Below are positions 1 to 64,000 of a stretch of 64,000 bases of DNA, piece by piece; position 1 is the stretch's first letter, and each line of letters begins with the position of its first letter. Below the pieces are notes generated by a model. That model made no database searches and was not told the DNA's origin. It was given only the letters and a program-made list of their open reading frames with translations. Made by a program: the position numbers and the translations under genes. The stretch covers positions 62,001-126,000 of the forward strand of contig CATOTS010000011.1 of the NCBI GenBank assembly GCA_951813625.1. Reading direction: 5' to 3'. The stretch comes from an uncultured Caldilineaceae bacterium. GTDB lineage: Bacteria; Chloroflexota; Anaerolineae; Caldilineales; Caldilineaceae.

Positions 1-682
1 CATAGATCTCTGAGTCCTGCATCTTCTCGATGAGCAGAGGGTAGGCGTCCTCGCCGTTCCACTCGAAACGGAGGTACCAGGCCTGGTGATTGACACCGGC
101 CACCCAGTGTCCGGTCTCGTCGTACGGCGCATCGATGTATGCAGCCAGGGTCTGTGCCGTATGCTGCACGCTGTGGCAAAGGCCCATGCTCTTGATGGGC
201 GATGCAACGTTCATCAGCAGCGGCACTGTCGTGGTGGGGTTGGCATAGTGGAACAGCCAGGCATCGGGGCAGAGCTCCTCCATGTCACGGCATATGCCCA
301 GCATCAGGGGGGCGTAGCGCATGGTGCGGAAGACACCCCCGAGACCGGTCGTGCAACCGGAGGACACATCCAGCCCATACTTGAGCATGATTTTGCGCTC
401 GACTACCCTTGCCTCCCGTCCTCCAAGAGCAGTGGCGGTCGATATGACGTAGTCGGCGCCGTCGAGTGCCCTGCGCCTGTCCAGGGTCGACTCGATTTCA
501 ATGGGGACATCGAGTTGCCTGGCGAGCTTCTTGGACAGGGCTGTGATGACGTCCAGATTGTCCTGATCGATATCCATCAGCGTTAAGGTGCAGTCCGCCA
601 ATGCGGGGCGCATCATGATATCGGCCACGAAACCGGGGGCGAAACCGGTGCTACCTGCTGCGATATAGGCGATCTTCGTCAT
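1..682 (-). CDS. Glycoside hydrolase family 4 protein (alpha-glucosidase/galactosidase type), C-terminus cut by the window edge
   Basis: The reverse strand from ATG at 682 stays open to the left edge and gives 227 residues. The N-terminus MTKIAYIAAGSTGF is a Rossmann NAD-binding start, with the A-G-S-T-G-F loop at residues 9-14. The segment around Cys169 (LCHSVQH) and His199 (VNHQAW) matches the Mn-binding Cys and His of GH4 enzymes, which use NAD and Mn to cleave glycosides by oxidation-elimination. A purine-rich GAAGAGG lies just upstream of the ATG. GH4 proteins are usually about 430-480 residues, so roughly half is missing. The family call is firm, but the sugar specificity (melibiose-like or glucoside) cannot be read from this half. 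Confidence 0.85.
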   Translation of the reverse strand, partial: MTKIAYIAAGSTGFAPGFVADIMMRPALADCTLTLMDIDQDNLDVITALSKKLARQLDVPIEIESTLDRRRALDGADYVISTATALGGREARVVERKIMLKYGLDVSSGCTTGLGGVFRTMRYAPLMLGICRDMEELCPDAWLFHYANPTTTVPLLMNVASPIKSMGLCHSVQHTAQTLAAYIDAPYDETGHWVAGVNHQAWYLRFEWNGEDAYPLLIEKMQDSEIY

Positions 683-1077
683 GGAAACCTCTTCCCCTTT
701 CTCAATCGGCCTTTGCCGGGCGGTTTGCGAAGTTCACTCTCAGCCAGACGAAAAACTCCAGAAAAAAGTAAGCCGGGATGACGCTCTAGCCGCGACCTTC
801 GGCCGTGGGCGGCAGTGGCAACGTGGAAAATGGGCAGGTCGCGGCGCGCCGACAACATCTCTCAACCGGCATTGAACACAAGCCTGTTGACAGGCCGATC
901 ATTTCGGCATGGATGCTCGAGATAGTCATTGGAAACTGGCTCGATCCCACCCGCCTCCGGGCGTTGCACAAGGCTCCGCAACGCGCTCGTCTGCACAACC
1001 CCAAATCCTGGATTCCCGCTTGGGGGGTCCAGCGCGTCTTGCAAGCCAACGATTTCCGATCGACCGCGCATGGGCTG
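683..1077. other. Intergenic stretch with no supported gene
   Basis: This 395-bp stretch lies between two minus-strand genes. The open frames here are short, mutually overlapping on both strands and carry no recognisable domain. It must hold the promoter of the GH4 gene, but no clear -35/-10 pair was found on the minus strand. Confidence 0.5.
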
Positions 1078-1902
1078 CTACGTCTCCTCCGGGTCGGGAA
1101 GCACCTCGACGGTTGCGCCGGGTGCGGGCCCCCTGTATTCGCCAAATGGCTGCGACCGGGGCCGGGCGGTCGTTGTCTTGTCCTCGGCGCGGGCCTGTTT
1201 GGGCGCGGTGTTGGTGGCCAGCTTGCGGCTGGAGGGAGGACGTGCAGCACGCCAGATCAGCAGCGCGCCCAGCAACAGCATCAGCAGCGGCCACCAGCGC
1301 AAGACAAGGTTCTGCCCGCTGCGGCCGGCGGAAAAAAGAATCAGGCCGAAGAGGACCAGCACAGAACCCGGGATCAACGCCCACCACAGCTGCCTCCGCC
1401 TGCCCAGGAGGTAGAGCAGAAAGAAGACTGCGCCAAGGCCGATGAAGAGCGCTGTGCCCAGGGCGGCCGGATCTTCGGTGACGCTGCTCAGGGCGATGGT
1501 GACGCCCAACATCAGCATGAATCCACCGGGGATGATCGCCCACCAGCGTTCGGCGCGGTCCAGCAGATAGACGTGGGCGAAAGCGATCGCCTGGCCGACG
1601 AAGAGCGCGGCCGCGGTGACGCGCTGGTCGAGCTCGCTTACAGTCGTAAGGTAGATCATCACTGCGAGGGCGATCAGCGTCCAGCCGGGGATCAGCCGCC
1701 ACCAGTGGCTGCGCGCCGAGAGATAGCTGCCGATGAAGCCCAGCGCCAGCAGACCAAGTAACGCAGCGCCTGCATATTGGATGTAGGGTTCAAAGCGGAG
1801 GAGCAGGTCGAGATTGAAGAGCAGCAGACCGATGCCCGCCAGCGCCAGCAGGACGCCCCAAGTGAGGCTGCCAATGCGGTTATCGCTGTTCGCGGCGGCC
1901 AT
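1078..1902 (-). CDS. Polytopic membrane protein with three internal WWxxIPG repeats
   Basis: The 274-residue protein has about eight hydrophobic segments and a charged, proline-rich cytoplasm-like tail (about residues 220-274). Three segments begin with the same motif (HWWRLIPGW, RWWAIIPGG, LWWALIPGS), spaced roughly 45-50 residues apart, so the membrane part is an internal triplication of a two-helix unit. The gene starts 27 nt after the stop of the molybdopterin subunit gene and is the last member of that tight operon. No enzymatic motif is visible and the function is unknown. It could anchor or assist the upstream oxidoreductase, but only the spacing suggests this. Confidence 0.8.
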   Translation of the reverse strand: MAAANSDNRIGSLTWGVLLALAGIGLLLFNLDLLLRFEPYIQYAGAALLGLLALGFIGSYLSARSHWWRLIPGWTLIALAVMIYLTTVSELDQRVTAAALFVGQAIAFAHVYLLDRAERWWAIIPGGFMLMLGVTIALSSVTEDPAALGTALFIGLGAVFFLLYLLGRRRQLWWALIPGSVLVLFGLILFSAGRSGQNLVLRWWPLLMLLLGALLIWRAARPPSSRKLATNTAPKQARAEDKTTTARPRSQPFGEYRGPAPGATVEVLPDPEET

Positions 1903-1929
1903 TTTCTGGCTCCTCGCCCCTGACTCGAA

Positions 1930-4206
1930 CTACCTTTCCATCCCGCGCCAGACCGTCTCCGGCGTAAAGGGAAGCTCATCATACCAGACACCGAGCGCGT
2001 CGTGAAGCGCGGCGGCGATGGCGGGCGCAGTCGGCAGGAAGGGCATTTCGGCCATGCCGCGTACGCCCAGCGGGCCCTGCGGATCCGGGTACTCCAGGAT
2101 CACAGGAACGATCTCCTCGGCAACATCGGCGACGCCGGGGATCAGGTAGTTGCTCAAATGCGGGGTGACCGTGCGCCCGTCCTCCTGCAGATAGTTTTCG
2201 AGCAACGTCCACCCGATTGATTGGGCCACGCAGCCTTCGATCTGGCCTTCGACGTGCTGCGGATGAACCGCCCGGCCGACATCGTTGACGCTGATCAGCC
2301 TCTTGACCGTGACATGCCCGGTTTCGCGGTCCACTTCGACATCGGCCACCTGCGCACAGTACCCATAGGTAATGTTCGGGTCGCAGGCGCCGGTTTCGCG
2401 GTCAAATGGCGTCGTCGCGCGCGGATGGTAGACGAACTCGGCGCGGGCGGGGCGCTCTTCATCGCGCCACAGCGCCAGCGCCCGCTCGGCCGCGCCCTGG
2501 ATCGCGTTGCCGGCCATGAAAGTCATGCGGCTGGCCGAGCTGCTGCCGCTGGAGCCGGTTACGTCGGTGTCCTCCGCCTCCAACTCGACCTGTTCCGGTG
2601 ACAGCCCCAAGATCTCCGCGGTCAGCAGCACAAAGGCTGTGTGCGCGCCCTGGCCGACCTCCGCGCCGACGCAGCCGACGCGCGCGCTCTCGACCGTCTC
2701 GGCGCCGTGCAGCTCCACCCAAGCGGTGCAATGTTCAGGGAAGCCAAAGCTGTAGCCGACGTTTTTGTAGCTGACCGCGATCCCCTGCCCGTGGGCCACA
2801 CGTGAGCGCGAGGAGTCAAGACTGGTAGAGAGCGCATCGTGCCCCGCTGCCCCGGGTTCGGAGGGCGCCCGCCCGTCTCCGGCCGCCGACCACTGCCCGC
2901 CGTTCTGGTGCCAGCCGCCCTGTCGCGCGGCCTCAGCCAGCACCTCGACAGCGGTGCATCCGGCGGGAATGGGGCTGCCCGTGACCAGGAGCGACCCGTC
3001 GCGCAACAAGTTACGCATGCGCAGTTCGACCGGGTCGATGTCGAGTGCGTGCGCCAGCTTGGTCATTTGGCTTTCGGCGGCGAAGTGGGCTTGCGGACCG
3101 CCGAAACCGCGAAACGCGCCGCCGGGACAGTTGTTGGTGTAAACGGTGCGCGCGTCGACATGCACATTCGGAATCTCGTAGGGGCCGAGGCACATCAGCG
3201 TGGCGTTGGCCAGGACCTTGGTGCTCGTGTAGGCGTAGGCGCCGGCGTCGCTGGTCATCTCCATGCGTGCGGCGACAAGCTTGCCATCCCTGGTCGCGCC
3301 CCACTTGGCGCGGATCTCGAACGCATGGCGCTTGTGATGGCCGACGATCGACTCTTCGCGGCTCCAGATCGTCTTGACCGGGCGGCCCGTCTTCCACGCC
3401 GCCAGCGCCAGCGGAATCTGAATCGACATATCCTCGCGCCCGCCGAAGGCGCCGCCGACGGCCGGGTAGCGCACGACAATTTCGTTCGCGGGCAGGTCCA
3501 GCGCGTGTGCGATCTGCTCCTGGTCCTCGTGCATCCACTGCCCGGCGACGATGACCTCGACGCGCCCGTCGGCGCGGATGTGGGCGAGGCCGGCTTCCGG
3601 CTGCAAATAGGCGTGCTCCTGCGGATGCGTGCTGTAGACGCCCTCGACGCAGACATCGGCCTGGGCGAAGCCATCCTCCATGTCGCCGCGTCGCAGGCGG
3701 TGGGCGACGAGCAGGTTCGATTGCCTGTCGCGCTCCTCGTAGGGAAAGTTGCTGAAGGGGTGCGGATGGAGCGGCTGCGCGCCGGCGGCCAGCGCCTGCT
3801 CCGGGTCGTTGATGACGGGCAGTGGCTCGTACTCGATGTCAAGCAAACCGGCCGCGGCCGCGGCCTGTGCCGGCGTCTCGGCCACGATCAGGGCAATCTT
3901 GTCGCCTTCCCAGCGCACAATCTCGGCCTGGGGCGTGCTGCCCAGCCCGCACAGCACAGGCTGGTCCGGCATCACCAGTCCGTATTCGTTGACCGGCACG
4001 TCGGCCGCGGTGAGAACCGCGACAACGCCGTCGGCGGCCGCGGCGCGCGTTGTGTCCAGGCGCAGGATGCGCGCGTGGGGCACGCGGGCAAAGACGATCT
4101 TGAGCCAGACCTGGTTGGGAAGGTCGATATCGCCGGGATAGGCGGCCTGACCGGTCACCTTCTCGGCGGCGTCAAAACGGGGTATGCTGCTGCCGACTGC
4201 GCGCAT
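1930..4206 (-). CDS. Xanthine dehydrogenase/aldehyde oxidase-family molybdopterin-binding (large) subunit
   Basis: The 758-residue protein has the usual two-domain layout: an N-terminal a/b hammerhead ([17 protein letters not shown]) and the Mo-cofactor-binding domain. It has the family signatures GGAFGGRED near residue 250 and [12 protein letters not shown] further on. The C-terminal part contains [21 protein letters not shown] and a glutamate region typical of the active site. A GAGGT ribosome site lies about 7 nt before the ATG. The subunit binds the molybdenum cofactor and hydroxylates a purine, aldehyde or aromatic substrate, which cannot be told from sequence. Its FAD and Fe-S partner is encoded upstream in the same operon (5480-6931), separated by a GNAT and an acyltransferase gene. 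Confidence 0.92.
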
Positions 4207-4239
4207 CAGAGTACCTCAAGTAGCAAGGGTTGCTGCAAT

Positions 4240-4809
4240 TCAAGCCCAGTGTGGGTTGCGGGCCGCGATTCCCTCAAAAAAGCCCCGCATCTCCTCGATC
4301 TGCGCTTTCATGTCGCCGTTGGGCTGGACAGTCGGGCCGAAACCGACCACCCGCCGGGCGAAGTCGGCGTAGGCCAGGGTGATGGGCGCCCCGGACGAAA
4401 GCGCGATGCGATAAAAGCCGGTCTTCCAACGTTCCACCTTGCGGCGGGCGCCTTCCGGCGTGATGACCAGCACGAACTTTTCGTTGCGGTTCATCTCGTC
4501 GATCATCTCCGCTACGAGTTCGCCGGGATCTTCGCGTCTGACAGGCCAGGCCCCCAACCAGCGGATGATGCCGTTGATCGGAAACATAAATATTTCCTCT
4601 TTGACCATCCAGCGGCATTTCAGCCCGGTGAGCGTGAAGAAGCCAAGCGCCACCACCGCATCCCAGTGTGAGGTATGCGGCGCGCCGGCGATCACCAGCT
4701 TGGGCTCGTCGGGCAAGCGGCCTTCGATACGCCAGCCGGTGATCTTATACGCAAGACGGCCAATCAGGCGCGTCAGCCAGTTGCCGCGGCGGGGCAGAGA
4801 AGGCGACAT
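4240..4809 (-). CDS. PlsC-like 1-acylglycerol-3-phosphate acyltransferase family protein
   Basis: The protein carries the catalytic H-x4-D motif as HTSHWD, about 44 residues after the chosen ATG. PEGARRKVERWKTGFYRIA follows, matching the conserved P-E-G-T/A block of lysophospholipid acyltransferases. The enzyme would transfer an acyl chain to a lysophospholipid or another small acceptor at the membrane. An upstream ATG at 4947 is in frame but overlaps the GNAT gene by 29 nt and adds a stretch without family similarity, so 4809 is preferred. It sits 33 nt before the molybdopterin subunit gene, in the middle of the oxidoreductase operon. Confidence 0.82.
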   Translation of the reverse strand: MSPSLPRRGNWLTRLIGRLAYKITGWRIEGRLPDEPKLVIAGAPHTSHWDAVVALGFFTLTGLKCRWMVKEEIFMFPINGIIRWLGAWPVRREDPGELVAEMIDEMNRNEKFVLVITPEGARRKVERWKTGFYRIALSSGAPITLAYADFARRVVGFGPTVQPNGDMKAQIEEMRGFFEGIAARNPHWA

Positions 4810-4918
4810 GACCGTGTCCGCGCCGGGGATGGCGAACCACCCCGCTGGCCCCCTTTCGTCGTTGCGAAAAAGATATAAAAGACAGAATACTCCGAGGAGA
4901 AAGAATACCCGGGCGCCT

Positions 4919-5476
4919 CTAGGCCCCCTCGCCCCTCTTCTGATCATAGATTTGGAACCCTCGTTTACGGTAGTTCGGCAGTGCCGCCGGATGATCGTCG
5001 GTACAGGTGTGGACCCACACGCGCTGCGGGCCGAGCGCCCAGGCCCGTCGCACCGCCTCCGTCAGGAGGGCGCCGCCCACGCCGCGGCCAATGAAGGGTG
5101 GCAGCAGACCAAAATAGACCAGTTCGACCGCGTCGACCGACGTCGATTCTCCCTCTGCCTGCTGGGCGCACGCGCCGTGTTGCTTCTCCAACTCGAAAAA
5201 GCCCGCCGGCGTCTCGCGAATGTAGCCGATCCAGGTCTGCATGCCGGGTCGCGCCAGCCAGGACTGCCAGACCTCTTCGCTCCAGCGCAGCCGGTCGGTC
5301 CACGAATGCGCGCGCCCGACCTCGGCGTAGAAGAAACGGTTCAGTGCAGGAAAGGCAAGCTCCGCCCTGCGGACTGTAAAGGGCTCCGCCGGCGGGTCCG
5401 CCGGCCGCAACTGCTCCGGGCTGGTCATCTCCAGGTAGTAGGTGATAAGTTCGTCTGCGGCAGAGCCCATTTTCAA
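4919..5476 (-). CDS. GNAT-family N-acetyltransferase
   Basis: The 185-residue protein has the acetyl-CoA pyrophosphate-binding motif A as IGRGVGGALLTEAV and the following b5-a4 segment ending in PNYRKRGFQIY, both hallmarks of GNAT enzymes. The substrate is unknown. The gene starts 3 nt after the stop of the FAD/Fe-S fusion gene, so it is almost certainly co-transcribed. Its place between the two subunits of a molybdenum hydroxylase suggests modification of a substrate or product of the same pathway, which is inference only. A second ATG two codons in (MGSAAD) is an equally good start. Confidence 0.88.
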   Translation of the reverse strand: MKMGSAADELITYYLEMTSPEQLRPADPPAEPFTVRRAELAFPALNRFFYAEVGRAHSWTDRLRWSEEVWQSWLARPGMQTWIGYIRETPAGFFELEKQHGACAQQAEGESTSVDAVELVYFGLLPPFIGRGVGGALLTEAVRRAWALGPQRVWVHTCTDDHPAALPNYRKRGFQIYDQKRGEGA

Positions 5477-5479
5477 ATC

Positions 5480-6931
5480 CTACCCGCGTCTGTCAGTTGA
5501 TTCCCCGGCGGCCACGACCGCGTCGAGGATCTTGCGATAGCCGGTGCAGCGGCAGAGGTTGCCCGTCAACGCCTCCTGCGCCTCCGAGCGGGTGGGGTTG
5601 GGCCGTTCCTCCAGCAGCGCAGCCGCAGACATGACGAAGCCGGGCGTACAGTAACCGCACTGGACGCCGCCGCTCTCGATCAGCGCCTGCTGCACGCTGT
5701 GCAGGAGCGAGTCGGACGCGGCCAGCCCCTCGACCGTGACCAGCTCGCTGCCAGCGGCCCGCTCTGCCGGGACCAGGCAGGCCATCACCGCCATGCCGTC
5801 GAGAAAGACGGTGCACGCGCCGCATTCGCCCTCGGCGCAGCCCTCCTTGACGCCGAGAAAACCGGCGGCGCGCAGACTGTCCAACAGCGTCATGCCGCCG
5901 GCAAGCTCGACCTCGACGCCATTGACCGTTGACCGCAAGGGAGAGGAAGAGTCGAAATGCCGCTCACCCTCGGCGCGCGTAACCGGCCAGCGCCCCTGCG
6001 TGTCGCCCCACAGCGTAACCGGCTCTTCGAGCCAGCCTTCACGCGCGCGCCCGTCGCGCAGCTGGCGCAGGAGGCGGGCGACAAGCGTCGCCGTCATCGC
6101 CAGGCGATAGTCGGCGCTGCCGCGCAGGTCGTCGATGGGCCGCGCCTGCATCGCGGCCAGCCGCGCCGCTTCAGCTACCGTCTCCTCGGTCAGAGTCCGG
6201 CCCAGCAGGTAAGCCTCGGCCGCGGGCGCGCGAACGACCGTCGGCGCCACTGCGCCGAGCGCAATCGCCGCGTGGGTGATCTCACCCTCGTGCCGGTTGC
6301 CGTCCCCGTTCTTGACCGCGAGCGAACCGGCGACGCTGAGGATGCTGATCGCCTGGGCTCGGCGCAGCCCCAGCTTGATAAAGTTGCCCCTCCGTACACC
6401 GTCTGCCAGTGGAATCGAGATGCGCGTGAGCATCTCATCGGCGGCGAGATCGACCTGCCGCACGCCGCGGAAAAACTGCGCCAGCGGCAGCGTGCGGCTA
6501 CCGCGTTCTGCGCTCTCGACGCGCAGGCTTGCATCCAGCGCCAGCAGCGGCACGATCGTGTCGTTGGCCGGGCTGGCCGTGACGAGATTGCCGGCGATTG
6601 TGGCGCGGTTGCGTATCTGCGGCGCGCCCACCTCCCAGCAGGCGCGCGCCAATGGAAACGCGCGCTCGACTATCCTCGGATCGCGCACGCACTGGTTATG
6701 GGTCACGAGCGGGCCGAGATGCAGGGCGCCACCCTCTTCCCAAATCTCGGCCATGCCGGGGATGCGCGTCAAATCGATCAGGCCCGATTCAGCGCTTTCC
6801 GGACTCTCTGCACGCGCCAGATCGATCAGAAGGTCGGTTCCGCCGGCGATAAAACGGGCGGCCGCGCCGTGTTTCGCTTTCAACTCGAGGGCTTCAGCCA
6901 GCGTGTTCGGAGATAGGTAGAATCTATACAT
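5480..6931 (-). CDS. Xanthine dehydrogenase-type FAD-binding and 2Fe-2S subunits fused in one chain
   Basis: Residues 1 to about 285 are a CoxM/XdhB-type FAD domain, with AGGTDLL and TIAGNLVTASPAND as flavin-binding loops. From about residue 330 to the end is a CoxS/XdhC-type ferredoxin part. Its first cluster motif is GCAEGECGACTVFLDG and the second is CGYCTPGF...NLCRCTGY, so all eight cysteine ligands are present. Such subunits are more often separate genes, and here FAD precedes Fe-S, the reverse of eukaryotic xanthine oxidase. The chain would pass electrons from the molybdenum centre (1930-4206) to FAD. It is the first gene of the minus-strand operon. Confidence 0.92.
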   Translation of the reverse strand: MYRFYLSPNTLAEALELKAKHGAAARFIAGGTDLLIDLARAESPESAESGLIDLTRIPGMAEIWEEGGALHLGPLVTHNQCVRDPRIVERAFPLARACWEVGAPQIRNRATIAGNLVTASPANDTIVPLLALDASLRVESAERGSRTLPLAQFFRGVRQVDLAADEMLTRISIPLADGVRRGNFIKLGLRRAQAISILSVAGSLAVKNGDGNRHEGEITHAAIALGAVAPTVVRAPAAEAYLLGRTLTEETVAEAARLAAMQARPIDDLRGSADYRLAMTATLVARLLRQLRDGRAREGWLEEPVTLWGDTQGRWPVTRAEGERHFDSSSPLRSTVNGVEVELAGGMTLLDSLRAAGFLGVKEGCAEGECGACTVFLDGMAVMACLVPAERAAGSELVTVEGLAASDSLLHSVQQALIESGGVQCGYCTPGFVMSAAALLEERPNPTRSEAQEALTGNLCRCTGYRKILDAVVAAGESTDRRG

Positions 6932-7085
6932 GAAAGCTACTGATCTTCAATACTTAGCGGCGGTTTCAACGAAGCCGCCAGCCCCTACGGAAAATCGCCA
7001 GTAGAACCGACCGCTGCTGAATCCTACGTTCCGAAAATCCGGCAGCGACCATTTGGCGAACACCACTCCCCCTTCTTCGAAGTTT

Positions 7086-7130
7086 CTACTGACCACTGAC
7101 CACTGACCACCAGCCACTGACCGCTGTAGT
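7086..7130. repeat. Degenerate 7-bp-period tract (CTGACCA type)
   Basis: A short tandem run of CTGACCA, CTGACCA, CTGACCA, CCAGCCA and CTGACCG lies just 3' of the LLM oxidoreductase gene. The period is exactly seven bases. Similar tracts occur near 12505, 23171 and 28813 and inside the linker of the dispersed element described below. Confidence 0.75.
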
Positions 7131-8140
7131 TAAAATCCGCCGGCAAATGTATCGATCATCAGCTTTACATCGCCCAGGGGATAGAGGATTGGGCAGGTGG
7201 CGCCGTTGTCCATATACTCCCGCACCTTCTTCTTCACGTTGTCGGGCGTGCCGCTGGCGGTGATACGGGTTACGAGTTCGTCGGGCACGAGCGGCATGGC
7301 CCGCCGCACCTGCTCCCTGGTCGCAGGCCAACCCAAAATCGACTGGATTTGCTCGACGACGTCCGTTTTGACGCCGCTGGCCTGGGCGATGTGCGGCTGT
7401 TGGCCCAGGTATTGGGTCAGCAGCTCGCGCGCCCCGTCGAGTGCCGTCTGCTCGTCGTCATGCACAGAGCAAACGATCAGCTGCGGGCGGTCAATGTCGT
7501 CGAGGCTGCGGCCGGTCCGTCTTGCGCCGACCGCCAGCCGGTCCAGCGCCATATGGTTGTAATCCGGCGGCACGCAGTAGTTCAGCACCGCGCCGTCGGC
7601 GATCTCCCCGGTCAGCTCCATCATTTTCGGCCCCGTCGCGCCGATCATAATCGGCACATTGCGCGGCTTCTGCCGACCATGCACGACGTCCAGCTCGACG
7701 CCATGCACCTGGTGAAACTCGCCTTCAAAACTGACGTTTTCCATCGCCAGCAGCCGGCGCAGGACCTCAATCGTTTCGCGCATCGCTTTCAGCGGCCGGC
7801 GGCGGTTAATTCCCACGTTTTTCGCCAGCGGATCCCACCACGCGCCGATGCCGCAGATGACCCGGTCAGGCGCGAGGTCATCGAGCGTCAGGAAGGTTGC
7901 CGCCAGCAGACCGATGTTGCGCGTCCAGTTATTGATTACCCCCGAGCCGATCTGAATTCGCTCGGTGACAGCGGCGAAGGCGGCCATCGGCACAATCGCG
8001 TCGCGCACCAGGCGGCTCTCTGCCTGCCAGACCGCCTCGAATCCCTTTTCTTCGGCGTAGCGCGCGTGCGCCATCCCCTCGCGGATCGGGTGCTTATCCT
8101 GCAGATAGAGAGCGACGCGTGTGTGCTTTGGCGCAGTCAT
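7130..8140 (-). CDS. LLM-class (luciferase-like) flavin/F420-dependent oxidoreductase
   Basis: The 336-residue protein is a luciferase-like TIM-barrel. It opens with [33 protein letters not shown], then [14 protein letters not shown] and [17 protein letters not shown]. This resembles methylenetetrahydromethanopterin reductase and other F420-dependent LLM enzymes, including the [22 protein letters not shown] segment. Coenzyme F420 synthesis genes lie less than 3 kb away, so F420 is the likelier hydride carrier than FMN. The physiological substrate is unknown. The gene is transcribed divergently from the FbiB-like gene, across an inserted repeat element. Confidence 0.88.
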
Positions 8141-8426
8141 AAAAACTCCTGAAACAGTTGGTATTGCGAAGGCTCAAGCCCTGACAATTCGTGGCCGGGC
8201 GCGGCGTCCACTAATGATTACTCGCGACCATTGGTTGAATTGTACACTTGTCGGAAAGCAGCGTCAAAGATGCACAAATCTGCCGGGGTGATAGCGCAGT
8301 TTCTGGTGGAAAGCGCGGCAACGGCAGGTGATACACAGTTGGAATACGAAGGTCTCGCAGTCGCCAAATGCAGGAAGCACGAAGGAGCCGGAAGCTCGCC
8401 CCTGCCTGGACCACGCCCGGCAACAC

Positions 8427-8857
8427 GGGTGCAGTCCAAAATTGGAGCACAATTTCCTACGACTCTTTCCATACATCGGAAAGCAATGGAGTCATGGCCG
8501 GTCCACGGTCCATTCCCTGGCCGAGTGGAGGAATACGCTTTCCTGTATCCTTTGGGACGGTCGGGCCTGCGGCCCTCCCTTGTGCGGGGGGACTCCCCCC
8601 GCAACGCCCCCCTGATGTACTCTCCCCCGCCGAGTTTGGGTCAATGCAGCCCTGCGCTACCTGCGGCCCTACGCGCCGCCCCCTAATCAGCGCACGCCCC
8701 GGCCACGGGAGGGGCAGGCACCAGGCCTGTCCTGCGCCTATCCTGCGCCGGCCTTGCGCCTGCCCTGTATCTCTCCCAAAACCGACGAAAAACCTCAGCC
8801 GCCGCCGGCATGAATTCCACGCCAGACAGTCCCCACCCCAAAATGTGGGCGGCACCC
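8427..8857 (+). mobile_element. MITE-like element, copy 1 (single-core form)
   Basis: The left end GGGTGCAGTCCA (8427) and right end TGGGCGGCACCC (8846-8857) are inverted repeats with one mismatch to the family consensus. The shared 60-bp core is at 8556-8615, and the tail contains the CCAGACAGTCCCCACCCCAAAA block also seen at 13.86 and 62.15 kb. The flanks are direct repeats around GCAACA (8420-8425 and 8859-8864), an 8-bp duplication matching at 6 of 8 positions. This copy has one core, as if the two cores of the full form had recombined. There is no transposase and no conserved gene. Frames reading RGESPRTREGRRPD are by-products. Confidence 0.85.
8556..8615 (+). repeat. 60-bp hairpin core of the dispersed element, copy A
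   Basis: This block is nearly identical at 14069-14130 (minus), 14352-14410 (minus), 45506-45565 (minus), 61642-61701 and 61920-61979. It contains two strong inverted repeats: GGGCC-TGC-GGCCC, and GCGGGGGGACTCCCCCCGC with nine-base arms around one central base. Confidence 0.9.
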
Positions 8858-8873
8858 TGCAACAGGCAATCTG

Positions 8874-8902
8874 TTTTTGCTCGCGGCAGTCCGTGCTATA
8901 AT
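8874..8902 (+). promoter_or_regulatory. Putative promoter of the FbiB-like gene
   Basis: A perfect TATAAT lies at 8897-8902, with a weak T-rich -35 region (TTTTTG at 8874-8879, 17-bp spacer). The expected start of transcription would fall almost on the ATG at 8911, giving a leaderless or near-leaderless mRNA. This fits with the absence of a ribosome site there. Confidence 0.5.
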
Positions 8903-8910
8903 GCCGTGCC

Positions 8911-9663
8911 ATGCAGAAGCAGCAGCGTAGCACAAAAGTGTCCGGCCCGTCCGGCGACGAGGTCAACGGCTGGCGGCAGACTGATCGGACCGATCGGCCG
9001 GGCGACGCAAACGAGCCCGGCCCGGAACGCGTCACCGACGAGTGGTTTTGGGGGCTCATTCGCGGGCGCAGATCTGTGCGCCGCTACCGGCCCGACCCGG
9101 TTGCGCGCCCGCTGCTGGAAGAGTTGTTGACGGCCGCTGTCTGGGCCCCTTCGGCCCATAACCGCCAGCCGTGGCGTTTTTGCGTTGTCACCGCCCAAGC
9201 GGCCAAAGACGACCTGAGCGACCATATGGGCAGGCGTTGGCGCGCGGACCTGAGCGCGGACGGCGCCGACGCGGCGCTGATCGAGCGGCGCGTTCGCATC
9301 AGCCACGCCCGCATCACCGGCGCGGCCGCGCTGGTGGCGGTCTCCGTCTCTTTGGAAGAGATGGACGAATACCCCGACCGTCGACGTCAGGAGGCCGAAT
9401 GGATGATGGCCGTGCAGAGTACGGCCCTGGCCTGTCAGAACCTGCTGCTGGCGGCGCAACAGTTCGGCTTGGCCGCCTGTTGGATGTGCGCGCCGCTGTT
9501 CGTGCCCGACCTGGTGCGGGGTTCGCTCGACCTGCCCGAAAGTTGGCATCCCCAGGCGCTGATCACGCTTGGCTACGCGGCGGAAGAACCGGGCGACAAG
9601 CCGGCCGCGCAAAGGGACAGGGCGCAGAGGCTTCCCCTGGCCGACCGGGTGTTGTGGCGCTGA
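8911..9663 (+). CDS. Nitroreductase-family protein resembling the C-terminal domain of FbiB (F420 synthesis)
   Basis: The 250-residue protein has the nitroreductase fold signature [24 protein letters not shown] and [12 protein letters not shown], the FMN-binding region of FbiB C-terminal domains. In FbiB this domain reduces dehydro-F420-0 with FMNH2, and the N-terminal domain adds glutamates. Only the reductase half is present here, and no CofE-type ligase is in the window. It is followed by CofD and CofC within 1.1 kb, which strongly supports a role in F420 synthesis. The first 40 residues are not conserved-looking, so a later start is possible, although the TATAAT box favours the first ATG. 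Confidence 0.82.
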
Positions 9664-9710
9664 ACAGGAAACTGCGCATCGTGCAAAGCGAAAAACAAAT
9701 GTCGGATTAA

Positions 9711-10679
9711 ATGGCGGCGAAATCGGAGAGTCCCGCGCGGGTCGTGGCCCTGGCCGGTGGTGTCGGCGGCGCCAAACTCGCGATTGGTTTGCAGGCGGCC
9801 TTGCCCCGGGGCGCGCTGACAGTCATCGTCAACACGGGAGACGATTTCGAGCACTGGGGACTGACAATTTGCCCAGACATCGACACCGTTTTGTACGGGC
9901 TGGCAGGCGTCAACAATCCGCAGACAGGTTGGGGGCGCGACAACGAAACCTGGAATGTTCTGACTGAGATGAAGCGTCTGGGCGGCGAGAGCTGGTTCCG
10001 GCTGGGCGACAAGGACCTCGCGCTGCATACCCTCCGCAGCTACTGGCTGGATGCGGGCGCAAACCTCACCGAAATCACCGACCGGCTGCGACGAAATTTC
10101 GACGTGCCCTCGCGCATTTTGCCGATGTGCAACGAACCGGTGCGCACGCTCGTACATACAGAGGAAGGTAACCTCCCGTTTCAAGACTATTTCGTGCGGC
10201 GGCGCTGCGAGCCGGTCTTTCTGGGCTTGACCTTTGTCGGCGCGGACAAGGCGAAGCTGACGCCGGACATAGCAGAGGCGCTGCGGACCGCCGCACAGAT
10301 TGTCATCTGTCCCAGCAATCCTTATCTGAGCGTGGACCCAATCCTTTCGGTGCCCGGTATGGGCGATCTGATTCGAAATGTACGAGCGCCGGTGGTGGCC
10401 GTCAGCCCGATCGTCGGCGGGCGAGCCCTGAAGGGGCCGGCAGCCAAAATGATGCAGGAGATGGGCCGGTCAACCAGCCCGCTCACAGTCGCCGAACACT
10501 TGGGCGATCTGCTCGACGGCTTCGTGATCGACGCGCGCGACAGCGCGCTCGCGCAGGCCGGGATGTTTGGCCTACCGACCCTGGCGACCGACACAGTGAT
10601 GTCCGGTCTGCCGTCCAAACGGCGCCTGGCCGAGGAAGTTCTCCGCTTCGGCCGTTCGCTTGTCGGCGATGACGGGTGA
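9711..10679 (+). CDS. cofD: 2-phospho-L-lactate (or phosphoenolpyruvate) transferase, CofD/FbiA
   Basis: The 322-residue protein has the CofD start VALAGGVGGAKLAIGLQAALP, the VNTGDDFEHWGLTICPDIDTVLYGLAG block, and CPSNPYLSVDPIL. These form the binding sites for deazaflavin FO and the activated phospholactate or phosphoenolpyruvate donor. It makes F420-0 or its dehydro form. It sits 47 nt after the FbiB-like gene and 40 nt before CofC, in one operon. The length is normal for the family. Confidence 0.95.
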   Translation: MAAKSESPARVVALAGGVGGAKLAIGLQAALPRGALTVIVNTGDDFEHWGLTICPDIDTVLYGLAGVNNPQTGWGRDNETWNVLTEMKRLGGESWFRLGDKDLALHTLRSYWLDAGANLTEITDRLRRNFDVPSRILPMCNEPVRTLVHTEEGNLPFQDYFVRRRCEPVFLGLTFVGADKAKLTPDIAEALRTAAQIVICPSNPYLSVDPILSVPGMGDLIRNVRAPVVAVSPIVGGRALKGPAAKMMQEMGRSTSPLTVAEHLGDLLDGFVIDARDSALAQAGMFGLPTLATDTVMSGLPSKRRLAEEVLRFGRSLVGDDG

Positions 10680-10719
10680 CCTGTCGCCGTGCACGATCCG
10701 CTGAATTCGAAACGCTGTC

Positions 10720-11364
10720 ATGAGCTTGTGGACAATCCTGCCGGTCAAGCCCTTCGGCGAGGGAAAGAGCCGCCTGGCCGGTCATCTTTCGCCACATAAA
10801 CGCCGCACTCTCAACCGCGATCTGCTCGCGCGCACGCTCGGCGCCGTCCGCCTGGCGCGTGTCGATGGCGAAGTCGTTGTCGTCAGCCGCGACAAGGAGG
10901 CGCTCGAGGCCGCAGCCCGCGCGGGAAGCCATGCGCTGACCGAGAAGCCCCCTGATCCGCAACTGTCCGAGAACGACCCCCAACCGCATGCCAAATCCAC
11001 TGAACTGCAGCTCAACGCGGCCCTGACACAGGCTGTCCGCTACGCTGTCGCACGCGGCGCAACCAAAATCCTGGTCCTGCCGACCGACATACCCAACCTG
11101 ACAGCCGGAGATGTGCGGGCCGTGGCCTCGCCGCGCGGGGTCGGACCTCAGATCATCATCGCGCCCAGCCGCGACGGGGGCACCAACGCGCTCTTCCTGC
11201 AACCGGCCCAGGCGATCGCTTTCGCCTTTGGCAGAGAAAGCTTTGCGCGCCACCAGCGCCTGGCCGAAGAGGCGGGCATCCCCGTACGCGTCGTCTCATC
11301 GGCCTCGCTGCTCTTCGACATCGACCTGCCCGAAGATTACGAAAGCGTAGTGCGCGCCGGCTAG
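10720..11364 (+). CDS. cofC: 2-phospho-L-lactate/phosphoenolpyruvate guanylyltransferase, CofC/FbiD
   Basis: The 214-residue protein begins LWTILPVKPFGEGKSRLAG, the nucleotidyltransferase loop of CofC, and has VLPTDIPNL in the middle, the metal-binding region. SRDGGTNAL follows. It charges phospholactate or PEP with GTP to make the donor used by CofD. Its stop codon overlaps the stop of the converging Cas4-like gene in the four bases CTAG (11361-11364). With the two genes upstream it forms a compact F420 cluster; FO synthase (CofG/H) is not in the window. Confidence 0.94.
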   Translation: MSLWTILPVKPFGEGKSRLAGHLSPHKRRTLNRDLLARTLGAVRLARVDGEVVVVSRDKEALEAAARAGSHALTEKPPDPQLSENDPQPHAKSTELQLNAALTQAVRYAVARGATKILVLPTDIPNLTAGDVRAVASPRGVGPQIIIAPSRDGGTNALFLQPAQAIAFAFGRESFARHQRLAEEAGIPVRVVSSASLLFDIDLPEDYESVVRAG

Positions 11365-11933
11365 GAGAGCGCCTCCGACCCGCACGCTGCTCGGTAGCCG
11401 CAGGCTGCGCAGCGGGATGACTGGCGATGACTGCGGCGCACGTTGGGCGCGCCGCGCGCTTGGCGGATCGCATCGGCCGTTTCGAGTACGCGGTCGCGCA
11501 GTTCGTCCGTGTAGGGGATACGCAAAGTGTCGTCGGCGTAGCGCAGAATTCCATAAGGGGGCGCAGACCCGTAATTGTCCTCGACGAGCAGACAATAGGT
11601 CGCCAGTTGCAGAACGTGGCTGGAATATGGCCGGCGCGGGCGGGCGCGACTCTTAACCTCCACGGGGACGACGAAGGTGTCGGCGCCCGCGCGCGTCTGC
11701 ACCAGGTAATCGGGGCGCCCCACCAGCCCGTAGCGGCGGCTGCGCAGCGGGCGCTCGGTCGCCTGCCACGTTCCCACATCGCGGTAGAGCAACTCGCCGG
11801 CGGGCAGGCCGCTGCGGCGGCGCTGGCCGCGCCCCAACCACAGCAGCAGCCCGCCGAGCAGGGTCAGCAACAGTGCAATCGCCAGCGAGGAAGATGGGGA
11901 GAGGGGAAAGAGGAGAGAGGCGAGAGAGGACAC
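11361..11933 (-). CDS. Membrane-anchored PD-(D/E)XK nuclease of the Cas4/RecB type
   Basis: After an N-terminal hydrophobic helix comes a Cas4-like core: YGLVGRPDYLV, VVPVEVKSRARP (the D and E-x-K active site), SHVLQLATYCLLVED (the QxxxY motif), and a C-terminal CAACGYRAAC cysteine cluster. Three cysteines are visible at the C-terminus, but the N-terminal partner cysteine of Fe-S Cas4 is not. GTG at 11933 is the best start: it lies one base after the MaoC stop with AGAGG upstream. An ATG at 12008 is in frame but overlaps MaoC by 74 nt. No cas gene or CRISPR array is nearby. Function unknown; possibly DNA uptake or processing. Confidence 0.75.
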   Translation of the reverse strand: MSSLASLLFPLSPSSSLAIALLLTLLGGLLLWLGRGQRRRSGLPAGELLYRDVGTWQATERPLRSRRYGLVGRPDYLVQTRAGADTFVVPVEVKSRARPRRPYSSHVLQLATYCLLVEDNYGSAPPYGILRYADDTLRIPYTDELRDRVLETADAIRQARGAPNVRRSHRQSSRCAACGYRAACGSEALS

Positions 11934-11934
11934 A

Positions 11935-12423
11935 CTACGCCTCTGCTTCAGCTTCGTCCGTCCTGTTCTTGCAGAGGATGTCCCAGCTGCCGCGCTGGCA
12001 GACTTCATCCTTCTGGTTGAGCACCTCCATCTTGAAGATGACCACGCCGCCGCCCATGCGCCGCATCTCCTTCTTCTCGCGCACGGTCGCGCGCAGGCGC
12101 ACGGTGTCCCCGATCAGAACGGGCCGCCGAAACTGCCACTCGAGCTGCATAAAGGCCTGGACTGTGCCTTCCATAAAGCCCATGCGCACTGCCAGCCCGC
12201 TGGCGATACTGAGCACCAGCAGCCCATGCGCCACGCGCTCGCCGAACATCTGCGCCTGGCTGTAGTGCGCGTCGGTGTGGATGCGGTTCCAGTCGCCGGA
12301 GAGCGCGGCGAAGTTGACAATGTCGACCTCGGTAACCGTTCGCCCCACGCTTTCGCAGCCGTCGCCGAGCGCAAACTCCTCAAAGTAGAGCCCCATCGGG
12401 GGCTGCATTGTACGCGTACCCAT
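11935..12423 (-). CDS. MaoC-family (R)-specific enoyl-CoA hydratase-like dehydratase
   Basis: The 162-residue hot-dog protein carries the hydratase signature DWNRIHTDAHYSQAQMFGERVAHGLL, containing the catalytic Asp and His pair. Such enzymes hydrate trans-2-enoyl-CoA or dehydrate 3-hydroxyacyl-CoA. The ATG at 12423 has AAGGA placed 6 nt upstream, while the longer frame to 12498 has no comparable site and an unrelated N-terminus. The next gene downstream (Cas4-like) begins one base after its stop. An acyl-CoA substrate is likely, but the pathway cannot be named. Confidence 0.9.
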   Translation of the reverse strand: MGTRTMQPPMGLYFEEFALGDGCESVGRTVTEVDIVNFAALSGDWNRIHTDAHYSQAQMFGERVAHGLLVLSIASGLAVRMGFMEGTVQAFMQLEWQFRRPVLIGDTVRLRATVREKKEMRRMGGGVVIFKMEVLNQKDEVCQRGSWDILCKNRTDEAEAEA

Positions 12424-12504
12424 ATTCGTTCCTTCGCAGTCCTTGGCGCTTACTTCGAAATCTCTGGAATCACCACGAGTTTCTAACCGCTGCAGCACCT
12501 ATCG

Positions 12505-12550
12505 CTATCCACTATCCACTATCCACTGTCCACTATCCACTGTCCACTGC
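12505..12550. repeat. Degenerate 7-bp-period tract (CTATCCA/CTGTCCA type)
   Basis: Six to seven consecutive heptamers (CTATCCA, CTATCCA, CTGTCCA, CTATCCA, CTGTCCA) lie between the MaoC and MDR genes, directly beside the 3' end of the latter. The unit is related to the tracts at 7086, 23171 and 28813. Confidence 0.85.
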
Positions 12551-12552
12551 CG

Positions 12553-13560
12553 TTACACGCTTACCAGCATTTTGCCCAGATTTTCGCCGTGAAACAGGCC
12601 GATGAACGCCTCGGGCGCGCGCTCGATGCCCTCAAGGACCGTCTCTTCCCATTTGAGCCGGCCCTCTTTCATCCAGCCGGACACATCGCGCAGGAAATCG
12701 TCGCGGCGTTCGGGATGATCGGAGACGATGAAGCCCTGCATACGCAGCCGCCGGCCGATCATCAGGACCAGATTGGCCGGGCCAGCCGCCGCCGCTGTGG
12801 CGTTGTACTGGCTGATCATCCCGCACACAACGATTCGGCCCCAGTTGTTCATATACTGCAGCGCGGCCTCCAGATGCGCGCCGCCGACATTTTCGAAGTA
12901 GACGTCAATCCCGTCCGGGCAGGCCTGTTTGAGCGCACGCCGCAGATTGTTCGTCTCCTTGTAGTTGATGGCCGCGTCCACGCCGGCGACCTCCTCCAGC
13001 CAGCGCGTCTTCGCTTCTGAGCCGGCGGTGCCGACCACGCGGCAGCCCTTGATCTTCGCAATCTGGCAGACCTGGGCGCCGACCGCGCCGGCTGCGCCGG
13101 AGACGAAAACGGTCTCGCCCGGCTGCGGCTCACCGATGTCCAGCAGGCCGACGTAAGCTGTCATCCCCGGCATGCCCATCACGCCGAGATAGCTCTGTAG
13201 CGGCGCCAGGGAAGGGTCGACTTTGGTCAGCCCGCGGGCTTCTGTCAGCGCGTGCTCGCGCCAGCCGAGCATGTGCAGGACGAAATCGCCCGCGGCGAAC
13301 TCTTGGCTGTTCGAGCTGATCACTTCGCCGACCGCGCCGCCGGTGAGCGGTTCGTCGAGACCGAATGGGGGCGTGTAGCTGCGCGTATCGCGCATCCGCC
13401 CGCGCATGTAGGGGTCCACGGAGATGAACTTGTTGCGAATCAACACCTGGCCTTCGGCGGGGGCGGGCAGTTCGGTTTCGACGAGGGCGAAGTTGTCCGC
13501 GGTGGGCAGCCCGTGCGGACGGCTGCGAAGGTGAATTTCACGGCTGGTTATGGTTGTCAT
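12553..13560 (-). CDS. NADP-dependent MDR-family oxidoreductase (CurA/leukotriene-B4-dehydrogenase type)
   Basis: The 335-residue protein has SVDPYMRGRM, the typical motif of the PTGR/CurA branch of zinc-free medium-chain reductases. The NADP loop FVSGAAGAVGAQVCQIAKIKG is near residue 155, and YFENVGG follows. No zinc-binding cysteines are apparent. These enzymes reduce the double bond of a,b-unsaturated ketones or aldehydes. It lies upstream of the MaoC gene on the same strand, about 130 nt away, so the two may share a transcript. Confidence 0.92.
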   Translation of the reverse strand: MTTITSREIHLRSRPHGLPTADNFALVETELPAPAEGQVLIRNKFISVDPYMRGRMRDTRSYTPPFGLDEPLTGGAVGEVISSNSQEFAAGDFVLHMLGWREHALTEARGLTKVDPSLAPLQSYLGVMGMPGMTAYVGLLDIGEPQPGETVFVSGAAGAVGAQVCQIAKIKGCRVVGTAGSEAKTRWLEEVAGVDAAINYKETNNLRRALKQACPDGIDVYFENVGGAHLEAALQYMNNWGRIVVCGMISQYNATAAAAGPANLVLMIGRRLRMQGFIVSDHPERRDDFLRDVSGWMKEGRLKWEETVLEGIERAPEAFIGLFHGENLGKMLVSV

Positions 13561-13848
13561 TGGTTGTTCCTGATGGCTGTTGGCGGACGAGTTCCCTGCA
13601 GTACGATTGCTTTTGCTGGCGGCCTTTCACTGATTCCCGAAAAGGCAGTGGCTTGCCAGGGGTGATTTCAAGAAACCAAGAGAGGGTCAGAGATATTTTC
13701 ATGCATTGGACAGAAAGCGCAAAAACCCGGGCGTTGTACATCTGTCTTTCGCCTACTGACTTTCGCATACTGACTTTCGCAGAACCACTGCCAGGCTTCC
13801 GCTAACAGGTAGCCGGAATTCTGCAGACGAATTCTGCCGTTCGCTTGC

Positions 13849-14529
13849 GGGTGCAGCCCACTTTTGGGAGTGGGAATCGTCTGGCGGGGACTTCATGCCA
13901 GCGGTGGCTGGCATAGTCTTCCAGCTTTGGGGCGCACAGGGCAGGCGCAGGGCTGGCACGGGGCCCGCCCCTACCGAGGCCGTGGGAATCGCTGAATAGG
14001 GGGCGAGGCGCGTTGGGCCGCAGGTTGCACAGGGCTGCATTAACCCCACACTCGGCGCGGGGCGTACATCAGGGGGGGGCGTTGCGGGGGGAGTCCCCCC
14101 GCACAAGGGAGGGCCGCAGGCCCGACCGTCAAACTGCAGGGGTCAGGGGGCAGGGGATAGTGGTCAGGAACTGCAGGGGGCGGTCCTCTCCGGTCGAACG
14201 CGCGAACGGCTGGCGGCGCGCAGACACGGCCGAGTAGGCACGCGGCGCGTTGGAGGCAAGCTGGAATTGCGCACGCACGGTGGCAGGGCGACGGGCCGCC
14301 GGTTGCAAAGGGCTACTTTAGAACCCACACCCGGCGGCGTGTGGAGTGGTGTCAGGGGGGCGTTGCGGGGGGAGTCCCCCCGCACAAGGGAGGGCCGCAG
14401 GCCCGACCGCCCGAAAGGAATGAGGGAAGCGTATTCCTCCACTCTGCCAGAGAGGGGAACGTTGACCGGCCATGACTCCATTGCTACCCGAGGTATCGGA
14501 ATCTGCACCCCGATTTTTGGACCGCACCC
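13849..14529 (-). mobile_element. MITE-like element, copy 2 (full double-core form)
   Basis: In plus coordinates it begins GGGTGCAGCCCA (13849-13860) and ends TGGACCGCACCC (14518-14529), giving inverted termini. Read on the minus strand it is: head block, core (14352-14410), tail type 2, a 7-bp-period linker (about 14131-14185), second core (14069-14130), tail type 1. The flanks TTCGCTTGC (13840-13848) and TTCGCCTGC (14530-14538) are a 9-bp direct repeat with one mismatch. It has the same order of parts as the element at 61.5 kb but lies in the opposite orientation. It encodes no transposase. Confidence 0.88.
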
Positions 14530-14567
14530 TTCGCCTGCCGGCTCACCGGAAACGGCGGCCGGTGTAG

Positions 14568-14573
14568 TATAAT
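14568..14573 (+). promoter_or_regulatory. Putative -10 box of the M20 amidohydrolase operon
   Basis: A perfect TATAAT lies 38 nt beyond the edge of the inserted element and about 44 nt before the start codon. No good -35 hexamer is visible at 16-18 bp. An AGGAGA ribosome site (14605-14610) is well placed before the ATG at 14617. Confidence 0.5.
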
Positions 14574-14616
14574 TGCATGGATAGCCGCCATCGTCTGCTC
14601 GAACAGGAGAGATCAG

Positions 14617-15843
14617 ATGCCAGAAGACAGGCCGGTCACAAGCGCGGAACTTTACCAACGTGCGCAGTCGATCCAGCATCGCATCCGCAGGTGGCGGCGG
14701 ACGATTCACCAGTACCCGGAGTTGACCTTCGACGAACACCGCACGGCCGGCTATGTCAACAAGGAGTTGCTGGACCTCGACATCGAGACGCAGACGGAAG
14801 TTGCCAAAACTGGAATAGTCGGCCATATCCGTGGAAGTCATGGGCCGCTTGTGGGGCTGCGCGCCGACATGGACGCCCTGCCAATCCAGGAGGAAAACGG
14901 CAGCGAATTTGACAGCACGCGGCCGGGCCTTATGCACGCGTGCGGACACGATGCGCATACCGCGATGCTGATGGGCGCGGCCGCGCTGCTCAAGCAGGTC
15001 GCAGACGAAGGCCGCTTGCCCGGCAGCGTGCGTCTGCTCTTCCAACCCAGCGAGGAGGCTTCGGACGACGAAGGCAAGTCGGGCGGTATGCGCATGGTCG
15101 AGGAGGGCGCCCTGGCCGGCATCGATGCGGTATTCGGCGTCCATGTGGACCCGACGCAGGACCTTGGCGTCATCGCCACCCGTTCGGGCCCGTTGATGGC
15201 TTCCGCCGATGAGTTCGAAATCAGCGTGCAAGGGACCGGGGGGCACGCGGCGCGGCCGCAAGCGGCAAACGACCCGGTCGTGTTGGCCGCCCACGCCGTG
15301 CACGCCATCCACCATATTGTCAGCCGCCGGCTCGACCCCCTCGAACCCGGCGTCATCACCATCGGTCAGATCCACGGCGGCACGGTAAACAATGTCATCC
15401 CGGACAGTGTCTATCTCAACGGCACAATCCGCAGCTTTACGCCGGACGCGCGCCGGCTGCTGCAGGAAGAGCTGCGTCGCGCCTGCGGCGTTGTCGAATC
15501 CCTGGGCGGCAGCTTCGAATTGACGATCAAAGAGGGTTATCCGCCGACAGTGCTGGACCCGGAAGCGACACGGATTGCCATGGAGGCGGCGGCCGAGTTC
15601 CTGGGCGAGGAGAACGTGCCGGAAGCGTCGATGGTCATGGCGGCCGAGGATTTTGCCTACATGGCGCAGGCCGCGCCGGGCAGCTTCCTGCGGCTGGGCA
15701 CGCACAACCCGGACTGGCCCCAGCGCTACTTCGTCCACACCTCCACCTTCCGCATCGACGAAGACGCTCTGCCGGTCGGCGCGGCCGCGCTGGCCGCGGC
15801 CGCGGTTAAATGGATGCGGGAACGGGGCGCGAGGGATGAGTAG
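14617..15843 (+). CDS. M20-family amidohydrolase (hippurate/IAA-amino-acid/N-acyl-amino-acid hydrolase type)
   Basis: The 408-residue protein has the M20D layout. It shows [14 protein letters not shown], then [17 protein letters not shown] with the metal-binding C-G-H-D-x-H, and [19 protein letters not shown] with the catalytic Glu. GTGGHAARP follows in the dimerisation/lid domain, and MAAEDFAYM comes near the C-terminus. It hydrolyses an amide bond of an N-acylated amino acid or peptide in the cytoplasm. The gene heads a run of four plus-strand genes. Its stop overlaps the GTG start of the following lipoprotein. Confidence 0.93.
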
Positions 15844-16658
15844 TGAGTAGTGTGTGGGTCGCGCCCCCCCCGAAGCGCGCATCTGGCAAAACTGCAGCAC
15901 ATTGCACAAGCCCGAATGATTTTGCCAGGGCGCTCACCCTCTCTTCGCTCCTCTTCCTTCTCACCTTACTCGCCGCCTGCTCGGCCCAGCCTCAGCCGCT
16001 TGTGTTCGGCGAACCGATCTGGGCCGACGGCGAAACGAGCAGCTATCGCGTGACGAACCGCGAGGGCCGCATCGTCGGCACGGCCACCTTCCAAGTGCAG
16101 CGCGGCCTGGACTGGGCCCAGGAAGACGGCTGGACCCTCCACCGGGAGATCATCGACGCCGGCGTGAGCGAGCGGGCAACAGTTGAAATGCAGCCGGTCG
16201 GCTACCGTCCGCTCTACAGCCGTCTCGAGCGCACTGGAGGCAGCGGCTCACAGGTGGTGGAGGCGCAGATCGCGGGCGGCCAGGTCGAGCTCGCCCTGAC
16301 CAATCGCCAGGGCGCAACCGTCTATGAACGGGTGCAGGTGCCCTCGGATATTCGCGACGAGCGCACTCTGCTGCTGATCATGCGCACGCTGCCGCTGACG
16401 CAGGGGTACGCCACCCGAATCAACAGCTTTCTGCCAATCGTCGGCAAGATGGAACGCGTGGTATTGCAGGTACGACGAGACGAATCGGTCACGGTGCCTG
16501 CCGGCGTCTTTGACACCTGGGTCGTAGAATTGAAGACCAACGAGCGCACCTCGCGGGCATGGGTGGCGCGTACCGCGCCGTTCGCCGTCGTCAAGTTCAT
16601 CGACGGGCGGTCGCAGGCTACTTTTGAACTGACCGGCTTCAGCGCCGGTTCCCGCTAG
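15843..16658 (+). CDS. Lipoprotein resembling DUF3108 proteins
   Basis: The 271-residue protein has a hydrophobic segment (LTLSSLLFLLTLLAAC) ending in a lipobox L-A-A-C near residue 46. The mature part is mainly b-strand, rich in short polar repeats (SYRVTNREGRIVGTATFQV...). This layout resembles DUF3108, a periplasmic/surface b-protein family. The GTG start at 15843 overlaps the upstream stop. The n-region before the signal helix is unusually long (about 30 residues), so a later start such as GTG 15852 is possible. Its biochemical role is unknown. Confidence 0.75.
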   Translation: MSSVWVAPPPKRASGKTAAHCTSPNDFARALTLSSLLFLLTLLAACSAQPQPLVFGEPIWADGETSSYRVTNREGRIVGTATFQVQRGLDWAQEDGWTLHREIIDAGVSERATVEMQPVGYRPLYSRLERTGGSGSQVVEAQIAGGQVELALTNRQGATVYERVQVPSDIRDERTLLLIMRTLPLTQGYATRINSFLPIVGKMERVVLQVRRDESVTVPAGVFDTWVVELKTNERTSRAWVARTAPFAVVKFIDGRSQATFELTGFSAGSR

Positions 16659-16740
16659 CCGGCGCCGGGTTCAGGGCATACGCCGCCTGCACGTCCCAGC
16701 ACCGGGCGCCGGCATCCTGCAATGACAAGGAAGCGGAGCT

Positions 16741-17211
16741 ATGGGATTGAAAATCGATCGCTTTACCTGGGGCATTGTTATCGGCGTGGTGGTGTTGATC
16801 GCTGCCGCCATCATAACGGTCGTGGTTTCGGGCGGCCGCGGCTGGCAGAGCGCTGACTATCTGAATGAGGATACGCCGCAGGCAGTCGTCCACGACGCCT
16901 TCCTGGCCTCGGTGCGCAACGAACCGGACGTTGCGATCGACCACTATTCCCTTGATGTGCTGAAAGAGGACGACGGGCCGCCATTCCGCGAGCGTTTCAG
17001 CTACTACGACCACGATCGACCGGCACGGCGGCTGCTCATACTTGACGTGGACATCGACGAGGAGAACGACAGGGCCTACGTTCGCATCGCCATCGACAAC
17101 TTCAACCAGGGCGGCCTGTTCGAAAGCAGTACATGGACCTACCGGCGCACAATCCCGCTGGTGCGAGAGGACGGGGCGTGGAAAATCGATACCGAGGATC
17201 CTTTCCATTGA
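16741..17211 (+). CDS. Small single-pass membrane protein with an NTF2-like or lumazine-like exterior domain
   Basis: The 156-residue protein has one N-terminal transmembrane helix (FTWGIVIGVVVLIAAAIITVVV). The exterior domain begins with TPQAVVHDAFLASVRNEPDVAIDHYS and ends with VREDGAWKIDTEDPFH, the strand pattern of DUF4878/NTF2-like domains. A purine-rich GGAAGCGGAG lies before the ATG. No catalytic residues are evident. It is 82 nt after the lipoprotein and 26 nt before the DUF5671 gene, so it is probably part of the same operon. Confidence 0.75.
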   Translation: MGLKIDRFTWGIVIGVVVLIAAAIITVVVSGGRGWQSADYLNEDTPQAVVHDAFLASVRNEPDVAIDHYSLDVLKEDDGPPFRERFSYYDHDRPARRLLILDVDIDEENDRAYVRIAIDNFNQGGLFESSTWTYRRTIPLVREDGAWKIDTEDPFH

Positions 17212-17237
17212 GCCACCGATTAGTGAGGGCATAGCCG

Positions 17238-18941
17238 ATGACTGAACAGGCAAACGCAAACCCGAACCGGCTGGCGACGATCCGCCGCCTATACCTCTAT
17301 CTGATCGCGTTCATCAGCCTGGTCGCGGGGCTGTCGGCAACCTATGGACTTATCGAAGTTCTCGTGCGACTCTGGCTGACGCCGGATACGCTGCTGGACG
17401 TCAACCCGTCCGGTTTTGCGCGCAACGCTATCGCGCGCCAGGGCGGGTTGCTGATCGTCAGCCTACCGATCTTCCTGCTCCACTGGCGGTTAATCGGGAG
17501 ACTGGGTGCGCAGCCGGGCGAGTCTGCGGCAGCCCTGCGCAAGCTGTTTCTTTATGCGGTGCTGGCTATCACCGGCTGTGTCGGCGTGCGCGCCCTCTAT
17601 CTGCTCATCGAGGGCAGCCTGGAGATTTTGCTGGGCTATCCTTTGCCGGAAAGGGTCGCGCAGCCCGGCCGCTGGCAGGCGCAGTTCTTCCACGCGGGGG
17701 TACATGCAGCGCTGTTTCTCACATTCGTGCGGCTGCTGCGGGCCGACGGCGACCTGGGACTCGAAGGCGGCTGGGCGGGCAATTGGCGACGGCTCTTTCA
17801 GCTGCTCGCCGGCCTCCTGGGGTTGAGCCTGCTCATCACCGGCGCCGCCGACGCGCTGAATCTCGTCTGGCGCTTTCTGCTGCAATCGTTTGGCGAGACG
17901 AATCTGGCAACGGTGGGGGTTGCCTGGTGGGAGCGCGGTCTGGCCGGTTCGTTGGCCGCTCTTCTGGTGGGCGGGCTGGTCTGGCGGCTGAACAATCTCT
18001 ACTGGGACAGTCTGTTGGCGATGCAGCCGCCGGAAGGGCGCATGGCGCTGCGGCGCCTCTACCTCTATGCCTCCACCGTCCTGTCGGCGGCCGTCACATT
18101 GATACCCGTTGCAATGCTCCTGAGACTCGCTGTCCTCGTTATCCTCGGCGAGGTCGACACAGACTATGTCAACATCGATGATCTCACCACGCCGCTCGGT
18201 CTGTTGCCGGTCGGGGCCCTGGCCTGGCGCTGGCATTGGATTCAGGTCCTCACCGAGGCGGAGCGCTACGGCGACACGCGCGAGAGCGAGTTCGTGCGGC
18301 GGCTCTACTACTACGCGGTGGCCGCGACCGGGCTATTGCTCCTCTGGATCGGGTTGGTCGATCTGCTAAGCGCGCTGCTGGACTACCTCTTCATTGGCGG
18401 AGAGTCGGTCGAAAAGGGCTTTCGCGCGTACCAGCTCTCTTCCGGGCTGAGTCTGATCGCGGTCGGCGCGCCGGTCTGGTCGCTGCACTGGCGCACGTCG
18501 CAGCGCACGGCCCTGCGGGACAACGAGACCGGCCGCGCCGAGCGGGCGTCCTGGCCGCGGCGCCTCTACCTGTACGGCATCGCGTTGGTGGGCGCACTGC
18601 TGATACTGTTCGAGCTGGCGGTCGTCGTTTACCGTGTGCTGCTGTGGGCATTGGGCGATCCCCAGGCAGACGTTTTGGGCGTCGAAACGCAGGGCGGGCT
18701 GGTGCGCGCGGTAACCGCGACCGCCTTCTGGGCGGTCCATCTGCTCGCCATCCGCACCGACAGCCGGATGGTGGATGAATCGCCCGAGACCGAGGCGCCA
18801 GATGCCGAGCGGGAACCGGTGGACGCGCCGAGCCGCCGCGCGGAACTGCTCGCCCGCATCGAAAACCTGGAGTCGGAGTTGACCGCGTTGCGGGCTGAGC
18901 TTGCCGGGTTGGATGATGAGGTACGAGAAGTGAGTGAATAG
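17238..18941 (+). CDS. DUF5671-type repeated membrane protein
   Basis: The 567-residue protein consists of about five copies of a 100-110-residue unit. Each unit begins with a variant of RRLYLY (IRRLYLYLIAF, LRKLFLYAVLA, LRRLYLYASTV, VRRLYYYAVAA, PRRLYLYGIAL), followed by membrane helices and an SLHWR-like segment. This is the DUF5671 pattern. The C-terminal 35 residues (RRAELLARIENLESELTALRAEL) are a coiled coil. It has at least ten transmembrane helices. The function is unknown; the coiled coil suggests oligomerisation or a partner. Confidence 0.8.
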   Translation: MTEQANANPNRLATIRRLYLYLIAFISLVAGLSATYGLIEVLVRLWLTPDTLLDVNPSGFARNAIARQGGLLIVSLPIFLLHWRLIGRLGAQPGESAAALRKLFLYAVLAITGCVGVRALYLLIEGSLEILLGYPLPERVAQPGRWQAQFFHAGVHAALFLTFVRLLRADGDLGLEGGWAGNWRRLFQLLAGLLGLSLLITGAADALNLVWRFLLQSFGETNLATVGVAWWERGLAGSLAALLVGGLVWRLNNLYWDSLLAMQPPEGRMALRRLYLYASTVLSAAVTLIPVAMLLRLAVLVILGEVDTDYVNIDDLTTPLGLLPVGALAWRWHWIQVLTEAERYGDTRESEFVRRLYYYAVAATGLLLLWIGLVDLLSALLDYLFIGGESVEKGFRAYQLSSGLSLIAVGAPVWSLHWRTSQRTALRDNETGRAERASWPRRLYLYGIALVGALLILFELAVVVYRVLLWALGDPQADVLGVETQGGLVRAVTATAFWAVHLLAIRTDSRMVDESPETEAPDAEREPVDAPSRRAELLARIENLESELTALRAELAGLDDEVREVSE

Positions 18942-19068
18942 AAGTGAGTAATGCTTCCCGCGTGCCAATTTGTGGCTACCCTTTTCTCTTTTGAGTTTCC
19001 GTGCTAAGTGAGCGCTAGCTTAGACATATGAAGAGGCAAAAGGTAGTACTCACGTGGAGAACGATTGA

Positions 19069-20808
19069 ATGGTAGACCCTATTCTCTCATTGGCATTTTC
19101 AATGCAGTCAAATCGTGGCGTGTACGCGCTTCTGCTAGGCTCCGGAGTATCCAGGGCGGCGGAGATTCCTACCGGTTGGGAGATTACTCTCGATCTGGTG
19201 CGCAAACTTGCGGAGTCATCTGGCGAAGAGTGGAGGCCTGACCCAGAACGATGGTTTCTGGACAAATTTGGGGAGGCGCCAGACTATTCTCAGCTGCTTG
19301 ACCAGCTCACAAGAACGCCGACCGAGCGGCAGCAACTCTTGCGACCTTATATCGAGTCGAACAAAGAAGAACGCGAGGAAGGCAAGAAGCAGCCGACAGC
19401 AGCCCACCGCGCCATCGCTCAGTTGGCCGCGCGGGGATTCATCAAGGTCATAGTGACGACCAACTTTGACCGCCTGATAGAGTCTGCTTTGGGTGAAGCA
19501 GGCGTCGTGCCGACGGTGATCAGTTCAGTAGATCAAGCCAGAGGCGCCCTCCCTCTTATTCATACGCAGTGTTGCGTGTTCAAGATACACGGGGACTATC
19601 TTGATACACGTATTCTCAACGCCCCTGACGAACTTGACGAATACGACGAAGAGTTCGACGGGCTTCTTGACCGCATATTCGACGAGTTTGGTCTGGTCGT
19701 CTGCGGCTGGTCCGCCGAGTGGGACAATGCTCTGAGCAATGCAATTGAACGTGCTCCGTCCCGCCGTTTCACTACATTTTGGGCGTTGCGCGACGAAGCC
19801 AGCGCTCAGGCAAGAGAACTGATCAATCGGCGAAACGCGCAAGTCATTTCCATAGACGGCGCCGATGAGTTCTTCGGATCTGTTCAGCAGCATGTGGAGG
19901 CGATCGAGGAATTCTCGAAACCGCATCCCCTTTCCACAGAAGCAGCGGTGGCGAGCTTGAAGCGCTACCTTCCGGAGCAAAGATTCCAAATACAACTTGG
20001 CGATCTAATAGACTCAACAGTCGAGCGAGTAAAGAAGGCAATCTCAGGCGCAGAATTTGATGTGGGCAGTCCGATCCCAACCCCGGAATCTGTGACGACG
20101 CGTATTCGTGCTTACGACGCGGCCTGCTCAACTATGATGACAATAGGAGTGGTGGGAGGGCGCTGGGCAGAACAGGAGCACATCAGGACCTGGAAACGGG
20201 CTCTCAAGCATTTGTGTACAGTGCCCCATATCGGAGGAAATGTAATGTGGCTTGATATGCGCCTCTACCCAGGTGCTCTCCTGTTTTACGCACTGGGACT
20301 TGGAGCCGTCGAGTCGGAGCGGCTCGCCTTTCTCGGCCAGTTATTTTCTACCGTAGTTCAAGACGATAGGAACGAGAGTCTGCCCGTTGTGCATTTGCTA
20401 GCACCATTCGTGCTTTTGAATGGTGGACGACTGAAAGGAATCTTAGAAGGTAAAGAGAAACATTATCTGCCTCTCAACGAGTGGATGCTCGATACATTGC
20501 GACAGCATTCTTTAGGAGAAATCCCTGATAAAGAACACTACACAACCAACTTTGTCAAGCTAGAGATACTCATGTCTCTAGGCATGATGTACTTGCATAG
20601 ACCTGGACTGAGGGGGGGCGCTCGTGGAACATTTTGGTATCGAAGCGAGATTAGGAGCAGGTGTCTGCAGGAAATAAGTCAATCCATCAATGACCTCGGC
20701 GATGAGTCACCTTTTGTCAAAACAAGAATCTTCGGCAGGTCCGCGGAGGATTGCATACAACGTATGTCAAATCTTCAACAGTTTATCGCTAATACACCTT
20801 TCTTTTGA
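19069..20808 (+). CDS. SIR2-like domain protein, probable NAD-consuming defence effector
   Basis: The 579-residue protein begins with LLLGSGVSRAAEIPTGWEI, the NAD-binding loop of SIR2-like domains. VTTNFDRLIE (Asn near 131), FKIHGDYLD (His near 173) and VVCGWSAEWD follow, so both presumed catalytic residues are kept. The C-terminal 300 residues match nothing I recognise and may sense the trigger. Stand-alone SIR2-like proteins of this shape often act in antiphage defence by depleting NAD. GGAG lies about 9 nt before the ATG. Base composition is clearly lower in GC than the neighbours and codon use includes AGA, ATA and TTA, pointing to horizontal acquisition. No clear partner gene adjoins it. 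Confidence 0.8.
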   Translation: MVDPILSLAFSMQSNRGVYALLLGSGVSRAAEIPTGWEITLDLVRKLAESSGEEWRPDPERWFLDKFGEAPDYSQLLDQLTRTPTERQQLLRPYIESNKEEREEGKKQPTAAHRAIAQLAARGFIKVIVTTNFDRLIESALGEAGVVPTVISSVDQARGALPLIHTQCCVFKIHGDYLDTRILNAPDELDEYDEEFDGLLDRIFDEFGLVVCGWSAEWDNALSNAIERAPSRRFTTFWALRDEASAQARELINRRNAQVISIDGADEFFGSVQQHVEAIEEFSKPHPLSTEAAVASLKRYLPEQRFQIQLGDLIDSTVERVKKAISGAEFDVGSPIPTPESVTTRIRAYDAACSTMMTIGVVGGRWAEQEHIRTWKRALKHLCTVPHIGGNVMWLDMRLYPGALLFYALGLGAVESERLAFLGQLFSTVVQDDRNESLPVVHLLAPFVLLNGGRLKGILEGKEKHYLPLNEWMLDTLRQHSLGEIPDKEHYTTNFVKLEILMSLGMMYLHRPGLRGGARGTFWYRSEIRSRCLQEISQSINDLGDESPFVKTRIFGRSAEDCIQRMSNLQQFIANTPFF

Positions 20809-20887
20809 ATTTGACTTGGGTAGCGACTGCAATTGTAATGAGATGGTCACGAGATTCACTGAAACCAAGAATGCCGACGAGACGGAA

Positions 20888-20907
20888 CCGGTCAGTTCGC
20901 TGACCGG
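20888..20907 (+). terminator. Perfect 8-bp hairpin with a TTCG loop downstream of the SIR2 gene
   Basis: CCGGTCAG-TTCG-CTGACCGG is a perfect inverted repeat closing a UUCG tetraloop, 80 nt after the SIR2 stop. No T-run follows, so it may be a factor-assisted terminator or an mRNA 3' stabiliser rather than a classical intrinsic terminator. Confidence 0.5.
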
Positions 20908-21036
20908 ACAGATTGACTAAGGGTGACTCCCGAGACCTGGACCACGAGCAAGAAGAAAGCCTGAACGTACGAAGTAGGCAAGCTCTTTGTGGCTTATGGG
21001 GTTCGAAAAAGCCACCGACTTCAGATGCTTTAGGGG

Positions 21037-21633
21037 CTAATGCACGTCCAGAATATCCGCAACGGGCAGGCCGAGTTCGGGTAGTTGGGGTGAAGTAACC
21101 GTGTCCCCGCGCAAATATATGCCGCTTTCCACGTAGACTTCGCCCGCCAGGTTCAGTACCGTTACCGACGCCTGCTCAGGATCGACAATCCAGTATTCCT
21201 GGATCCCCGCGCGCGCGTACTCAAGCCGTTTCGTCACCAGGTCCCGCTCGCGGTCTTCGCGGCTTTCGCTGACGATTTCGATGGCCAGGTCGGCGCCGTC
21301 CCAGTATTTCTCTTGGCGCAGGCCGCTGCTGCGATCGCGCAGTAAAACGATGTCCGGTTCGCGGTACTTCTGGTCCCACAACCGCAGTCGCATTCCGGCC
21401 GGGCGTATCGCGCCGCCAATCTGTTTTACGTGCGAGTACAGTGCGTGGATTATAGTCCCCAGGATGCCCTGGTGCAGGTCCGTGGGCGGGTCATGCACCT
21501 CCACAAACCCGCTATCGAATTCAACCCGGCGGTTGGTGTCCAACGCCAGGTATTCCTGCTCGCTCCACGCGCCCTGGTATGGAAACAGCGTCGCGATGCG
21601 CCAAACCGGTGTGCCAGTCTCAGAAGTGCCCAT
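21037..21633 (-). CDS. Uma2-family (DUF820) putative PD-(D/E)XK endonuclease
   Basis: The 198-residue protein has the Uma2 pattern: WSEQEYLALDTNRRVEFDSGFVEVHDPP, then YREPDIVLLRD (Asp), and DLAIEIVSESREDRERDLVTKRLEYARAGIQEYWIVDPE with the Glu and Lys of the nuclease core. Uma2 proteins are abundant in cyanobacteria and Chloroflexota, and their cellular target is unknown. The gene lies between the SIR2 gene and MeaB and is the last of a minus-strand run. Confidence 0.9.
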   Translation of the reverse strand: MGTSETGTPVWRIATLFPYQGAWSEQEYLALDTNRRVEFDSGFVEVHDPPTDLHQGILGTIIHALYSHVKQIGGAIRPAGMRLRLWDQKYREPDIVLLRDRSSGLRQEKYWDGADLAIEIVSESREDRERDLVTKRLEYARAGIQEYWIVDPEQASVTVLNLAGEVYVESGIYLRGDTVTSPQLPELGLPVADILDVH

Positions 21634-21658
21634 GGTGCACGGTCCCGGTGTATCCCGT

Positions 21659-22681
21659 TCAATCCGCGAATCGCTTCACGACGTCTGCCGCCGCGCTGTA
21701 CGGATCAACCTCCCGCCTCAACATCCGCCCCACCAGCTCTTGCCGCTGCGCCGGGGAGAGCGTTCTTTCCAGCCGCGCCCGCAGCTCGGCCTCGACTAGG
21801 CTCTGCAGCATCCGCGCAAGGCGCGTCCGCTCGCGGTCGGCCAGTGCACCGCTCTCCTGCAGCCATGCTCTGTGCTCTTCCAGCGCGTCGCGCAGGCGCG
21901 CAACACCGCCGCCGCTGACCGCGACCGTCTTCAACACCGGGATCGACCAGCCTTGCCCACTTTCATCTGAGACCGCCGCACGCGCGTCCATCAATTCTCC
22001 ATGATGGAGAATGGTCTGCGCCGCCCCGCCGCCCGTCTCCAACATCATCTCCAGCGCGGCGACCGCGCGGTCGGCGCCCTTGCGGTCCGCCTTGTTGACC
22101 GCGAAAACGTCGGCAATCTCCAGCAGCCCCGCCTTGATCGCCTGGACCTCGTCGCCCATGCCCGGCGCCTCTACTACCACAACCGTGTCGGCGACCGCCG
22201 CGATCTCGACCTCGGCCTGGCCCGCGCCCACCGTCTCGACCAGGATGCGGTCAAAGCCGGCCGCGTCGAGCAGCAGCAGCGCCTCCGCGCTGGCCTTGGC
22301 CAGCCCGCCCGCGCCGCTGCGCGTCGCCATCGAGCGGATGAAGACACCCTCGTCGCCGCTGTGCCCGGTCATGCGCACCCGGTCCCCCAGCAGCGCACCG
22401 CCGCTGAGAGGGCTGGTCGGGTCGACAGCCAGCACGCCGACGGTCAGCCCGGACTCGCGGTAGTTATCGGCCAGCGCCGAGACCAGCGTCGACTTGCCCG
22501 TGCCCGGCGCGCCCGTGATGCCCACCAGGTGCGCCTTGCCCTTGTGCGCAAAGGCGGCCTGCACGATGCGGGCGGCATCCTCCGCTTCGTCCTCGACGCG
22601 GCTGATCGCGCGCGCTAGCGCAAGCCGCTCCCCATTCAGCAGGCCGTCGATCAACTGGCGGGTGGGAATCCGTTTGGGCAT
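21659..22681 (-). CDS. meaB: Methylmalonyl-CoA mutase-associated GTPase MeaB
   Basis: The 340-residue G3E GTPase has the P-loop GITGAPGTGKSTLVSAL near residue 55, VLAVDPTSPLSGGALLGDRVRM, the ETVGAGQAEVEI switch region and the guanine-specifying VNKAD. MeaB protects and reloads the B12-dependent methylmalonyl-CoA mutase. The next gene upstream encodes a B12-binding domain of that mutase, so the pair belongs together. The catalytic mutase subunit itself is not in the window. Confidence 0.95.
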   Translation of the reverse strand: MPKRIPTRQLIDGLLNGERLALARAISRVEDEAEDAARIVQAAFAHKGKAHLVGITGAPGTGKSTLVSALADNYRESGLTVGVLAVDPTSPLSGGALLGDRVRMTGHSGDEGVFIRSMATRSGAGGLAKASAEALLLLDAAGFDRILVETVGAGQAEVEIAAVADTVVVVEAPGMGDEVQAIKAGLLEIADVFAVNKADRKGADRAVAALEMMLETGGGAAQTILHHGELMDARAAVSDESGQGWSIPVLKTVAVSGGGVARLRDALEEHRAWLQESGALADRERTRLARMLQSLVEAELRARLERTLSPAQRQELVGRMLRREVDPYSAAADVVKRFAD

Positions 22682-22762
22682 TGGTTGACTGCGGTTTTCG
22701 TTTATTGATTGTGGGCTGGCAGCGAAATTCCGCGTAAGAGCACGATGGAAGACGGCGGGAAC

Positions 22763-23170
22763 CTAGCCGCTGAAAGCATCCTGAATGAAGGCGATAATCT
22801 CGGCGGTAGAGGTGCCCGGGCCGAAGACGGCGTGGACGCCGGCGGCTTTGAGCTGGGCGGCATCCTCGTCGGGGATGATGCCGCCCACCAGCACCAGCGC
22901 ATCCTCCTGGCCCTGGGCGTGGAGCAGTTCGATGACTTTGGGACAGAGCGTCATGTGCGCGCCGCTCAGGATCGACAGGCCGACGACGTCAACATCCTCC
23001 TGCAGCGCGGCCTCGGCGATCATCTGCGGCGTTTGGCGGATGCCGGTGTAGATCACCTCGAATCCGGCATCGCGCAGCGCCCTGGCGATCACCTTGGCGC
23101 CGCGGTCGTGGCCGTCCAGGCCCGGCTTGGCGATCAGAACGCGTATCCGGTTGCGGTTCACCTGAGTCAT
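22763..23170 (-). CDS. Cobalamin-binding (C-terminal/small) subunit of methylmalonyl-CoA mutase type
   Basis: The 135-residue protein is a stand-alone B12 domain. D-x-H-x-x-G is present as DGHDRG at residues 19-24, with His21 as the lower cobalt ligand. GLSILSG near residue 65 and VGGIIPDED near 95 are the other B12 loops. This form is the separately encoded mutase B12 subunit seen in archaea and some bacteria. It pairs with MeaB, 81 nt downstream. It should work with a large subunit encoded elsewhere. Confidence 0.93.
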
Positions 23171-23217
23171 GGCAGTGGGCAGTGGGCGGTGGGCGGTGGA
23201 CGGTGGGTAGTGGACGG
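23171..23217. repeat. Degenerate 7-bp-period tract (GGCAGTG/GGCGGTG type)
   Basis: Nearly seven heptamers in a row (GGCAGTG twice, GGCGGTG twice, GACGGTG, GGTAGTG) lie between two divergent genes. Read on the other strand the unit is CCACTGC/CCACCGC, close to the tracts at 7086 and 12505. Confidence 0.85.
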
Positions 23218-23353
23218 AAACGGCACGAACTGCTGCCCTACAGTATGGTAAATCAACCGGAGATTATGTTAAAATACCAGCCGCGCATCGCCAAGGCCGG
23301 TGCGCCTGTTATTCTACTCCGGCCTGGAGGCAGGCCGGGGCGACGGAGGCAGC

Positions 23354-24553
23354 ATGCTTTACCCGCGAACCGAACGCCAGCAGCGCTTTGTTGATATCGC
23401 ATCGGCGCTGGTCCCCGCGCTGCAGGAGCGGGCCGCGCGGCACGACCGCGATGGCTCCTTCCCGCACGAAAACTTCACCGATATTCGGCGGGTCGGACTG
23501 CCCTCCCTGGTGATCCCGGAGGAATACGGCGGCTGGGGCGCCGATCTGCTCGAATCTACGCTGACGATGGAGCGGCTGGCGCAGGGGGACGGCAGCACCG
23601 CGCTCAGCTTCGTCATGCACGTGCAGGTGATGGGCGGCGTGGCCGAGGAGCCGAACGGCTGGCCCCGGCCGCTTTTCGCGCAGGTCTGCCGCGACGCGGT
23701 GGCGCAGGGCGCGCTCATCAACTCGGTCGCCACCGAGCCGAAGCTGGGCAGCCCCAGCCGCGGCGGCATGCCCGAAACCAGCGCCGAACCGGTGACGGAA
23801 AAGGGAGCGGCCGCCTGGCTCATTAACGGCCTCAAGACTTTCGCCAGCCTCAGCCCGGAGATGGACTATTTTATCATCCCGGCGGCGCTGCAGGACGGAA
23901 GCGGCCATATCGCCCGTTTCGTCATCCCGGCCGGCCCCCACTTCGAGATTATCGAGACCTGGGACTCGTTCGGGATGCGCGCGACCGGCAGCCATGACCT
24001 GAAAATCGTAAACGCCCGCGTGACCGATGATCAGATGATCGCACGCGGCGCGCCCAGCCCGCACACGACCGGCAAGGCGCCGGCCAACGCCTGGTTCATC
24101 TGCACGGTCGGCGCGGTCTACCTGGGCGTGGCGCAGGCTGCGCTGGACTTCGCCGCCGATTTCGCGCGCAAGCGCGCGCCGACCGCGCTCGGCAAACCGA
24201 TTGCCGAGCTGGAAGGCATCCGGCGCCGACTCGGCCAGGCCGAGCTGCTGCTGCTCCAGGCCAGGGCGCTCCTCTACAACACGGCGCGCGACTGGGACGA
24301 GATGTCCGGCGCGCGGCGGGATGAACTCTCCCCTGCTGTAATTGCCACCAAGTACACTGTCACCAACAACGCGATCGAGGCGGTTGACCACGCCGTCCGG
24401 GTTGTGGGCGGCGCCTCGATGGCCCGCAGCCTGCCGTTGGAACGCTACCTGCGCGACGTCCGCCCCGGCCTCTTCCACCCGCTGAACGACGACCAGGCGC
24501 TGCTCATCTTCGGGCAGAACGCGCTCAAGAGGGTCCAATCCGCCGCCGACTAG
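23354..24553 (+). CDS. Acyl-CoA dehydrogenase family protein
   Basis: The 399-residue flavoprotein has the family layout: an N-terminal helical domain (PSLVIPEEYGGWGADLLESTLTMERLAQGDGSTAL), a middle b-domain with NSVATEPKLGSPSRG and WLINGLKTFASLSPEMDYF, and a C-terminal helical domain ending in HAVRVVGGASMARSLPLERYLRDVRPGLFHP. The ATG at 23354 is preceded by an ideal GGAGG 6 nt away, so it is preferred over an in-frame start at 23300. It oxidises an acyl-CoA, or a related substrate, with transfer to ETF. The substrate is unknown. Confidence 0.93.
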   Translation: MLYPRTERQQRFVDIASALVPALQERAARHDRDGSFPHENFTDIRRVGLPSLVIPEEYGGWGADLLESTLTMERLAQGDGSTALSFVMHVQVMGGVAEEPNGWPRPLFAQVCRDAVAQGALINSVATEPKLGSPSRGGMPETSAEPVTEKGAAAWLINGLKTFASLSPEMDYFIIPAALQDGSGHIARFVIPAGPHFEIIETWDSFGMRATGSHDLKIVNARVTDDQMIARGAPSPHTTGKAPANAWFICTVGAVYLGVAQAALDFAADFARKRAPTALGKPIAELEGIRRRLGQAELLLLQARALLYNTARDWDEMSGARRDELSPAVIATKYTVTNNAIEAVDHAVRVVGGASMARSLPLERYLRDVRPGLFHPLNDDQALLIFGQNALKRVQSAAD

Positions 24554-24578
24554 AGCTGAAATCTCAATAGGGACTGAC

Positions 24579-25265
24579 ATGAACGCAGAGAACCCCCCCG
24601 ATGCTCTGCCAACGCCCGATCAGCCGCCGCCGATGCCGCTGGCCGCTGCGCTGCGGTTGATCGGTCTCGGTTTCCTGCTGGGCGCGATACTGGCCGGGGT
24701 CGTAATGTGGCTCCTGCGGCGGCCGGAACAGCCGCCCATTGTGCTGCATCCTCCGCCAACCGCCGAACCCACGCCGACTCCGATTCCCACGGCGACCCCC
24801 GGCCCCGTGTTCGTATTCGTCAGCGGCGGCGTGCGCAATCCCGGCATGTTTGAGTTGCCGCCCGGCGCGCGCGTTGGCGATGCGCTGGCCAAAGCGGGCG
24901 GACTCGTGGAGGAGGCGGACCCGGCGCTGGTGAACCAGGCCGAGCTGGTCTTCGACGGGGCCCAGATCCATGTGCCCCTGCCGCTGGCGTCGGACGGCGC
25001 AGATGCCTCGCCCAATCTCCAGCAGCCCGCTGCCGGACTCTCGAGCGAGGCCCCGCCGGCCGCAAGTGCTTCCGCCGGTGGGTTGATCAACGTCAACACG
25101 GCTTCAGCGGAGGAACTCACTGCACTTCCCGGCGTCGGCCCCAGCAGAGCGGCCGCAATCATCGCCGAACGGCCCTATGCAGCAATCGAGGATTTGGAGC
25201 GGGTCTCCGGCATCGGGCCCAGCGCGGTGGCGACGCTCACGCCCCTGGTGAAGGTCAGCGACTAA
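24579..25265 (+). CDS. comEA: ComEA-like competence protein (SLBB plus helix-hairpin-helix)
   Basis: The 228-residue protein has one membrane helix (LIGLGFLLGAILAGVVMWLL), a proline/threonine-rich spacer, an SLBB domain (VFVSGGVRNPGMFELPPGARVGDALAKAGG) and a C-terminal double helix-hairpin-helix. The last part contains INVNTASAEELTALPGVG and RVSGIGPSAVATL. ComEA binds double-stranded DNA on the cell surface during transformation and type IV pilus-driven uptake. Its 3' end overlaps the converging flavin monooxygenase gene by 11 bp. Confidence 0.93.
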   Translation: MNAENPPDALPTPDQPPPMPLAAALRLIGLGFLLGAILAGVVMWLLRRPEQPPIVLHPPPTAEPTPTPIPTATPGPVFVFVSGGVRNPGMFELPPGARVGDALAKAGGLVEEADPALVNQAELVFDGAQIHVPLPLASDGADASPNLQQPAAGLSSEAPPAASASAGGLINVNTASAEELTALPGVGPSRAAAIIAERPYAAIEDLERVSGIGPSAVATLTPLVKVSD

Positions 25266-26640
25266 GTGCAGCCGGCCGCGATCGCGATCCGCCGCCGACT
25301 GCCGCTTTCGCCATATCCCAAAGAATGGGGATGGCGAGGCCGGGGCGAAAAAGCGAGACCGGTGGACTGACCAGATGGGCCACGTTGAAGAAAGTGAGGC
25401 AGACATCCTTGCGCTGGATGCGATCCAAAACATGCTCCAGGTACAGGTGCATGAAGCGATCGAAGAGGGTGGCGTCGCCGGCCGCGCGACCGGCCCAGCG
25501 GAAGTCGTCGCTGGTGGCGAGTTGCCACGGCGTTTGCAGCATCTTCGCCAGCTTCTTCTGGAAGGCCAGCCCCAGCTCCGCCGAGCCCGAATCGCGCAGG
25601 ACGCCGTCGAGCACCTCCGCTGAGAGCGCGCTTACGGTCATGCCCTGTGCGTAGACCGGATTGAAGGCGCAGACAGAGTCGCCCAGCGCGATCAGCCCCT
25701 GCGGCCAGCGCTTCAGGCCCTCAAAATGACGCCAGTGGTTCTCGGTGCGCCGGTAGCCGATGATGCCGCTGAGCGGTTGCGCCGCGCTGATCGCTTCCCA
25801 GACTTGCGGGCCGATCAGATTGCGGGCAAATTCTTCAAATCCGGCCTCGTCGGTCGGCGGGTGATTGCCGGCGTAGCCGACCAGCGTCACAACCCAACGA
25901 TTGTCCTCAACCGGCTGGACCACGGCGCCGCCGCTGATGTCGGGGAAGCGGGTGCCGAGCAGCACCATCTTCCATTCCGCCTGCCAGCCCGCGGGAATCC
26001 TGTACCAGCGCGTCGTGTAGCCCACGTCGGCGTTGACCGTCGACTCCCGGGGCTCCGGGTAGCCGAACTCTGCCAGCCACTCCGGCAGGCGCGAGGCGCG
26101 TCCGCAGGCATCGACGACGAGATCGGCATGCAGTGTAACCGAATCGCCGTTTGCGGCGCAGACCGCGCCGGTAATGCGGCTGTTGTCGCTGTTGGCGCAG
26201 AGTCTGGTGACCCGGTGGCCGTTGCGAAAGTGGATATTGGCGCGGCGGCGCAGATGTTCGCGCACCTGCCGTTCGAGCAGATCGCGGCTCACACTGAAAC
26301 CGAGCAGGTCGAGGTTGAAACGCGGCAGCCAGCCGCCGGCAGCCAGGACGGCCGTTTCTTGCAGCCAGTTGAGCGGCGGCGCGCCGAGGGCAAGCAACTC
26401 CTCCTCCAGCCCTGGGAACTGTCTTCGCAGGATCTCCACACCCCGCAGCAGGAGCACATGTACATGCCGCGACTGGGGCACGCCGGGCCGCCACTCGTCT
26501 TTGCCGCCGTCGTCCCGTTCGACGACGGTAACCCGCTCAAAATGGTCGGACAGCACATTGGCGGCGAACAGTCCGGCCATGCCGCCGCCGAGGACGACGG
26601 CGGTTCTTCGCGGTTGGTTCTCCGACTCGAATAGCCCCAT
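25255..26640 (-). CDS. FAD-dependent monooxygenase/oxidoreductase
   Basis: The 461-residue protein begins TAVVLGGGMAGLFAANVLSDHFERVTVVERD, the GxGxxG Rossmann motif with the terminal acidic residue. DLVVDACGRASRLPEW and GLIALGDSVCAFNPVYAQGMTVSAL, the second and third FAD motifs of the PHBH/UbiH class, follow. It hydroxylates or oxidises a small organic substrate using NAD(P)H. The C-terminus has a basic R-S-R tail. The 3' end overlaps comEA by 11 bp in convergent orientation. Confidence 0.9.
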   Translation of the reverse strand: MGLFESENQPRRTAVVLGGGMAGLFAANVLSDHFERVTVVERDDGGKDEWRPGVPQSRHVHVLLLRGVEILRRQFPGLEEELLALGAPPLNWLQETAVLAAGGWLPRFNLDLLGFSVSRDLLERQVREHLRRRANIHFRNGHRVTRLCANSDNSRITGAVCAANGDSVTLHADLVVDACGRASRLPEWLAEFGYPEPRESTVNADVGYTTRWYRIPAGWQAEWKMVLLGTRFPDISGGAVVQPVEDNRWVVTLVGYAGNHPPTDEAGFEEFARNLIGPQVWEAISAAQPLSGIIGYRRTENHWRHFEGLKRWPQGLIALGDSVCAFNPVYAQGMTVSALSAEVLDGVLRDSGSAELGLAFQKKLAKMLQTPWQLATSDDFRWAGRAAGDATLFDRFMHLYLEHVLDRIQRKDVCLTFFNVAHLVSPPVSLFRPGLAIPILWDMAKAAVGGGSRSRPAALSR

Positions 26641-26721
26641 TGCTATCTCCCTCCCGATTTGCAGCGATTCTTCGACCCATTACTTCCCAATCTGCGAGGC
26701 GCGCCATGGACTCGCAGCAGC

Positions 26722-26752
26722 CCACCGAAAGCTGGAAACCAGGAGCTAAGAG
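26722..26752. repeat. Degenerate 7-bp-period tract (AAGCTGG/GAGCTAA type)
   Basis: AAGCTGG, AAACCAG, GAGCTAA and GAGCTGG follow each other at a seven-base period, overlapping the 3' end of the cysNC gene. The unit belongs to the A-rich class also seen at 38180 and 47199. Confidence 0.55.
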
Positions 26753-28764
26753 CTGGCCACGATTCCCGCCTGCACCAGCTCGTCCAGAATCTGCTGCGCG
26801 ATCTCGTCCGCTGAGTACCGGTCGGTCTCCAGGACGAGGTCCGGCCGCGTCGGCTCCTCGTAGGGCGCCGAGACGCCGGTGAAATTCGGGATTTCGCCGC
26901 GCGCGGCGCGCGCGTACAACCCCTTAGGATCGCGCCCTTTGCAGACCTCGAGGTCGCACTTGACGTAGACCTCCCAGAACGGGCCTGTCGGCTCACCCAC
27001 CGCCCCCGCCCGGTCAGCTCCCTGCCCGCCTCGCTCCGGGTCGGACGCCGCCACAAGCGCCCGCGCCGCATCCCGATCGGCGATGTAGGGTGAAATGAAG
27101 GTGCACAGCACGATGTTGCCGTGCTCGTATGCCAGCTTCGCCACCTCCGCCACGCGGCGGATGTTCTCCTGGCGCGCCTCCGCACTGAAGCCCAGATCGC
27201 TGTTGAGGCCATGGCGCACGTTGTCGCCGTCGAGGGAAAAGGTGCGCACGCCCAGCCGGTAGAGCCGCTGCTCCAGCGCTTTGGCGATTGTCGACTTGCC
27301 CGAACCGGACAGACCGGTGAACCAGAGCACCGCCGCCGCGTGCCCGTTTATCTCCTCGCGCATCGGCCGCGTGACCGCGACCGGCTCCCAGACGACATCG
27401 GAGGAACGGGAAGCGGCAAGCGCAGGGCGGGACCTGCTCCTTTCGCGCGTTTGCACAATTTCGCTGACCCGCCGCGCCCGGTCGCGGATCATGCCGGCCG
27501 CGACCGTGTTGTTCGTGTGCGGGTCCATCAGGATAAAGCTGCCCGTGGCGCGGTTGATCTGATAGGCATCGAAAAATAGCGGCTCGGTCGTAACGATATG
27601 CGCACGGCCGATCTCGTTCAGCTGCAGCGTTTGCGCGTCCTGCCGGTGCATCGTGTCCACGTCGATGCGATAGTTCAACTCCTGGACGGAAGCGCGCACC
27701 CGCCGCGTCGAATGTTGCAGCCAGTACCAGTTGCCGGGCGTGAAGTGGGCAGCGAAGTCGCCGCCCGGCCCGTTCCCGCGACAGTTCATGGGCCCTTCAC
27801 TCATCCAACAGAGCGTTGCGTCGATCTGGTTGGATGAATGCGGAAGATTGCGCACCCGCACCAGCATGTCGCCGCGGCTGACATCGATCTCGTCCTCAAG
27901 CGTAACCACGATCGAGTCGCCGACCTGCGCGCGTTCATAGCTCTCTTCACCGCGATGGATGCCGGCCACGCGGCTGCGGATGCCGGTAGGCAGGGCCACC
28001 ACCTCTTCGCCGAGCGCGATGCGGCCGGAAACGATCTGCCCGGCGAAACCGCGAAAGTCGCGGCCATCGGCGTTGCTCGCCCTGATCACATACTGGATCG
28101 GCAGTCGGAAATCAACGATGTTGCGGCCGGCGCCGATGTTGACCGTCTCCAGATGGTGCAGCAGCGTTGTGCCGTTGTACCAGGGCATGTTGGCGCTCTG
28201 GCTGACGATGTTGTCGCCGTGCAGTGCAGAGATCGGAATGTAGACGACATCGCGCACGTTCAGCTTGGCGGCAAATGCGCGGTATTCGGCCACAATCTCG
28301 TGGAAGCGCGCCTCACTGTAGCCGACCAAATCCATCTTGTTGACGGCGACGACGATATGGGGGATCTGGAGCAGCGAGGCGATGAAACTGTGCCGCTTGG
28401 ACTGGGTCAGGACACCCTTGCGCGCATCCACCAGGATGATCGCCAGCTCCGCGGTTGACGCGCCGGTCACCATGTTGCGTGTGTACTGGATATGGCCCGG
28501 TGTGTCGGCGATGATGAACTTGCGCCTGGGCGTAGCCGTGTAGCGGTAGGCGACGTCGATCGTGATGCCCTGCTCCCGCTCGGCGCGCAGCCCGTCGGTC
28601 AGGAGCGCCAAATCGACCGTTGCATCGCCGCGCGCGGCGCTGGCCTGCTCAACCGCTTGCAGCTGGTCTTCAAAAATCGCTTTGGAGTCGTAGAGCAGCC
28701 GCCCGATCAGGGTCGATTTGCCGTCATCCACACTGCCGGCGGTCGAAAAACGTAAAAGGTCCAT
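26746..28764 (-). CDS. cysNC: Bifunctional sulfate adenylyltransferase large subunit / adenylylsulfate kinase (CysNC)
   Basis: Residues 1 to about 430 are the CysN GTPase with GSVDDGKST at residues 10-18, IADTPGH and VNKMDL. Residues from about 470 are APS kinase (CysC) with GLSGSGKSTIAKAL near 485, LDGDNVRHGLN and the FISPYI segment. The fusion makes APS from ATP and sulfate, with GTP, and then PAPS. It lies 88 nt after cysD. The kinase part has an extra acidic/glycine-rich loop (about AASDPERGGQGADRAG) before VKC. PAPS is used for sulfonation or sulfate assimilation; no reductase is in the window. Confidence 0.95.
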   Translation of the reverse strand: MDLLRFSTAGSVDDGKSTLIGRLLYDSKAIFEDQLQAVEQASAARGDATVDLALLTDGLRAEREQGITIDVAYRYTATPRRKFIIADTPGHIQYTRNMVTGASTAELAIILVDARKGVLTQSKRHSFIASLLQIPHIVVAVNKMDLVGYSEARFHEIVAEYRAFAAKLNVRDVVYIPISALHGDNIVSQSANMPWYNGTTLLHHLETVNIGAGRNIVDFRLPIQYVIRASNADGRDFRGFAGQIVSGRIALGEEVVALPTGIRSRVAGIHRGEESYERAQVGDSIVVTLEDEIDVSRGDMLVRVRNLPHSSNQIDATLCWMSEGPMNCRGNGPGGDFAAHFTPGNWYWLQHSTRRVRASVQELNYRIDVDTMHRQDAQTLQLNEIGRAHIVTTEPLFFDAYQINRATGSFILMDPHTNNTVAAGMIRDRARRVSEIVQTRERSRSRPALAASRSSDVVWEPVAVTRPMREEINGHAAAVLWFTGLSGSGKSTIAKALEQRLYRLGVRTFSLDGDNVRHGLNSDLGFSAEARQENIRRVAEVAKLAYEHGNIVLCTFISPYIADRDAARALVAASDPERGGQGADRAGAVGEPTGPFWEVYVKCDLEVCKGRDPKGLYARAARGEIPNFTGVSAPYEEPTRPDLVLETDRYSADEIAQQILDELVQAGIVASS

Positions 28765-28812
28765 GTCAATTCAACTGGCAATTGTTCGGTGGCTCATGCA
28801 GTTGCTTTCCAA

Positions 28813-28856
28813 TATCCACTGACTTCTATCCACTGACCACTATCCGCTGCTGTCAG
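28813..28856. repeat. Degenerate 7-bp-period tract (TATCCAC/TGACCAC type)
   Basis: TATCCAC-TGACTTC-TATCCAC-TGACCAC-TATCCGC follow at exactly seven bases in the 88-bp gap between cysD and cysNC. It is related to the tracts at 7086 and 12505, and here it sits inside an operon. Confidence 0.75.
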
Positions 28857-29845
28857 AAATACCCTAGCCGCTTTCTGTCCTCCATCGCGGCTTCGCTGCG
28901 GCGGTCGTCCGCGCGGTCACCGCGTTCGGTTATGCGCGCGGTCGCGACCTCCTCTATGATCGCGGCCAGGCTGCCGGCGGCGGAGAGCACCGCGCCGGTG
29001 CAGGTCATGTCGCCAATCGTGCGGAAGCGCACTTTCTCACAGCTTACCGTTTCGCCCGCCTGCGGGGTGACATGAATTCCGACCGCGAGCAGGACCCCGT
29101 CGCGGCGCACCACCTCCCGCTCATGGGCGAAATAGAGGCTGGGCAACTCGATACGTTGCTCGGCGATATACTGCCAGATATCGAGCTCGGTCCAGTTGCT
29201 GATTGGAAAGACGCGGAAATGCTCGTTGTCCAATTTACGCCCGTTGAAAAGGTTCCACAGCTCGGGCCGCTGGTTCTTGGGATTCCACTGGCCGAACGCG
29301 TCGCGGTGCGAGAAGAAGCGCTCCTTCGCTCTTGCCTTCTCCTCGTCGCGGCGGCCGCCGCCTATGGCTGCGTCAATCCGCAGCTCTGCCAGGGCATCCA
29401 ACAGCGTAACTGTCTGCAGTTTGTTGCGGCTGGGATTGAGACCCGGTTCCTCCTGAACGCGCCCGGCGTCGATTGAGTCCTGCACCGAGCGAACCAGCAG
29501 GCGGACACCCAACTCTTGAATAAGCTGATCGCGGAACAGCAAGGTTTCGGGGAAGTTGTGTCCCGTGTCGATGTGCAGCAGCGGAAAGGGAATCCGCCCC
29601 GGCGCGAACGCTTTGCTGGCCAGATGCGCGCAGACGATCGAGTCCTTGCCCCCGGAAAAGAGCATGCAGGGCCGCTCGAACTGGGCCGCCACCTCGCGCA
29701 GCACATAGATCGCCTCCGACTCGAGCTGACGCAGGTGTCCGACCAGGGGAGCAGGCAGCCCGTGCGCCGCGTCGTCACGCGCAGCATGCAATGGGCTCTC
29801 TTCGATATCCTGCACTGCTTCAGCTCCCAGCGTCACATCGTCCAT
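28853..29845 (-). CDS. cysD: Sulfate adenylyltransferase small subunit CysD
   Basis: The 330-residue protein is a PP-loop ATP pyrophosphatase with SGGKDS at residues 64-69. It has HIDTGHNFPETL and the family block GGGRRDEEKARAKERFFSHRDAFGQWNPKNQRPELWNL. It forms APS together with the CysN part encoded downstream. The extended N-terminus (about 35 residues) is acidic and not conserved. Confidence 0.96.
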   Translation of the reverse strand: MDDVTLGAEAVQDIEESPLHAARDDAAHGLPAPLVGHLRQLESEAIYVLREVAAQFERPCMLFSGGKDSIVCAHLASKAFAPGRIPFPLLHIDTGHNFPETLLFRDQLIQELGVRLLVRSVQDSIDAGRVQEEPGLNPSRNKLQTVTLLDALAELRIDAAIGGGRRDEEKARAKERFFSHRDAFGQWNPKNQRPELWNLFNGRKLDNEHFRVFPISNWTELDIWQYIAEQRIELPSLYFAHEREVVRRDGVLLAVGIHVTPQAGETVSCEKVRFRTIGDMTCTGAVLSAAGSLAAIIEEVATARITERGDRADDRRSEAAMEDRKRLGYF

Positions 29846-30181
29846 TGCCTACCCTCGCTTCGAGTGCGCGGCGGTTGGCCACAGCCCTTGCAAAGTCTTC
29901 ATACTACGACGTTACGGCCTTTTCAGCCAAACTTGCCGATATATCAGGCGGGCCGCTGCACGTCCCGCTTAGAGGAACCGCGGCGACGAACTCCCCTTGG
30001 ATTATTCTACCTCTACAATTGGTTGTCCCTTGATTCCACGGTTACAATGTGGAAATCCGTTGCAGACCGAATGCCTTGCCGCTTCTGTTTGCCGCTTGTG
30101 TTTATGGACAAACGCCGCGCCCGCGCGCTTACCCGTCAACGTAGAGGGAGTGCCGGACACCTGTACTCGATCGGAGATCCC
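29846..30181. promoter_or_regulatory. Divergent promoter region between cysD and the double-DsbA lipoprotein
   Basis: This 336-bp region holds no gene. On the minus strand, TTGGCT (29925-29930) and TAGTAT (29901-29906), separated by 18 bp, are a plausible promoter for cysD. On the plus strand, TTGGTT (30019-30024) and TACAAT (30043-30048), also 18 bp apart, would start the lipoprotein transcript near 30055 and leave a leader of about 125 nt. Confidence 0.5.
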
Positions 30182-31678
30182 ATGAATTCGCATAACAGAC
30201 GTTCGCGCCGCAAGAAGGAGGGGAACGAAAGGGGAGGGATGCCCCTAGTGGTCCTCCCGTTCCTCGCAGCCGTCCTTCTACTCGTCGCCGCCTGCACCGC
30301 CGACGGCTACATTGTCAGCCCGCCCGTTGCCGACTCCGGCGTTGCCGACTCCGGCGTTGCCGACTCCGGCGCTGTCGACTCCGGCGTTGCCGACCCCTGG
30401 CAGCAGCCCAACATGCACAGAGGCGTCTCCGTCGGCCTTACCGAAGAGGGCTATCCCTTCCGCGGCGACCCTAACGCTCCCGTCACCGTCTACGAGTACA
30501 GCGACTACGAGTGCCCCTTCTGCGCCCGTCACGTCATCCAGACCGAGCCGGCGCTCCTGGCCGCATTCGGAGAGAGCGGCGCGGTGAAATTTGTCTTCCG
30601 CGATATGCCCCTCTCCTCGCTCCATGCCAACGCGCTGTCCGCGTCCATCGCCGCCAACTGTGTCGCCGAACAGGATGTCGTCCTGTTTTGGCAGATGCAC
30701 GACAGGCTCTTCCGCACGCAGAAGGAGTGGGCGCCGCTCGAAGAGGCTCTGTCCTACTTCGCCGGGCTGGCGCAGGAGCTGGGCGTGGACCCCACGCAAT
30801 ACGGCTCCTGCATGGCCAATAGCGGGCCCCTGGTGGAAAAGGTAAATGCAAGCCTGGAGGAAGCCAGGTCCTTTGGCTTCACCGGCACGCCCAGCTTCCG
30901 CTTCGTCTATGAAGAGACCGGCGAAGCCTTCAGCCTCACCGGCGCACAGCCTTACGACACCTTCTCCAACTGGATCGAAACGATCGCGCTCGGGGGCTCG
31001 CCGCAGGGCGCTGCGCAGGCGCCGCAGCAAGACCAGACGCAGGGCGAAGGACAGCTGCCCTTCTGGGCCACCGCTGCAGGCCTGCTCCCCGACCCGGACC
31101 GGCCCGGCTTCACCCTCGCAGGCGACATATACAAGGGCAGCAGCGACGCCCCGATCGTCGTCGTCGAGTTCAGCGACTTCCAGTGCCCCTACTGCAGCCG
31201 CCACACGCTGACAACGCAGCCGGTCCTGGATGAGGAGTTCGTAAATACGGGGCAGGTGATGTGGGTGTTCAAGCATTTCCCGATCGAGAACATCCATCCC
31301 TTTGCCGTCTCGGCGGCGATTGCCGCGGAGTGCGCAGCGCGGCAGGAGGCGTTCTGGCAGTTTCACCACCGCCTTTTCGTCGAGATGTCGGACTGGTCCC
31401 GCCCGGACAACAGGGGCTACTTCATGGCCTTGGCCGCCGAATACGAACTGGACATTGACGCTTTTGAGAGCTGTCTGGCCCAGGATGAATCCGCCCTTGC
31501 AGTACAGAGCGATCTGCAGGATGGCATGCCTTTCGTGCGCGGCACGCCCACCTTCGTCGTTCTCTACGGCGGCGAGGGCCGGCTGATTCCCGGCGCTCTG
31601 CCTGCCGACCAGTTCGTCGGCGCGCTTTCCGAAGCGCTCGCAGCGGTTGGCGTCGAAAGCGACCCTGGCAGCGAATAA
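30182..31678 (+). CDS. Lipoprotein with two tandem DsbA-like thioredoxin domains
   Basis: The 498-residue protein has a signal helix ending in VAAC, which would be lipidated at Cys38 or so. A VADSG repeat and two DsbA/DSBA-like domains follow. Domain 1 has VYEYSDYECPFCARH (CxxC near residue 109) and FTGTPSFRFV; domain 2 has VVEFSDFQCPYCSRH (CxxC near 335) and VRGTPTFVVLY with the cis-Pro. Both domains keep CPxC and should be redox-active outside the cell. GGAG lies 5 nt before the ATG at 30182. An open frame extends upstream to 29516 but runs through the promoter region and the 5' part of cysD, so it is not the start. Confidence 0.88.
   Translation: MNSHNRRSRRKKEGNERGGMPLVVLPFLAAVLLLVAACTADGYIVSPPVADSGVADSGVADSGAVDSGVADPWQQPNMHRGVSVGLTEEGYPFRGDPNAPVTVYEYSDYECPFCARHVIQTEPALLAAFGESGAVKFVFRDMPLSSLHANALSASIAANCVAEQDVVLFWQMHDRLFRTQKEWAPLEEALSYFAGLAQELGVDPTQYGSCMANSGPLVEKVNASLEEARSFGFTGTPSFRFVYEETGEAFSLTGAQPYDTFSNWIETIALGGSPQGAAQAPQQDQTQGEGQLPFWATAAGLLPDPDRPGFTLAGDIYKGSSDAPIVVVEFSDFQCPYCSRHTLTTQPVLDEEFVNTGQVMWVFKHFPIENIHPFAVSAAIAAECAARQEAFWQFHHRLFVEMSDWSRPDNRGYFMALAAEYELDIDAFESCLAQDESALAVQSDLQDGMPFVRGTPTFVVLYGGEGRLIPGALPADQFVGALSEALAAVGVESDPGSE
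30326..30400 (+). repeat. 15-bp tandem repeat encoding VADSG
   Basis: There are five copies of GTTGCCGACTCCGGC or a one- to two-base variant, just after the lipobox of the double-DsbA lipoprotein. It forms a flexible acidic spacer between the lipid anchor and the first domain. Copy number may vary between strains. Confidence 0.9.
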
Positions 31679-31698
31679 AACGGCAACGTGACGTGAAG

Positions 31699-31741
31699 AG
31701 CGGCGGGTGGACAGTCCAACAGCGGTTCACCCGCCGCTTTC
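31699..31741 (+). terminator. Intrinsic-type terminator after the DsbA lipoprotein
   Basis: AGCGGCGGGTG (31699-31709) pairs exactly with CACCCGCCGCT (31728-31738) around an 18-base loop, followed by a short T-rich TTTCGCTC run. It begins 20 nt after the stop codon. Confidence 0.75.
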
Positions 31742-31970
31742 GCTCATTGGCTGAAGTTCGTGATTCATTGGCGGATCGTAGGCAAATCGCCCAAAATCGG
31801 TTCCGCTTTTTCTGCGCGTTGTCGACATTCGAAGAGACTGTCAGGCCGCGGCCACCACGCCACTCCGTGCCCACATCTCCAGTGTATCCCCCTGCCGTTC
31901 GTCCCCGTCTTGAGGCCCGATTTGGAACGCCTTCCCAGTCCGACCAGGGCCTTTTGTTCGCATTCTGCGC

Positions 31971-31976
31971 TATGAT
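31971..31976 (+). promoter_or_regulatory. Putative -10 box of the VWA/tubulin operon
   Basis: TATGAT lies in the gap between the terminator and the VWA gene. Transcription would begin near 31983, leaving a leader of about 108 nt if translation starts at 32091. No strong -35 is evident. Confidence 0.4.
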
Positions 31977-32090
31977 AAAATCCAAATGGATACCAGCGCA
32001 GCCAATGCGCGCGCATTTCGCTCACAGCAGGTCTGTCCCCATGAACGGGGATGCCGCCCTCGTTGTCGAAGCGGGGGAAACGCGGAGCCG

Positions 32091-35000
32091 ATGCGCGCGC
32101 ACGTTTCTCTATTGGACCGGGAACCTTCAGGGGGTGTGGAGGCGTTCTCTCTCCGGGAAACCACTGTCGCTTTCTCCCCCGAACAGGAGCGCCGTCTGCC
32201 CGAAAAAGCTCTTCACCGGCTTTACGCCGTGTTTGCATCTCTTCTATCCGGCTGTCTCCTCCTGTCGATGACGGGACGTTTCGTCGCGCCAGTACACGCC
32301 CTGACCCAAACCAGCGCCCCAAAAGCACAGCTCACAATCGGCAATGCGCAGCCGGCCGCCGCCGACCCGATCGACGTAATCGTCATCCTCGATGACTCCG
32401 GCAGCATGGCCACCTGTTGGCCCTGGGAAGCAGGGACGCCGCCCACCTCTCCCCCCTGCGAAGGCTACAGCAGCAACGCGCCCAGCGATCCGAACGAGCT
32501 CCGCTATAGCGCGGCGCGGCTATTGGTACATCTGGCCGACAGCGCCGACCGCATTGCGGTTCTCCGCTTTGACAGCACGGCGGAGGGCGTCGGCGCGCTG
32601 AGCCTCCTGCAGCAGATGGGCAGCGCGGAAAACCGCCGCCGGCTTGCCGCGACGCTGCAGGCGCCCGAGGACTATGTCGAACGCGGCTACACGCGTATGG
32701 ATTTGGGCCTGCGCGAGGCGCTGCAGCTGCTCGAAACACACAGCGACCCCAGCCGCAGCCAGTATGTGCTCCTGCTGACCGATGGCGAACCGACCGCGCC
32801 GCTGCACGTGCCGGGCCAACGTCCCGTCATTGCCAATCTGCTGGCACAGATCGAGGACGCGGGCGCGCTCCTCTACCCTGTGATCCTTTGCAATCCCGAT
32901 GCCGGCTGCGCAGGCGATTTCCTCAAAAGCCACTCCGCCCTGGCACGCGAGGCCAAGAGTTCGCAGGACCTCCTGCTCATCTTCAGCGAGATTTTCGCCG
33001 AAATGAAGTCGGACCGTTCGCTCGTCACCCGGCGCAACGTGGCCGGTGACCTGACGATTTCGATTCGCAACGGACATGGCACGGGCAGCATCGCCTTCGT
33101 CAGCCCGCACTCGGCGATCACGGCAGTGCAAAGAGATGGCGCGCCAGTCCAGACGCAGAGCCTTCTCGATGATGGCAATATCGACCTGAACGTCGCGGTT
33201 GCGCCGCTGCCAGCCGGGGAATGGGTCGCCGAAACAAACGACCTCAGCACCTTTGCCGTCGTCCAGGCGGACAGCTACCCCGAACTGGTCTTCCCGCCGC
33301 CGAGCGTCCAGGGCAACGCTGCCTCGACACGCTACTATCCTGCCGGCGGTTCGCCGCTCATCGTTGCGGCCGGGGCCGGCCCCGCCGCCGACGAACCGCT
33401 GCTTCTCGACGGAACAACGCCGATCCCCGACCTCGGCCAGGACCCAATCAGCGGGAGGAAGATCGCCGCCCAGCAGCTTGCCGGCAGCCCGGATGAGTTG
33501 ACCATACAGTTGGGGGAGGACAGGCACCCGCTGCAGTTGCGCCGCACCTTCCGGCTGCAGGCCCGCGACGACCTGCCCAAGGCTCAGGTCCTCTCGCCTT
33601 CAGCCACCAATTCCGGCATCCGCGACGACGGAAGCCTGCTCCTGCAGATCGGCTTTGCCGCCGGCGTTGAGGCGCAAGATATGCAGGCCGCGGTCTATGT
33701 GTACGACGTCACCGGCGGAGGCAGCCAAACCGTCTACCGCACAGGGCTCAGCTGCCACAGTCCGGCTGCCGGCCGCAGCCCTCTCTGCTCCGACGACGGC
33801 TTTACGCCGCAGGACGGGCATGACTACGAGGCGCTCTTCCTCATGACCGCAGTGGTTGACGGGATCCGTTTCGGCGACTTCGCACGCACGCCGCTGGAAG
33901 TCGAGCCGGCGATCTATGTGCGCGGCCTGCCGACCGACATCGACCTGGCGAAAATGCCGCTCGGGGGCTGGCCCCTGACCGTGCAGGCCAGCACGGTTGA
34001 GGAGATCGGAACGCTTGAGGCCTCGTTGATCCTGCGCCGCTCCGATACGAGCGAAATCGTGCGCGAAACATCACTCAACTTTTCCATCGAAGTGCCGGAA
34101 CAGGGCAGCCAGGCAGCCCTGCTGCGCGTGGAGGGCCTGGAACTACTCCGCCCCGGCGCATACGAAGGCCAGCTGAATCTTTCCGCTTTCAACCCGGCCG
34201 GCCTGCCGATGGAGGTGAAGGTCCGGCCCGCGCCCTCGCTGCCGGTGGCGCTGAACATCCCGCGCTCCGAAGCGCGTATTCAGGTGCAGGAGGCCGACTT
34301 CGGCGAACTGCTCTTCGATACGTCGCCGAATTTCCGGCTGGACGAGGAGATCATGCTTCCCGTCGCCTACAACTCGGACACGCCCTTCCGGCTGACAGTC
34401 GAACTGACCGAAAGCAGTTGCAGCGGCCTGACCGCCACCGCCGGCGATCTGCTGCCCGCCGCGCCGGCAAACAGTGATGGCGCCGCCGAAGCCAGCGGCT
34501 CAGTCGGCTGGCAACAGGCCATCATGACCGTCTGGGCGCTTCCGATCCGGCTGCAGAGTCAGACGCCGATGACGCCAGGCAGCTGCCACGGCGTCCTCAG
34601 CCTGTCCGGCCCCGGCCAGGACTTCGACGTTCTTTCGGATACGATTCCCTTCCGTCTGCAGATTCGCGACGTGGAGTGGAGCCTCGCCGGCGCGCTCGAT
34701 TTCGGCAACCTGGGGCGGGCGGGCGAAAGAGCGACCGAGACGCTGCTCCTGCGCTTTGACGGCAAAACGCCTTTCGTCGTGCAGGTGGTCGGGGTCGCGG
34801 CATCAGGCGAAACCGGCGACGGCGTGATGACGCTGGACGAACAGTACCTCGAGGCCCCGCCGGTCGAAGTGAGCGGACTGCCCGATGACGAAGGGTTCTT
34901 CGAAGTTCCCGTAACGCTGGTTGCGCGCAATGCCCTCCCCAAGGATGCCCTGCGCGGCTCCTTCTACAGCGGAGAGCTGGTCCTGAGCATCGCCGGCCTG

Positions 35001-35525
35001 GTCGGTGAAACGCGGGCGGTCGACATCAGTTTCCGCAGCCCGACCCTCTACCAACGTTATGTCGAGTGGTGGCTGCGCCCGTTCTACACCTTCCCGCTCG
35101 TTCTGTGCAGCGGGCCGCTGATTCTGCTGGGACTGATCATCGTGGTGGCGCGCGCCAGAAGTCGCGGGTACAATGTGGATGACGACGAACCGATCACCCT
35201 GCCCGGACAGGAAACTCCTCTGACTCCACAACCGGAAGCCGCATTTGCCGCGTCGGATTTCGACGGATTGCAAAGGCAGATGGGCGGGGCAAGTCCTCCG
35301 ATGGCTGGAAGCCCGGTAGGCGCCGCCGGCGGCGCGCCCGCGTTTGAAAACTTCGCAGACGCGGCCGGCGCGGGCACACACAAGGCCGGCTGGGACTCAA
35401 CCTGGGAACAGGTGAGTTGGGATTCGGACCCGTCCACACGGGAGGGGTCCGGTGACTTCGACCCGCCCGACAATGCCTGGGGCAGCTCGCCTTCCGGCGC
35501 GGGCGGCGCCGACCCTTGGGCGTAG
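32091..35525 (+). CDS. Giant surface protein with a von Willebrand A domain and a C-terminal membrane anchor
   Basis: The protein is about 1144 residues. A signal/membrane helix (LLSGCLLLSMTG region) is followed by a VWA domain with the MIDAS motif DDSGSM, a Thr in the second loop and LLLTDGEPTAP. A long b-rich exterior of about 700 residues and one transmembrane helix (PLVLCSGPLILLGLIIVVA) follow. A 120-residue cytoplasmic tail, rich in Gly/Pro/Asp/Trp, ends it. I prefer ATG 32091 because GGAG precedes it. The frame extends to ATG 31986, but no ribosome site is seen there and the extra 35 residues look non-coding. The next gene encodes a tubulin-like protein, matching the VWA/FtsZ-like pairing known from membrane-remodelling gene neighbourhoods. 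Confidence 0.85.
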   Translation: MRAHVSLLDREPSGGVEAFSLRETTVAFSPEQERRLPEKALHRLYAVFASLLSGCLLLSMTGRFVAPVHALTQTSAPKAQLTIGNAQPAAADPIDVIVILDDSGSMATCWPWEAGTPPTSPPCEGYSSNAPSDPNELRYSAARLLVHLADSADRIAVLRFDSTAEGVGALSLLQQMGSAENRRRLAATLQAPEDYVERGYTRMDLGLREALQLLETHSDPSRSQYVLLLTDGEPTAPLHVPGQRPVIANLLAQIEDAGALLYPVILCNPDAGCAGDFLKSHSALAREAKSSQDLLLIFSEIFAEMKSDRSLVTRRNVAGDLTISIRNGHGTGSIAFVSPHSAITAVQRDGAPVQTQSLLDDGNIDLNVAVAPLPAGEWVAETNDLSTFAVVQADSYPELVFPPPSVQGNAASTRYYPAGGSPLIVAAGAGPAADEPLLLDGTTPIPDLGQDPISGRKIAAQQLAGSPDELTIQLGEDRHPLQLRRTFRLQARDDLPKAQVLSPSATNSGIRDDGSLLLQIGFAAGVEAQDMQAAVYVYDVTGGGSQTVYRTGLSCHSPAAGRSPLCSDDGFTPQDGHDYEALFLMTAVVDGIRFGDFARTPLEVEPAIYVRGLPTDIDLAKMPLGGWPLTVQASTVEEIGTLEASLILRRSDTSEIVRETSLNFSIEVPEQGSQAALLRVEGLELLRPGAYEGQLNLSAFNPAGLPMEVKVRPAPSLPVALNIPRSEARIQVQEADFGELLFDTSPNFRLDEEIMLPVAYNSDTPFRLTVELTESSCSGLTATAGDLLPAAPANSDGAAEASGSVGWQQAIMTVWALPIRLQSQTPMTPGSCHGVLSLSGPGQDFDVLSDTIPFRLQIRDVEWSLAGALDFGNLGRAGERATETLLLRFDGKTPFVVQVVGVAASGETGDGVMTLDEQYLEAPPVEVSGLPDDEGFFEVPVTLVARNALPKDALRGSFYSGELVLSIAGLVGETRAVDISFRSPTLYQRYVEWWLRPFYTFPLVLCSGPLILLGLIIVVARARSRGYNVDDDEPITLPGQETPLTPQPEAAFAASDFDGLQRQMGGASPPMAGSPVGAAGGAPAFENFADAAGAGTHKAGWDSTWEQVSWDSDPSTREGSGDFDPPDNAWGSSPSGAGGADPWA

Positions 35526-35645
35526 ACGACGGAAAGCTGCCTGGTCTTCAGCCTTTGTCTGCTGGTCTTCAGTTCACGCCTGCAGTCGAGCGCAGACAAG
35601 AGAAGCTAAGAGTTCAATACGAAGAGCGATTGAGAGAAACCTGAT

Positions 35646-38111
35646 ATGGAGCAGAGCGGGGCCCCGTTCATCAGTGAAAAGCCGACAATCTATCCGACGC
35701 TCGTCGTCGGCGTAGGCGGAATGGGCACGAATGCCGTGCGCGCGGTCAAGCGGCGCCTGCGCAAAGCGTGGGGCGGCGAATCGCTGCCGGCGATGATTCA
35801 ACTCCTGGCGCTGGACACCGAACCACTGATCAACCGGCTCGATCAGGAACCTCTTTACGCCGATGAATCGGCCTATATGGGCAAATTCGACGCCACGCGG
35901 CTGGTCGACAATCTCGAAAACCACCCGGAGATCGCCCGCTGGTGGGACTATCCGTCGATTCCCTTGGGCTACATTCATAATGGGGCCAAGCAGCTGCGCC
36001 CAATCGGGCGGCTCTCATTCTTCCGCAACTATGTAAATTTCAAGCGCCAGTTGGAGACGAAGTACGCGGCCCTCGACAAAATCCGCGATCTGGAAATGGC
36101 GCAGAACCGCCGCTTTCCGGTGATGAGCAACTACCAGCTCGTTTACGTCGTCAGCAGCCTCTGCGGCGGCACGGGCGCCGGCATGTTCATGGACGTGGCG
36201 CACCGCGTGCGCGCACTCGTGCGCAGCAACGCGCGCGTCGTCGGCATCTTCTTCCTGCCGGACGTCCTCGAAGAGGAGATCAACAGCGACCTGCAACGGC
36301 GACGGATCAAGGCCAACGCCTACGCCGCTCTGAAGGAGCTGAACTATTTTCAGGAGACGCAGCAGTTCCAGGAGCTCTACCCCAGCGAGCAGCGCGCCCT
36401 GCCCGACACGCCCTATGCGCCGTTCGACTTCATCTTTCTGGTCGGGCGCACCAACCGCGACGGCCGCAGCCTCGCGCGCAAAACCGACGCCGAGAACCTG
36501 GCCGCGCATCTCATCCAACTAACGGCCATCAGCCATCTCAGCAGCGAGATCCTTGGGTTGGAGGTCAACGTCGTGCGCGAGCGCATGTCGGGCAGTGTTG
36601 CCGCGGCCGAGGTGGTAAACGAACGGGGCCCGAAAAAGGGCAACTATCTCGTTTACAGCAGCTTTGCCGCGTCCGCCATCGTCGCGCCGGACGAGACGCT
36701 GGTCAACTTCTGGCAGCAGGCCTTCCTGGCCGACTGCGTGAGGCGGCTTGCTGCCGGGCCGGAGCTCAACGATCCGCGCCAGCCCATCTCCGCCCAGAGC
36801 CGTCAGAAGATTCTCTCGATCTGGCAGGGACTGCTGGCGCGCATGCGCGCCCGCTATCTTTCGCTGGACAACGACCGGCTGGAGGAGCTGGTCGAGGAGG
36901 TCGAGGAGCAGCGCGGGGCATGGCTCGGCTTCAAGACCGCGATCGACAACGCTTTTCGCCAGGCCGTGCTGGAAACAGGGCTGCGCGGCGCACTTACGCT
37001 GGCCGACCTGCTTGCGCCGCTCAACCCATCGACGGCGCCGATGGAGTCGCTGATCAAACAGAGGCTCTTCCTCGTCAACAATCATCCGGTGACCGAGGAG
37101 GACCGCGCCGGCTGGCGAACGCTGCTGGCACAGCAGGGCGGGGCCGCCGAACAGATCGGTCAGATCGCGGGCAGCTTCGGCGATCTGTTGCTGGCCGCCT
37201 TCAACCCGCGCCAGGCGCGCGACCGTGCGCGCGATATGCGCCAGCGCAAGGCCCGCGCGCGCCTGAACCAGCGCCGCGACAGGCTGGAGCGGGTGCTGGT
37301 GGAGCGGCTTTTCTCTCACAGCACACAGATGCGCGAACTGTTCCGAACGCAGATTGACAATGCCGGCAGCGCGCTGGGGCGGGCCAATCAGACGGCCAGA
37401 AGGGCCGCAGACAGAATCGATCCGCGTATACCCGACGGCACGGCCAGCACCAACACCTACTATGAACTGGAGACCGGCGCGGTCGGCCGCGACTACCTGC
37501 AGCATTTCTATCGCAACGCGGCCCAGGTCGTCCATGCAAGCGACTGGGAGACCCTGCTGGGGCCTGTTGTCGATCGCATTTCAAGCAGCGGCCAGCCCGT
37601 GACCGCCGAGGAGCTCTTCGCCAATCTCACCAACGCAATCGCCAACGAACGGGGTCTGTTGGGCCGCGTGCTGCAGTGCGTGGACATCCGGCACATCATC
37701 GATGTGCAGCACGGCGAAGAGACACAGCAGTCGCGGCCCCTGCCCAACAACCGCGTGCAGCAGTGGCTCGATCGCCTCAACCCGTACATCCGCTGGGACT
37801 CAGACCGCTTCAGCTTCCACGACGGCAACCTGGAGCACATCCGCCTGGCGGCCACACCGTCCTCTCGCACCGATGATCCGAACTTGGCGATGGCGATGAT
37901 AGGCCAGGAGGACATTAAATGGATACCCACCGGCGACACCGGCCGCATGGACGCCGTATGGATCGTCCACGGCCTGCCGGTGACGCTGATCGACCGGCTG
38001 GACGAGTTCCGGGCGCAGTATGAAAACGAGCGTGATTTCCCCGCCCGCGAGGAGTTTCATCTCCATCCCGCCTGGGTCGATCTGCCCGAAATCACGGAGG
38101 ACGGCTATTAG
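35646..38111 (+). CDS. Tubulin/FtsZ-like GTPase-type protein (Tubulin_2 family)
   Basis: The 821-residue protein opens with YPTLVVGVGGMGTNAVRAVKRR, the first nucleotide loop of the tubulin/FtsZ fold. Near residue 172 it has SSLCGGTGAGMFMDVA, the tubulin signature G-G-T-G-A-G. VVGIFFLPDV, RRIKANAYAALKELNYF and FDFIFLVGRTNRDG follow, as in the nucleotide-binding half. The remaining 500 residues are mostly helical. This matches the FtsZ-like families (Tubulin_2/FtsZl) that occur with VWA proteins. The gene is 120 nt after the VWA gene and 104 nt before the third gene. It should polymerise or switch at the membrane using GTP, by analogy. Confidence 0.88.
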   Translation: MEQSGAPFISEKPTIYPTLVVGVGGMGTNAVRAVKRRLRKAWGGESLPAMIQLLALDTEPLINRLDQEPLYADESAYMGKFDATRLVDNLENHPEIARWWDYPSIPLGYIHNGAKQLRPIGRLSFFRNYVNFKRQLETKYAALDKIRDLEMAQNRRFPVMSNYQLVYVVSSLCGGTGAGMFMDVAHRVRALVRSNARVVGIFFLPDVLEEEINSDLQRRRIKANAYAALKELNYFQETQQFQELYPSEQRALPDTPYAPFDFIFLVGRTNRDGRSLARKTDAENLAAHLIQLTAISHLSSEILGLEVNVVRERMSGSVAAAEVVNERGPKKGNYLVYSSFAASAIVAPDETLVNFWQQAFLADCVRRLAAGPELNDPRQPISAQSRQKILSIWQGLLARMRARYLSLDNDRLEELVEEVEEQRGAWLGFKTAIDNAFRQAVLETGLRGALTLADLLAPLNPSTAPMESLIKQRLFLVNNHPVTEEDRAGWRTLLAQQGGAAEQIGQIAGSFGDLLLAAFNPRQARDRARDMRQRKARARLNQRRDRLERVLVERLFSHSTQMRELFRTQIDNAGSALGRANQTARRAADRIDPRIPDGTASTNTYYELETGAVGRDYLQHFYRNAAQVVHASDWETLLGPVVDRISSSGQPVTAEELFANLTNAIANERGLLGRVLQCVDIRHIIDVQHGEETQQSRPLPNNRVQQWLDRLNPYIRWDSDRFSFHDGNLEHIRLAATPSSRTDDPNLAMAMIGQEDIKWIPTGDTGRMDAVWIVHGLPVTLIDRLDEFRAQYENERDFPAREEFHLHPAWVDLPEITEDGY

Positions 38112-38179
38112 TTTCCAGTTATAGGCTTTTCATTGTTCGTGGCTCAATAATGAATGCGATCAACGCGCACCGAGCAGAC

Positions 38180-38208
38180 AACTGAAAACTAAGAACTAGA
38201 AACTCAAG
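38180..38208. repeat. Degenerate 7-bp-period tract (AACTGAA/AACTAAG type)
   Basis: AACTGAA, AACTAAG, AACTAGA and AACTCAA are four consecutive heptamers immediately before the start of the third gene of the tubulin operon. A similar run lies at 47199, before the livH-type gene. Confidence 0.75.
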
Positions 38209-38215
38209 ACTACCT

Positions 38216-41200
38216 ATGCTTCCCGGCGCAACGCGTAGCCGAGCCGCGATACTCTGTTTTGGCGGATGGGGCTTGCAGACAATGCTCCACCTGGCGCCGC
38301 GCCTGCAGGCTGCCCAGGAACAGCGCATCGCCAACGGTATCGACGGCCCCGACCTGACGCGCATCACCCGTTTTGCGGCCCTTCTTCCCTCCGATCACCT
38401 CGACCAACAGGGCGAGCTGGACCTCAGCCTTTTTACCCTGCGCGACAACCGGCTGCCGCCCTTCTACCTGGAGCGCTTGCTGCACAAGCTGGACCGCTCC
38501 AGGAACGCGGCCGCAGGCGGACACGCCGCGACGCTTGCCGCCAGCCAGCGGCGGGCCAGCCAGCTGCTGGCCGCGGTTGACGATACGTTGATCCCTCTGC
38601 AGTGGCAGGCGAACGCGGGAAGGCGCGGGGACGCTTCTTCTCCCCGCAAAGGACTGCCCTGGCCTTTCCGCAGGTCGGGCAAAGACGAGCAAAGCGACGA
38701 TGCGCTCGGCGGCGCCGGCATGCCGCCGGCAGCGCAGACCGCGCACGACCCGCCTACGCGGCGGCACGCCTTTCGCGCCGGCCTGCAGGCCGGCGACCAC
38801 ATCGCCCACCTGGTCGCGTCCAATATCATCGACCCGATCCGCGCCGACACGCACGTGCCGGGCGATCCCTTCGTGCAAACGACCCTCTACGTAATCGCAC
38901 CTCTTTTCGAACCGCTCACTTCGGCGCTGATCTGGCCGACGATCGCGCATCAGCTCAACTACCTGGGACAGCGCCACATCGCCCAGGTTGTCGGCATATT
39001 CGCGGCGGGCAGCTACGCAACCGACAGCAGCCGCGTCATCGAGGACGCCACCTGCTACGCGGCGATGGCGGAGCTGGAGGCGCTCACCGGGCTGCGTCCC
39101 GCCAATCTCGCCAAGTTTACGGCCTCCATGCGTCAGGATTTGGGCAAGCGCGGTACAGGTCGCGGCTCGCTGCCGGAAGAGTTGCTGGGGAATCCTCTCT
39201 TTGACCGCATCTACCTGGTGGACCGGGAAAAGAGCAATCAAGGACTGGCCCGCAACAGCTATGAGCTGTCCGCTCTGGTCAGCAACGCGCTCCAATCGCT
39301 CATTGCCGCCGACGGATCCGCTTACATTGATGAACAGGTCGGCATCGACCTGCGCAACGCCGGCGAACGGCCGTACAGCCTGCTGGGCGCGGCCGCAGAC
39401 TATATGCCGATCGACTATATACTGCAGACTGCGCAGGAAAACGAGGGCAAACGGCTCTTACGCGAGCTGGTTTTGCCCACCGAGGCGGCAGGCGGGGCCG
39501 GAATATCGCCGCCGCCCGCGGCTGCAGGCATGGAGCCGTTGACGCCTCTTCAGGAATTGGGCGCAACCTCGCAGCAGGTTTTGACGCAGCTCACCGAGCA
39601 GATGCCCCACCTGTTCAATGAGCTCAGCCCCCAATCGGCTGAGCAGATCTCGGTCCACCCCAGCTACATATTACCGAACGCGACGGCGCGCAAACTGCGC
39701 GGTCTGGACCCGGTCCGCTGGCAGGCGGCTTTCGACAGCCACCTGCAGGAGGTGCTGGCCCAGTTTGAAGAAAGCACCGACGGCGGCGCGCTGGACTCCG
39801 CCTGGGGATTGGCCGCCCTGCGCGAGGACGGCCTGCCCCACAACGCGAGCGACGCCCGTTTTCTGCCGGCCATCGCCATGCGAATGCGCACGCGGCTGCT
39901 CACTCTTCTCGGTTCGCAACCGGCGGGGATCGTACATGCGCGACGGCAGCTCCACCAGTGGCTCTACGAACTGGGGCTGGAACGCCACGCGCTGTCCAGC
40001 TCTGCGAACGACGTCATCCCGCAGGCCGGAGCCGGCCACGCCGAGCGCCAGCTGGAACTGCGCGACTGGCGCAGCCGCTATATGCGCACGCTCGGCGACC
40101 AGCCGTCGCTGTTCGGCTCGATGACGCGCGCGGTCGGCCTGTTGGGCGGCATCGTGCTGCTGACTCTGCTCTATCTGTTCGGTGCCGGTCTGGCGGGCAA
40201 CATGGACGCCATCGTCACGAACGATTCAAACGCGGTCGCGCTCATGGGGCTGATGGACGAAGCGTTTGCCGGCGCGGTCGTCGATTTCATCGAGAGCGAG
40301 GCCAACGCGGCCACCTTCATCGGGCTGATGCTCGGCGCGTTTCTGGGTGCGATGATCTCATTTCGGACGCGATTGCGGCGCGTTCGAACGCTGCGGCGGG
40401 AAAGGGTGAACCTGGCCCGTTCCGAATTGACCGGCCGGTTGCAGGAAAGCGTACGACGCGGGCTGGGACGCGCCCATGAACGTCTGCAACAGATGCTGCA
40501 ACAGATGGACGGCGTCTTTGAGGAGACCTGCGAGCTTCTGCAGGAGTGGTCGGTCAGCGAGGCGCTGCCGCCGCTGCCGCCCGAAGACGTGACCAGCACC
40601 CATCTCTATCGCCCGCATCTCAATTCAGGGTTGTGGGAGCGCTGCCAGGCCTTTATGCGCAGCCGCCAGGACGCCGAAGGACGCCATGGGGAAGGGCGGC
40701 TGCGCGAAATCTGGACATCCCCGCAGCGCCGTGATCAACTCGCGGCTCTGTTCACCGGCCAGTCCGACAATGCGCATAGAGGGGACGGTCAGCGCGGCCT
40801 CGCGCAGACCCTGGCCGCCTACGTCCGCCGCAGCGCGCAGGACGCGGTCGCGACCGGGCCGACGGAAACGCTGGAACATGCGGACGGCGGCGAGCGCTCC
40901 TTCAACGAGGATGAAAACCTCCTCGCGCGCCGGGAATTCGTGCGCTCGCTCGCTCGCGACTACAACCTGGAGCATCTCCTCTGGCGCGACATCGCCTCGT
41001 CGGAGGATTTCACCTCCTTTTCTCCCGAAGGGACGTTCACACCCGTATCGGCCGCAACACTGCGCTATCTGGAAACTATGTGGAGCGTCGCCAAACCCGC
41101 GGCCAACTACGACGTCTCCGACCGCCTGGCCGCCTACGGCCTGCCGGTCGAATTTGCCGCCGTCTCCGGCGACCCGGACAGCGACCTGACCGAGGGCGTG

Positions 41201-41407
41201 ATGCAGAGTTTACGCATCCCGCGCCTGTTGACGGGCGATCCCTTCCAGATCACCTTTGTGCGCACTCTGCATGGCCTTGAGTTGAACGACTTGGGGAGTA
41301 TGGCGCGCTATATGGCCGAGCTGGGCCGCATGAACCGGGCCGTTCGCCAGCAAGTGCTGCTGGCGGATGGCACCAATGCGGAGCTGTATAACCAGCAGCG
41401 CCCGTAG
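38216..41407 (+). CDS. Large membrane protein with a degenerate tubulin-like N-terminal domain
   Basis: The 1063-residue protein has a start (AILCFGGWGLQTMLHLAPRL) that aligns by eye with the first loop of the preceding tubulin-like protein. Near residues 224-290, YVIAPLFEPLTSALIWPTIAHQL then QVVGIFAAGSYATDSSRVIEDATCYAAMAELEAL parallels YVVSSLCGGTGAGMFMDVAHRV and the following strand and helix. The G-G-T-G-A-G loop is replaced by E-P-L-T-S-A. FDRIYLVDREKSNQGLARNSYELSALV (near 327) parallels the next motif. Two membrane helices (about 635-660 and 700-720) and a coiled coil (about 722-780) follow. So it looks like a GTP-loop-less paralogue anchored in the membrane. It is co-oriented with the tubulin-like gene, 104 nt away. 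Confidence 0.75.
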   Translation: MLPGATRSRAAILCFGGWGLQTMLHLAPRLQAAQEQRIANGIDGPDLTRITRFAALLPSDHLDQQGELDLSLFTLRDNRLPPFYLERLLHKLDRSRNAAAGGHAATLAASQRRASQLLAAVDDTLIPLQWQANAGRRGDASSPRKGLPWPFRRSGKDEQSDDALGGAGMPPAAQTAHDPPTRRHAFRAGLQAGDHIAHLVASNIIDPIRADTHVPGDPFVQTTLYVIAPLFEPLTSALIWPTIAHQLNYLGQRHIAQVVGIFAAGSYATDSSRVIEDATCYAAMAELEALTGLRPANLAKFTASMRQDLGKRGTGRGSLPEELLGNPLFDRIYLVDREKSNQGLARNSYELSALVSNALQSLIAADGSAYIDEQVGIDLRNAGERPYSLLGAAADYMPIDYILQTAQENEGKRLLRELVLPTEAAGGAGISPPPAAAGMEPLTPLQELGATSQQVLTQLTEQMPHLFNELSPQSAEQISVHPSYILPNATARKLRGLDPVRWQAAFDSHLQEVLAQFEESTDGGALDSAWGLAALREDGLPHNASDARFLPAIAMRMRTRLLTLLGSQPAGIVHARRQLHQWLYELGLERHALSSSANDVIPQAGAGHAERQLELRDWRSRYMRTLGDQPSLFGSMTRAVGLLGGIVLLTLLYLFGAGLAGNMDAIVTNDSNAVALMGLMDEAFAGAVVDFIESEANAATFIGLMLGAFLGAMISFRTRLRRVRTLRRERVNLARSELTGRLQESVRRGLGRAHERLQQMLQQMDGVFEETCELLQEWSVSEALPPLPPEDVTSTHLYRPHLNSGLWERCQAFMRSRQDAEGRHGEGRLREIWTSPQRRDQLAALFTGQSDNAHRGDGQRGLAQTLAAYVRRSAQDAVATGPTETLEHADGGERSFNEDENLLARREFVRSLARDYNLEHLLWRDIASSEDFTSFSPEGTFTPVSAATLRYLETMWSVAKPAANYDVSDRLAAYGLPVEFAAVSGDPDSDLTEGVMQSLRIPRLLTGDPFQITFVRTLHGLELNDLGSMARYMAELGRMNRAVRQQVLLADGTNAELYNQQRP

Positions 41408-41455
41408 GGTGAACGTCCTCCGAAACCCGGATTCCGCAACCCGAAAAAGCTAATT

Positions 41456-42467
41456 GGGCCTTATGCTAGTTAGGGAAGGCCAGTTTTTTGATCTGCAGGT
41501 AGTCGGGCGCCGCCATGAGCCGATTGATGTAGATGCATAGGGTGTGTGCGGTCAGCTTCGTGTACAGGCGGGCGCGCAGTCCCTGGAAAGTATGTGCATG
41601 GTTGGTCTCGATTTGGAATTGTTCGACCAACTGGCTGTTGACGGTTTCAATGATTTGGCGCAACGAGTTAAAGAGGCGACGGACAGACTTGGGGAGCTGT
41701 CGTTTCTGGTTGCGGCGGGTCAAGGTGTGCAGACGGATGCGATTGTGTTGCCAGAGTTCGGCAGCGACCTCTGCACTGATATAGGCTTTGTCGCCGATGA
41801 CGCGGCAGTTGCTGTGTTGCGCCAAGAGTTCGCGCCCTACCGTCAAGTCAAAGACACTGGCAGGGGCGAGCTCGAAATCGAGGATGAGACCGCCTGCAGT
41901 GGTCAGAAGATGCAGCTTGTAACCGAAAACTGTTTCTTTGCGGGAGGCGCTCTTACCGAAATTTGCGCCATGGGCTGTCCAGTCACCACACGAATTAGGC
42001 GCAAGATGGAACTGAACCACGGGAATGGGCAGACTATCGATTACACAATGCCCATCTCGAGAGAGATCGATGCGAGCCAACGTCATCTGTCGTATCCGGT
42101 TGATGACAAACTGTAACTGCCGCCGTCGCCGATTGAAGCGGCTTTGTTCCGGCAAGACGGGAAACTTATCCCGATGTGCCTGCATATGACTGAGTAGCTC
42201 TGTTTCCACATCCCACCCCAGGCACTCGCCGACGGGACAGACGGCTATCATTTCACTACTGCTACACGCCGGCTTGGGCCCCGGTCGTCCCATATCGCCT
42301 TCCAGTTCTTGACACATGTCGTCAACGACCACATAGACCCATAGACAGAAATCGTCAAAGTGCGCAATCATTCGGTTGGTCCTCCTGGCGAGATACTTTG
42401 TTGGTGTCGAACTTCAAAGTTATCTCACCAGGGGGCTTTTTTTCAAACGCTATCTAGCATAAGGCCC
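41456..42467 (-). mobile_element. IS982-like insertion sequence
   Basis: GGGCCTTATGCTAG at 41456-41469 and its exact complement CTAGCATAAGGCCC at 42454-42467 are the terminal inverted repeats, 14 bp perfect. The single transposase gene lies between them on the minus strand. Flanking bases (CTAATT on the left, GAAGAG on the right) show no direct repeat, so the element is either old or was recombined. It sits between the tubulin operon and the WS/DGAT gene, whose first ATG is 9 nt beyond the right end. Confidence 0.9.
41466..42371 (-). CDS. IS982-family DDE transposase
   Basis: The 301-residue protein has CVIDSLPIPV (first Asp), VIGDKAYIS (second Asp) and IIETVNSQLVEQF (Glu), in the spacing of DDE transposases of the IS4/IS982 kind. 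It also has the LMAAPDYLQIKK C-terminal region common in IS982. The ATG at 42371 is preceded by AGGAGG. The frame is intact, so the copy may still be active. Confidence 0.9.
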   Translation of the reverse strand: MIAHFDDFCLWVYVVVDDMCQELEGDMGRPGPKPACSSSEMIAVCPVGECLGWDVETELLSHMQAHRDKFPVLPEQSRFNRRRRQLQFVINRIRQMTLARIDLSRDGHCVIDSLPIPVVQFHLAPNSCGDWTAHGANFGKSASRKETVFGYKLHLLTTAGGLILDFELAPASVFDLTVGRELLAQHSNCRVIGDKAYISAEVAAELWQHNRIRLHTLTRRNQKRQLPKSVRRLFNSLRQIIETVNSQLVEQFQIETNHAHTFQGLRARLYTKLTAHTLCIYINRLMAAPDYLQIKKLAFPN

Positions 42468-42475
42468 GAAGAGAG

Positions 42476-43909
42476 ATGCAAAGGCCCCTGATGACCGTCG
42501 TGAAGGGCATGCCTATGACCGGACGCGAACCGATGTCCAACGTAGATCGGGCCTGGCTCATGATGGACGACCCGACCAATCCGATGGTGATCAACGGCTT
42601 CTGGATCTTTGAGGAGCCGCTGCAATTTGAGCAAGTGCTGGCTGTGCTGGAGGAGCGTCTTCTGATTCACGCGCGATTTCGGCAGCGCGTGGTGGAGCGT
42701 CGGGGCGCGCTCAGGACCCGCGCCTATTGGGAAGTAGATCCGGCGTTCGATCTGCGGGCACACGTTGAGCGCATCGTCCTGCCTTCGCCTGGGGATAAGA
42801 AGGCCCTCAACGAAGCGGTAGCTCGCCTGCTCGTTGCTCCTTTAGATTTGAACCGGCCTCTGTGGAGGTTCACGCTCATCGAAGGCTACGGAGGCGGCAG
42901 CGTCTTTTTCGGGCGTATTCACCACTGTATTGGCGACGGAGCAGCACTGGTCAAGGTGCTGCTCTCGCTGGTTGATGAGACTGCGGAGGGCGCGCAGCGC
43001 GCGCCGGTGACGGCGGACGGGCTTCCTCAGAAGATGAATCCGCCTCGGACCTCGGACCGCGCCGGGGCGCGTCCAGGGGCCGCGATATTGCCGGAAGGCC
43101 GCAAGGGGGGAAGACAGCCGGCCAATCTGCTGTCTGTGGCGGCAAGGGGCGGACAGCTGGCTGGGAAGACCGCGGCTGTGTTGGCGAAGCTGGCGCTGAT
43201 GAGGACGGACGACAAGACGGCATTCAAAGGCGCTGTGGGGGTCGGCAAAGCGGTTGCCTGGTCCAAGGGGATTCCCTTGGATGATGTGAAGTTCGTGAAA
43301 AACAGGATGGGGGCGACGGTCAATGATGTGCTGGTCGCGGCGATGGCAGGCGCTTTGCGCCGGTATGTCGAAGCGCGCGGCGACGATGCGGAGGACAAGA
43401 CGATTCGGGCGATGGTGCCGGTGGACATCCGCGGGCCGCAGGATACGAAACTAACGAACCGGTTCGCTCTGGTCTATCTCTCGCTGCCGATTGGCATCGC
43501 CGAACCGATCGAGCGGCTTTTTGCGACAAAGCGCCACATGGATGCCATCAAACGGTCGCCTGAAGCGCTGGTGACCTATCAGGCTATCGCCGGCTTGGGC
43601 GTGGTGTCGGACAGGATCGCCAGGGGCGTTCGCAGCTATTATGCCGACAAGGTGAGTGTGGTCCTGACAAATGTGCCCGGTCCGTCCCAGAAGCTCTATT
43701 TTGCCGGCAAGCTTCTCGATACGATCGTCTTCTGGGTGCCACAGTCGGGCTCGATCGGGGTGGGGATCAGCATATTCAGCTACGGCGGGCAGGTGAATAT
43801 CGGACTGATCACCGACCGCGGGCTTGCGCCGGATCCGGACACGATCATTGCGGCGTTTGAGGCGGAGTTCGAAGAGCTGTTGAGCCTGGCGCGCGTGCGG
43901 GAAGGGTAG
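42476..43909 (+). CDS. Wax ester synthase/diacylglycerol acyltransferase (WS/DGAT) family protein
   Basis: The 477-residue protein has the catalytic HHxxxDG as IHHCIGDGAAL near residue 150. PLDLNRPLWRFTLIEG lies before it and NDVLVAAMAGALRRY, TNVPGPSQKLYF and the conserved C-terminal region after it. It transfers fatty acyl-CoA to an alcohol or diacylglycerol. The core signature SNVDRAWLMMDDPTNPM suggests the true start may be ATG 42515, which has GAAGG 8 nt upstream, rather than 42476. The IS982-like element ends 8 nt before 42476, so the native promoter region has been displaced. Confidence 0.92.
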   Translation: MQRPLMTVVKGMPMTGREPMSNVDRAWLMMDDPTNPMVINGFWIFEEPLQFEQVLAVLEERLLIHARFRQRVVERRGALRTRAYWEVDPAFDLRAHVERIVLPSPGDKKALNEAVARLLVAPLDLNRPLWRFTLIEGYGGGSVFFGRIHHCIGDGAALVKVLLSLVDETAEGAQRAPVTADGLPQKMNPPRTSDRAGARPGAAILPEGRKGGRQPANLLSVAARGGQLAGKTAAVLAKLALMRTDDKTAFKGAVGVGKAVAWSKGIPLDDVKFVKNRMGATVNDVLVAAMAGALRRYVEARGDDAEDKTIRAMVPVDIRGPQDTKLTNRFALVYLSLPIGIAEPIERLFATKRHMDAIKRSPEALVTYQAIAGLGVVSDRIARGVRSYYADKVSVVLTNVPGPSQKLYFAGKLLDTIVFWVPQSGSIGVGISIFSYGGQVNIGLITDRGLAPDPDTIIAAFEAEFEELLSLARVREG

Positions 43910-44093
43910 GCAGGGCAGCTGCGCTGGGAAGGGCCAGGTGGGTGCGGACGGAAGTGGCCGGCTGGCATGTTTCGCCGGCAATTCTTGGCCAGAGTCTGTC
44001 TACCTGCAGGCTGGGGGAACTGCTGCCATGTGCGGCACAGCTGGCGGTCCAAATTTTGGTGTCGAGCAGATTTAAGAGAATCGAGGAGGGGGA

Positions 44094-44162
44094 ATGGATC
44101 GAGTCTTGTTCGCAGTCTCTGTGGCGGCTCTCATCGTTGTGTGTACAAGCATAAGCGCCTAA
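44094..44162 (+). CDS. Possible 22-residue hydrophobic microprotein
   Basis: ATG at 44094 is preceded by a very strong purine-rich GAGGAGGGGGA and opens a 22-codon frame, [20 protein letters not shown] plus two residues, ending in TAA. The product would be a single hydrophobic helix like a signal or membrane microprotein. It overlaps the 3' end of the converging DUF1385 gene by 4 bp. There is no homologue to cite; the case rests on the ribosome site and the composition. Confidence 0.4.
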
Positions 44163-45262
44163 TTGCTCAGCGCTGCAGTCGCGCCCGCCGACTCTTCGCC
44201 CGCCTGGTCTGCAGGTCCGGTCTCGGTGGTGGCCGCGACGCGCCCATCGGCTGCCAGCACCGGCAGCAGCGCCGCGATCGCGCACTCGACCATACTGTCG
44301 TCCGGCTCGCGCGTGGTGATGCGCTGGAGGAGCAGGCCGGGCGCAATCAGCAGGCGCATAAGAGGGTTGCCGGCATGATTTGCGCTGAAACGAATGATCT
44401 CATAGGAGATGGCCGCGACCAGTGGGACCAGCAGCAGCCGGGAGACAAAACGCAAGACCAGAGCCAGCCAGGCGTATTCGATCCCCGCGAAGGTCAGAGG
44501 CGCAAAGAGCACAATACTGATTACGAGCACATAGAGCAGAAAGCTGGTGCCGCAGCGGACATGCTGGACGCTGTGCTTTTGGACGCTCGGCGCATTCAGC
44601 GCATCCCCGGCCTCGTAGGCATTGATCGTCTTGTGCTCGGCGCCGTGATAGCCGAAGACGCGGCGAATGTCGGGCAGAAAACTGATCGCCCACAGATAGA
44701 CCACGAACAGAATGAGTCGGATGCCGCCTTCGGCTACCGCGTCAAGATAGGGGTTATGCTCGAAATAGCCGGCAAACCAGCGGCTGGCGAAGGTGGGGAG
44801 CAGGAAAAAGACGGCCACGGCAAAGGCAAGGCTGGTCGCGATCGTCGTCCACGCGACCGGGCCGGAAAACTCGACCTGCTCTTCAGCGTCGTCCTCCTGC
44901 ATCGCCACGTCGGCGCTCCACATCAACGCGCGCATGCCCAGCCCGAGCGCATCCCACAACATGGCCAGCCCGCGCACGAACGGCCATTGCCCCCATTTGC
45001 GCGTGTAGATCCTGGCCGTGAGCGGCTCCTCGTGGACGATGATCGTGCCCTGGGCGTTGCGCACGGCGATTGACATCGCCTTGCGTCCCCGCATCATCAC
45101 GCCTTCAATTACCGCCTGCCCGCCGTAGAACTGTGTGCTCACACGCCCACCTATCAAATGGAGCGGCAGCGCATCTGCTACCGCTCCCTGAATTCGAGTC
45201 TCCCGGACAATTGTCCGCAGCTGCGCCGCCGTAGCTGCCCGAAGCGTACCTGATTGTAGCAT
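44159..45262 (-). CDS. DUF1385 (YqhQ-like) metal-dependent membrane protein
   Basis: The 367-residue protein has the YqhQ signature [25 protein letters not shown], then [58 protein letters not shown], which holds the H-x3-H-type residues, comes near the centre, with several membrane helices. The family is widespread in Gram-positive-like bacteria and is of unknown function. The N-terminal 40 residues are less conserved. Confidence 0.92.
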
Positions 45263-45296
45263 TCCTGATTTCGATGGGTCAAACCATGCTGTATCG

Positions 45297-45682
45297 GGGT
45301 CAGAGGGCAGGGGCTAGTGGTCAGGAACTGCCGGGGTCGGCGGCTGACGGTCGAATGCGCGAGCGGCGGGGGACGCGCACACACGGCGGCATGGGGACGC
45401 GGCGCGTTGCGGACACGCTGGAATCGCGCAGGCACGATGGCGGGGCGACGGGCCGCCGGTTACGCAGGGCTACATTAGAACCCACAACGGGCGGGAGGAG
45501 GGGTGTCAGGGGGGCGTTGCGGGGGGAGTCCCCCCGCACAAGGGAGGGCCGCAGGCCCGACCGTCCAAAAGGATACAGAAAAGCGTATTCCTCCACTCTG
45601 CCGGAGGGTGGACCGTGGCCTGGCCATGACTCCATTGCTACCCGAGGTATTGAAAATTGTGCCCCAATTTTGGACTGCACCC
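45297..45682 (-). mobile_element. MITE-like element, copy 3 (truncated: head, core and type 2 tail)
   Basis: The terminus TGGACTGCACCC at 45671-45682 is the head end of the family. On the minus strand it is followed by the head block (CATGACTCCATTGCTACCCG type), the core (45506-45565), tail type 2 and the 7-bp-period linker ending near 45297. The second core and second terminus are missing, so it is truncated and no flanking duplication can be scored. It contains no gene. Confidence 0.85.
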
Positions 45683-45696
45683 CTGCACCGGTCATA

Positions 45697-45726
45697 TTGA
45701 CAGCAGGAAAAACCTTACAGTATCAT
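45697..45726 (+). promoter_or_regulatory. Strong sigma-70-type promoter of the liv-type ABC operon
   Basis: A perfect TTGACA (45697-45702) and TATCAT (45721-45726) are 18 bp apart. Transcription would start near 45733, giving an 80-nt leader that ends in GGAGG before the ATG at 45814. The promoter starts 15 bp beyond the edge of the inserted element. Confidence 0.75.
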
Positions 45727-45813
45727 CAAATTCAGCGTGGAACCGTGCGGCTTGACCTATCCGGGAACGATGAATCCCGCCCCCGGAAATTATCAATTGC
45801 GGAGGGCTGAACA

Positions 45814-47067
45814 ATGCAAAAACTGCTATTACGACTCCCGTATCTGTTGATCGCGACGCTGGTCGTGGCTGCCTGCTCGCTGGCGCCTCCCGCGCCGGTC
45901 GATGAGCCGAATACCGCCGCCGCCGCGGACACGGAGAAGATCATCTACCTCGGCGCCGCCGTCAGCGAGACCGGCAAATTCTCGCGCGAAGGAAAGGACA
46001 CGCGCCAGGGCTACGGTGTGTGGCTGGACTGGGTCAACAATGAATACGGCGGCATCAAGGTCGGAGATGAACGGTACAAGGTCGAGCTGATCATGTACGA
46101 CGACGAGGGTGACCCCGACACAGCCGCCCGCCTGGTGGAAAAGCTGATCAACGAGGACCGGGTCGACTTCCTGCTGGGGCCGTACAGCTCCTTCCTGACA
46201 CAGAGCGCCAGCGCGATCGCCGAAAAGTACGACAAGATTATGATCGAGGGCAACGGCGCGGCCGAACCCCTCTTTGAACGCGGCTTCCAGAACCTGTTCG
46301 CAGTCCTGACGCCGGCCGTGAACTATACGCGGTCGGCACTGCAGCTGCTCTCGGCACAGGGCGCCAGGACGGTCGTCATCGCCTACGAGGACACCGCCTT
46401 CCCCACCAGTGTCGCTGATGGCGCGCAGCGCTGGGCTGAGGAGTACGGCCTGGAAGTGCTCGGCATCGAAACCTACCCCGTCAACGTGGCCGATGTCAGC
46501 GGGATCATGTCCAAATTCAAGGAGCTGGAGCCGGATATTTTCATCGGCGGGGGACACTTCAACGATGCCGTCCTCTTCATCCGCGCGGCCAAGGAACTGG
46601 ACTTCAACCCCAAGGCGATGGTTATCACGGTCGGCCCGAGCAACCCGAAGCTGATCGAAGAGGTCGGCGCCGACTCCGAGTACGTCATCGGCCCCACCCA
46701 GTGGGAGGCGTCAATGAGCTACGCCGACGAGTACTTCGGCACCGCGGCTGAATACGCGGCCCGCTACGAGAACCTGTGGGGCGAGCCGCCCACCTACCAG
46801 GCGGCGGAGTCGACCGCGACCGCGCTGGCGCTGCACATCGCGATAGAGCAGGCCGCCTCAATCGACACAGACGCCGTGCGCACGAGCCTGCGGAACCTTG
46901 ACGTGGTCACCTTTTACGGCCCGATAAATTTCGACGAGAAAGGCCGCAACGCCGCCAAACCGATGGGCGCGATCCAGATCCAGAACGGTGAAATTCTTGT
47001 CGTCGCGCCGACGAACGCCGCGGTCTCCGAGCTGAACTATCCTGCGCCGGCCTGGAAAGATCGTTGA
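45814..47067 (+). CDS. Branched-chain-amino-acid-type ABC transporter substrate-binding lipoprotein
   Basis: The 417-residue protein has a signal helix ending VVAACS (lipobox; Cys21) and the LivJ-type periplasmic-binding fold: IYLGAAVSETGKFSREGKDTRQGYGVWLDWVNNEYGGIKV, then ELIMYDDEGDPDTAARLVEKLINEDRVDFLLGPYSS. It binds a hydrophobic amino acid, amide or related solute outside the cell. It is followed by two permease genes, then two ATPase genes, so the system is complete. GGAGG precedes the ATG. Confidence 0.93.
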   Translation: MQKLLLRLPYLLIATLVVAACSLAPPAPVDEPNTAAAADTEKIIYLGAAVSETGKFSREGKDTRQGYGVWLDWVNNEYGGIKVGDERYKVELIMYDDEGDPDTAARLVEKLINEDRVDFLLGPYSSFLTQSASAIAEKYDKIMIEGNGAAEPLFERGFQNLFAVLTPAVNYTRSALQLLSAQGARTVVIAYEDTAFPTSVADGAQRWAEEYGLEVLGIETYPVNVADVSGIMSKFKELEPDIFIGGGHFNDAVLFIRAAKELDFNPKAMVITVGPSNPKLIEEVGADSEYVIGPTQWEASMSYADEYFGTAAEYAARYENLWGEPPTYQAAESTATALALHIAIEQAASIDTDAVRTSLRNLDVVTFYGPINFDEKGRNAAKPMGAIQIQNGEILVVAPTNAAVSELNYPAPAWKDR

Positions 47068-47198
47068 GCTTCCAGTTTTGCGATTCAGATCTCAGTCTAC
47101 AGCCGCAGACGCAGGCTCATGCCGTTCTCTGCAGATGCGGTTGAAGCGATGTTCGGAAGGGTTCACCGAAGGCTTTGGCCTGCGGCGATACCGAAAAC

Positions 47199-47226
47199 GA
47201 AAAACTGGAAACTGAGAACTCTCAAG
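47199..47226. repeat. Degenerate 7-bp-period tract (AACTGGA type)
   Basis: AACTGGA, AACTGAG and AACTCTC directly precede the first permease gene. Like the run at 38180 it ends within a few bases of a start codon. Confidence 0.6.
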
Positions 47227-47227
47227 C

Positions 47228-48118
47228 ATGGACCAACTACTGCAGGCGCTTGTCAGCGGGCTCCTGCTTGGCGGTTTCTACGCCGTTATGGTGCTCGGCT
47301 TCTCGGTGATATGGGGCGTAATGGGCGTGATCAACCTGGCCCACGGCGAGTTCCTCATGATCGGGGCCTACCTCGCCTGGGGGATGTTCCGCCTTTTCGG
47401 GTTGGACCCGTTCGCGTCGTTGGTCCTGATCCTGCCGCTGATGTTTCTGGTCGGCTATCTCCTGCAGATCGTGCTGATAAACCGAGTCGTCGAGCGCCCC
47501 CATCTGATGACTCTGCTCGTCACTTTCGGTGTCTCCATCGCGCTGGCCAACCTCTTCAAAATCCTGTTCGAATCGGACCCCCGTAACGTCGCCGTGAGCT
47601 ACAACGGCTCCGTCGAACTGGCTGGGATCACCTTTCCCATCGTAAAGACGATCATCTTTGTTGCCGCTCTGCTCATCATGCTCTGCCTGCACCTCTTTCT
47701 GCAGCGCAGCCGTCTGGGCAAGTCGATCCGCGCCGCGGCGCAGAACAAGAACGCGGCCCGCATCGTTGGCGTCGACATCAACCGCGTCTACGCCATCACC
47801 GCCGGCATCTGTATCGCGGTTACGGCCGCGGCCGGCGCAATGCTCAGCCCGACGCAGGCGATCTTTCCCTTTATGGGGCCTCCGTTCACGCTCAAGGCGG
47901 TCACCATCACCGCGCTCGGCGGTCTGGGGCGCATCCCCGGCGCGCTCATGGGCGGCATCATCCTTGGCATTGCCGAAATCTTCGTCGCCACCTACGTGCC
48001 CGGCATCGGCACCAACCTCGGTGTCGCCACCAGCTTCGTCCTCCTTGTCCTGATCCTGGTTGTGCGGCCGCAGGGCCTCCTTGGCGGGCTGCGTCCGCTC
48101 GACGCGGAGGCCGAGTGA
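47228..48118 (+). CDS. livH: Branched-chain amino acid ABC transporter permease, LivH type
   Basis: The 296-residue protein begins LQALVSGLLLGGFYAVMVLGFSVIWGVMGVINLAHGEFLMIGAY, the typical LivH start with the NLAHGE motif. It has six to eight helices and TITALGGLGRIPGALMGGIILGIAE at the cytoplasmic coupling region. It forms the membrane channel with the following LivM-type protein, whose ATG overlaps its stop codon. Confidence 0.95.
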   Translation: MDQLLQALVSGLLLGGFYAVMVLGFSVIWGVMGVINLAHGEFLMIGAYLAWGMFRLFGLDPFASLVLILPLMFLVGYLLQIVLINRVVERPHLMTLLVTFGVSIALANLFKILFESDPRNVAVSYNGSVELAGITFPIVKTIIFVAALLIMLCLHLFLQRSRLGKSIRAAAQNKNAARIVGVDINRVYAITAGICIAVTAAAGAMLSPTQAIFPFMGPPFTLKAVTITALGGLGRIPGALMGGIILGIAEIFVATYVPGIGTNLGVATSFVLLVLILVVRPQGLLGGLRPLDAEAE

Positions 48119-49212
48119 TGGGCGCGCAGGGTGAACAGACCGAAACCAAGATCGAGGGCAAGGAAGAAAACGGGGCATCCTCGGCTGAGCCTGCCCGGGA
48201 GCCACATCGATCGCGGCTCAGACAACGGCTGACGCGGCCGTTTGGCAGCTGGACAGGGTTGACGCTGTGGCTGCTGCTGCTTCTGCTGCTCGCAGCCTAT
48301 CCCTACACCGGCGTCTCCAGCCTCGCCCTTTTGGTCGGCAGCCAGATCTTCGTGCTTGTAACGCTGGCCTCCAACTGGAATCTCATCGGCGGGCTGACCG
48401 GCTACGTCGACTTCGGCCATGCCGTATTTTTCGGCATCGGCGCCTATGTCATGGGCATCCTCGTAACCCGCACGCCGCTGCTGATCTCGCCGGAGTGGGG
48501 ATTCTGGCAGGCGCTGCCGGTCAGCGGCGTTGCCGCGGCCATCTTTGCCCTTCTGATCGGGCTGCCGACTTTGCGGCTCAAAGGCCCCTACTTCTCGATC
48601 GCCATGCTCGGCACCTTTATGGCGATGCGCGAGATCGCGCGCGTGCTGCGCCCTATCACCGGCGGCGGCATCGGCCTCAACCTGCCGCCCATCCTCAACC
48701 GCCTGGGCGACTACTACCTGATGCTGGCGGTGATGGGACTGGTCGTGGCGCTGATCTGGTGGATCCGGCGCAGCGAGTTCGGGCAGAGCCTCATCGCGAT
48801 CCGCGAGGACGAGGTCGGCGCCGAAATGCGCGGCATCAACACGACGCTGCATAAGATCGTCGCCTTCATGATCGCGGCCTTCTTCACCGGCATTGTCGGC
48901 GGCTTCTGGGCCTGGCAAAACACATTCATCGACCCCGATGTCGTCTTCATCGAAACGCGCACCGTCGAAATGGTGATGATGTCGATGCTGGGCGGCCTGG
49001 GCACCGTGTGGGGACCGCCGTTGGGCGCGGTGGTCATCTATTTTCTGCAGGATCTCGTCTGGGCCAATCTGTTCGGCGTACATCTGCTCGCGCTGGGCCT
49101 GCTGCTGGTGGTGATGGTGCTCTTCCTGCCTGAGGGCATCCTGGGCACACTGGGCGACCGCAGCAGCACGTCGCTCGGACGCCTTTTGGGGCGCGTTGGC
49201 AAAGGCTCTTAG
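48118..49212 (+). CDS. livM: Branched-chain amino acid ABC transporter permease, LivM type
   Basis: The 364-residue protein has the LivM features LTGYVDFGHAVFFGIGAY and IREDEVGAEMRGINTTLHKIVAFMIAAFFTGIVGGFWAW, and MMSMLGGLGTVWGPPLGAVVIYFLQD as the coupling region. The N-terminal 45 residues are polar and precede the first helix. The ATG at 48118 overlaps the TGA of the LivH gene. Confidence 0.95.
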   Translation: MGAQGEQTETKIEGKEENGASSAEPAREPHRSRLRQRLTRPFGSWTGLTLWLLLLLLLAAYPYTGVSSLALLVGSQIFVLVTLASNWNLIGGLTGYVDFGHAVFFGIGAYVMGILVTRTPLLISPEWGFWQALPVSGVAAAIFALLIGLPTLRLKGPYFSIAMLGTFMAMREIARVLRPITGGGIGLNLPPILNRLGDYYLMLAVMGLVVALIWWIRRSEFGQSLIAIREDEVGAEMRGINTTLHKIVAFMIAAFFTGIVGGFWAWQNTFIDPDVVFIETRTVEMVMMSMLGGLGTVWGPPLGAVVIYFLQDLVWANLFGVHLLALGLLLVVMVLFLPEGILGTLGDRSSTSLGRLLGRVGKGS

Positions 49213-49312
49213 TTGTCGACCGGCGCGCACAGGCCGGCCTGCCGCGTTCGCAAGACAGTCGCGTTCCAATTCACAGGGAAAGGCAGGGCTCCGGGTTTAC
49301 GGGGGGTTTGGG

Positions 49313-49852
49313 ATGCGGAGGGTCCGGTACAATTGCGCGATGAGCCTGGATGGCTTCATTGCCGACGCCAATGATGGGTTCGATTGGATTGTCATCGATC
49401 CTGATATCGATTTTGAGGAACTGTCGGCGCAGTTCGACACCTATCTGATGGGGCGGCGGACGTTTGAGGTTGCCGGCAGGCAGGGTTCGCCGGCAGCCCC
49501 GGAGATCCACAACTACGTTTTCTCCAGGAACCTGCGCCAGAGTGACTATGCGAATGTGAAAGTCATCGGCGAGGACTGGAGAGGGGTGGTGCGTTCGCTG
49601 CGGGCGCAGCCGGGTAAGGATATCTGGTTGTTTGGCGGCGGCCGCCTGTTCGGGAGTCTGTGCCAGGAGGGGCTGGTTGACACGGTGGAAGTGGCGGTAC
49701 TTCCGATCCTGCTGGGGGACGGCATTCCCTTTGTGGCCGGCCTGTCGCGCCGGGTCGAGCTGAAGCTGAAGGGACAAAGGGTCTTTGAGAAGACGGGAAC
49801 GGTGGTCCTCGAGTACGAGGTCGGCAGGATCGCTGCCCCGCCAGAACCATAA
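49313..49852 (+). CDS. RibD C-terminal/dihydrofolate-reductase-like protein
   Basis: The 179-residue protein begins MRRVRYNCAMSLDGFIADANDGFDW, the RibD-C/DHFR-type start. YLMGRRTFEVAGRQG, DIWLFGGGRLFGSLCQEGLVDTVEVAVLPILLGDGIPF, and a C-terminal b-hairpin complete the fold. Such proteins reduce a pterin-, riboflavin- or related substrate with NADPH, but the substrate here is unknown. The frame runs upstream to 49196, but ATG 49313 fits the family. It sits between the livM- and livG-type genes on the same strand, splitting the transporter operon. Confidence 0.88.
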   Translation: MRRVRYNCAMSLDGFIADANDGFDWIVIDPDIDFEELSAQFDTYLMGRRTFEVAGRQGSPAAPEIHNYVFSRNLRQSDYANVKVIGEDWRGVVRSLRAQPGKDIWLFGGGRLFGSLCQEGLVDTVEVAVLPILLGDGIPFVAGLSRRVELKLKGQRVFEKTGTVVLEYEVGRIAAPPEP

Positions 49853-49875
49853 CGAGCGTTTCGTCCAGACAGATC

Positions 49876-50625
49876 ATGCCTTCAGACAAACAGCCCTTGC
49901 TTGAGGGGCATACCGTTTCCAAATACTTTGGCGGACTGGCCGCGGTCAACAATGTCGATTTCGCGGTCTATCCCGGCGAAATCGTCGGCCTGATCGGGCC
50001 GAACGGCAGCGGCAAGACGACCCTGTTCGACTGCCTGAGCCGCCTGCAGAAGATCGACAGCGGCAAAATCCTGTTCAGAGGCCGCGATGTGACGCGGGCG
50101 CGTCCCTATCAGATCGCCAGAATGGGGCTGACGCGCACCTTCCAGTCGGTGCGCGTCTACCGCAAAATGAGCGTACTCAGCAATATGCTGATCAGCCACC
50201 AGTGGCGCGACACTTCTCTCCTTCGCATGCTCCAGCCCAGCCCTGCCAACACCGCGCGCCGCGCGCATGAACTCCTGGAATTCCTGCAGATCGAGCGGCT
50301 TGCCGGCGAGCAGGCAGGCCACCTTTCGGGCGGACAGCGCCGCCTGCTCGAAATCGGCATGGCGCTGATGCCCGATCCCGACATCCTGCTCCTGGACGAG
50401 GCCACCTCGGGCGTCAATCCAACGCTTATCGAGACGATCAAAGACCGCATCCGCGCGCTCAACGAACAGGGGAAGACCTTTCTCCTGATTGAGCACAACA
50501 TCAACTTCATCGCCGACCTCTGCAGCCGTGTCTACGTGCTCAACCACGGCGAAAAGCTGGCCGAGGGCACGCCTGCAGAGATCCTGCAAAACGAAGCGGT
50601 GATCGATGCCTATTTCGGCGCATAG
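49876..50625 (+). CDS. livG: Branched-chain amino acid ABC transporter ATP-binding protein, LivG type
   Basis: The 249-residue ATPase begins with VSKYFGGLAAVNNVDFAVYPGEIVGLIGPNGSGKTTLFDCLS (Walker A). The signature LSGGQRRLLEIGMALMPDPDILLLDEATSGVNP is the ABC signature plus Walker B, and the switch His is in LLIEHNI. The VIDAYFG C-terminus is typical of LivG. It powers the LivH/LivM channel together with LivF, 59 nt downstream. Confidence 0.95.
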   Translation: MPSDKQPLLEGHTVSKYFGGLAAVNNVDFAVYPGEIVGLIGPNGSGKTTLFDCLSRLQKIDSGKILFRGRDVTRARPYQIARMGLTRTFQSVRVYRKMSVLSNMLISHQWRDTSLLRMLQPSPANTARRAHELLEFLQIERLAGEQAGHLSGGQRRLLEIGMALMPDPDILLLDEATSGVNPTLIETIKDRIRALNEQGKTFLLIEHNINFIADLCSRVYVLNHGEKLAEGTPAEILQNEAVIDAYFGA

Positions 50626-50684
50626 AGGCAGTGGCAGCGGAAGGTTGGCAGTGAGTGAAAACAGGAGACGCGAAAGAACGCTCT

Positions 50685-51407
50685 ATGTCCTCGCCGCTTC
50701 TCGTCGTTGACGACATCTACGCCGGGTACCAGGATTTCGACATCCTCAAGGGTGTTTCGCTTGCCGTGAATTCCGGGGAGATTGTCTGCGTCATCGGGCC
50801 GAACGGCGCCGGCAAGTCGACCGTATTCAAAGCTGTCTACGGGCTGATCGGCGTGCGCCGGGGAACTGTGCGCTTCGACGGGCAGGAGATCACCAATGAC
50901 CGGCCCCAGGACGTGCTGAGCGCCGGCATCTCGATCGTGCCCCAGCTGCGCAGCGTCTTTGCCCAGATGACGGTGATGGAAAACCTCGAGATGGGCATGT
51001 ACCTCGAACACAACCAGGCGCGCATCGACCAGCGCATCCAGTACATTTTCGAGCTGTTCCCGCGGCTGGCGGAACGGCGAACGCAGATGGCCGGCACGAT
51101 GTCAGGCGGCGAACAACGCATGCTGGAGATCGGCCGCGCGCTGATGCTGGAACCGAAGATTGTGATGATGGACGAGCCGAGTGCGGGCCTGTCGCCGCTG
51201 ATCACGCGCATGATCTTCGAAAACATCCGCCGTCTCAACGATGAAATCGGACTGACCGTGCTGATGATCGAGCAGAACGCCCGCCAGGGCCTCGAAGCCA
51301 GTCACAGAGGCTATGTGCTCGAACTGGGCCGCAACGCCTACGAGGGGAGGGCGCAGGCGCTGCTGGACAACCGCGACGTGCGCCGCGCCTTTTTGGGGGG
51401 TTCATGA
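50685..51407 (+). CDS. livF: Branched-chain amino acid ABC transporter ATP-binding protein, LivF type
   Basis: The protein is 240 residues from ATG 50685. It has VVDDIYAGYQDFDILKGVSLAVNSGEIVCVIGPNGAGKSTVF (Walker A), MSGGEQRMLEIGRALMLEPKIVMMDEPSAGLSP and the switch region LMIEQNARQGLEASHRGYVLELG. An in-frame GTG at 50655 would add ten residues. The AGGAG at about 50664 lies within that extension, 16-20 nt before the ATG, so both starts are possible. Confidence 0.95.
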   Translation: MSSPLLVVDDIYAGYQDFDILKGVSLAVNSGEIVCVIGPNGAGKSTVFKAVYGLIGVRRGTVRFDGQEITNDRPQDVLSAGISIVPQLRSVFAQMTVMENLEMGMYLEHNQARIDQRIQYIFELFPRLAERRTQMAGTMSGGEQRMLEIGRALMLEPKIVMMDEPSAGLSPLITRMIFENIRRLNDEIGLTVLMIEQNARQGLEASHRGYVLELGRNAYEGRAQALLDNRDVRRAFLGGS

Positions 51408-51539
51408 CCTCAATTGCATCAGTATCCTCCACGACAACAGAAGTAACGGATTCGCAGGTTTGCCGTCCGCTTGAACCCGGACGCGCACCCCCAATTTGCG
51501 GTCGTCCGCGTGCAGGAAGGGGAGGTGAACCCGCTAGTG

Positions 51540-51545
51540 TATAAT
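51540..51545 (+). promoter_or_regulatory. Putative -10 box of the VapC toxin-antitoxin pair
   Basis: TATAAT, preceded directly by TG, lies 45 nt before the putative antitoxin start. No clear -35 is present, so an extended -10-like promoter is possible. Confidence 0.5.
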
Positions 51546-51589
51546 GTGTGCGGAGTGGCGAGACAGATGGTTGAAGCGCGAGAGGAACA

Positions 51590-51754
51590 ATGTGGAAAGC
51601 ATCGTATAAGCATGAATTGGAAAACTTGAACATGAAGCCGTTTCGGGTAGTTCCACACAGCAGCGAGTATGTCCCCGGAGTGGATCCGAAAAGACTGAAA
51701 GAAAAGATCTACGAACTTGATGACGAGCTCTTCGTCAAGAAGAGCGGGAAATGA
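51590..51754 (+). CDS. Putative antitoxin of a VapC pair
   Basis: A 54-residue frame opens at ATG 51590 with AGAGGA upstream. It encodes a charged, Lys/Glu/Asp-rich small protein whose C-terminus is predicted helical (KRLKEKIYELDDELFVKKSG). It ends in TGA overlapping the ATG of the PIN gene (ATGA), the classical layout of a translationally coupled antitoxin-toxin pair. It does not match a VapB family I recognise. The frame is too short for standard tracks and would be missed. Confidence 0.7.
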   Translation: MWKASYKHELENLNMKPFRVVPHSSEYVPGVDPKRLKEKIYELDDELFVKKSGK

Positions 51755-52176
51755 TCGTACCGGATGTCAACTTGTTGGTCTTCACCTATCACCGGCAGAG
51801 CCCCTACCACCAAGCCGCCAGGCATTGGTGGGAAGGATTGGTCAACGGAACAGAAACTGTTGGGTTGCCTTGGGCGGTATCAATGGGGTTTGTGCCCTTA
51901 ATGGCCAACCCTAGAGTTTTGGTAAACCCGATGTCGCCATCAGAAGCCTTGGAACGAGTCGAAAGTTGGTTTCAGTATGGCCATGTCCAACCGATTGACC
52001 CTGGAGCTGAACACTTGACCCATATGCAGAACATTCTAGACGCTGCCACTGGCGGCGCGAACTTGGTGGCGGATGCGCACATCGCTGCGCTCGCAATCGA
52101 ACACCGGGCGGTGCTGCATTCCCACGATTTGGACTTCGGACGATTTCCTGACCTCCAATGGCTCAATCCTCTCTGA
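51751..52176 (+). CDS. PIN-domain toxin, VapC type
   Basis: The 141-residue protein has the PIN-domain start MIVPDVNLLVFTYHR, in which Asp5 is the first metal ligand. The later acidic residues are in NLVADAHIAALAIEH and HSHDLDFGRFPDLQWLNP. VapC PIN toxins cut tRNA or rRNA when freed from the antitoxin. The start overlaps the stop of the 54-residue upstream frame. Confidence 0.9.
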   Translation: MIVPDVNLLVFTYHRQSPYHQAARHWWEGLVNGTETVGLPWAVSMGFVPLMANPRVLVNPMSPSEALERVESWFQYGHVQPIDPGAEHLTHMQNILDAATGGANLVADAHIAALAIEHRAVLHSHDLDFGRFPDLQWLNPL

Positions 52177-52482
52177 TTTCCTCGTCGATTGCAACCCGAT
52201 AGTAGCGAAGACCACCATTCATTATCGACTGTTAGAATGCAGCTTCATGGCTTCCCGTTCATTGTCGTGTCACTGTCCGACCAAATTCTCCTCTACGAAA
52301 GACAGACGCTTTACAGGCGTTTCATTCACCAATATGGTACGTCGATAAATCGCCCAGTTTGGAGGACGCGTTATCGATTAGACTGGAGTTGTATCAGGGA
52401 TCGAACGGGACCCACATTCCACAAGTTCAACTTAATCGGCGAATGATTCGCCATCGTCATTCGCGTTCCAGAACACTCGCAC
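52177..52482. other. Intergenic gap with no supported gene
   Basis: This 306-bp gap between the toxin and thyX holds no recognised domain, only short open frames. Base composition is lower in GC than the flanks. It may hold the thyX promoter, but no clear -35/-10 pair was found. Confidence 0.4.
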
Positions 52483-53550
52483 ATGAACATCGATCTCGTC
52501 GCCTACTCCCAAGCCAACCCGGCGCTCGACCCTTCCGAGCTCCAAGAAACGAGCGACCTGGCCACGATCTGGAACGGCGCCAGCACTTTCCCCGAAAACG
52601 TCATCGAATATGCCGGCCGCGTCTGCTACCGCAGCACCAAGCGCATGGGCACCGCGCCGCGCTTCATCGTCAACCGCGTCAAGGAGGGCCACGAGGACAT
52701 CATCGAACACATCGTGGCAACGGTGCGCGTGCGCGACAGCGAGGAACCGTTGCGCTGGAGAATGCTCAACCGGCACTGCGAGGTGACCGAGGAACCGGAC
52801 GGCAGCTGGCTCGTCAGCGCCAATACACGCGTCTGGCTGGAATTCTTCCGCCGCGGGATCGCTCTGCAGGCGCTGCCCCATCTGCAGGCGATCGCGCCCA
52901 GAGTCTACGCCGAGTTTGCCGAAGGGGAAGCGGGCGGCAACGGTTCAAGCCCTGCTGCCGCGCCGCCGCCAATGTCCAACCCTGCCCTGGATCTGTCATG
53001 CCTGCGTCCGCGCGAGGAAGACCCGCTGCGGGTGACGCTCCTGGCCTTCACGCAGCCGGGGCTTGCCGATGCCAAGGCCCAGCTCCATCACGGGTCGGCC
53101 ACATTCTTCTTCGAAGGGATCAGCCGCGCCTGCACCCATCAACTCGTGCGCCACCGGCTCGCCAGCTTCAGCCAGGAATCGCAGAGGTATGTCGATCTAA
53201 GCAAAGGCGGTTGGAATGCCGTCATACCCCCGGCCTTTGAAGGCAACGATGAAGCCCAGGCCAAGTTGAATGAGGCTTGGGACTACCTGCAAGCCGTCTA
53301 TGTAGAGCTACGGCAGATGGGCATTCGCAAGGAGGACGCCCGCTTTCTCCTGCCCAATGCCACCGAGACCCGCGTCGTCACCAGCATGAACTTCGCCGCC
53401 TGGAGCCACTTCCTCTGGCTGCGCGCGGTTGACAAGGCCGCCCAGTGGGAGATTCGCCGCCTCGGCCAGCTTGCGCTGGAAATGCTCTACACCATCGCGC
53501 CCGCCGTCTTCGAAAAACATTGGAACGTATATCAGGAGATGAAAGAGTGA
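52483..53550 (+). CDS. thyX: Flavin-dependent thymidylate synthase ThyX with an extra middle segment
   Basis: The 355-residue protein contains the ThyX signature [13 protein letters not shown] at about 222-234, preceded by [15 protein letters not shown]. The N-terminal part shows [10 protein letters not shown] and GHEDIIEH, which in ordinary ThyX (about 220-250 residues) directly precede the signature. Here about 100 residues separate them ([13 protein letters not shown]...[19 protein letters not shown]), so the protein is longer than usual. ThyX makes dTMP from dUMP using FAD and methylene-THF. Its stop overlaps the GTG start of the nucleotide-sugar dehydrogenase. Confidence 0.92.
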
Positions 53551-54926
53551 CGAGGAGAGAGAAGCCATCGCAGCCTCGCTCCTCTGCTCTGCCGGCCCCG
53601 CTCCTTGAACGCTTCCACAACCGCTCCGCCCGCGTCGCCGTCGTCGGCCTGGGCTATGTGGGCCTGCCGCTGGCCGTCGCTTTGGCGTCAGCCGGCTATG
53701 AAGTCGCCGGCATCGACCTGAACGAAGCCAAAGTCGACGCGGTCAACCGCGGCCGCTCCTACATCGCAGACGTCAGCGACACAGCTTTGCAGGATCACGC
53801 GGCGCGCCTCCGGGCCACAAGCGATTATGCCGTTCTGCGCGAGTGCGATGCCGTCTCCATCTGCCTGCCCACACCGCTCGACCAGGCCGGCGCGCCGGAC
53901 ACCTCTCACATCGCCGCCAGCGGCCGGGAAATCGCCCTCCATCTGCATCCGGGCCTGACCGTAATCCTCGAATCCACCTCATATCCCGGGACGACAAGTG
54001 AACTCCTGCTGCCTCTGCTGGAAGCCGCTGCGCGGCCGCGTGGTTGGCGGGTCGGAGAGGCGTTCTACCTGGCTTTTTCGCCGGAGCGCGTTGACCCGGG
54101 GCGGAGCGATTGGACGATACAGACGACACCCAAAGTCATCGCCGGGGTGACGGAGAACTGCCTTGCCGCAGCCCGCGCCCTCTACGAACAGGTCTTCGAC
54201 ACACTCGTGCCCGTTTCCACGCCGTCTACTGCGGAGATGGCAAAGCTGTTCGAAAACACCTTCCGGTTCGTCAACATCTCTCTGGTCAATGAGCTGCTGC
54301 AGATGTGTGACCAATTGGGGCTGGACACGCGGCAGGTGCTGGAGGCCGCGGCGACCAAACCCTTCGGTTTCACCAGGTTTGCGCCGGGGCCGGGCGTTGG
54401 CGGGCCCTGCATTCCGGTCGATCCCCACTATCTCGCCTGGAAGATGCGGTCGGTGAACGGTAGCGCCCGTTTCGTCGAGCTGGCTGGCCGGATCAATGCG
54501 GAGATGCCGCGCTTCTGGGTGCAGAAGGTGCAAGAGGCGCTCAATGACGCAGGCAAGGAGCTCAAGGGCAGCCGCGTGCTGGTCCTGGGCGCGGCCTACA
54601 AGCCGGACGTGGCCGATGCCCGCGAGTCAGCGGCCATCGAAATCCTGCGGCTCCTGCTGCAAGAGGAGGCGGCTGCCAGCTATCACGACCCGTACATCAC
54701 ATCGCTGGCCGATACGGGCATTCCGCTTGCTGCGGTTGCTGAGCTTGACGGTGAGGTTGGGAAGGCGGACTGCGTGGTAATTGCGACAGCGCACAGCGTC
54801 TATGACCGGGCTGCCATCGCAGGCAACGCGGCCATTCTGGTCGACACCTGCTTTTCCGATTCGGTGTCCGTTCGGGCCGCCGGCTGCACTGACGCGCCGA
54901 CTGCACGCCGCTCCACAGCCGGCTGA
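53547..54926 (+). CDS. UDP/GDP-sugar dehydrogenase (UDP-ManNAc/UDP-GlcNAc dehydrogenase type)
   Basis: The 459-residue protein has the NAD-binding start [42 protein letters not shown], and [17 protein letters not shown] with the catalytic Cys near residue 287. [24 protein letters not shown] in the C-terminal domain is typical of the WecC/TviB branch. It oxidises a nucleotide sugar twice at C6, for polysaccharide or lipid-sugar assembly. The GTG start overlaps the thyX stop and has AGGAGAT upstream; an upstream frame to 53445 lies inside thyX and is not used. Confidence 0.93.
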
Positions 54927-54983
54927 CACCTTTAGACGCTCCTCCTGCCGCCGGCGTCCGACTGCCGGCCCCCGCGTTGACTC

Positions 54984-55520
54984 TTATTCGTTCGAATTCT
55001 CTGAAGAGAGGCGGCTTTCCTTGCGCGAGGAACGGCGTCGCGTCCGCTCCCGCCCGCCCCGGTTCTTCTGCCCGCCCATCGAGCGCGGTTGTATGCCGTG
55101 CGCCCGCAAAATCTGGCGGATCGTTTCGACCGAAATCTGATCAACGACCGCGCCTTCCATCAGGTAGTTGCGCAACCGTTGCAGCGACCACTGTTTGAAA
55201 GGCAAATTCAATGATTTGGGTTCGGAGGAGGCGATGTCAACGATCACTTGCCGTTGCGCATCGGAAAATACGGGGGGCCGCCCGGGGGATTTACCACTGC
55301 GCAGACCGGCGAAACCGTCTGTATTAAAGCGATGGATCCACTTCCGTACATTGATCGGATGCAGATCGACCTCGCGGCTTATTTCCTGGACTTTATGTCC
55401 TTGAGAAGACAGGAGAATGATCATCAGGCGCTGGATGGAGACGTCATTCCCCATACTCTGGATCATGCGTTCCAGCTCCTTCTCTTCATCCTCCTCCAAT
55501 TTTCGAACATAGAGTGCCAT
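54984..55520 (-). CDS. Orphan IS630-type helix-turn-helix protein
   Basis: The 178-residue protein matches the N-terminal DNA-binding half of IS630-family transposases: [66 protein letters not shown] second helical DNA-binding segment ([17 protein letters not shown]) and a very basic tail follow. No DDE catalytic domain follows in any frame in the 60 bp before the next gene, so it is either a truncated transposase or a domesticated regulator. Confidence 0.8.
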
Positions 55521-55543
55521 GAATTCTCTCCAAAATGGGATGC

Positions 55544-55846
55544 CTACAACTGAAAGGAACGGCTGTTGTCCTCCACAACTCTCTGGCTGTAGTTCGTCAC
55601 GTGCCTCAACAGCTTACTGTGCAGATTCATCCAGATTTCGCTTTGCAGGACCGCCTGAAGTCGCTCCAGATTGGAAACCTCACCAATCGTCAGCATTTGC
55701 GGCCCATTTCCATAGATGGTATACCAAACTTCGGCGGGGTCGATCCCCAACCGCATTAGGCCGGGTGCAAACTCGCGCATGACAAATTCAAAATAGGGTT
55801 GCTCATGTCCCATTTTGATGTCCCACTTCATCAACAAACGAACCAT
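55544..55846 (-). CDS. Small conserved protein of unknown function
   Basis: The 100-residue protein begins [34 protein letters not shown], with [13 protein letters not shown] and [16 protein letters not shown] later. I recognise this general pattern as a small conserved protein in Chloroflexota but can give no function. AAGG lies before the ATG. It is divergent from the 707-residue secreted protein gene, from which it is separated by an 80-bp region with an inverted repeat. Confidence 0.65.
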
Positions 55847-55893
55847 AGGTGCCTTGGCCGCGCCCTAGCATAGCGCGAATACGCAGTCTGCTG

Positions 55894-55917
55894 TCACCCC
55901 ACTCAAAACAGGGGTGA
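55894..55917. promoter_or_regulatory. Inverted repeat at the start of the secreted-protein gene
   Basis: TCACCCC and GGGGTGA form a perfect 7-bp stem with a 10-base loop between two divergent genes. The right arm (GGGGTG) is also the only ribosome-site candidate, about 9 nt before the ATG at 55927. Folding would hide it, so a regulatory role is possible. A protein operator is an alternative. Confidence 0.45.
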
Positions 55918-55926
55918 AACCAATTT

Positions 55927-58050
55927 ATGCGCATAATACTATATCAAAAGTGCTCTCGGTTCGCAACTTTCTTCCTTCAGATTTTGTACGTTATATTTTG
56001 TTGTGGAGTCCTGCTATCCACGGCAAGCAACGTCCTGCGGGCCGCACCCCTTAACGAAAGTTTCAGCCCAAAACAGCTGGATCAATCAAATTCCGCCGAC
56101 GCCTCGCACCTGTTCTTGCTTCCGGCGCTGGAATCGTCACCGGTCCTGCTCACTCACACCCTTGATGCCCGTCTTGCAGCAGGCGATCCCCTCCTGCTTC
56201 AAGTCGAAGCCGTATACCGACTGCACAATGAAGGGAACAAAGAGCTTACCGCAATTCTGCTTGTCGCGCAACCTTCCGGCGCAGTTGCAGCGGGACGTCC
56301 TCTGCCCCTCAACGTCACCCTGACCCTCGACGGACAGCCGCTCGCGCTGCAGCCCGCCGGCGAAAAGGTCGGCCAAAGCGTTCAGATCAGGTTCGAGGGG
56401 GACGCCCGCCGCCGGCTTGTCCTGCGCTACGACTTGCCCCTGAGCGCAACGCAGACCTTCGACTTCAAATACCCGATCTCTGAACTGCTTTCCTGGCCCA
56501 AAGAGATCAACGGTTGGCGGGTAACGATCGATTTCGCCGCCCTGGCGCAGTGGCTGGGCCCCTCGGACAGCTGGCTGCAAGTAGGCCCGCGCGGCTGGGA
56601 AGTGCGCGGCGGGCGGCTCGAGTGGCTGCGCGAAGAACCACCTCCAAATGCAGAAATCCTCTTCCAGACGCTTCATCCACAATGGATCCGGGAAATTCAG
56701 GCCGCCCGCGAGCAGATTCGACTCCGCAACGAACCGGAGTCATACCAATGGCTGGGAAATCTCTATGCACGGCTCTACCAGGCGCCCAATGTCGCTGTCG
56801 CCGTGCGCGAACGTCTCTATGGCCAGGCCCTGGCCGCCTACACCCAGGCGCTGCATTTGAGCCAGGAACGCGGGCTCCCCGATACCGTCCGCGCGGGGAT
56901 CCGTTATCAGCTGGCGGCCCTCTACCGTATGCGCGCCATCGCTGCTGACGGCGCCGTCGACGGCGCCTATGTCGCGCTCATGATCGCGGAGGCGGAGCAG
57001 GCCCTGCCAGCCCTGCCGGAGGGCCCGACCCGCCTTGAACTGCAAAGTTGGGTGGCCCAGGGCCTTCAGCATCAGCTGCGCACGGCCCGCTTACAGCAGG
57101 ATTGGCCGCGGGCACTGCTGCTGACCGACCGCCTCGCCCTCCTGCCGGTTGATGTCGTCGACCAGAACTCGCTGGAGGAGGAACGCCGCGCCCTGATCCT
57201 GCACGAAGTGCTGCAACAGTTGAGCGAGGGCAATGAAGAGGCCGCCATTGCCCTGGTTGGCGCAGAAGCGCTGGCTGGTGACTTGCAGCCTCGGCCGGAG
57301 TATCGCACGCTCTTCGCCAATTGGCAGGTAACCCTTACACTGGACCAGGAGACGGTCTCCATCGATCTCCTGGCGCGTCCCGTCAGCCGGCGCCAGTTGG
57401 ATAGCGGCAGCGCCCTCAACAGCCTGCTGAACTCCTGGACCTCCTCCGGCATCACTGACGCAACTTTGACAGAGGAACCGGACGGGCTCCGTATCCGGCT
57501 CGACCGGCTCGACGCCCGCAAGCGACGGATTCTGGTGCAGAGTACGCCCCAACAGCCTGATTGGGCCCTTTTGCGCAGCGTCTTTCTGTCAGCGGAGCAG
57601 GAGATACAGGAGGAGACTCGTCTCCTCTGGCGGCGAACTGCACAGTCGATCGAGGTCGACTTTCGCGCCGCCGCCGATGAATGGTATAACATGGCTGCCC
57701 TGCTGGAGAGAGAGGCGGCCGCAGCAACCGAAACAGCCGCTCAAGGGTCGGCAGGCAGCCGCGCCGAGACCTCCGAGCGGGAAATTCGAGACTCGCTGCG
57801 GGCGGCGCAGCACAGGCTGGAAGCGAACCGCTGGCAGCGGCTTGCTTCCGACAGCACTGTGCAGATCGTGATTGGCGACTCCCCCGACACAACCGCGCCG
57901 CAACGCGTCTGGCTGCTCGGCCTGAACGACGAGCCACAGCGGCTGTCCGCCCACATTGAGAACATCGACACAGTCCGGCTCTGGCTTGCCGTCGCCATGG
58001 GAATCATCCTCAGTTCGCTTTTTGCCGGTGTGTTGTGGCTGCTGCTCTGA
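55927..58050 (+). CDS. Secreted, membrane-anchored protein of unknown function, upstream of a TgpA-like protein
   Basis: The 707-residue protein has an N-terminal signal/membrane helix (FFLQILYVIFCCGVLLSTA) and a b-rich region (about 60-240). A helical TPR-like middle (about 245-480) follows, then a charged, partly coiled-coil segment and a final membrane helix (LWLAVAMGIILSSLFAGVLWLLL). No enzyme motif is visible. It is 111 nt before the TgpA-like gene, in the same orientation, suggesting a joint function at the cell surface. The first 40 residues use rarer codons and AT-richer DNA than the rest. Confidence 0.75.
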   Translation: MRIILYQKCSRFATFFLQILYVIFCCGVLLSTASNVLRAAPLNESFSPKQLDQSNSADASHLFLLPALESSPVLLTHTLDARLAAGDPLLLQVEAVYRLHNEGNKELTAILLVAQPSGAVAAGRPLPLNVTLTLDGQPLALQPAGEKVGQSVQIRFEGDARRRLVLRYDLPLSATQTFDFKYPISELLSWPKEINGWRVTIDFAALAQWLGPSDSWLQVGPRGWEVRGGRLEWLREEPPPNAEILFQTLHPQWIREIQAAREQIRLRNEPESYQWLGNLYARLYQAPNVAVAVRERLYGQALAAYTQALHLSQERGLPDTVRAGIRYQLAALYRMRAIAADGAVDGAYVALMIAEAEQALPALPEGPTRLELQSWVAQGLQHQLRTARLQQDWPRALLLTDRLALLPVDVVDQNSLEEERRALILHEVLQQLSEGNEEAAIALVGAEALAGDLQPRPEYRTLFANWQVTLTLDQETVSIDLLARPVSRRQLDSGSALNSLLNSWTSSGITDATLTEEPDGLRIRLDRLDARKRRILVQSTPQQPDWALLRSVFLSAEQEIQEETRLLWRRTAQSIEVDFRAAADEWYNMAALLEREAAAATETAAQGSAGSRAETSEREIRDSLRAAQHRLEANRWQRLASDSTVQIVIGDSPDTTAPQRVWLLGLNDEPQRLSAHIENIDTVRLWLAVAMGIILSSLFAGVLWLLL

Positions 58051-58161
58051 GATTGAGACCGCGATAGACGTGACCGAGCGTTCGACAGGATTCGATCCGC
58101 TGCCATTTCGTTGTAGTAAAGCGATGGAGCCGCATCAGCCTGTCGACCTCAGGAGATCACC

Positions 58162-60648
58162 TTGCGAAATCAACCAATAACCACACGTGCATCGTCCGCT
58201 CAAAGCGCCCGACGCCCGCAGAATTCCGGCGCCGCAGTCGCGCTAAAGGAAAACACAGCAGAGTCAAGCACGGCCGCGGAGACACCCGGCTCCTTCGCCT
58301 ACTTCCGCGAAGGACGGGCAATCACGCTGCTTCTGCTTGGCGCAATCTACTTCATTCTGGCGCTCTCTCTCAGCAGCGCCGGCTGGACCGGCACGATGGG
58401 AATGGAGATGCTCATATTTGTCGTCGCCGGCGCGCTTGCGATGGGCTCGCTGATGGCATTCAGCCGCTTCGACAGCTTCTTCATGCTTTCCCACAGCTTT
58501 GCAGCCGGGCTGGCATGGGTCTTCTATCTGATGACCTTCCTCGTGGGCGACGAGGAGCGCGTGCGTGCATTCGCCGACAGGGGAATCCCCGAACTGCAGG
58601 CCAGGGCCTACTTCCTGTTGGAACAATGGCTCGATTGGGTCGAAGCCGCCATCAACCAACAGGCCAGCAACGACAACGTCGTTTTCATCTTCGAGATCAG
58701 CTATCTCGTCTGGTGGCTCACCTATCTGGGTGTCTGGTCGGTCTTCCGGCACGGCCATGTCTGGCGCGGTGTGCTGATGGCCGGCATTGCGCTCCTGGTC
58801 AATACCCACTACGCGCCCAACTCGGTGATCGGATTCCTTGTCGCCTACTGCATAATCGCGCTGCTGCTACTCGCCTGGACCACGCTGATCGATCATCGCC
58901 AGCGCTGGCGCACCCTGCGCATCAACTTCAACGAAGACATCAATTTCGACTTCATGCGCTCGGGCTTCATGTACACAATGGCCGTCATCGCCCTCGCCTT
59001 TATCGCGCCCAACATGGGGCGCAATCTCGTCTTCCATGATTTGCTGCAGCCGATCAACTATCGCTGGGAGGAGGCCTTACAGGAGTGGAACCGCCTCTAC
59101 CAGGGCCTGAACCGGCAAGGACGGGCGGTGCAGACCGGATTTGGCCGCACGCTTACCCTTGGCGGCGAGCGCAGCGTCAGCAACCACCCGATCATGGACG
59201 TGACCGGGCCGCAAGGGCGCTACTGGCGAGCGGTTGCCTTCGACCGCTTCACCGGGCGACAGTGGATCAATACCTCCGAGGAGGAGAACTCCTACCGGCC
59301 AAACGAGCCAATTCCTGTGACCTTGTGGACCGCGCGCACGCCGGTCACCCAGACAATCACTTTACGCACATCGACCGGAAATGTTCTCCTGGCCATGCCC
59401 GATGTTGTTCAGGCCAGCATCCCGCTGACAGCGCTTCATCAGGACTATGACAACGGCGGCGGCGCGGCAGCCTCTGCCGGCGCTGCCCTCCCGGGGGACG
59501 GCGAGCTGACGTGGGCCCGCGCCCGCATCACGCTCGAGGAAGGCGACAGCTACGAGGTCATCAGCAACCAGACCGTTGTCTCGATTCGCGAGCTGCGTGA
59601 GGTGGAAGTCAACTATCCGGCCCAGATACTCGACCGCTACCTTCAACTGCCTGAAACCTTCTCACCGCGCGTTGCAGAACTTGCCGCCGAGAAGATGGCC
59701 GGCGCGCCCACGACCTACGACAAAGTCAAAGCGCTTGAGCGGTACTTGCGCACGTTTGAGTACGACGAAACCATCACCGCGCCGGCCGCAGATGTGGACC
59801 CGCTGGAGTATTTCCTGTTCGACATCCAGCGCGGCTACTGCGACTACTACGCCTCTGCCATGGCCACGATGCTGCGCAGCCAGGGCATCCCCGCACGCAC
59901 GGCCAGCGGCTACGCCGAAGGCGGGTTCGACCCGGAGACGAATACCGTCTTCCTCACCGAACAGGACGCCCATACATGGGTGGAGGTCTACTTCCCGCAG
60001 TTCGGCTGGATCGAATTTGAGCCGACCGCAGGCGAGAGCACACTCGATCGGCCGGCCGGGACGGAGCTTCGGGACGGGGGGCCTATCCCCGGTATGGATG
60101 AGCCGCTGCCGGAGGACGAAGAGTTTCTGATGGCTGACGGAGTCGGTCTCGAAGATGAGTTTCCCGAAGACATCGCCGGGCCGCTTCCGGGCATCGGGGG
60201 TCTCCCTGCCCGTCAACCGCTGATCAGTACCAGCATCGCCATCATCATTCTGACCCTGATCGCGGGCGTTTGGCTGATGCGTCGACGCATGTACCAGGGG
60301 CCGAAAGCATTTGTACAAGCGCCGCAGATGTACTATGAACGGCTGCTGAACTGGGCCGCCCGCTTGAATGTGCCGCTGCGCCTCAGAGGGCCGGGGATAT
60401 CGGTCCCCCGGCCTTCGATGTCGGAGCAGGCGTTAACGCCCTACGAACGCGAGACGCTGCTGGTCGAGCATCTGCCCCAGGGCACACCATTCATCAGCCG
60501 CATTACCGAAATCTTCGTCCAGTTCCGCTATAGCCCGCGCTCGCAAAACTTTGCGGACGACGCAAAGCAGGAGCTCAGCGCCAACTGGCGCCGGCTCCGC
60601 CCGGTCCTGTGGAGGGCATGGCTGCGCAAAAGATTAAATTGGCGCTGA
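58162..60648 (+). CDS. TgpA-like membrane transglutaminase
   Basis: The 828-residue protein has about seven N-terminal helices, an exterior transglutaminase-like domain and one C-terminal helix (TSIAIIILTLIAGVWLM) followed by a cytoplasmic DUF4129-like domain (PYERETLLVEHLPQGTPFISRI). The catalytic Cys is in QRGYCDYYASAMATMLRSQG, the His in EQDAHTWVEVYFPQFGWIEFEPT, and a downstream Asp/Asn lies in the strand region. TTG at 58162 is the start, with AGGAG 6 nt before it. TgpA-like proteins usually sit with a MoxR ATPase and a VWA/DUF58 protein; here only the 707-residue protein is next to it. Confidence 0.9.
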   Translation: MRNQPITTRASSAQSARRPQNSGAAVALKENTAESSTAAETPGSFAYFREGRAITLLLLGAIYFILALSLSSAGWTGTMGMEMLIFVVAGALAMGSLMAFSRFDSFFMLSHSFAAGLAWVFYLMTFLVGDEERVRAFADRGIPELQARAYFLLEQWLDWVEAAINQQASNDNVVFIFEISYLVWWLTYLGVWSVFRHGHVWRGVLMAGIALLVNTHYAPNSVIGFLVAYCIIALLLLAWTTLIDHRQRWRTLRINFNEDINFDFMRSGFMYTMAVIALAFIAPNMGRNLVFHDLLQPINYRWEEALQEWNRLYQGLNRQGRAVQTGFGRTLTLGGERSVSNHPIMDVTGPQGRYWRAVAFDRFTGRQWINTSEEENSYRPNEPIPVTLWTARTPVTQTITLRTSTGNVLLAMPDVVQASIPLTALHQDYDNGGGAAASAGAALPGDGELTWARARITLEEGDSYEVISNQTVVSIRELREVEVNYPAQILDRYLQLPETFSPRVAELAAEKMAGAPTTYDKVKALERYLRTFEYDETITAPAADVDPLEYFLFDIQRGYCDYYASAMATMLRSQGIPARTASGYAEGGFDPETNTVFLTEQDAHTWVEVYFPQFGWIEFEPTAGESTLDRPAGTELRDGGPIPGMDEPLPEDEEFLMADGVGLEDEFPEDIAGPLPGIGGLPARQPLISTSIAIIILTLIAGVWLMRRRMYQGPKAFVQAPQMYYERLLNWAARLNVPLRLRGPGISVPRPSMSEQALTPYERETLLVEHLPQGTPFISRITEIFVQFRYSPRSQNFADDAKQELSANWRRLRPVLWRAWLRKRLNWR

Positions 60649-60665
60649 TGGGCGGCGCGTAATCT

Positions 60666-61328
60666 CTATCTGCTCACGGGGCGAACTGACGCGTTCGGGC
60701 GCATTAGCACGACTTGCGTCTCCTCCGGCAAACTGTGCTTCGTCAACTTAAGCGTATCCGTTACCTCCGGATCGCTGATGCCCAGTTCCGTCAGAAAGCG
60801 AGCGACAGGCTCGGGAGATTCGGTCGACTCGCTTTGCAGATTTTCGTGAAGGTAGTGCATCGGCACGACGATGCGCGGCTCCAGCAGGCTGATAACCTCG
60901 GCGATAAGGGAGACATCGGGCGTTTGCGGCCCGCTTACCGGCGCCAGCAGCACGTCGATATCCCCCAACTCCTCAACCAGCCGCTGCGACGGAGCCTGGC
61001 CCAACTCCCCCAGATGACCGACGGTGAGGCCGGCAAAATCGAGAAAGAAGGCGACGTTGCGCGTGCCGTTATGCGAAGTGGGCAGGCCGGTGACGAGAAC
61101 CTGCCGCACCTCGTAATCTCCCGGTCCCCGCAGGACCTTCGGCTCGCCTCCCAACAGTTTGTCAACCTTGTCTTCGCCGTCAGGCGAGTCGCGGCTGATC
61201 GTAACAATGTCAGCGCGCAGCTTCGGCAGCGCGAGGCCCGTCGACTCCTTGCTGAAGGGGTCGCAGACCACCGTGACGCCGCGTTCCCGCAATCGAAAGC
61301 AGGAATGACCGTACCAGTCAATATCCAC
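60666..61328 (-). CDS. Degenerate MBL-fold (UlaG-like) protein
   Basis: From GTG 61328 the 220-residue protein begins DIDWYGHSCFRLRERGVTVVCDPFS, the typical UlaG/YtkL-like MBL start. AFFLDFAGLTVGHLGELGQ and IVVPMHYLHE, a late histidine motif, follow. The metal-binding HxHxDH is absent: the position reads TISRDSPDGEDKVD. So it may be inactive as a hydrolase or use another metal site. AGGA precedes the GTG; an ATG at 61391 is in frame but adds 21 unlike residues. Confidence 0.75.
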   Translation of the reverse strand: MDIDWYGHSCFRLRERGVTVVCDPFSKESTGLALPKLRADIVTISRDSPDGEDKVDKLLGGEPKVLRGPGDYEVRQVLVTGLPTSHNGTRNVAFFLDFAGLTVGHLGELGQAPSQRLVEELGDIDVLLAPVSGPQTPDVSLIAEVISLLEPRIVVPMHYLHENLQSESTESPEPVARFLTELGISDPEVTDTLKLTKHSLPEETQVVLMRPNASVRPVSR

Positions 61329-61504
61329 AGTGGATTCCTTTCTCAGTCGCAAGCCATTGAAATGACCTTGCGCGATCGTATCGGCGAACAAAGCCAGACT
61401 GTGATCACAGCGAACCGTGCATCCACAGCGAACAGCTCCGCTCGCTCCCTACAGCGATGATACATTACGCGCGCGCCGCCCGCAAAAGCGCCGCGAATCG
61501 GCGC

Positions 61505-62192
61505 GGGTGCAGTCCAAAATTGGGGTACAAATTCCTATACCTCGGGTAACTACTCAGCCGCAATCAGTCTGCGACCCTGAGTGAGGCGAGCGCAGGCGCT
61601 TTCTCTCTCCTCGCTCCGCTTTACTCTCTCCTCGCTTGTTGGACGGTCGGGCCTGCGGCCCTCCCTTGTGCGGGGGGACTCCCCCCGCAACGCCCCCCTG
61701 ACACCCCTCTACCCGCCGGGTGTTGGTTCTAATGTAGTCCTGTGCAACCTGCGGCCCAGCGCCCCGCCACCGTGCGTGCGCGATTCCAGCGTGTCGCCAA
61801 CGCGCCGCGTGCCTATACGGCCGTGTGTGTGCGCCGCCAGCCGATCGTGCGCTCGACCGTCCGGCATCGTCCCCGCCAGTTCCTAACCCCTGCCCCCTGA
61901 CCCCTGTCCCCTGCAGTTTGACGGTCGGGCCTGCGGCCCTCCCTTGTGCGGGGGGACTCCCCCCGCAACGCCCCCCTGACACCCCTCTACCCGCCGGGTG
62001 TGGGTCTAATGTAGCCCTGTGCAACCTGCGGCCCAGCGCGCCGCCCCCAATTCAGCGAACGCTACGGGCACGGTAGGGGCAGGCCTTGTGCCTGCCCAAC
62101 GCGCCCCCCCAAAAAGCTGGTAGACAATTCCAGCCACCGCGGGCATGAACTCCCCACCAGACGATTCCCACGCCCAAAAGTAGGCTGCGCCC
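61505..62192 (+). mobile_element. MITE-like element, copy 4 (full double-core form) with 8-bp target duplication
   Basis: The left end GGGTGCAGTCCA (61505-61516) and right end TAGGCTGCGCCC (62181-62192) are imperfect inverted repeats. Order: head, core (61642-61701), tail type 2, a 7-bp-period linker (about 61885-61917), second core (61920-61979), tail type 1. ATCGGCGC directly before (61497-61504) and directly after (62193-62200) is a perfect 8-bp duplication. The head block differs from copies 1-3 between about 61556 and 61640. It contains no transposase. Confidence 0.9.
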
Positions 62193-62205
62193 ATCGGCGC
62201 CGCAA

Positions 62206-62234
62206 TTGCGAATTGGCTGTGCTGGCACTATCAT
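62206..62234 (+). promoter_or_regulatory. Putative promoter of the PH-domain gene
   Basis: TTGCGA (62206-62211) and TATCAT (62229-62234) are spaced by exactly 17 bp. They begin 13 bp beyond the edge of the inserted element, leaving a leader of about 165 nt before the ATG at 62410. Confidence 0.6.
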
Positions 62235-62409
62235 TAGAGCGGGTCATTGTCGTCAGCCGTTCGTTCCGGGGAACTGCCTGGACGCCGGCAAATGGCATGA
62301 CCAGGTTCGCTTTTCGCGAACCTCAACGCAACTTTGTCCCCGCCATCCGCAATCGGTTGCCGGTCGGACTTGCAGCTCCCTCTGGCGCGGAGAGCAGGAG
62401 AACCGCCCT

Positions 62410-62979
62410 ATGGACGAACAACAGATACGTCAAGTCGTCACGGCCCGTTTTTATCAGTCGCTGTCCGAAAGCGAAATCGAAGTCAGCGCCATACCTCAAG
62501 CCCAGTTGCAGGCCATTGTAAACGGGCTGGCCGATGGCCTCTTTGCCGCGCTGGATGCAATGGAAGCCGAGGCCGAGCACCCCGCCACTGCAGCCGGTGC
62601 GCCGTCGCCGGCAACATACCCCGCCGACGCCATCGCCGACCACGCCGAAACCGAAGAACTGCTCTGGTCCGGCCGGCCCTATCTCTCAATCGGCGTCCGC
62701 TACGAACTGACAACACAACGGCTCCGGCTCATCCGCGGCCTTCTGGGACGCAGCTACCACGAAATCGAACTGGTGCGCGTACGCGATACGTCGGTGAACC
62801 AGCATCTAGGCGAACGCGCGCTTAACGTGGGCGACGTTGCGATCGTCAGCAACGACCCTTCCCACCCTGAGGTCACGCTCCACAACGTCAAGAATCCGAT
62901 GGAGCTGCGCGAGATGATCCGCAAGGCCACCATTCGCGAAAAAGAGCGGCGCGGCCTCCACTTCCGCGAGGAGATGTAG
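62410..62979 (+). CDS. Bacterial PH-domain protein
   Basis: The 189-residue protein has a helical N-terminus (TARFYQSLSESEIEVSAIPQAQLQAIVNGLADGLF) and a C-terminal PH-like domain. The latter contains EELLWSGRPYLSIGVRYELTTQRLRLIRGLLGRSYHEIELVRVRDTSVNQHLGERALNVGDVAIVSND, the pattern of YdbT/bPH2 domains. AGGAGA precedes ATG 62410 by about 9 nt. bPH proteins are usually membrane-associated, but no membrane helix is visible here. It is followed after 2 nt by the inositol-monophosphatase-family gene. Confidence 0.82.
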   Translation: MDEQQIRQVVTARFYQSLSESEIEVSAIPQAQLQAIVNGLADGLFAALDAMEAEAEHPATAAGAPSPATYPADAIADHAETEELLWSGRPYLSIGVRYELTTQRLRLIRGLLGRSYHEIELVRVRDTSVNQHLGERALNVGDVAIVSNDPSHPEVTLHNVKNPMELREMIRKATIREKERRGLHFREEM

Positions 62980-62981
62980 CC

Positions 62982-63866
62982 GTGAATCTCCCGACGGCAT
63001 CCGAACAGGCGCCGCGCGATCAGGAAGCGTTGCCGGTCCCGAAATCCGCCCTCTTTGAACTCGCTTATCAGGCCGGGGAACTGGCGCTGACCATGCAGCG
63101 CGACGGCCTGCGCGCCATCCGCTCCAAGTCGACCGAGCACGACCTGGTCACCGAGGCCGACCTCGCCTGCGAGGCGTTGATCCGCGACCGGCTGGCAGCC
63201 CTGACGCCCGGATTCGGCTTTTGGGGCGAAGAAAGCGATGAGCAGCCGGATGACGAACATTTCTGGCTCGTCGATCCGATCGACGGCACAATCAATTACG
63301 CCGCCGGCGTGCCCTGGTTCGGCATCAACATCGCGCTCATCCGCCGCGGCGAAACCGTTTTGGGCCTCTCTCTGATCCTGCCGCGGTTCGAACTCTTCTG
63401 GGCGCAGGCCGGCCATGGCGCCGCGTTGAGGCATCGCGACGGCAGCGAGGAGCGTCTGCAGGTCAGCCGCGTCGCCTCGCTGTCCGATGCGCTGCTCGTC
63501 ACCGGTTTCCCGTACCACCGCGCCGAGGGCGACGACAACAACGCGGCGGAATTCGCGCGCATCATGCCAATCTGTCGAGGCGTGCGGCGGATGGGCGCCT
63601 CCTCGGCTGACATGGCTTACCTTTCCAGCGGCGCCCTTTCGGGCTACTGGGAAGGATCGATCCAGCCGTGGGATGTTGCCCCCGGGACCCTCCTGGTGCG
63701 GGAGGCCGGCGGCCTCGTCACCAACTACGACGGCGCCCCCTTCGGCCTGGGCGACAGCCAAATCGTCGCCAGCAACGGACAACCGGGCGTCCACGCGGCG
63801 CTGTTGCGCGCCATCCAGGAGAGCCGTGCCGGCAAGTTCGACCCGGACTCGTCGAAAGAGGATTGA
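62982..63866 (+). CDS. Inositol-monophosphatase-family phosphatase
   Basis: The 294-residue protein has WGEESDEQ, then WLVDPIDGTINYAAGVPWFGINIALI near residue 97, and SIQPWDVAPGTLLVREAGG at the C-terminus. These are the three metal-binding motifs of the family (E; DPIDGT; WDxAPG). Substrates of this family include inositol phosphate, histidinol phosphate and fructose bisphosphate, so no symbol is given. The GTG start is 3 nt after the previous stop. Confidence 0.94.
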   Translation: MNLPTASEQAPRDQEALPVPKSALFELAYQAGELALTMQRDGLRAIRSKSTEHDLVTEADLACEALIRDRLAALTPGFGFWGEESDEQPDDEHFWLVDPIDGTINYAAGVPWFGINIALIRRGETVLGLSLILPRFELFWAQAGHGAALRHRDGSEERLQVSRVASLSDALLVTGFPYHRAEGDDNNAAEFARIMPICRGVRRMGASSADMAYLSSGALSGYWEGSIQPWDVAPGTLLVREAGGLVTNYDGAPFGLGDSQIVASNGQPGVHAALLRAIQESRAGKFDPDSSKED

Positions 63867-63869
63867 CCG

Positions 63870-64000
63870 ATGGACAAGAGACTGGTGCAGGAACAGTTCG
63901 GCGTCAACGCCCGCGAATACATCACCAGCCGGCCCCACGCCAAGGGCGCCAGTCTGCAACGGCTGGTCGAAGTGGTCCAGCCGCAGCCGCACTGGCACGC
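63870..64000 (+). CDS. SAM-dependent methyltransferase, start only
   Basis: An ATG 4 nt after the previous stop opens a frame reading DKRLVQEQFGVNAREYITSR, then AKGASLQRLVEVVQPQPHWH, to the window edge. This start is typical of class I methyltransferases of the UbiE-like type, in which the SAM-binding loop comes just after. The rest is outside the window, so the call is family-level only. Confidence 0.7.
   Translation, partial: MDKRLVQEQFGVNAREYITSRPHAKGASLQRLVEVVQPQPHWH

Follow-up and report, generated by a model that had tools for sequence, protein, structure and literature searches.

The third gene of a vWA/tubulin gene trio is, by profile comparison, near certainly a full-length tubulin paralogue of the gene directly upstream of it. 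This copy has lost its glycine-rich GTP loop, and it is inherited together with its active neighbour throughout the class. It lies in the window, the stretch of 64,000 nucleotides of DNA from an uncultured Caldilineaceae bacterium that we analysed (contig C11 of a 5.4 Mb genome), where three genes follow one another head to tail, all on the + strand. We refer to them as A (the vWA gene), B (the Tubulin_2 gene) and C (the third, loop-less gene). The intergenic gaps are 120 bases between A and B and 104 bases between B and C. In related loci B and C often overlap or are separated by just a few bases, which suggests one operon, and the three genes probably form a co-transcribed, three-part system. 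The closest named record to the window protein is 92% identical and comes from a Caldilineaceae metagenome-assembled genome (Chloroflexota); a search of genome contigs with protein C returned only one near-identical relative. On contig C42, the genome to which the window belongs also carries a separate gene of the ordinary FtsZ type.

Table 1. Position of the trio and of its sequence features in the window, and of the fusion proteins at related loci (residues are those of the named protein).
Feature	Position	Strand	Basis
Gene A, vWA-domain membrane protein, up to 1179 aa	31986..35525	+	Pfam VWA_2, E 4.2e-5, just under cut-off
Gene B, soluble tubulin-like GTPase, Tubulin_2/PF13809 (FtsZl1)	35646..38111	+	PF13809, E 2.9e-61; PF00091, E 2.3e-4
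Gene B T4 loop CGGTGAG, residues 173-179	36162..36182	+	Alignment
Gene C, loop-less tubulin paralogue with predicted membrane hairpin, 1063 aa	38216..41407	+	Profile-profile comparison with the B family
Gene C tubulin-like N-terminal domain, residues 1-430	38216..39505	+	Alignment and hhalign to the B family
Gene C T1-like loop FGGWGL, residues 15-20, glycines partly kept	38258..38275	+	Alignment
Gene C degenerate T4 position FEPLTSA, residues 231-237	38906..38926	+	Alignment, opposite CGGTGAG of B
Gene C predicted TM helix 1 of hairpin, residues 639-657	40130..40186	+	Hydropathy peak 2.23
Gene C predicted TM helix 2, residues 698-716, followed by an Arg-rich stretch	40307..40363	+	Hydropathy peak 1.95
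Giant fusion third proteins, 1831-2133 aa	L184:3117-9464, L185:8757-15155, L186:3271-8763		

Compared directly as single sequences by BLASTP, C and B gave no significant match, the one insignificant HSP being in the right register, and a phmmer search of the PDB returned nothing significant. PF13809 matched C of the window alone with 18.1 bits (E 0.0017), under the 27-bit Pfam cut-off. Since an insignificant BLASTP result and a Pfam match below cut-off made similarity by eye insufficient, families were built for both proteins: the searches covered 298 and 396 class genomes, from which the neighbourhoods were extracted and translated. When the wide C family was aligned to the wide B family with hhalign, the two matched almost end to end (Prob 100, E 7.7e-51, 738 columns). 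The near relatives of C matched the wide B family with an E of 2.6e-28 over 757 columns. As controls, reversed or shuffled B alignments gave E 0.2-0.94 and a vWA family E 0.76, while the best of 16 unrelated neighbouring families reached 0.067. A search of the whole genome of origin with PF13809 found two places only, B (E 4.4e-62) and C (21.3 bits, E 3.1e-4). Many C homologues exceeded the cut-off of 27 bits for the same model, among them proteins from other families of the class; examples scored 96.8, 99.5, 67.3, 61.6, 34.4 and 32.4 bits. Given the full-length profile matches, the clean controls and the PF13809 results, we conclude that C is near certainly a diverged full-length copy of B. 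A direct comparison of C with the FtsZ profile was insignificant (E 0.21), and B matched that profile with E 3e-4; the link of C to FtsZ thus runs through B.

An initial annotation of this DNA had proposed the paralogy from short blocks shared by the two proteins. All of the quoted blocks are present, and in identical order: ILCFGGWGLQTML at residue 12, YVIAPLFEPLTSALIWPTIAHQL at 225, VVGIFAAGSYATD at 258, AAMAELEAL at 282 and FDRIYLVDREKSNQGLARNSYE at 329 of C, and VVGVGGMGTNAV at 20, YVVSSLCGGTGAGMFMDVAHRV at 167, VVGIFFLPDV at 198, AALKELN at 227 and FDFIFLVGRTNRDGRSLARKTD at 260 of B. The spacing, also said to be equal, is similar in C and B for the last blocks (33 versus 31 and 71 versus 62 residues) and differs from T1 to T4 (213 versus 147). 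C carries an extra variable stretch at about residues 130-180, absent from distant homologues, so that this part of the proposal was only partly right. The profile-profile comparison of the two N-terminal halves that the annotation had recommended returned the register it had read (Prob 97.1, E 4.9e-11, 22 homologues each). The homology moreover covers the full length of the proteins and more than the residues 1-370 considered at the time. AlphaFold2 models of residues 1-430 of C, built from only 2 or 4 sequences, had pLDDT values of 30.9 and 31.2 and were uninformative on the fold.

The absence of a glycine-rich T4 loop from C, likewise noted from the sequence of the window, was borne out by the alignment, in which FEPLTSA stands opposite CGGTGAG of B. 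To this alignment 30 active partners (B) and 26 third proteins (C) contributed, and the counts that follow include readable cases only. GGTG was found at T4 in 29/30 active partners and in none of 23 third proteins, so the loss, which the annotation had advised checking, is common to all of these third proteins. The T4 threonine was present in all 30 active partners versus 0/23 third proteins. In columns that we assigned to T3 and T2 by our own reading of the alignment, the T3 GA was kept by 27/30 active partners versus 1/20 third proteins, and the T2 aspartate by 30/30 versus 7/19. At T1, 6 of 20 third proteins fit the strict pattern GxGGxG and all 20 the relaxed pattern [GC]xGxxG, and G16 and G19 of C are invariant among its 22 homologues. 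The T4 replacement varies by lineage (FEPLTS in the window family; GDIAGS, SDPFTS, GEAVAG and AEAYGG elsewhere), so that no single new motif has arisen, yet the loss is consistent. Because of FEPLTSA in C and the lack of GGTG in all 23 readable third proteins, we regard C as a relative within the superfamily and do not class it as an FtsZ-type GTPase. Judged from these motifs, C is predicted not to bind GTP. At one further locus (L182:5388-7748), a loop-less Tubulin_2-like protein has GLGGIG at T1 and FGLTGS at the T4 position, and the 12 kb examined there contain no intact Tubulin_2 gene.

C nevertheless is an intact ORF. Between the window and its closest relative, dN/dS is 0.134 for C versus 0.046 for B; C is under purifying selection and is constrained less than B. 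It also has invariant residues of its own, including H25, R29, R37, R209, W240, P241 and K339.

Beyond what had been proposed from the window, the pairing of an active with a loop-less tubulin proved to be class-wide, more than a local oddity. The gene order vWA, Tubulin_2, loop-less Tubulin_2 recurs in nearly every class locus examined, and nearly all intact Tubulin_2 genes of these loci are followed directly, on the same strand, by a loop-less C homologue. Since the first group of loci had been selected for the presence of C and was therefore biased, we used as a fairer sample nine loci selected on B alone (L183 and L187-L194). All nine have a gene at least weakly related to C in the third position. 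The third genes of L187-L190 are recognised by single-protein profiles. Those of L183, L191, L193 and L194 are recognised only as a group, with a group profile that matches the B family at E 3.1e-19 and also includes L188 and L190, which makes the evidence for these four weaker. The third gene of L192 is a weak match with a truncated ORF. At L105 and L106 the third gene is more distant, at 0.8 to 1.3 kb. The sample as a whole is thin outside Chloroflexota.

In trees of the N-terminal domain, a supported branch sets the clade of the window C apart. The lineage order of the B tree is for the most part repeated in the C tree, whose branches are several times longer. We conclude that the active and the loop-less copy have been passed on as a pair throughout the class, and we hold the identity of C and its conserved pairing, taken together, with high confidence. 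One origin for all loop-less copies was supported by 0/200 bootstrap trees but was not rejected by the AU test (p 0.053), so a second origin is only suggested.

The initial annotation had joined C to membrane helices, and a plain hydropathy scan, used for all TM assignments given here, indeed predicts a hairpin. By the same scan, most third proteins have a central pair of TM helices, most B proteins have none, and in most A proteins a TM helix close to the C-terminus accompanies a signal or TM segment close to the N-terminus. The window trio has this arrangement. A consists of an N-terminal signal/TM segment, a vWA domain with the MIDAS motif DDSGS at 136 and one TM helix near the C-terminus (hydropathy peaks at residues 79-97 and 1036-1054). 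A close relative (L002) starts at the position of residue 36 of A. B has intact T1 and T4 loops and no TM helix. The third proteins of L089, L188 and L190 and the Thermales candidates described below have no obvious hairpin, from which it follows that membrane anchoring is not universal.

Three giant third proteins of a side lineage (L184-L186; Table 1) are single chains in which a Tubulin_2 domain is combined with a vWA part, membrane helices and a WD40-like propeller, and in two of the three also with a CAP domain. Their T4 loop is damaged (GGFG), an intact Tubulin_2 gene is adjacent, and in the trees they cluster with the B proteins of their own loci (bootstrap 99, SH-aLRT 96). The vWA part is extracellular and is linked to the tubulin domain through the membrane helices. 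These fusions are the best hint that C and A cooperate across the membrane, and together with the gene order they suggest that A, B and C contact one another.

As the best overall explanation, we consider it likely that a nucleotide-free, membrane-anchored C docks or seeds active B at a vWA surface complex, a confidence dominated by the identity of C and its conserved pairing and not by the mechanism. The mechanism alone, in which C, fixed in the membrane, would seed B or anchor one end of it, is a tentative reading that we favour over its rivals. C would keep a tubulin-type interface toward B while not binding GTP, and would be held at the membrane beside the extracytoplasmic vWA protein A. 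GTP-loaded B would then dock on C as the starting point for its polymerisation or oligomerisation. Since C would be unable to hydrolyse GTP, the first B–C contact could be stable and the assembly of B could be tied to A, which, via its MIDAS site, could sense or grip something outside the cell. B may form filaments, and C may serve as their anchor or cap, as the initial annotation had imagined. Against this proposal, the T6-H7 region needed for FtsZ-type filaments is described as unidentifiable in the family (PMC2875224).

The strict pairing and the mirrored trees would also be accounted for if B and C formed an obligate heterodimer, repeating 1:1 like alpha- and beta-tubulin, with every second subunit dead and C a building block of the polymer. 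The full-length homology means that C could have both longitudinal faces. However, the TM hairpin, present in C and absent from B, would tie the entire polymer to the membrane, and the evolutionary rate of C is about three times that of B, which is unusual for a repeating lattice subunit. We consider this arrangement unlikely. The lack of a recognisable T6-H7 region would in turn fit a system in which no filament is formed at all, B acting as a GTP switch and C as its membrane-bound regulator or receptor. The trio would then be a complex of signalling or conflict type, through which the cytoplasm is informed of vWA binding outside the cell. Related vWA/tubulin operons have been proposed as NTP-dependent conflict systems (PMC7159879), and in Thermales the neighbours of a similar trio are brxL, DNA methylase, HEPN or CRISPR genes. 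However, polymerisation is common to every characterised superfamily member, according to the authors' reply to a reviewer in 2010 (PMC2875224). In the window, PADLOC gave no match for any of the three proteins, and the flanking genes named by Pfam (DsbA-like, transposase, WS/DGAT and DUF1385) are not defence genes. A filament-free switch thus also appears improbable to us, to a similar degree.

It is very improbable that C is not a tubulin and shares with B only a Rossmann-like GxGxxG strand-loop and a few chance blocks: the insignificant BLASTP and FtsZ-profile comparisons would fit such a view, but the full-length family match with clean controls, the two intermediate third proteins scoring 96.8 and 99.5 bits, and the restriction of PF13809 to B and C in their own genome speak against it. 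That C is a functionless, decaying duplicate, as its faster evolution and lost GTP motifs might suggest, is already contradicted by its intact ORF, its dN/dS, its own invariant residues and its retention beside B class-wide, and can be practically dismissed.

Extending the reading of C as a seed for B, one may speculate that an active and a dead tubulin are the obligatory design of vWA/FtsZl1 systems, the dead copy being a membrane-spanning docking seed for an extracellular vWA sensor. Such a design would have arisen at least two times, as the old loop-lost paralogue and as the giant GGFG vWA-propeller-tubulin fusion, with the reduced third gene of Thermales as a further version. We regard this generalisation as doubtful.

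Operons of vWA and FtsZl1 genes were described by Makarova and Koonin in 2010; a vWA protein is the most frequent neighbour there, the operons also encode membrane proteins, and the genomes analysed included Chloroflexus (PMC2875224). B is a member of this family, and the window trio belongs to these operons. An FtsZl1 gene stands beside a vWA-protein gene both here (A and B) and in nearly all class loci examined, and at most loci an A-type gene occupies the same position upstream of B. The superfamily signature given in the 2010 paper is GGGTG(S/T)G, and most of the remaining operon genes appear there as families in which no domain could be recognised; we found no loop-less paralogue described in its main text, and the third gene may correspond to one of the families left unnamed there (PMC2875224). 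We found no description of a loop-less partner in the open-access literature; subscription papers could hold one. In the GAP1-N2 systems reported by Kaur et al. in 2020, the Firmicutes versions combine two vWA genes, one vWA being extracellular on a TM protein, with two tubulin-domain genes that also have coiled coils (PMC7159879). These systems are centred on GAP1 and a TRAFAC GTPase, neither of which is among the Pfam-named genes flanking the window trio, and the passages that describe them do not state that one tubulin copy is inactive (PMC7159879).

Compared with FtsZ/tubulin (PF00091), B is similar at the superfamily level, whereas C has neither a direct significant match nor the signature loop. 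Eukaryotic Misato/DML1 is a tubulin-superfamily protein with degenerate GTP motifs. C resembles it, and archaeal FtsZ paralogues, in that a tubulin-like protein has lost its nucleotide-binding motifs. To our knowledge, neither Misato/DML1 nor the archaeal paralogues are operon-paired, membrane-hairpin partners of an active paralogue. Archaeal FtsZ paralogues with degenerate GTP motifs are mentioned in the 2010 paper, where a reviewer also asked how a cytoplasmic tubulin could connect to membrane or surface proteins (PMC2875224). That connection was a main puzzle of the FtsZl1/vWA system, which was predicted in 2010 and has had no mechanism assigned to it since then. The loop-less, membrane-anchored paralogue and the vWA fusions now offer a concrete candidate for the link from tubulin to the cell surface, and B/C pairs are directly testable protein pairs. 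If the proposal is true, the tubulin superfamily would include a pseudo-enzyme partner, with a logic comparable to that of pseudokinases, and paired tubulins would have evolved independently of alpha/beta-tubulin.

Just upstream of the cassette, a gene for a two-domain DsbA/thioredoxin-like protein (29516-31678) keeps its position in 16 related loci; its product may act on disulfides of the vWA protein outside the cytoplasm. Directly 3' of C, on the opposite strand, lies a DDE transposase gene (41466-42371). The viral contigs searched gave no match, no plasmid carrying C was found, and an NCBIfam search returned nothing useful.

On plasmids of Meiothermus, Thermus and Allomeiothermus, a vWA gene, a tubulin-like gene, a gene for a 680-aa 'hypothetical' protein and brxL occur together (L107:5979-14395, L108:6311-14381, L111:5366-14458 and L195:8001-11685). 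The neighbourhoods are defence-like, with DUF1156, Swt1-HEPN, N-6 methylase and CRISPR genes. The annotation of the T. thermophilus plasmid shows the hypothetical gene and brxL but no tubulin-like gene next to them. The Thermales third gene matched wide C profiles in the right register with E 0.0029 to 1.1e-4 and two other sets with E 0.23 and 0.024, the best of 16 unrelated families reaching 0.056. As a lead only, the 680-aa protein may be a strongly reduced loop-less tubulin. Deinococcus plasmids (L112, L113 and L114) carry a different version of the vWA/FtsZl1 system, in which Tubulin_2 is accompanied by OmpA instead of a third tubulin; one of the three also has genes annotated as MotA/TolQ/ExbB.
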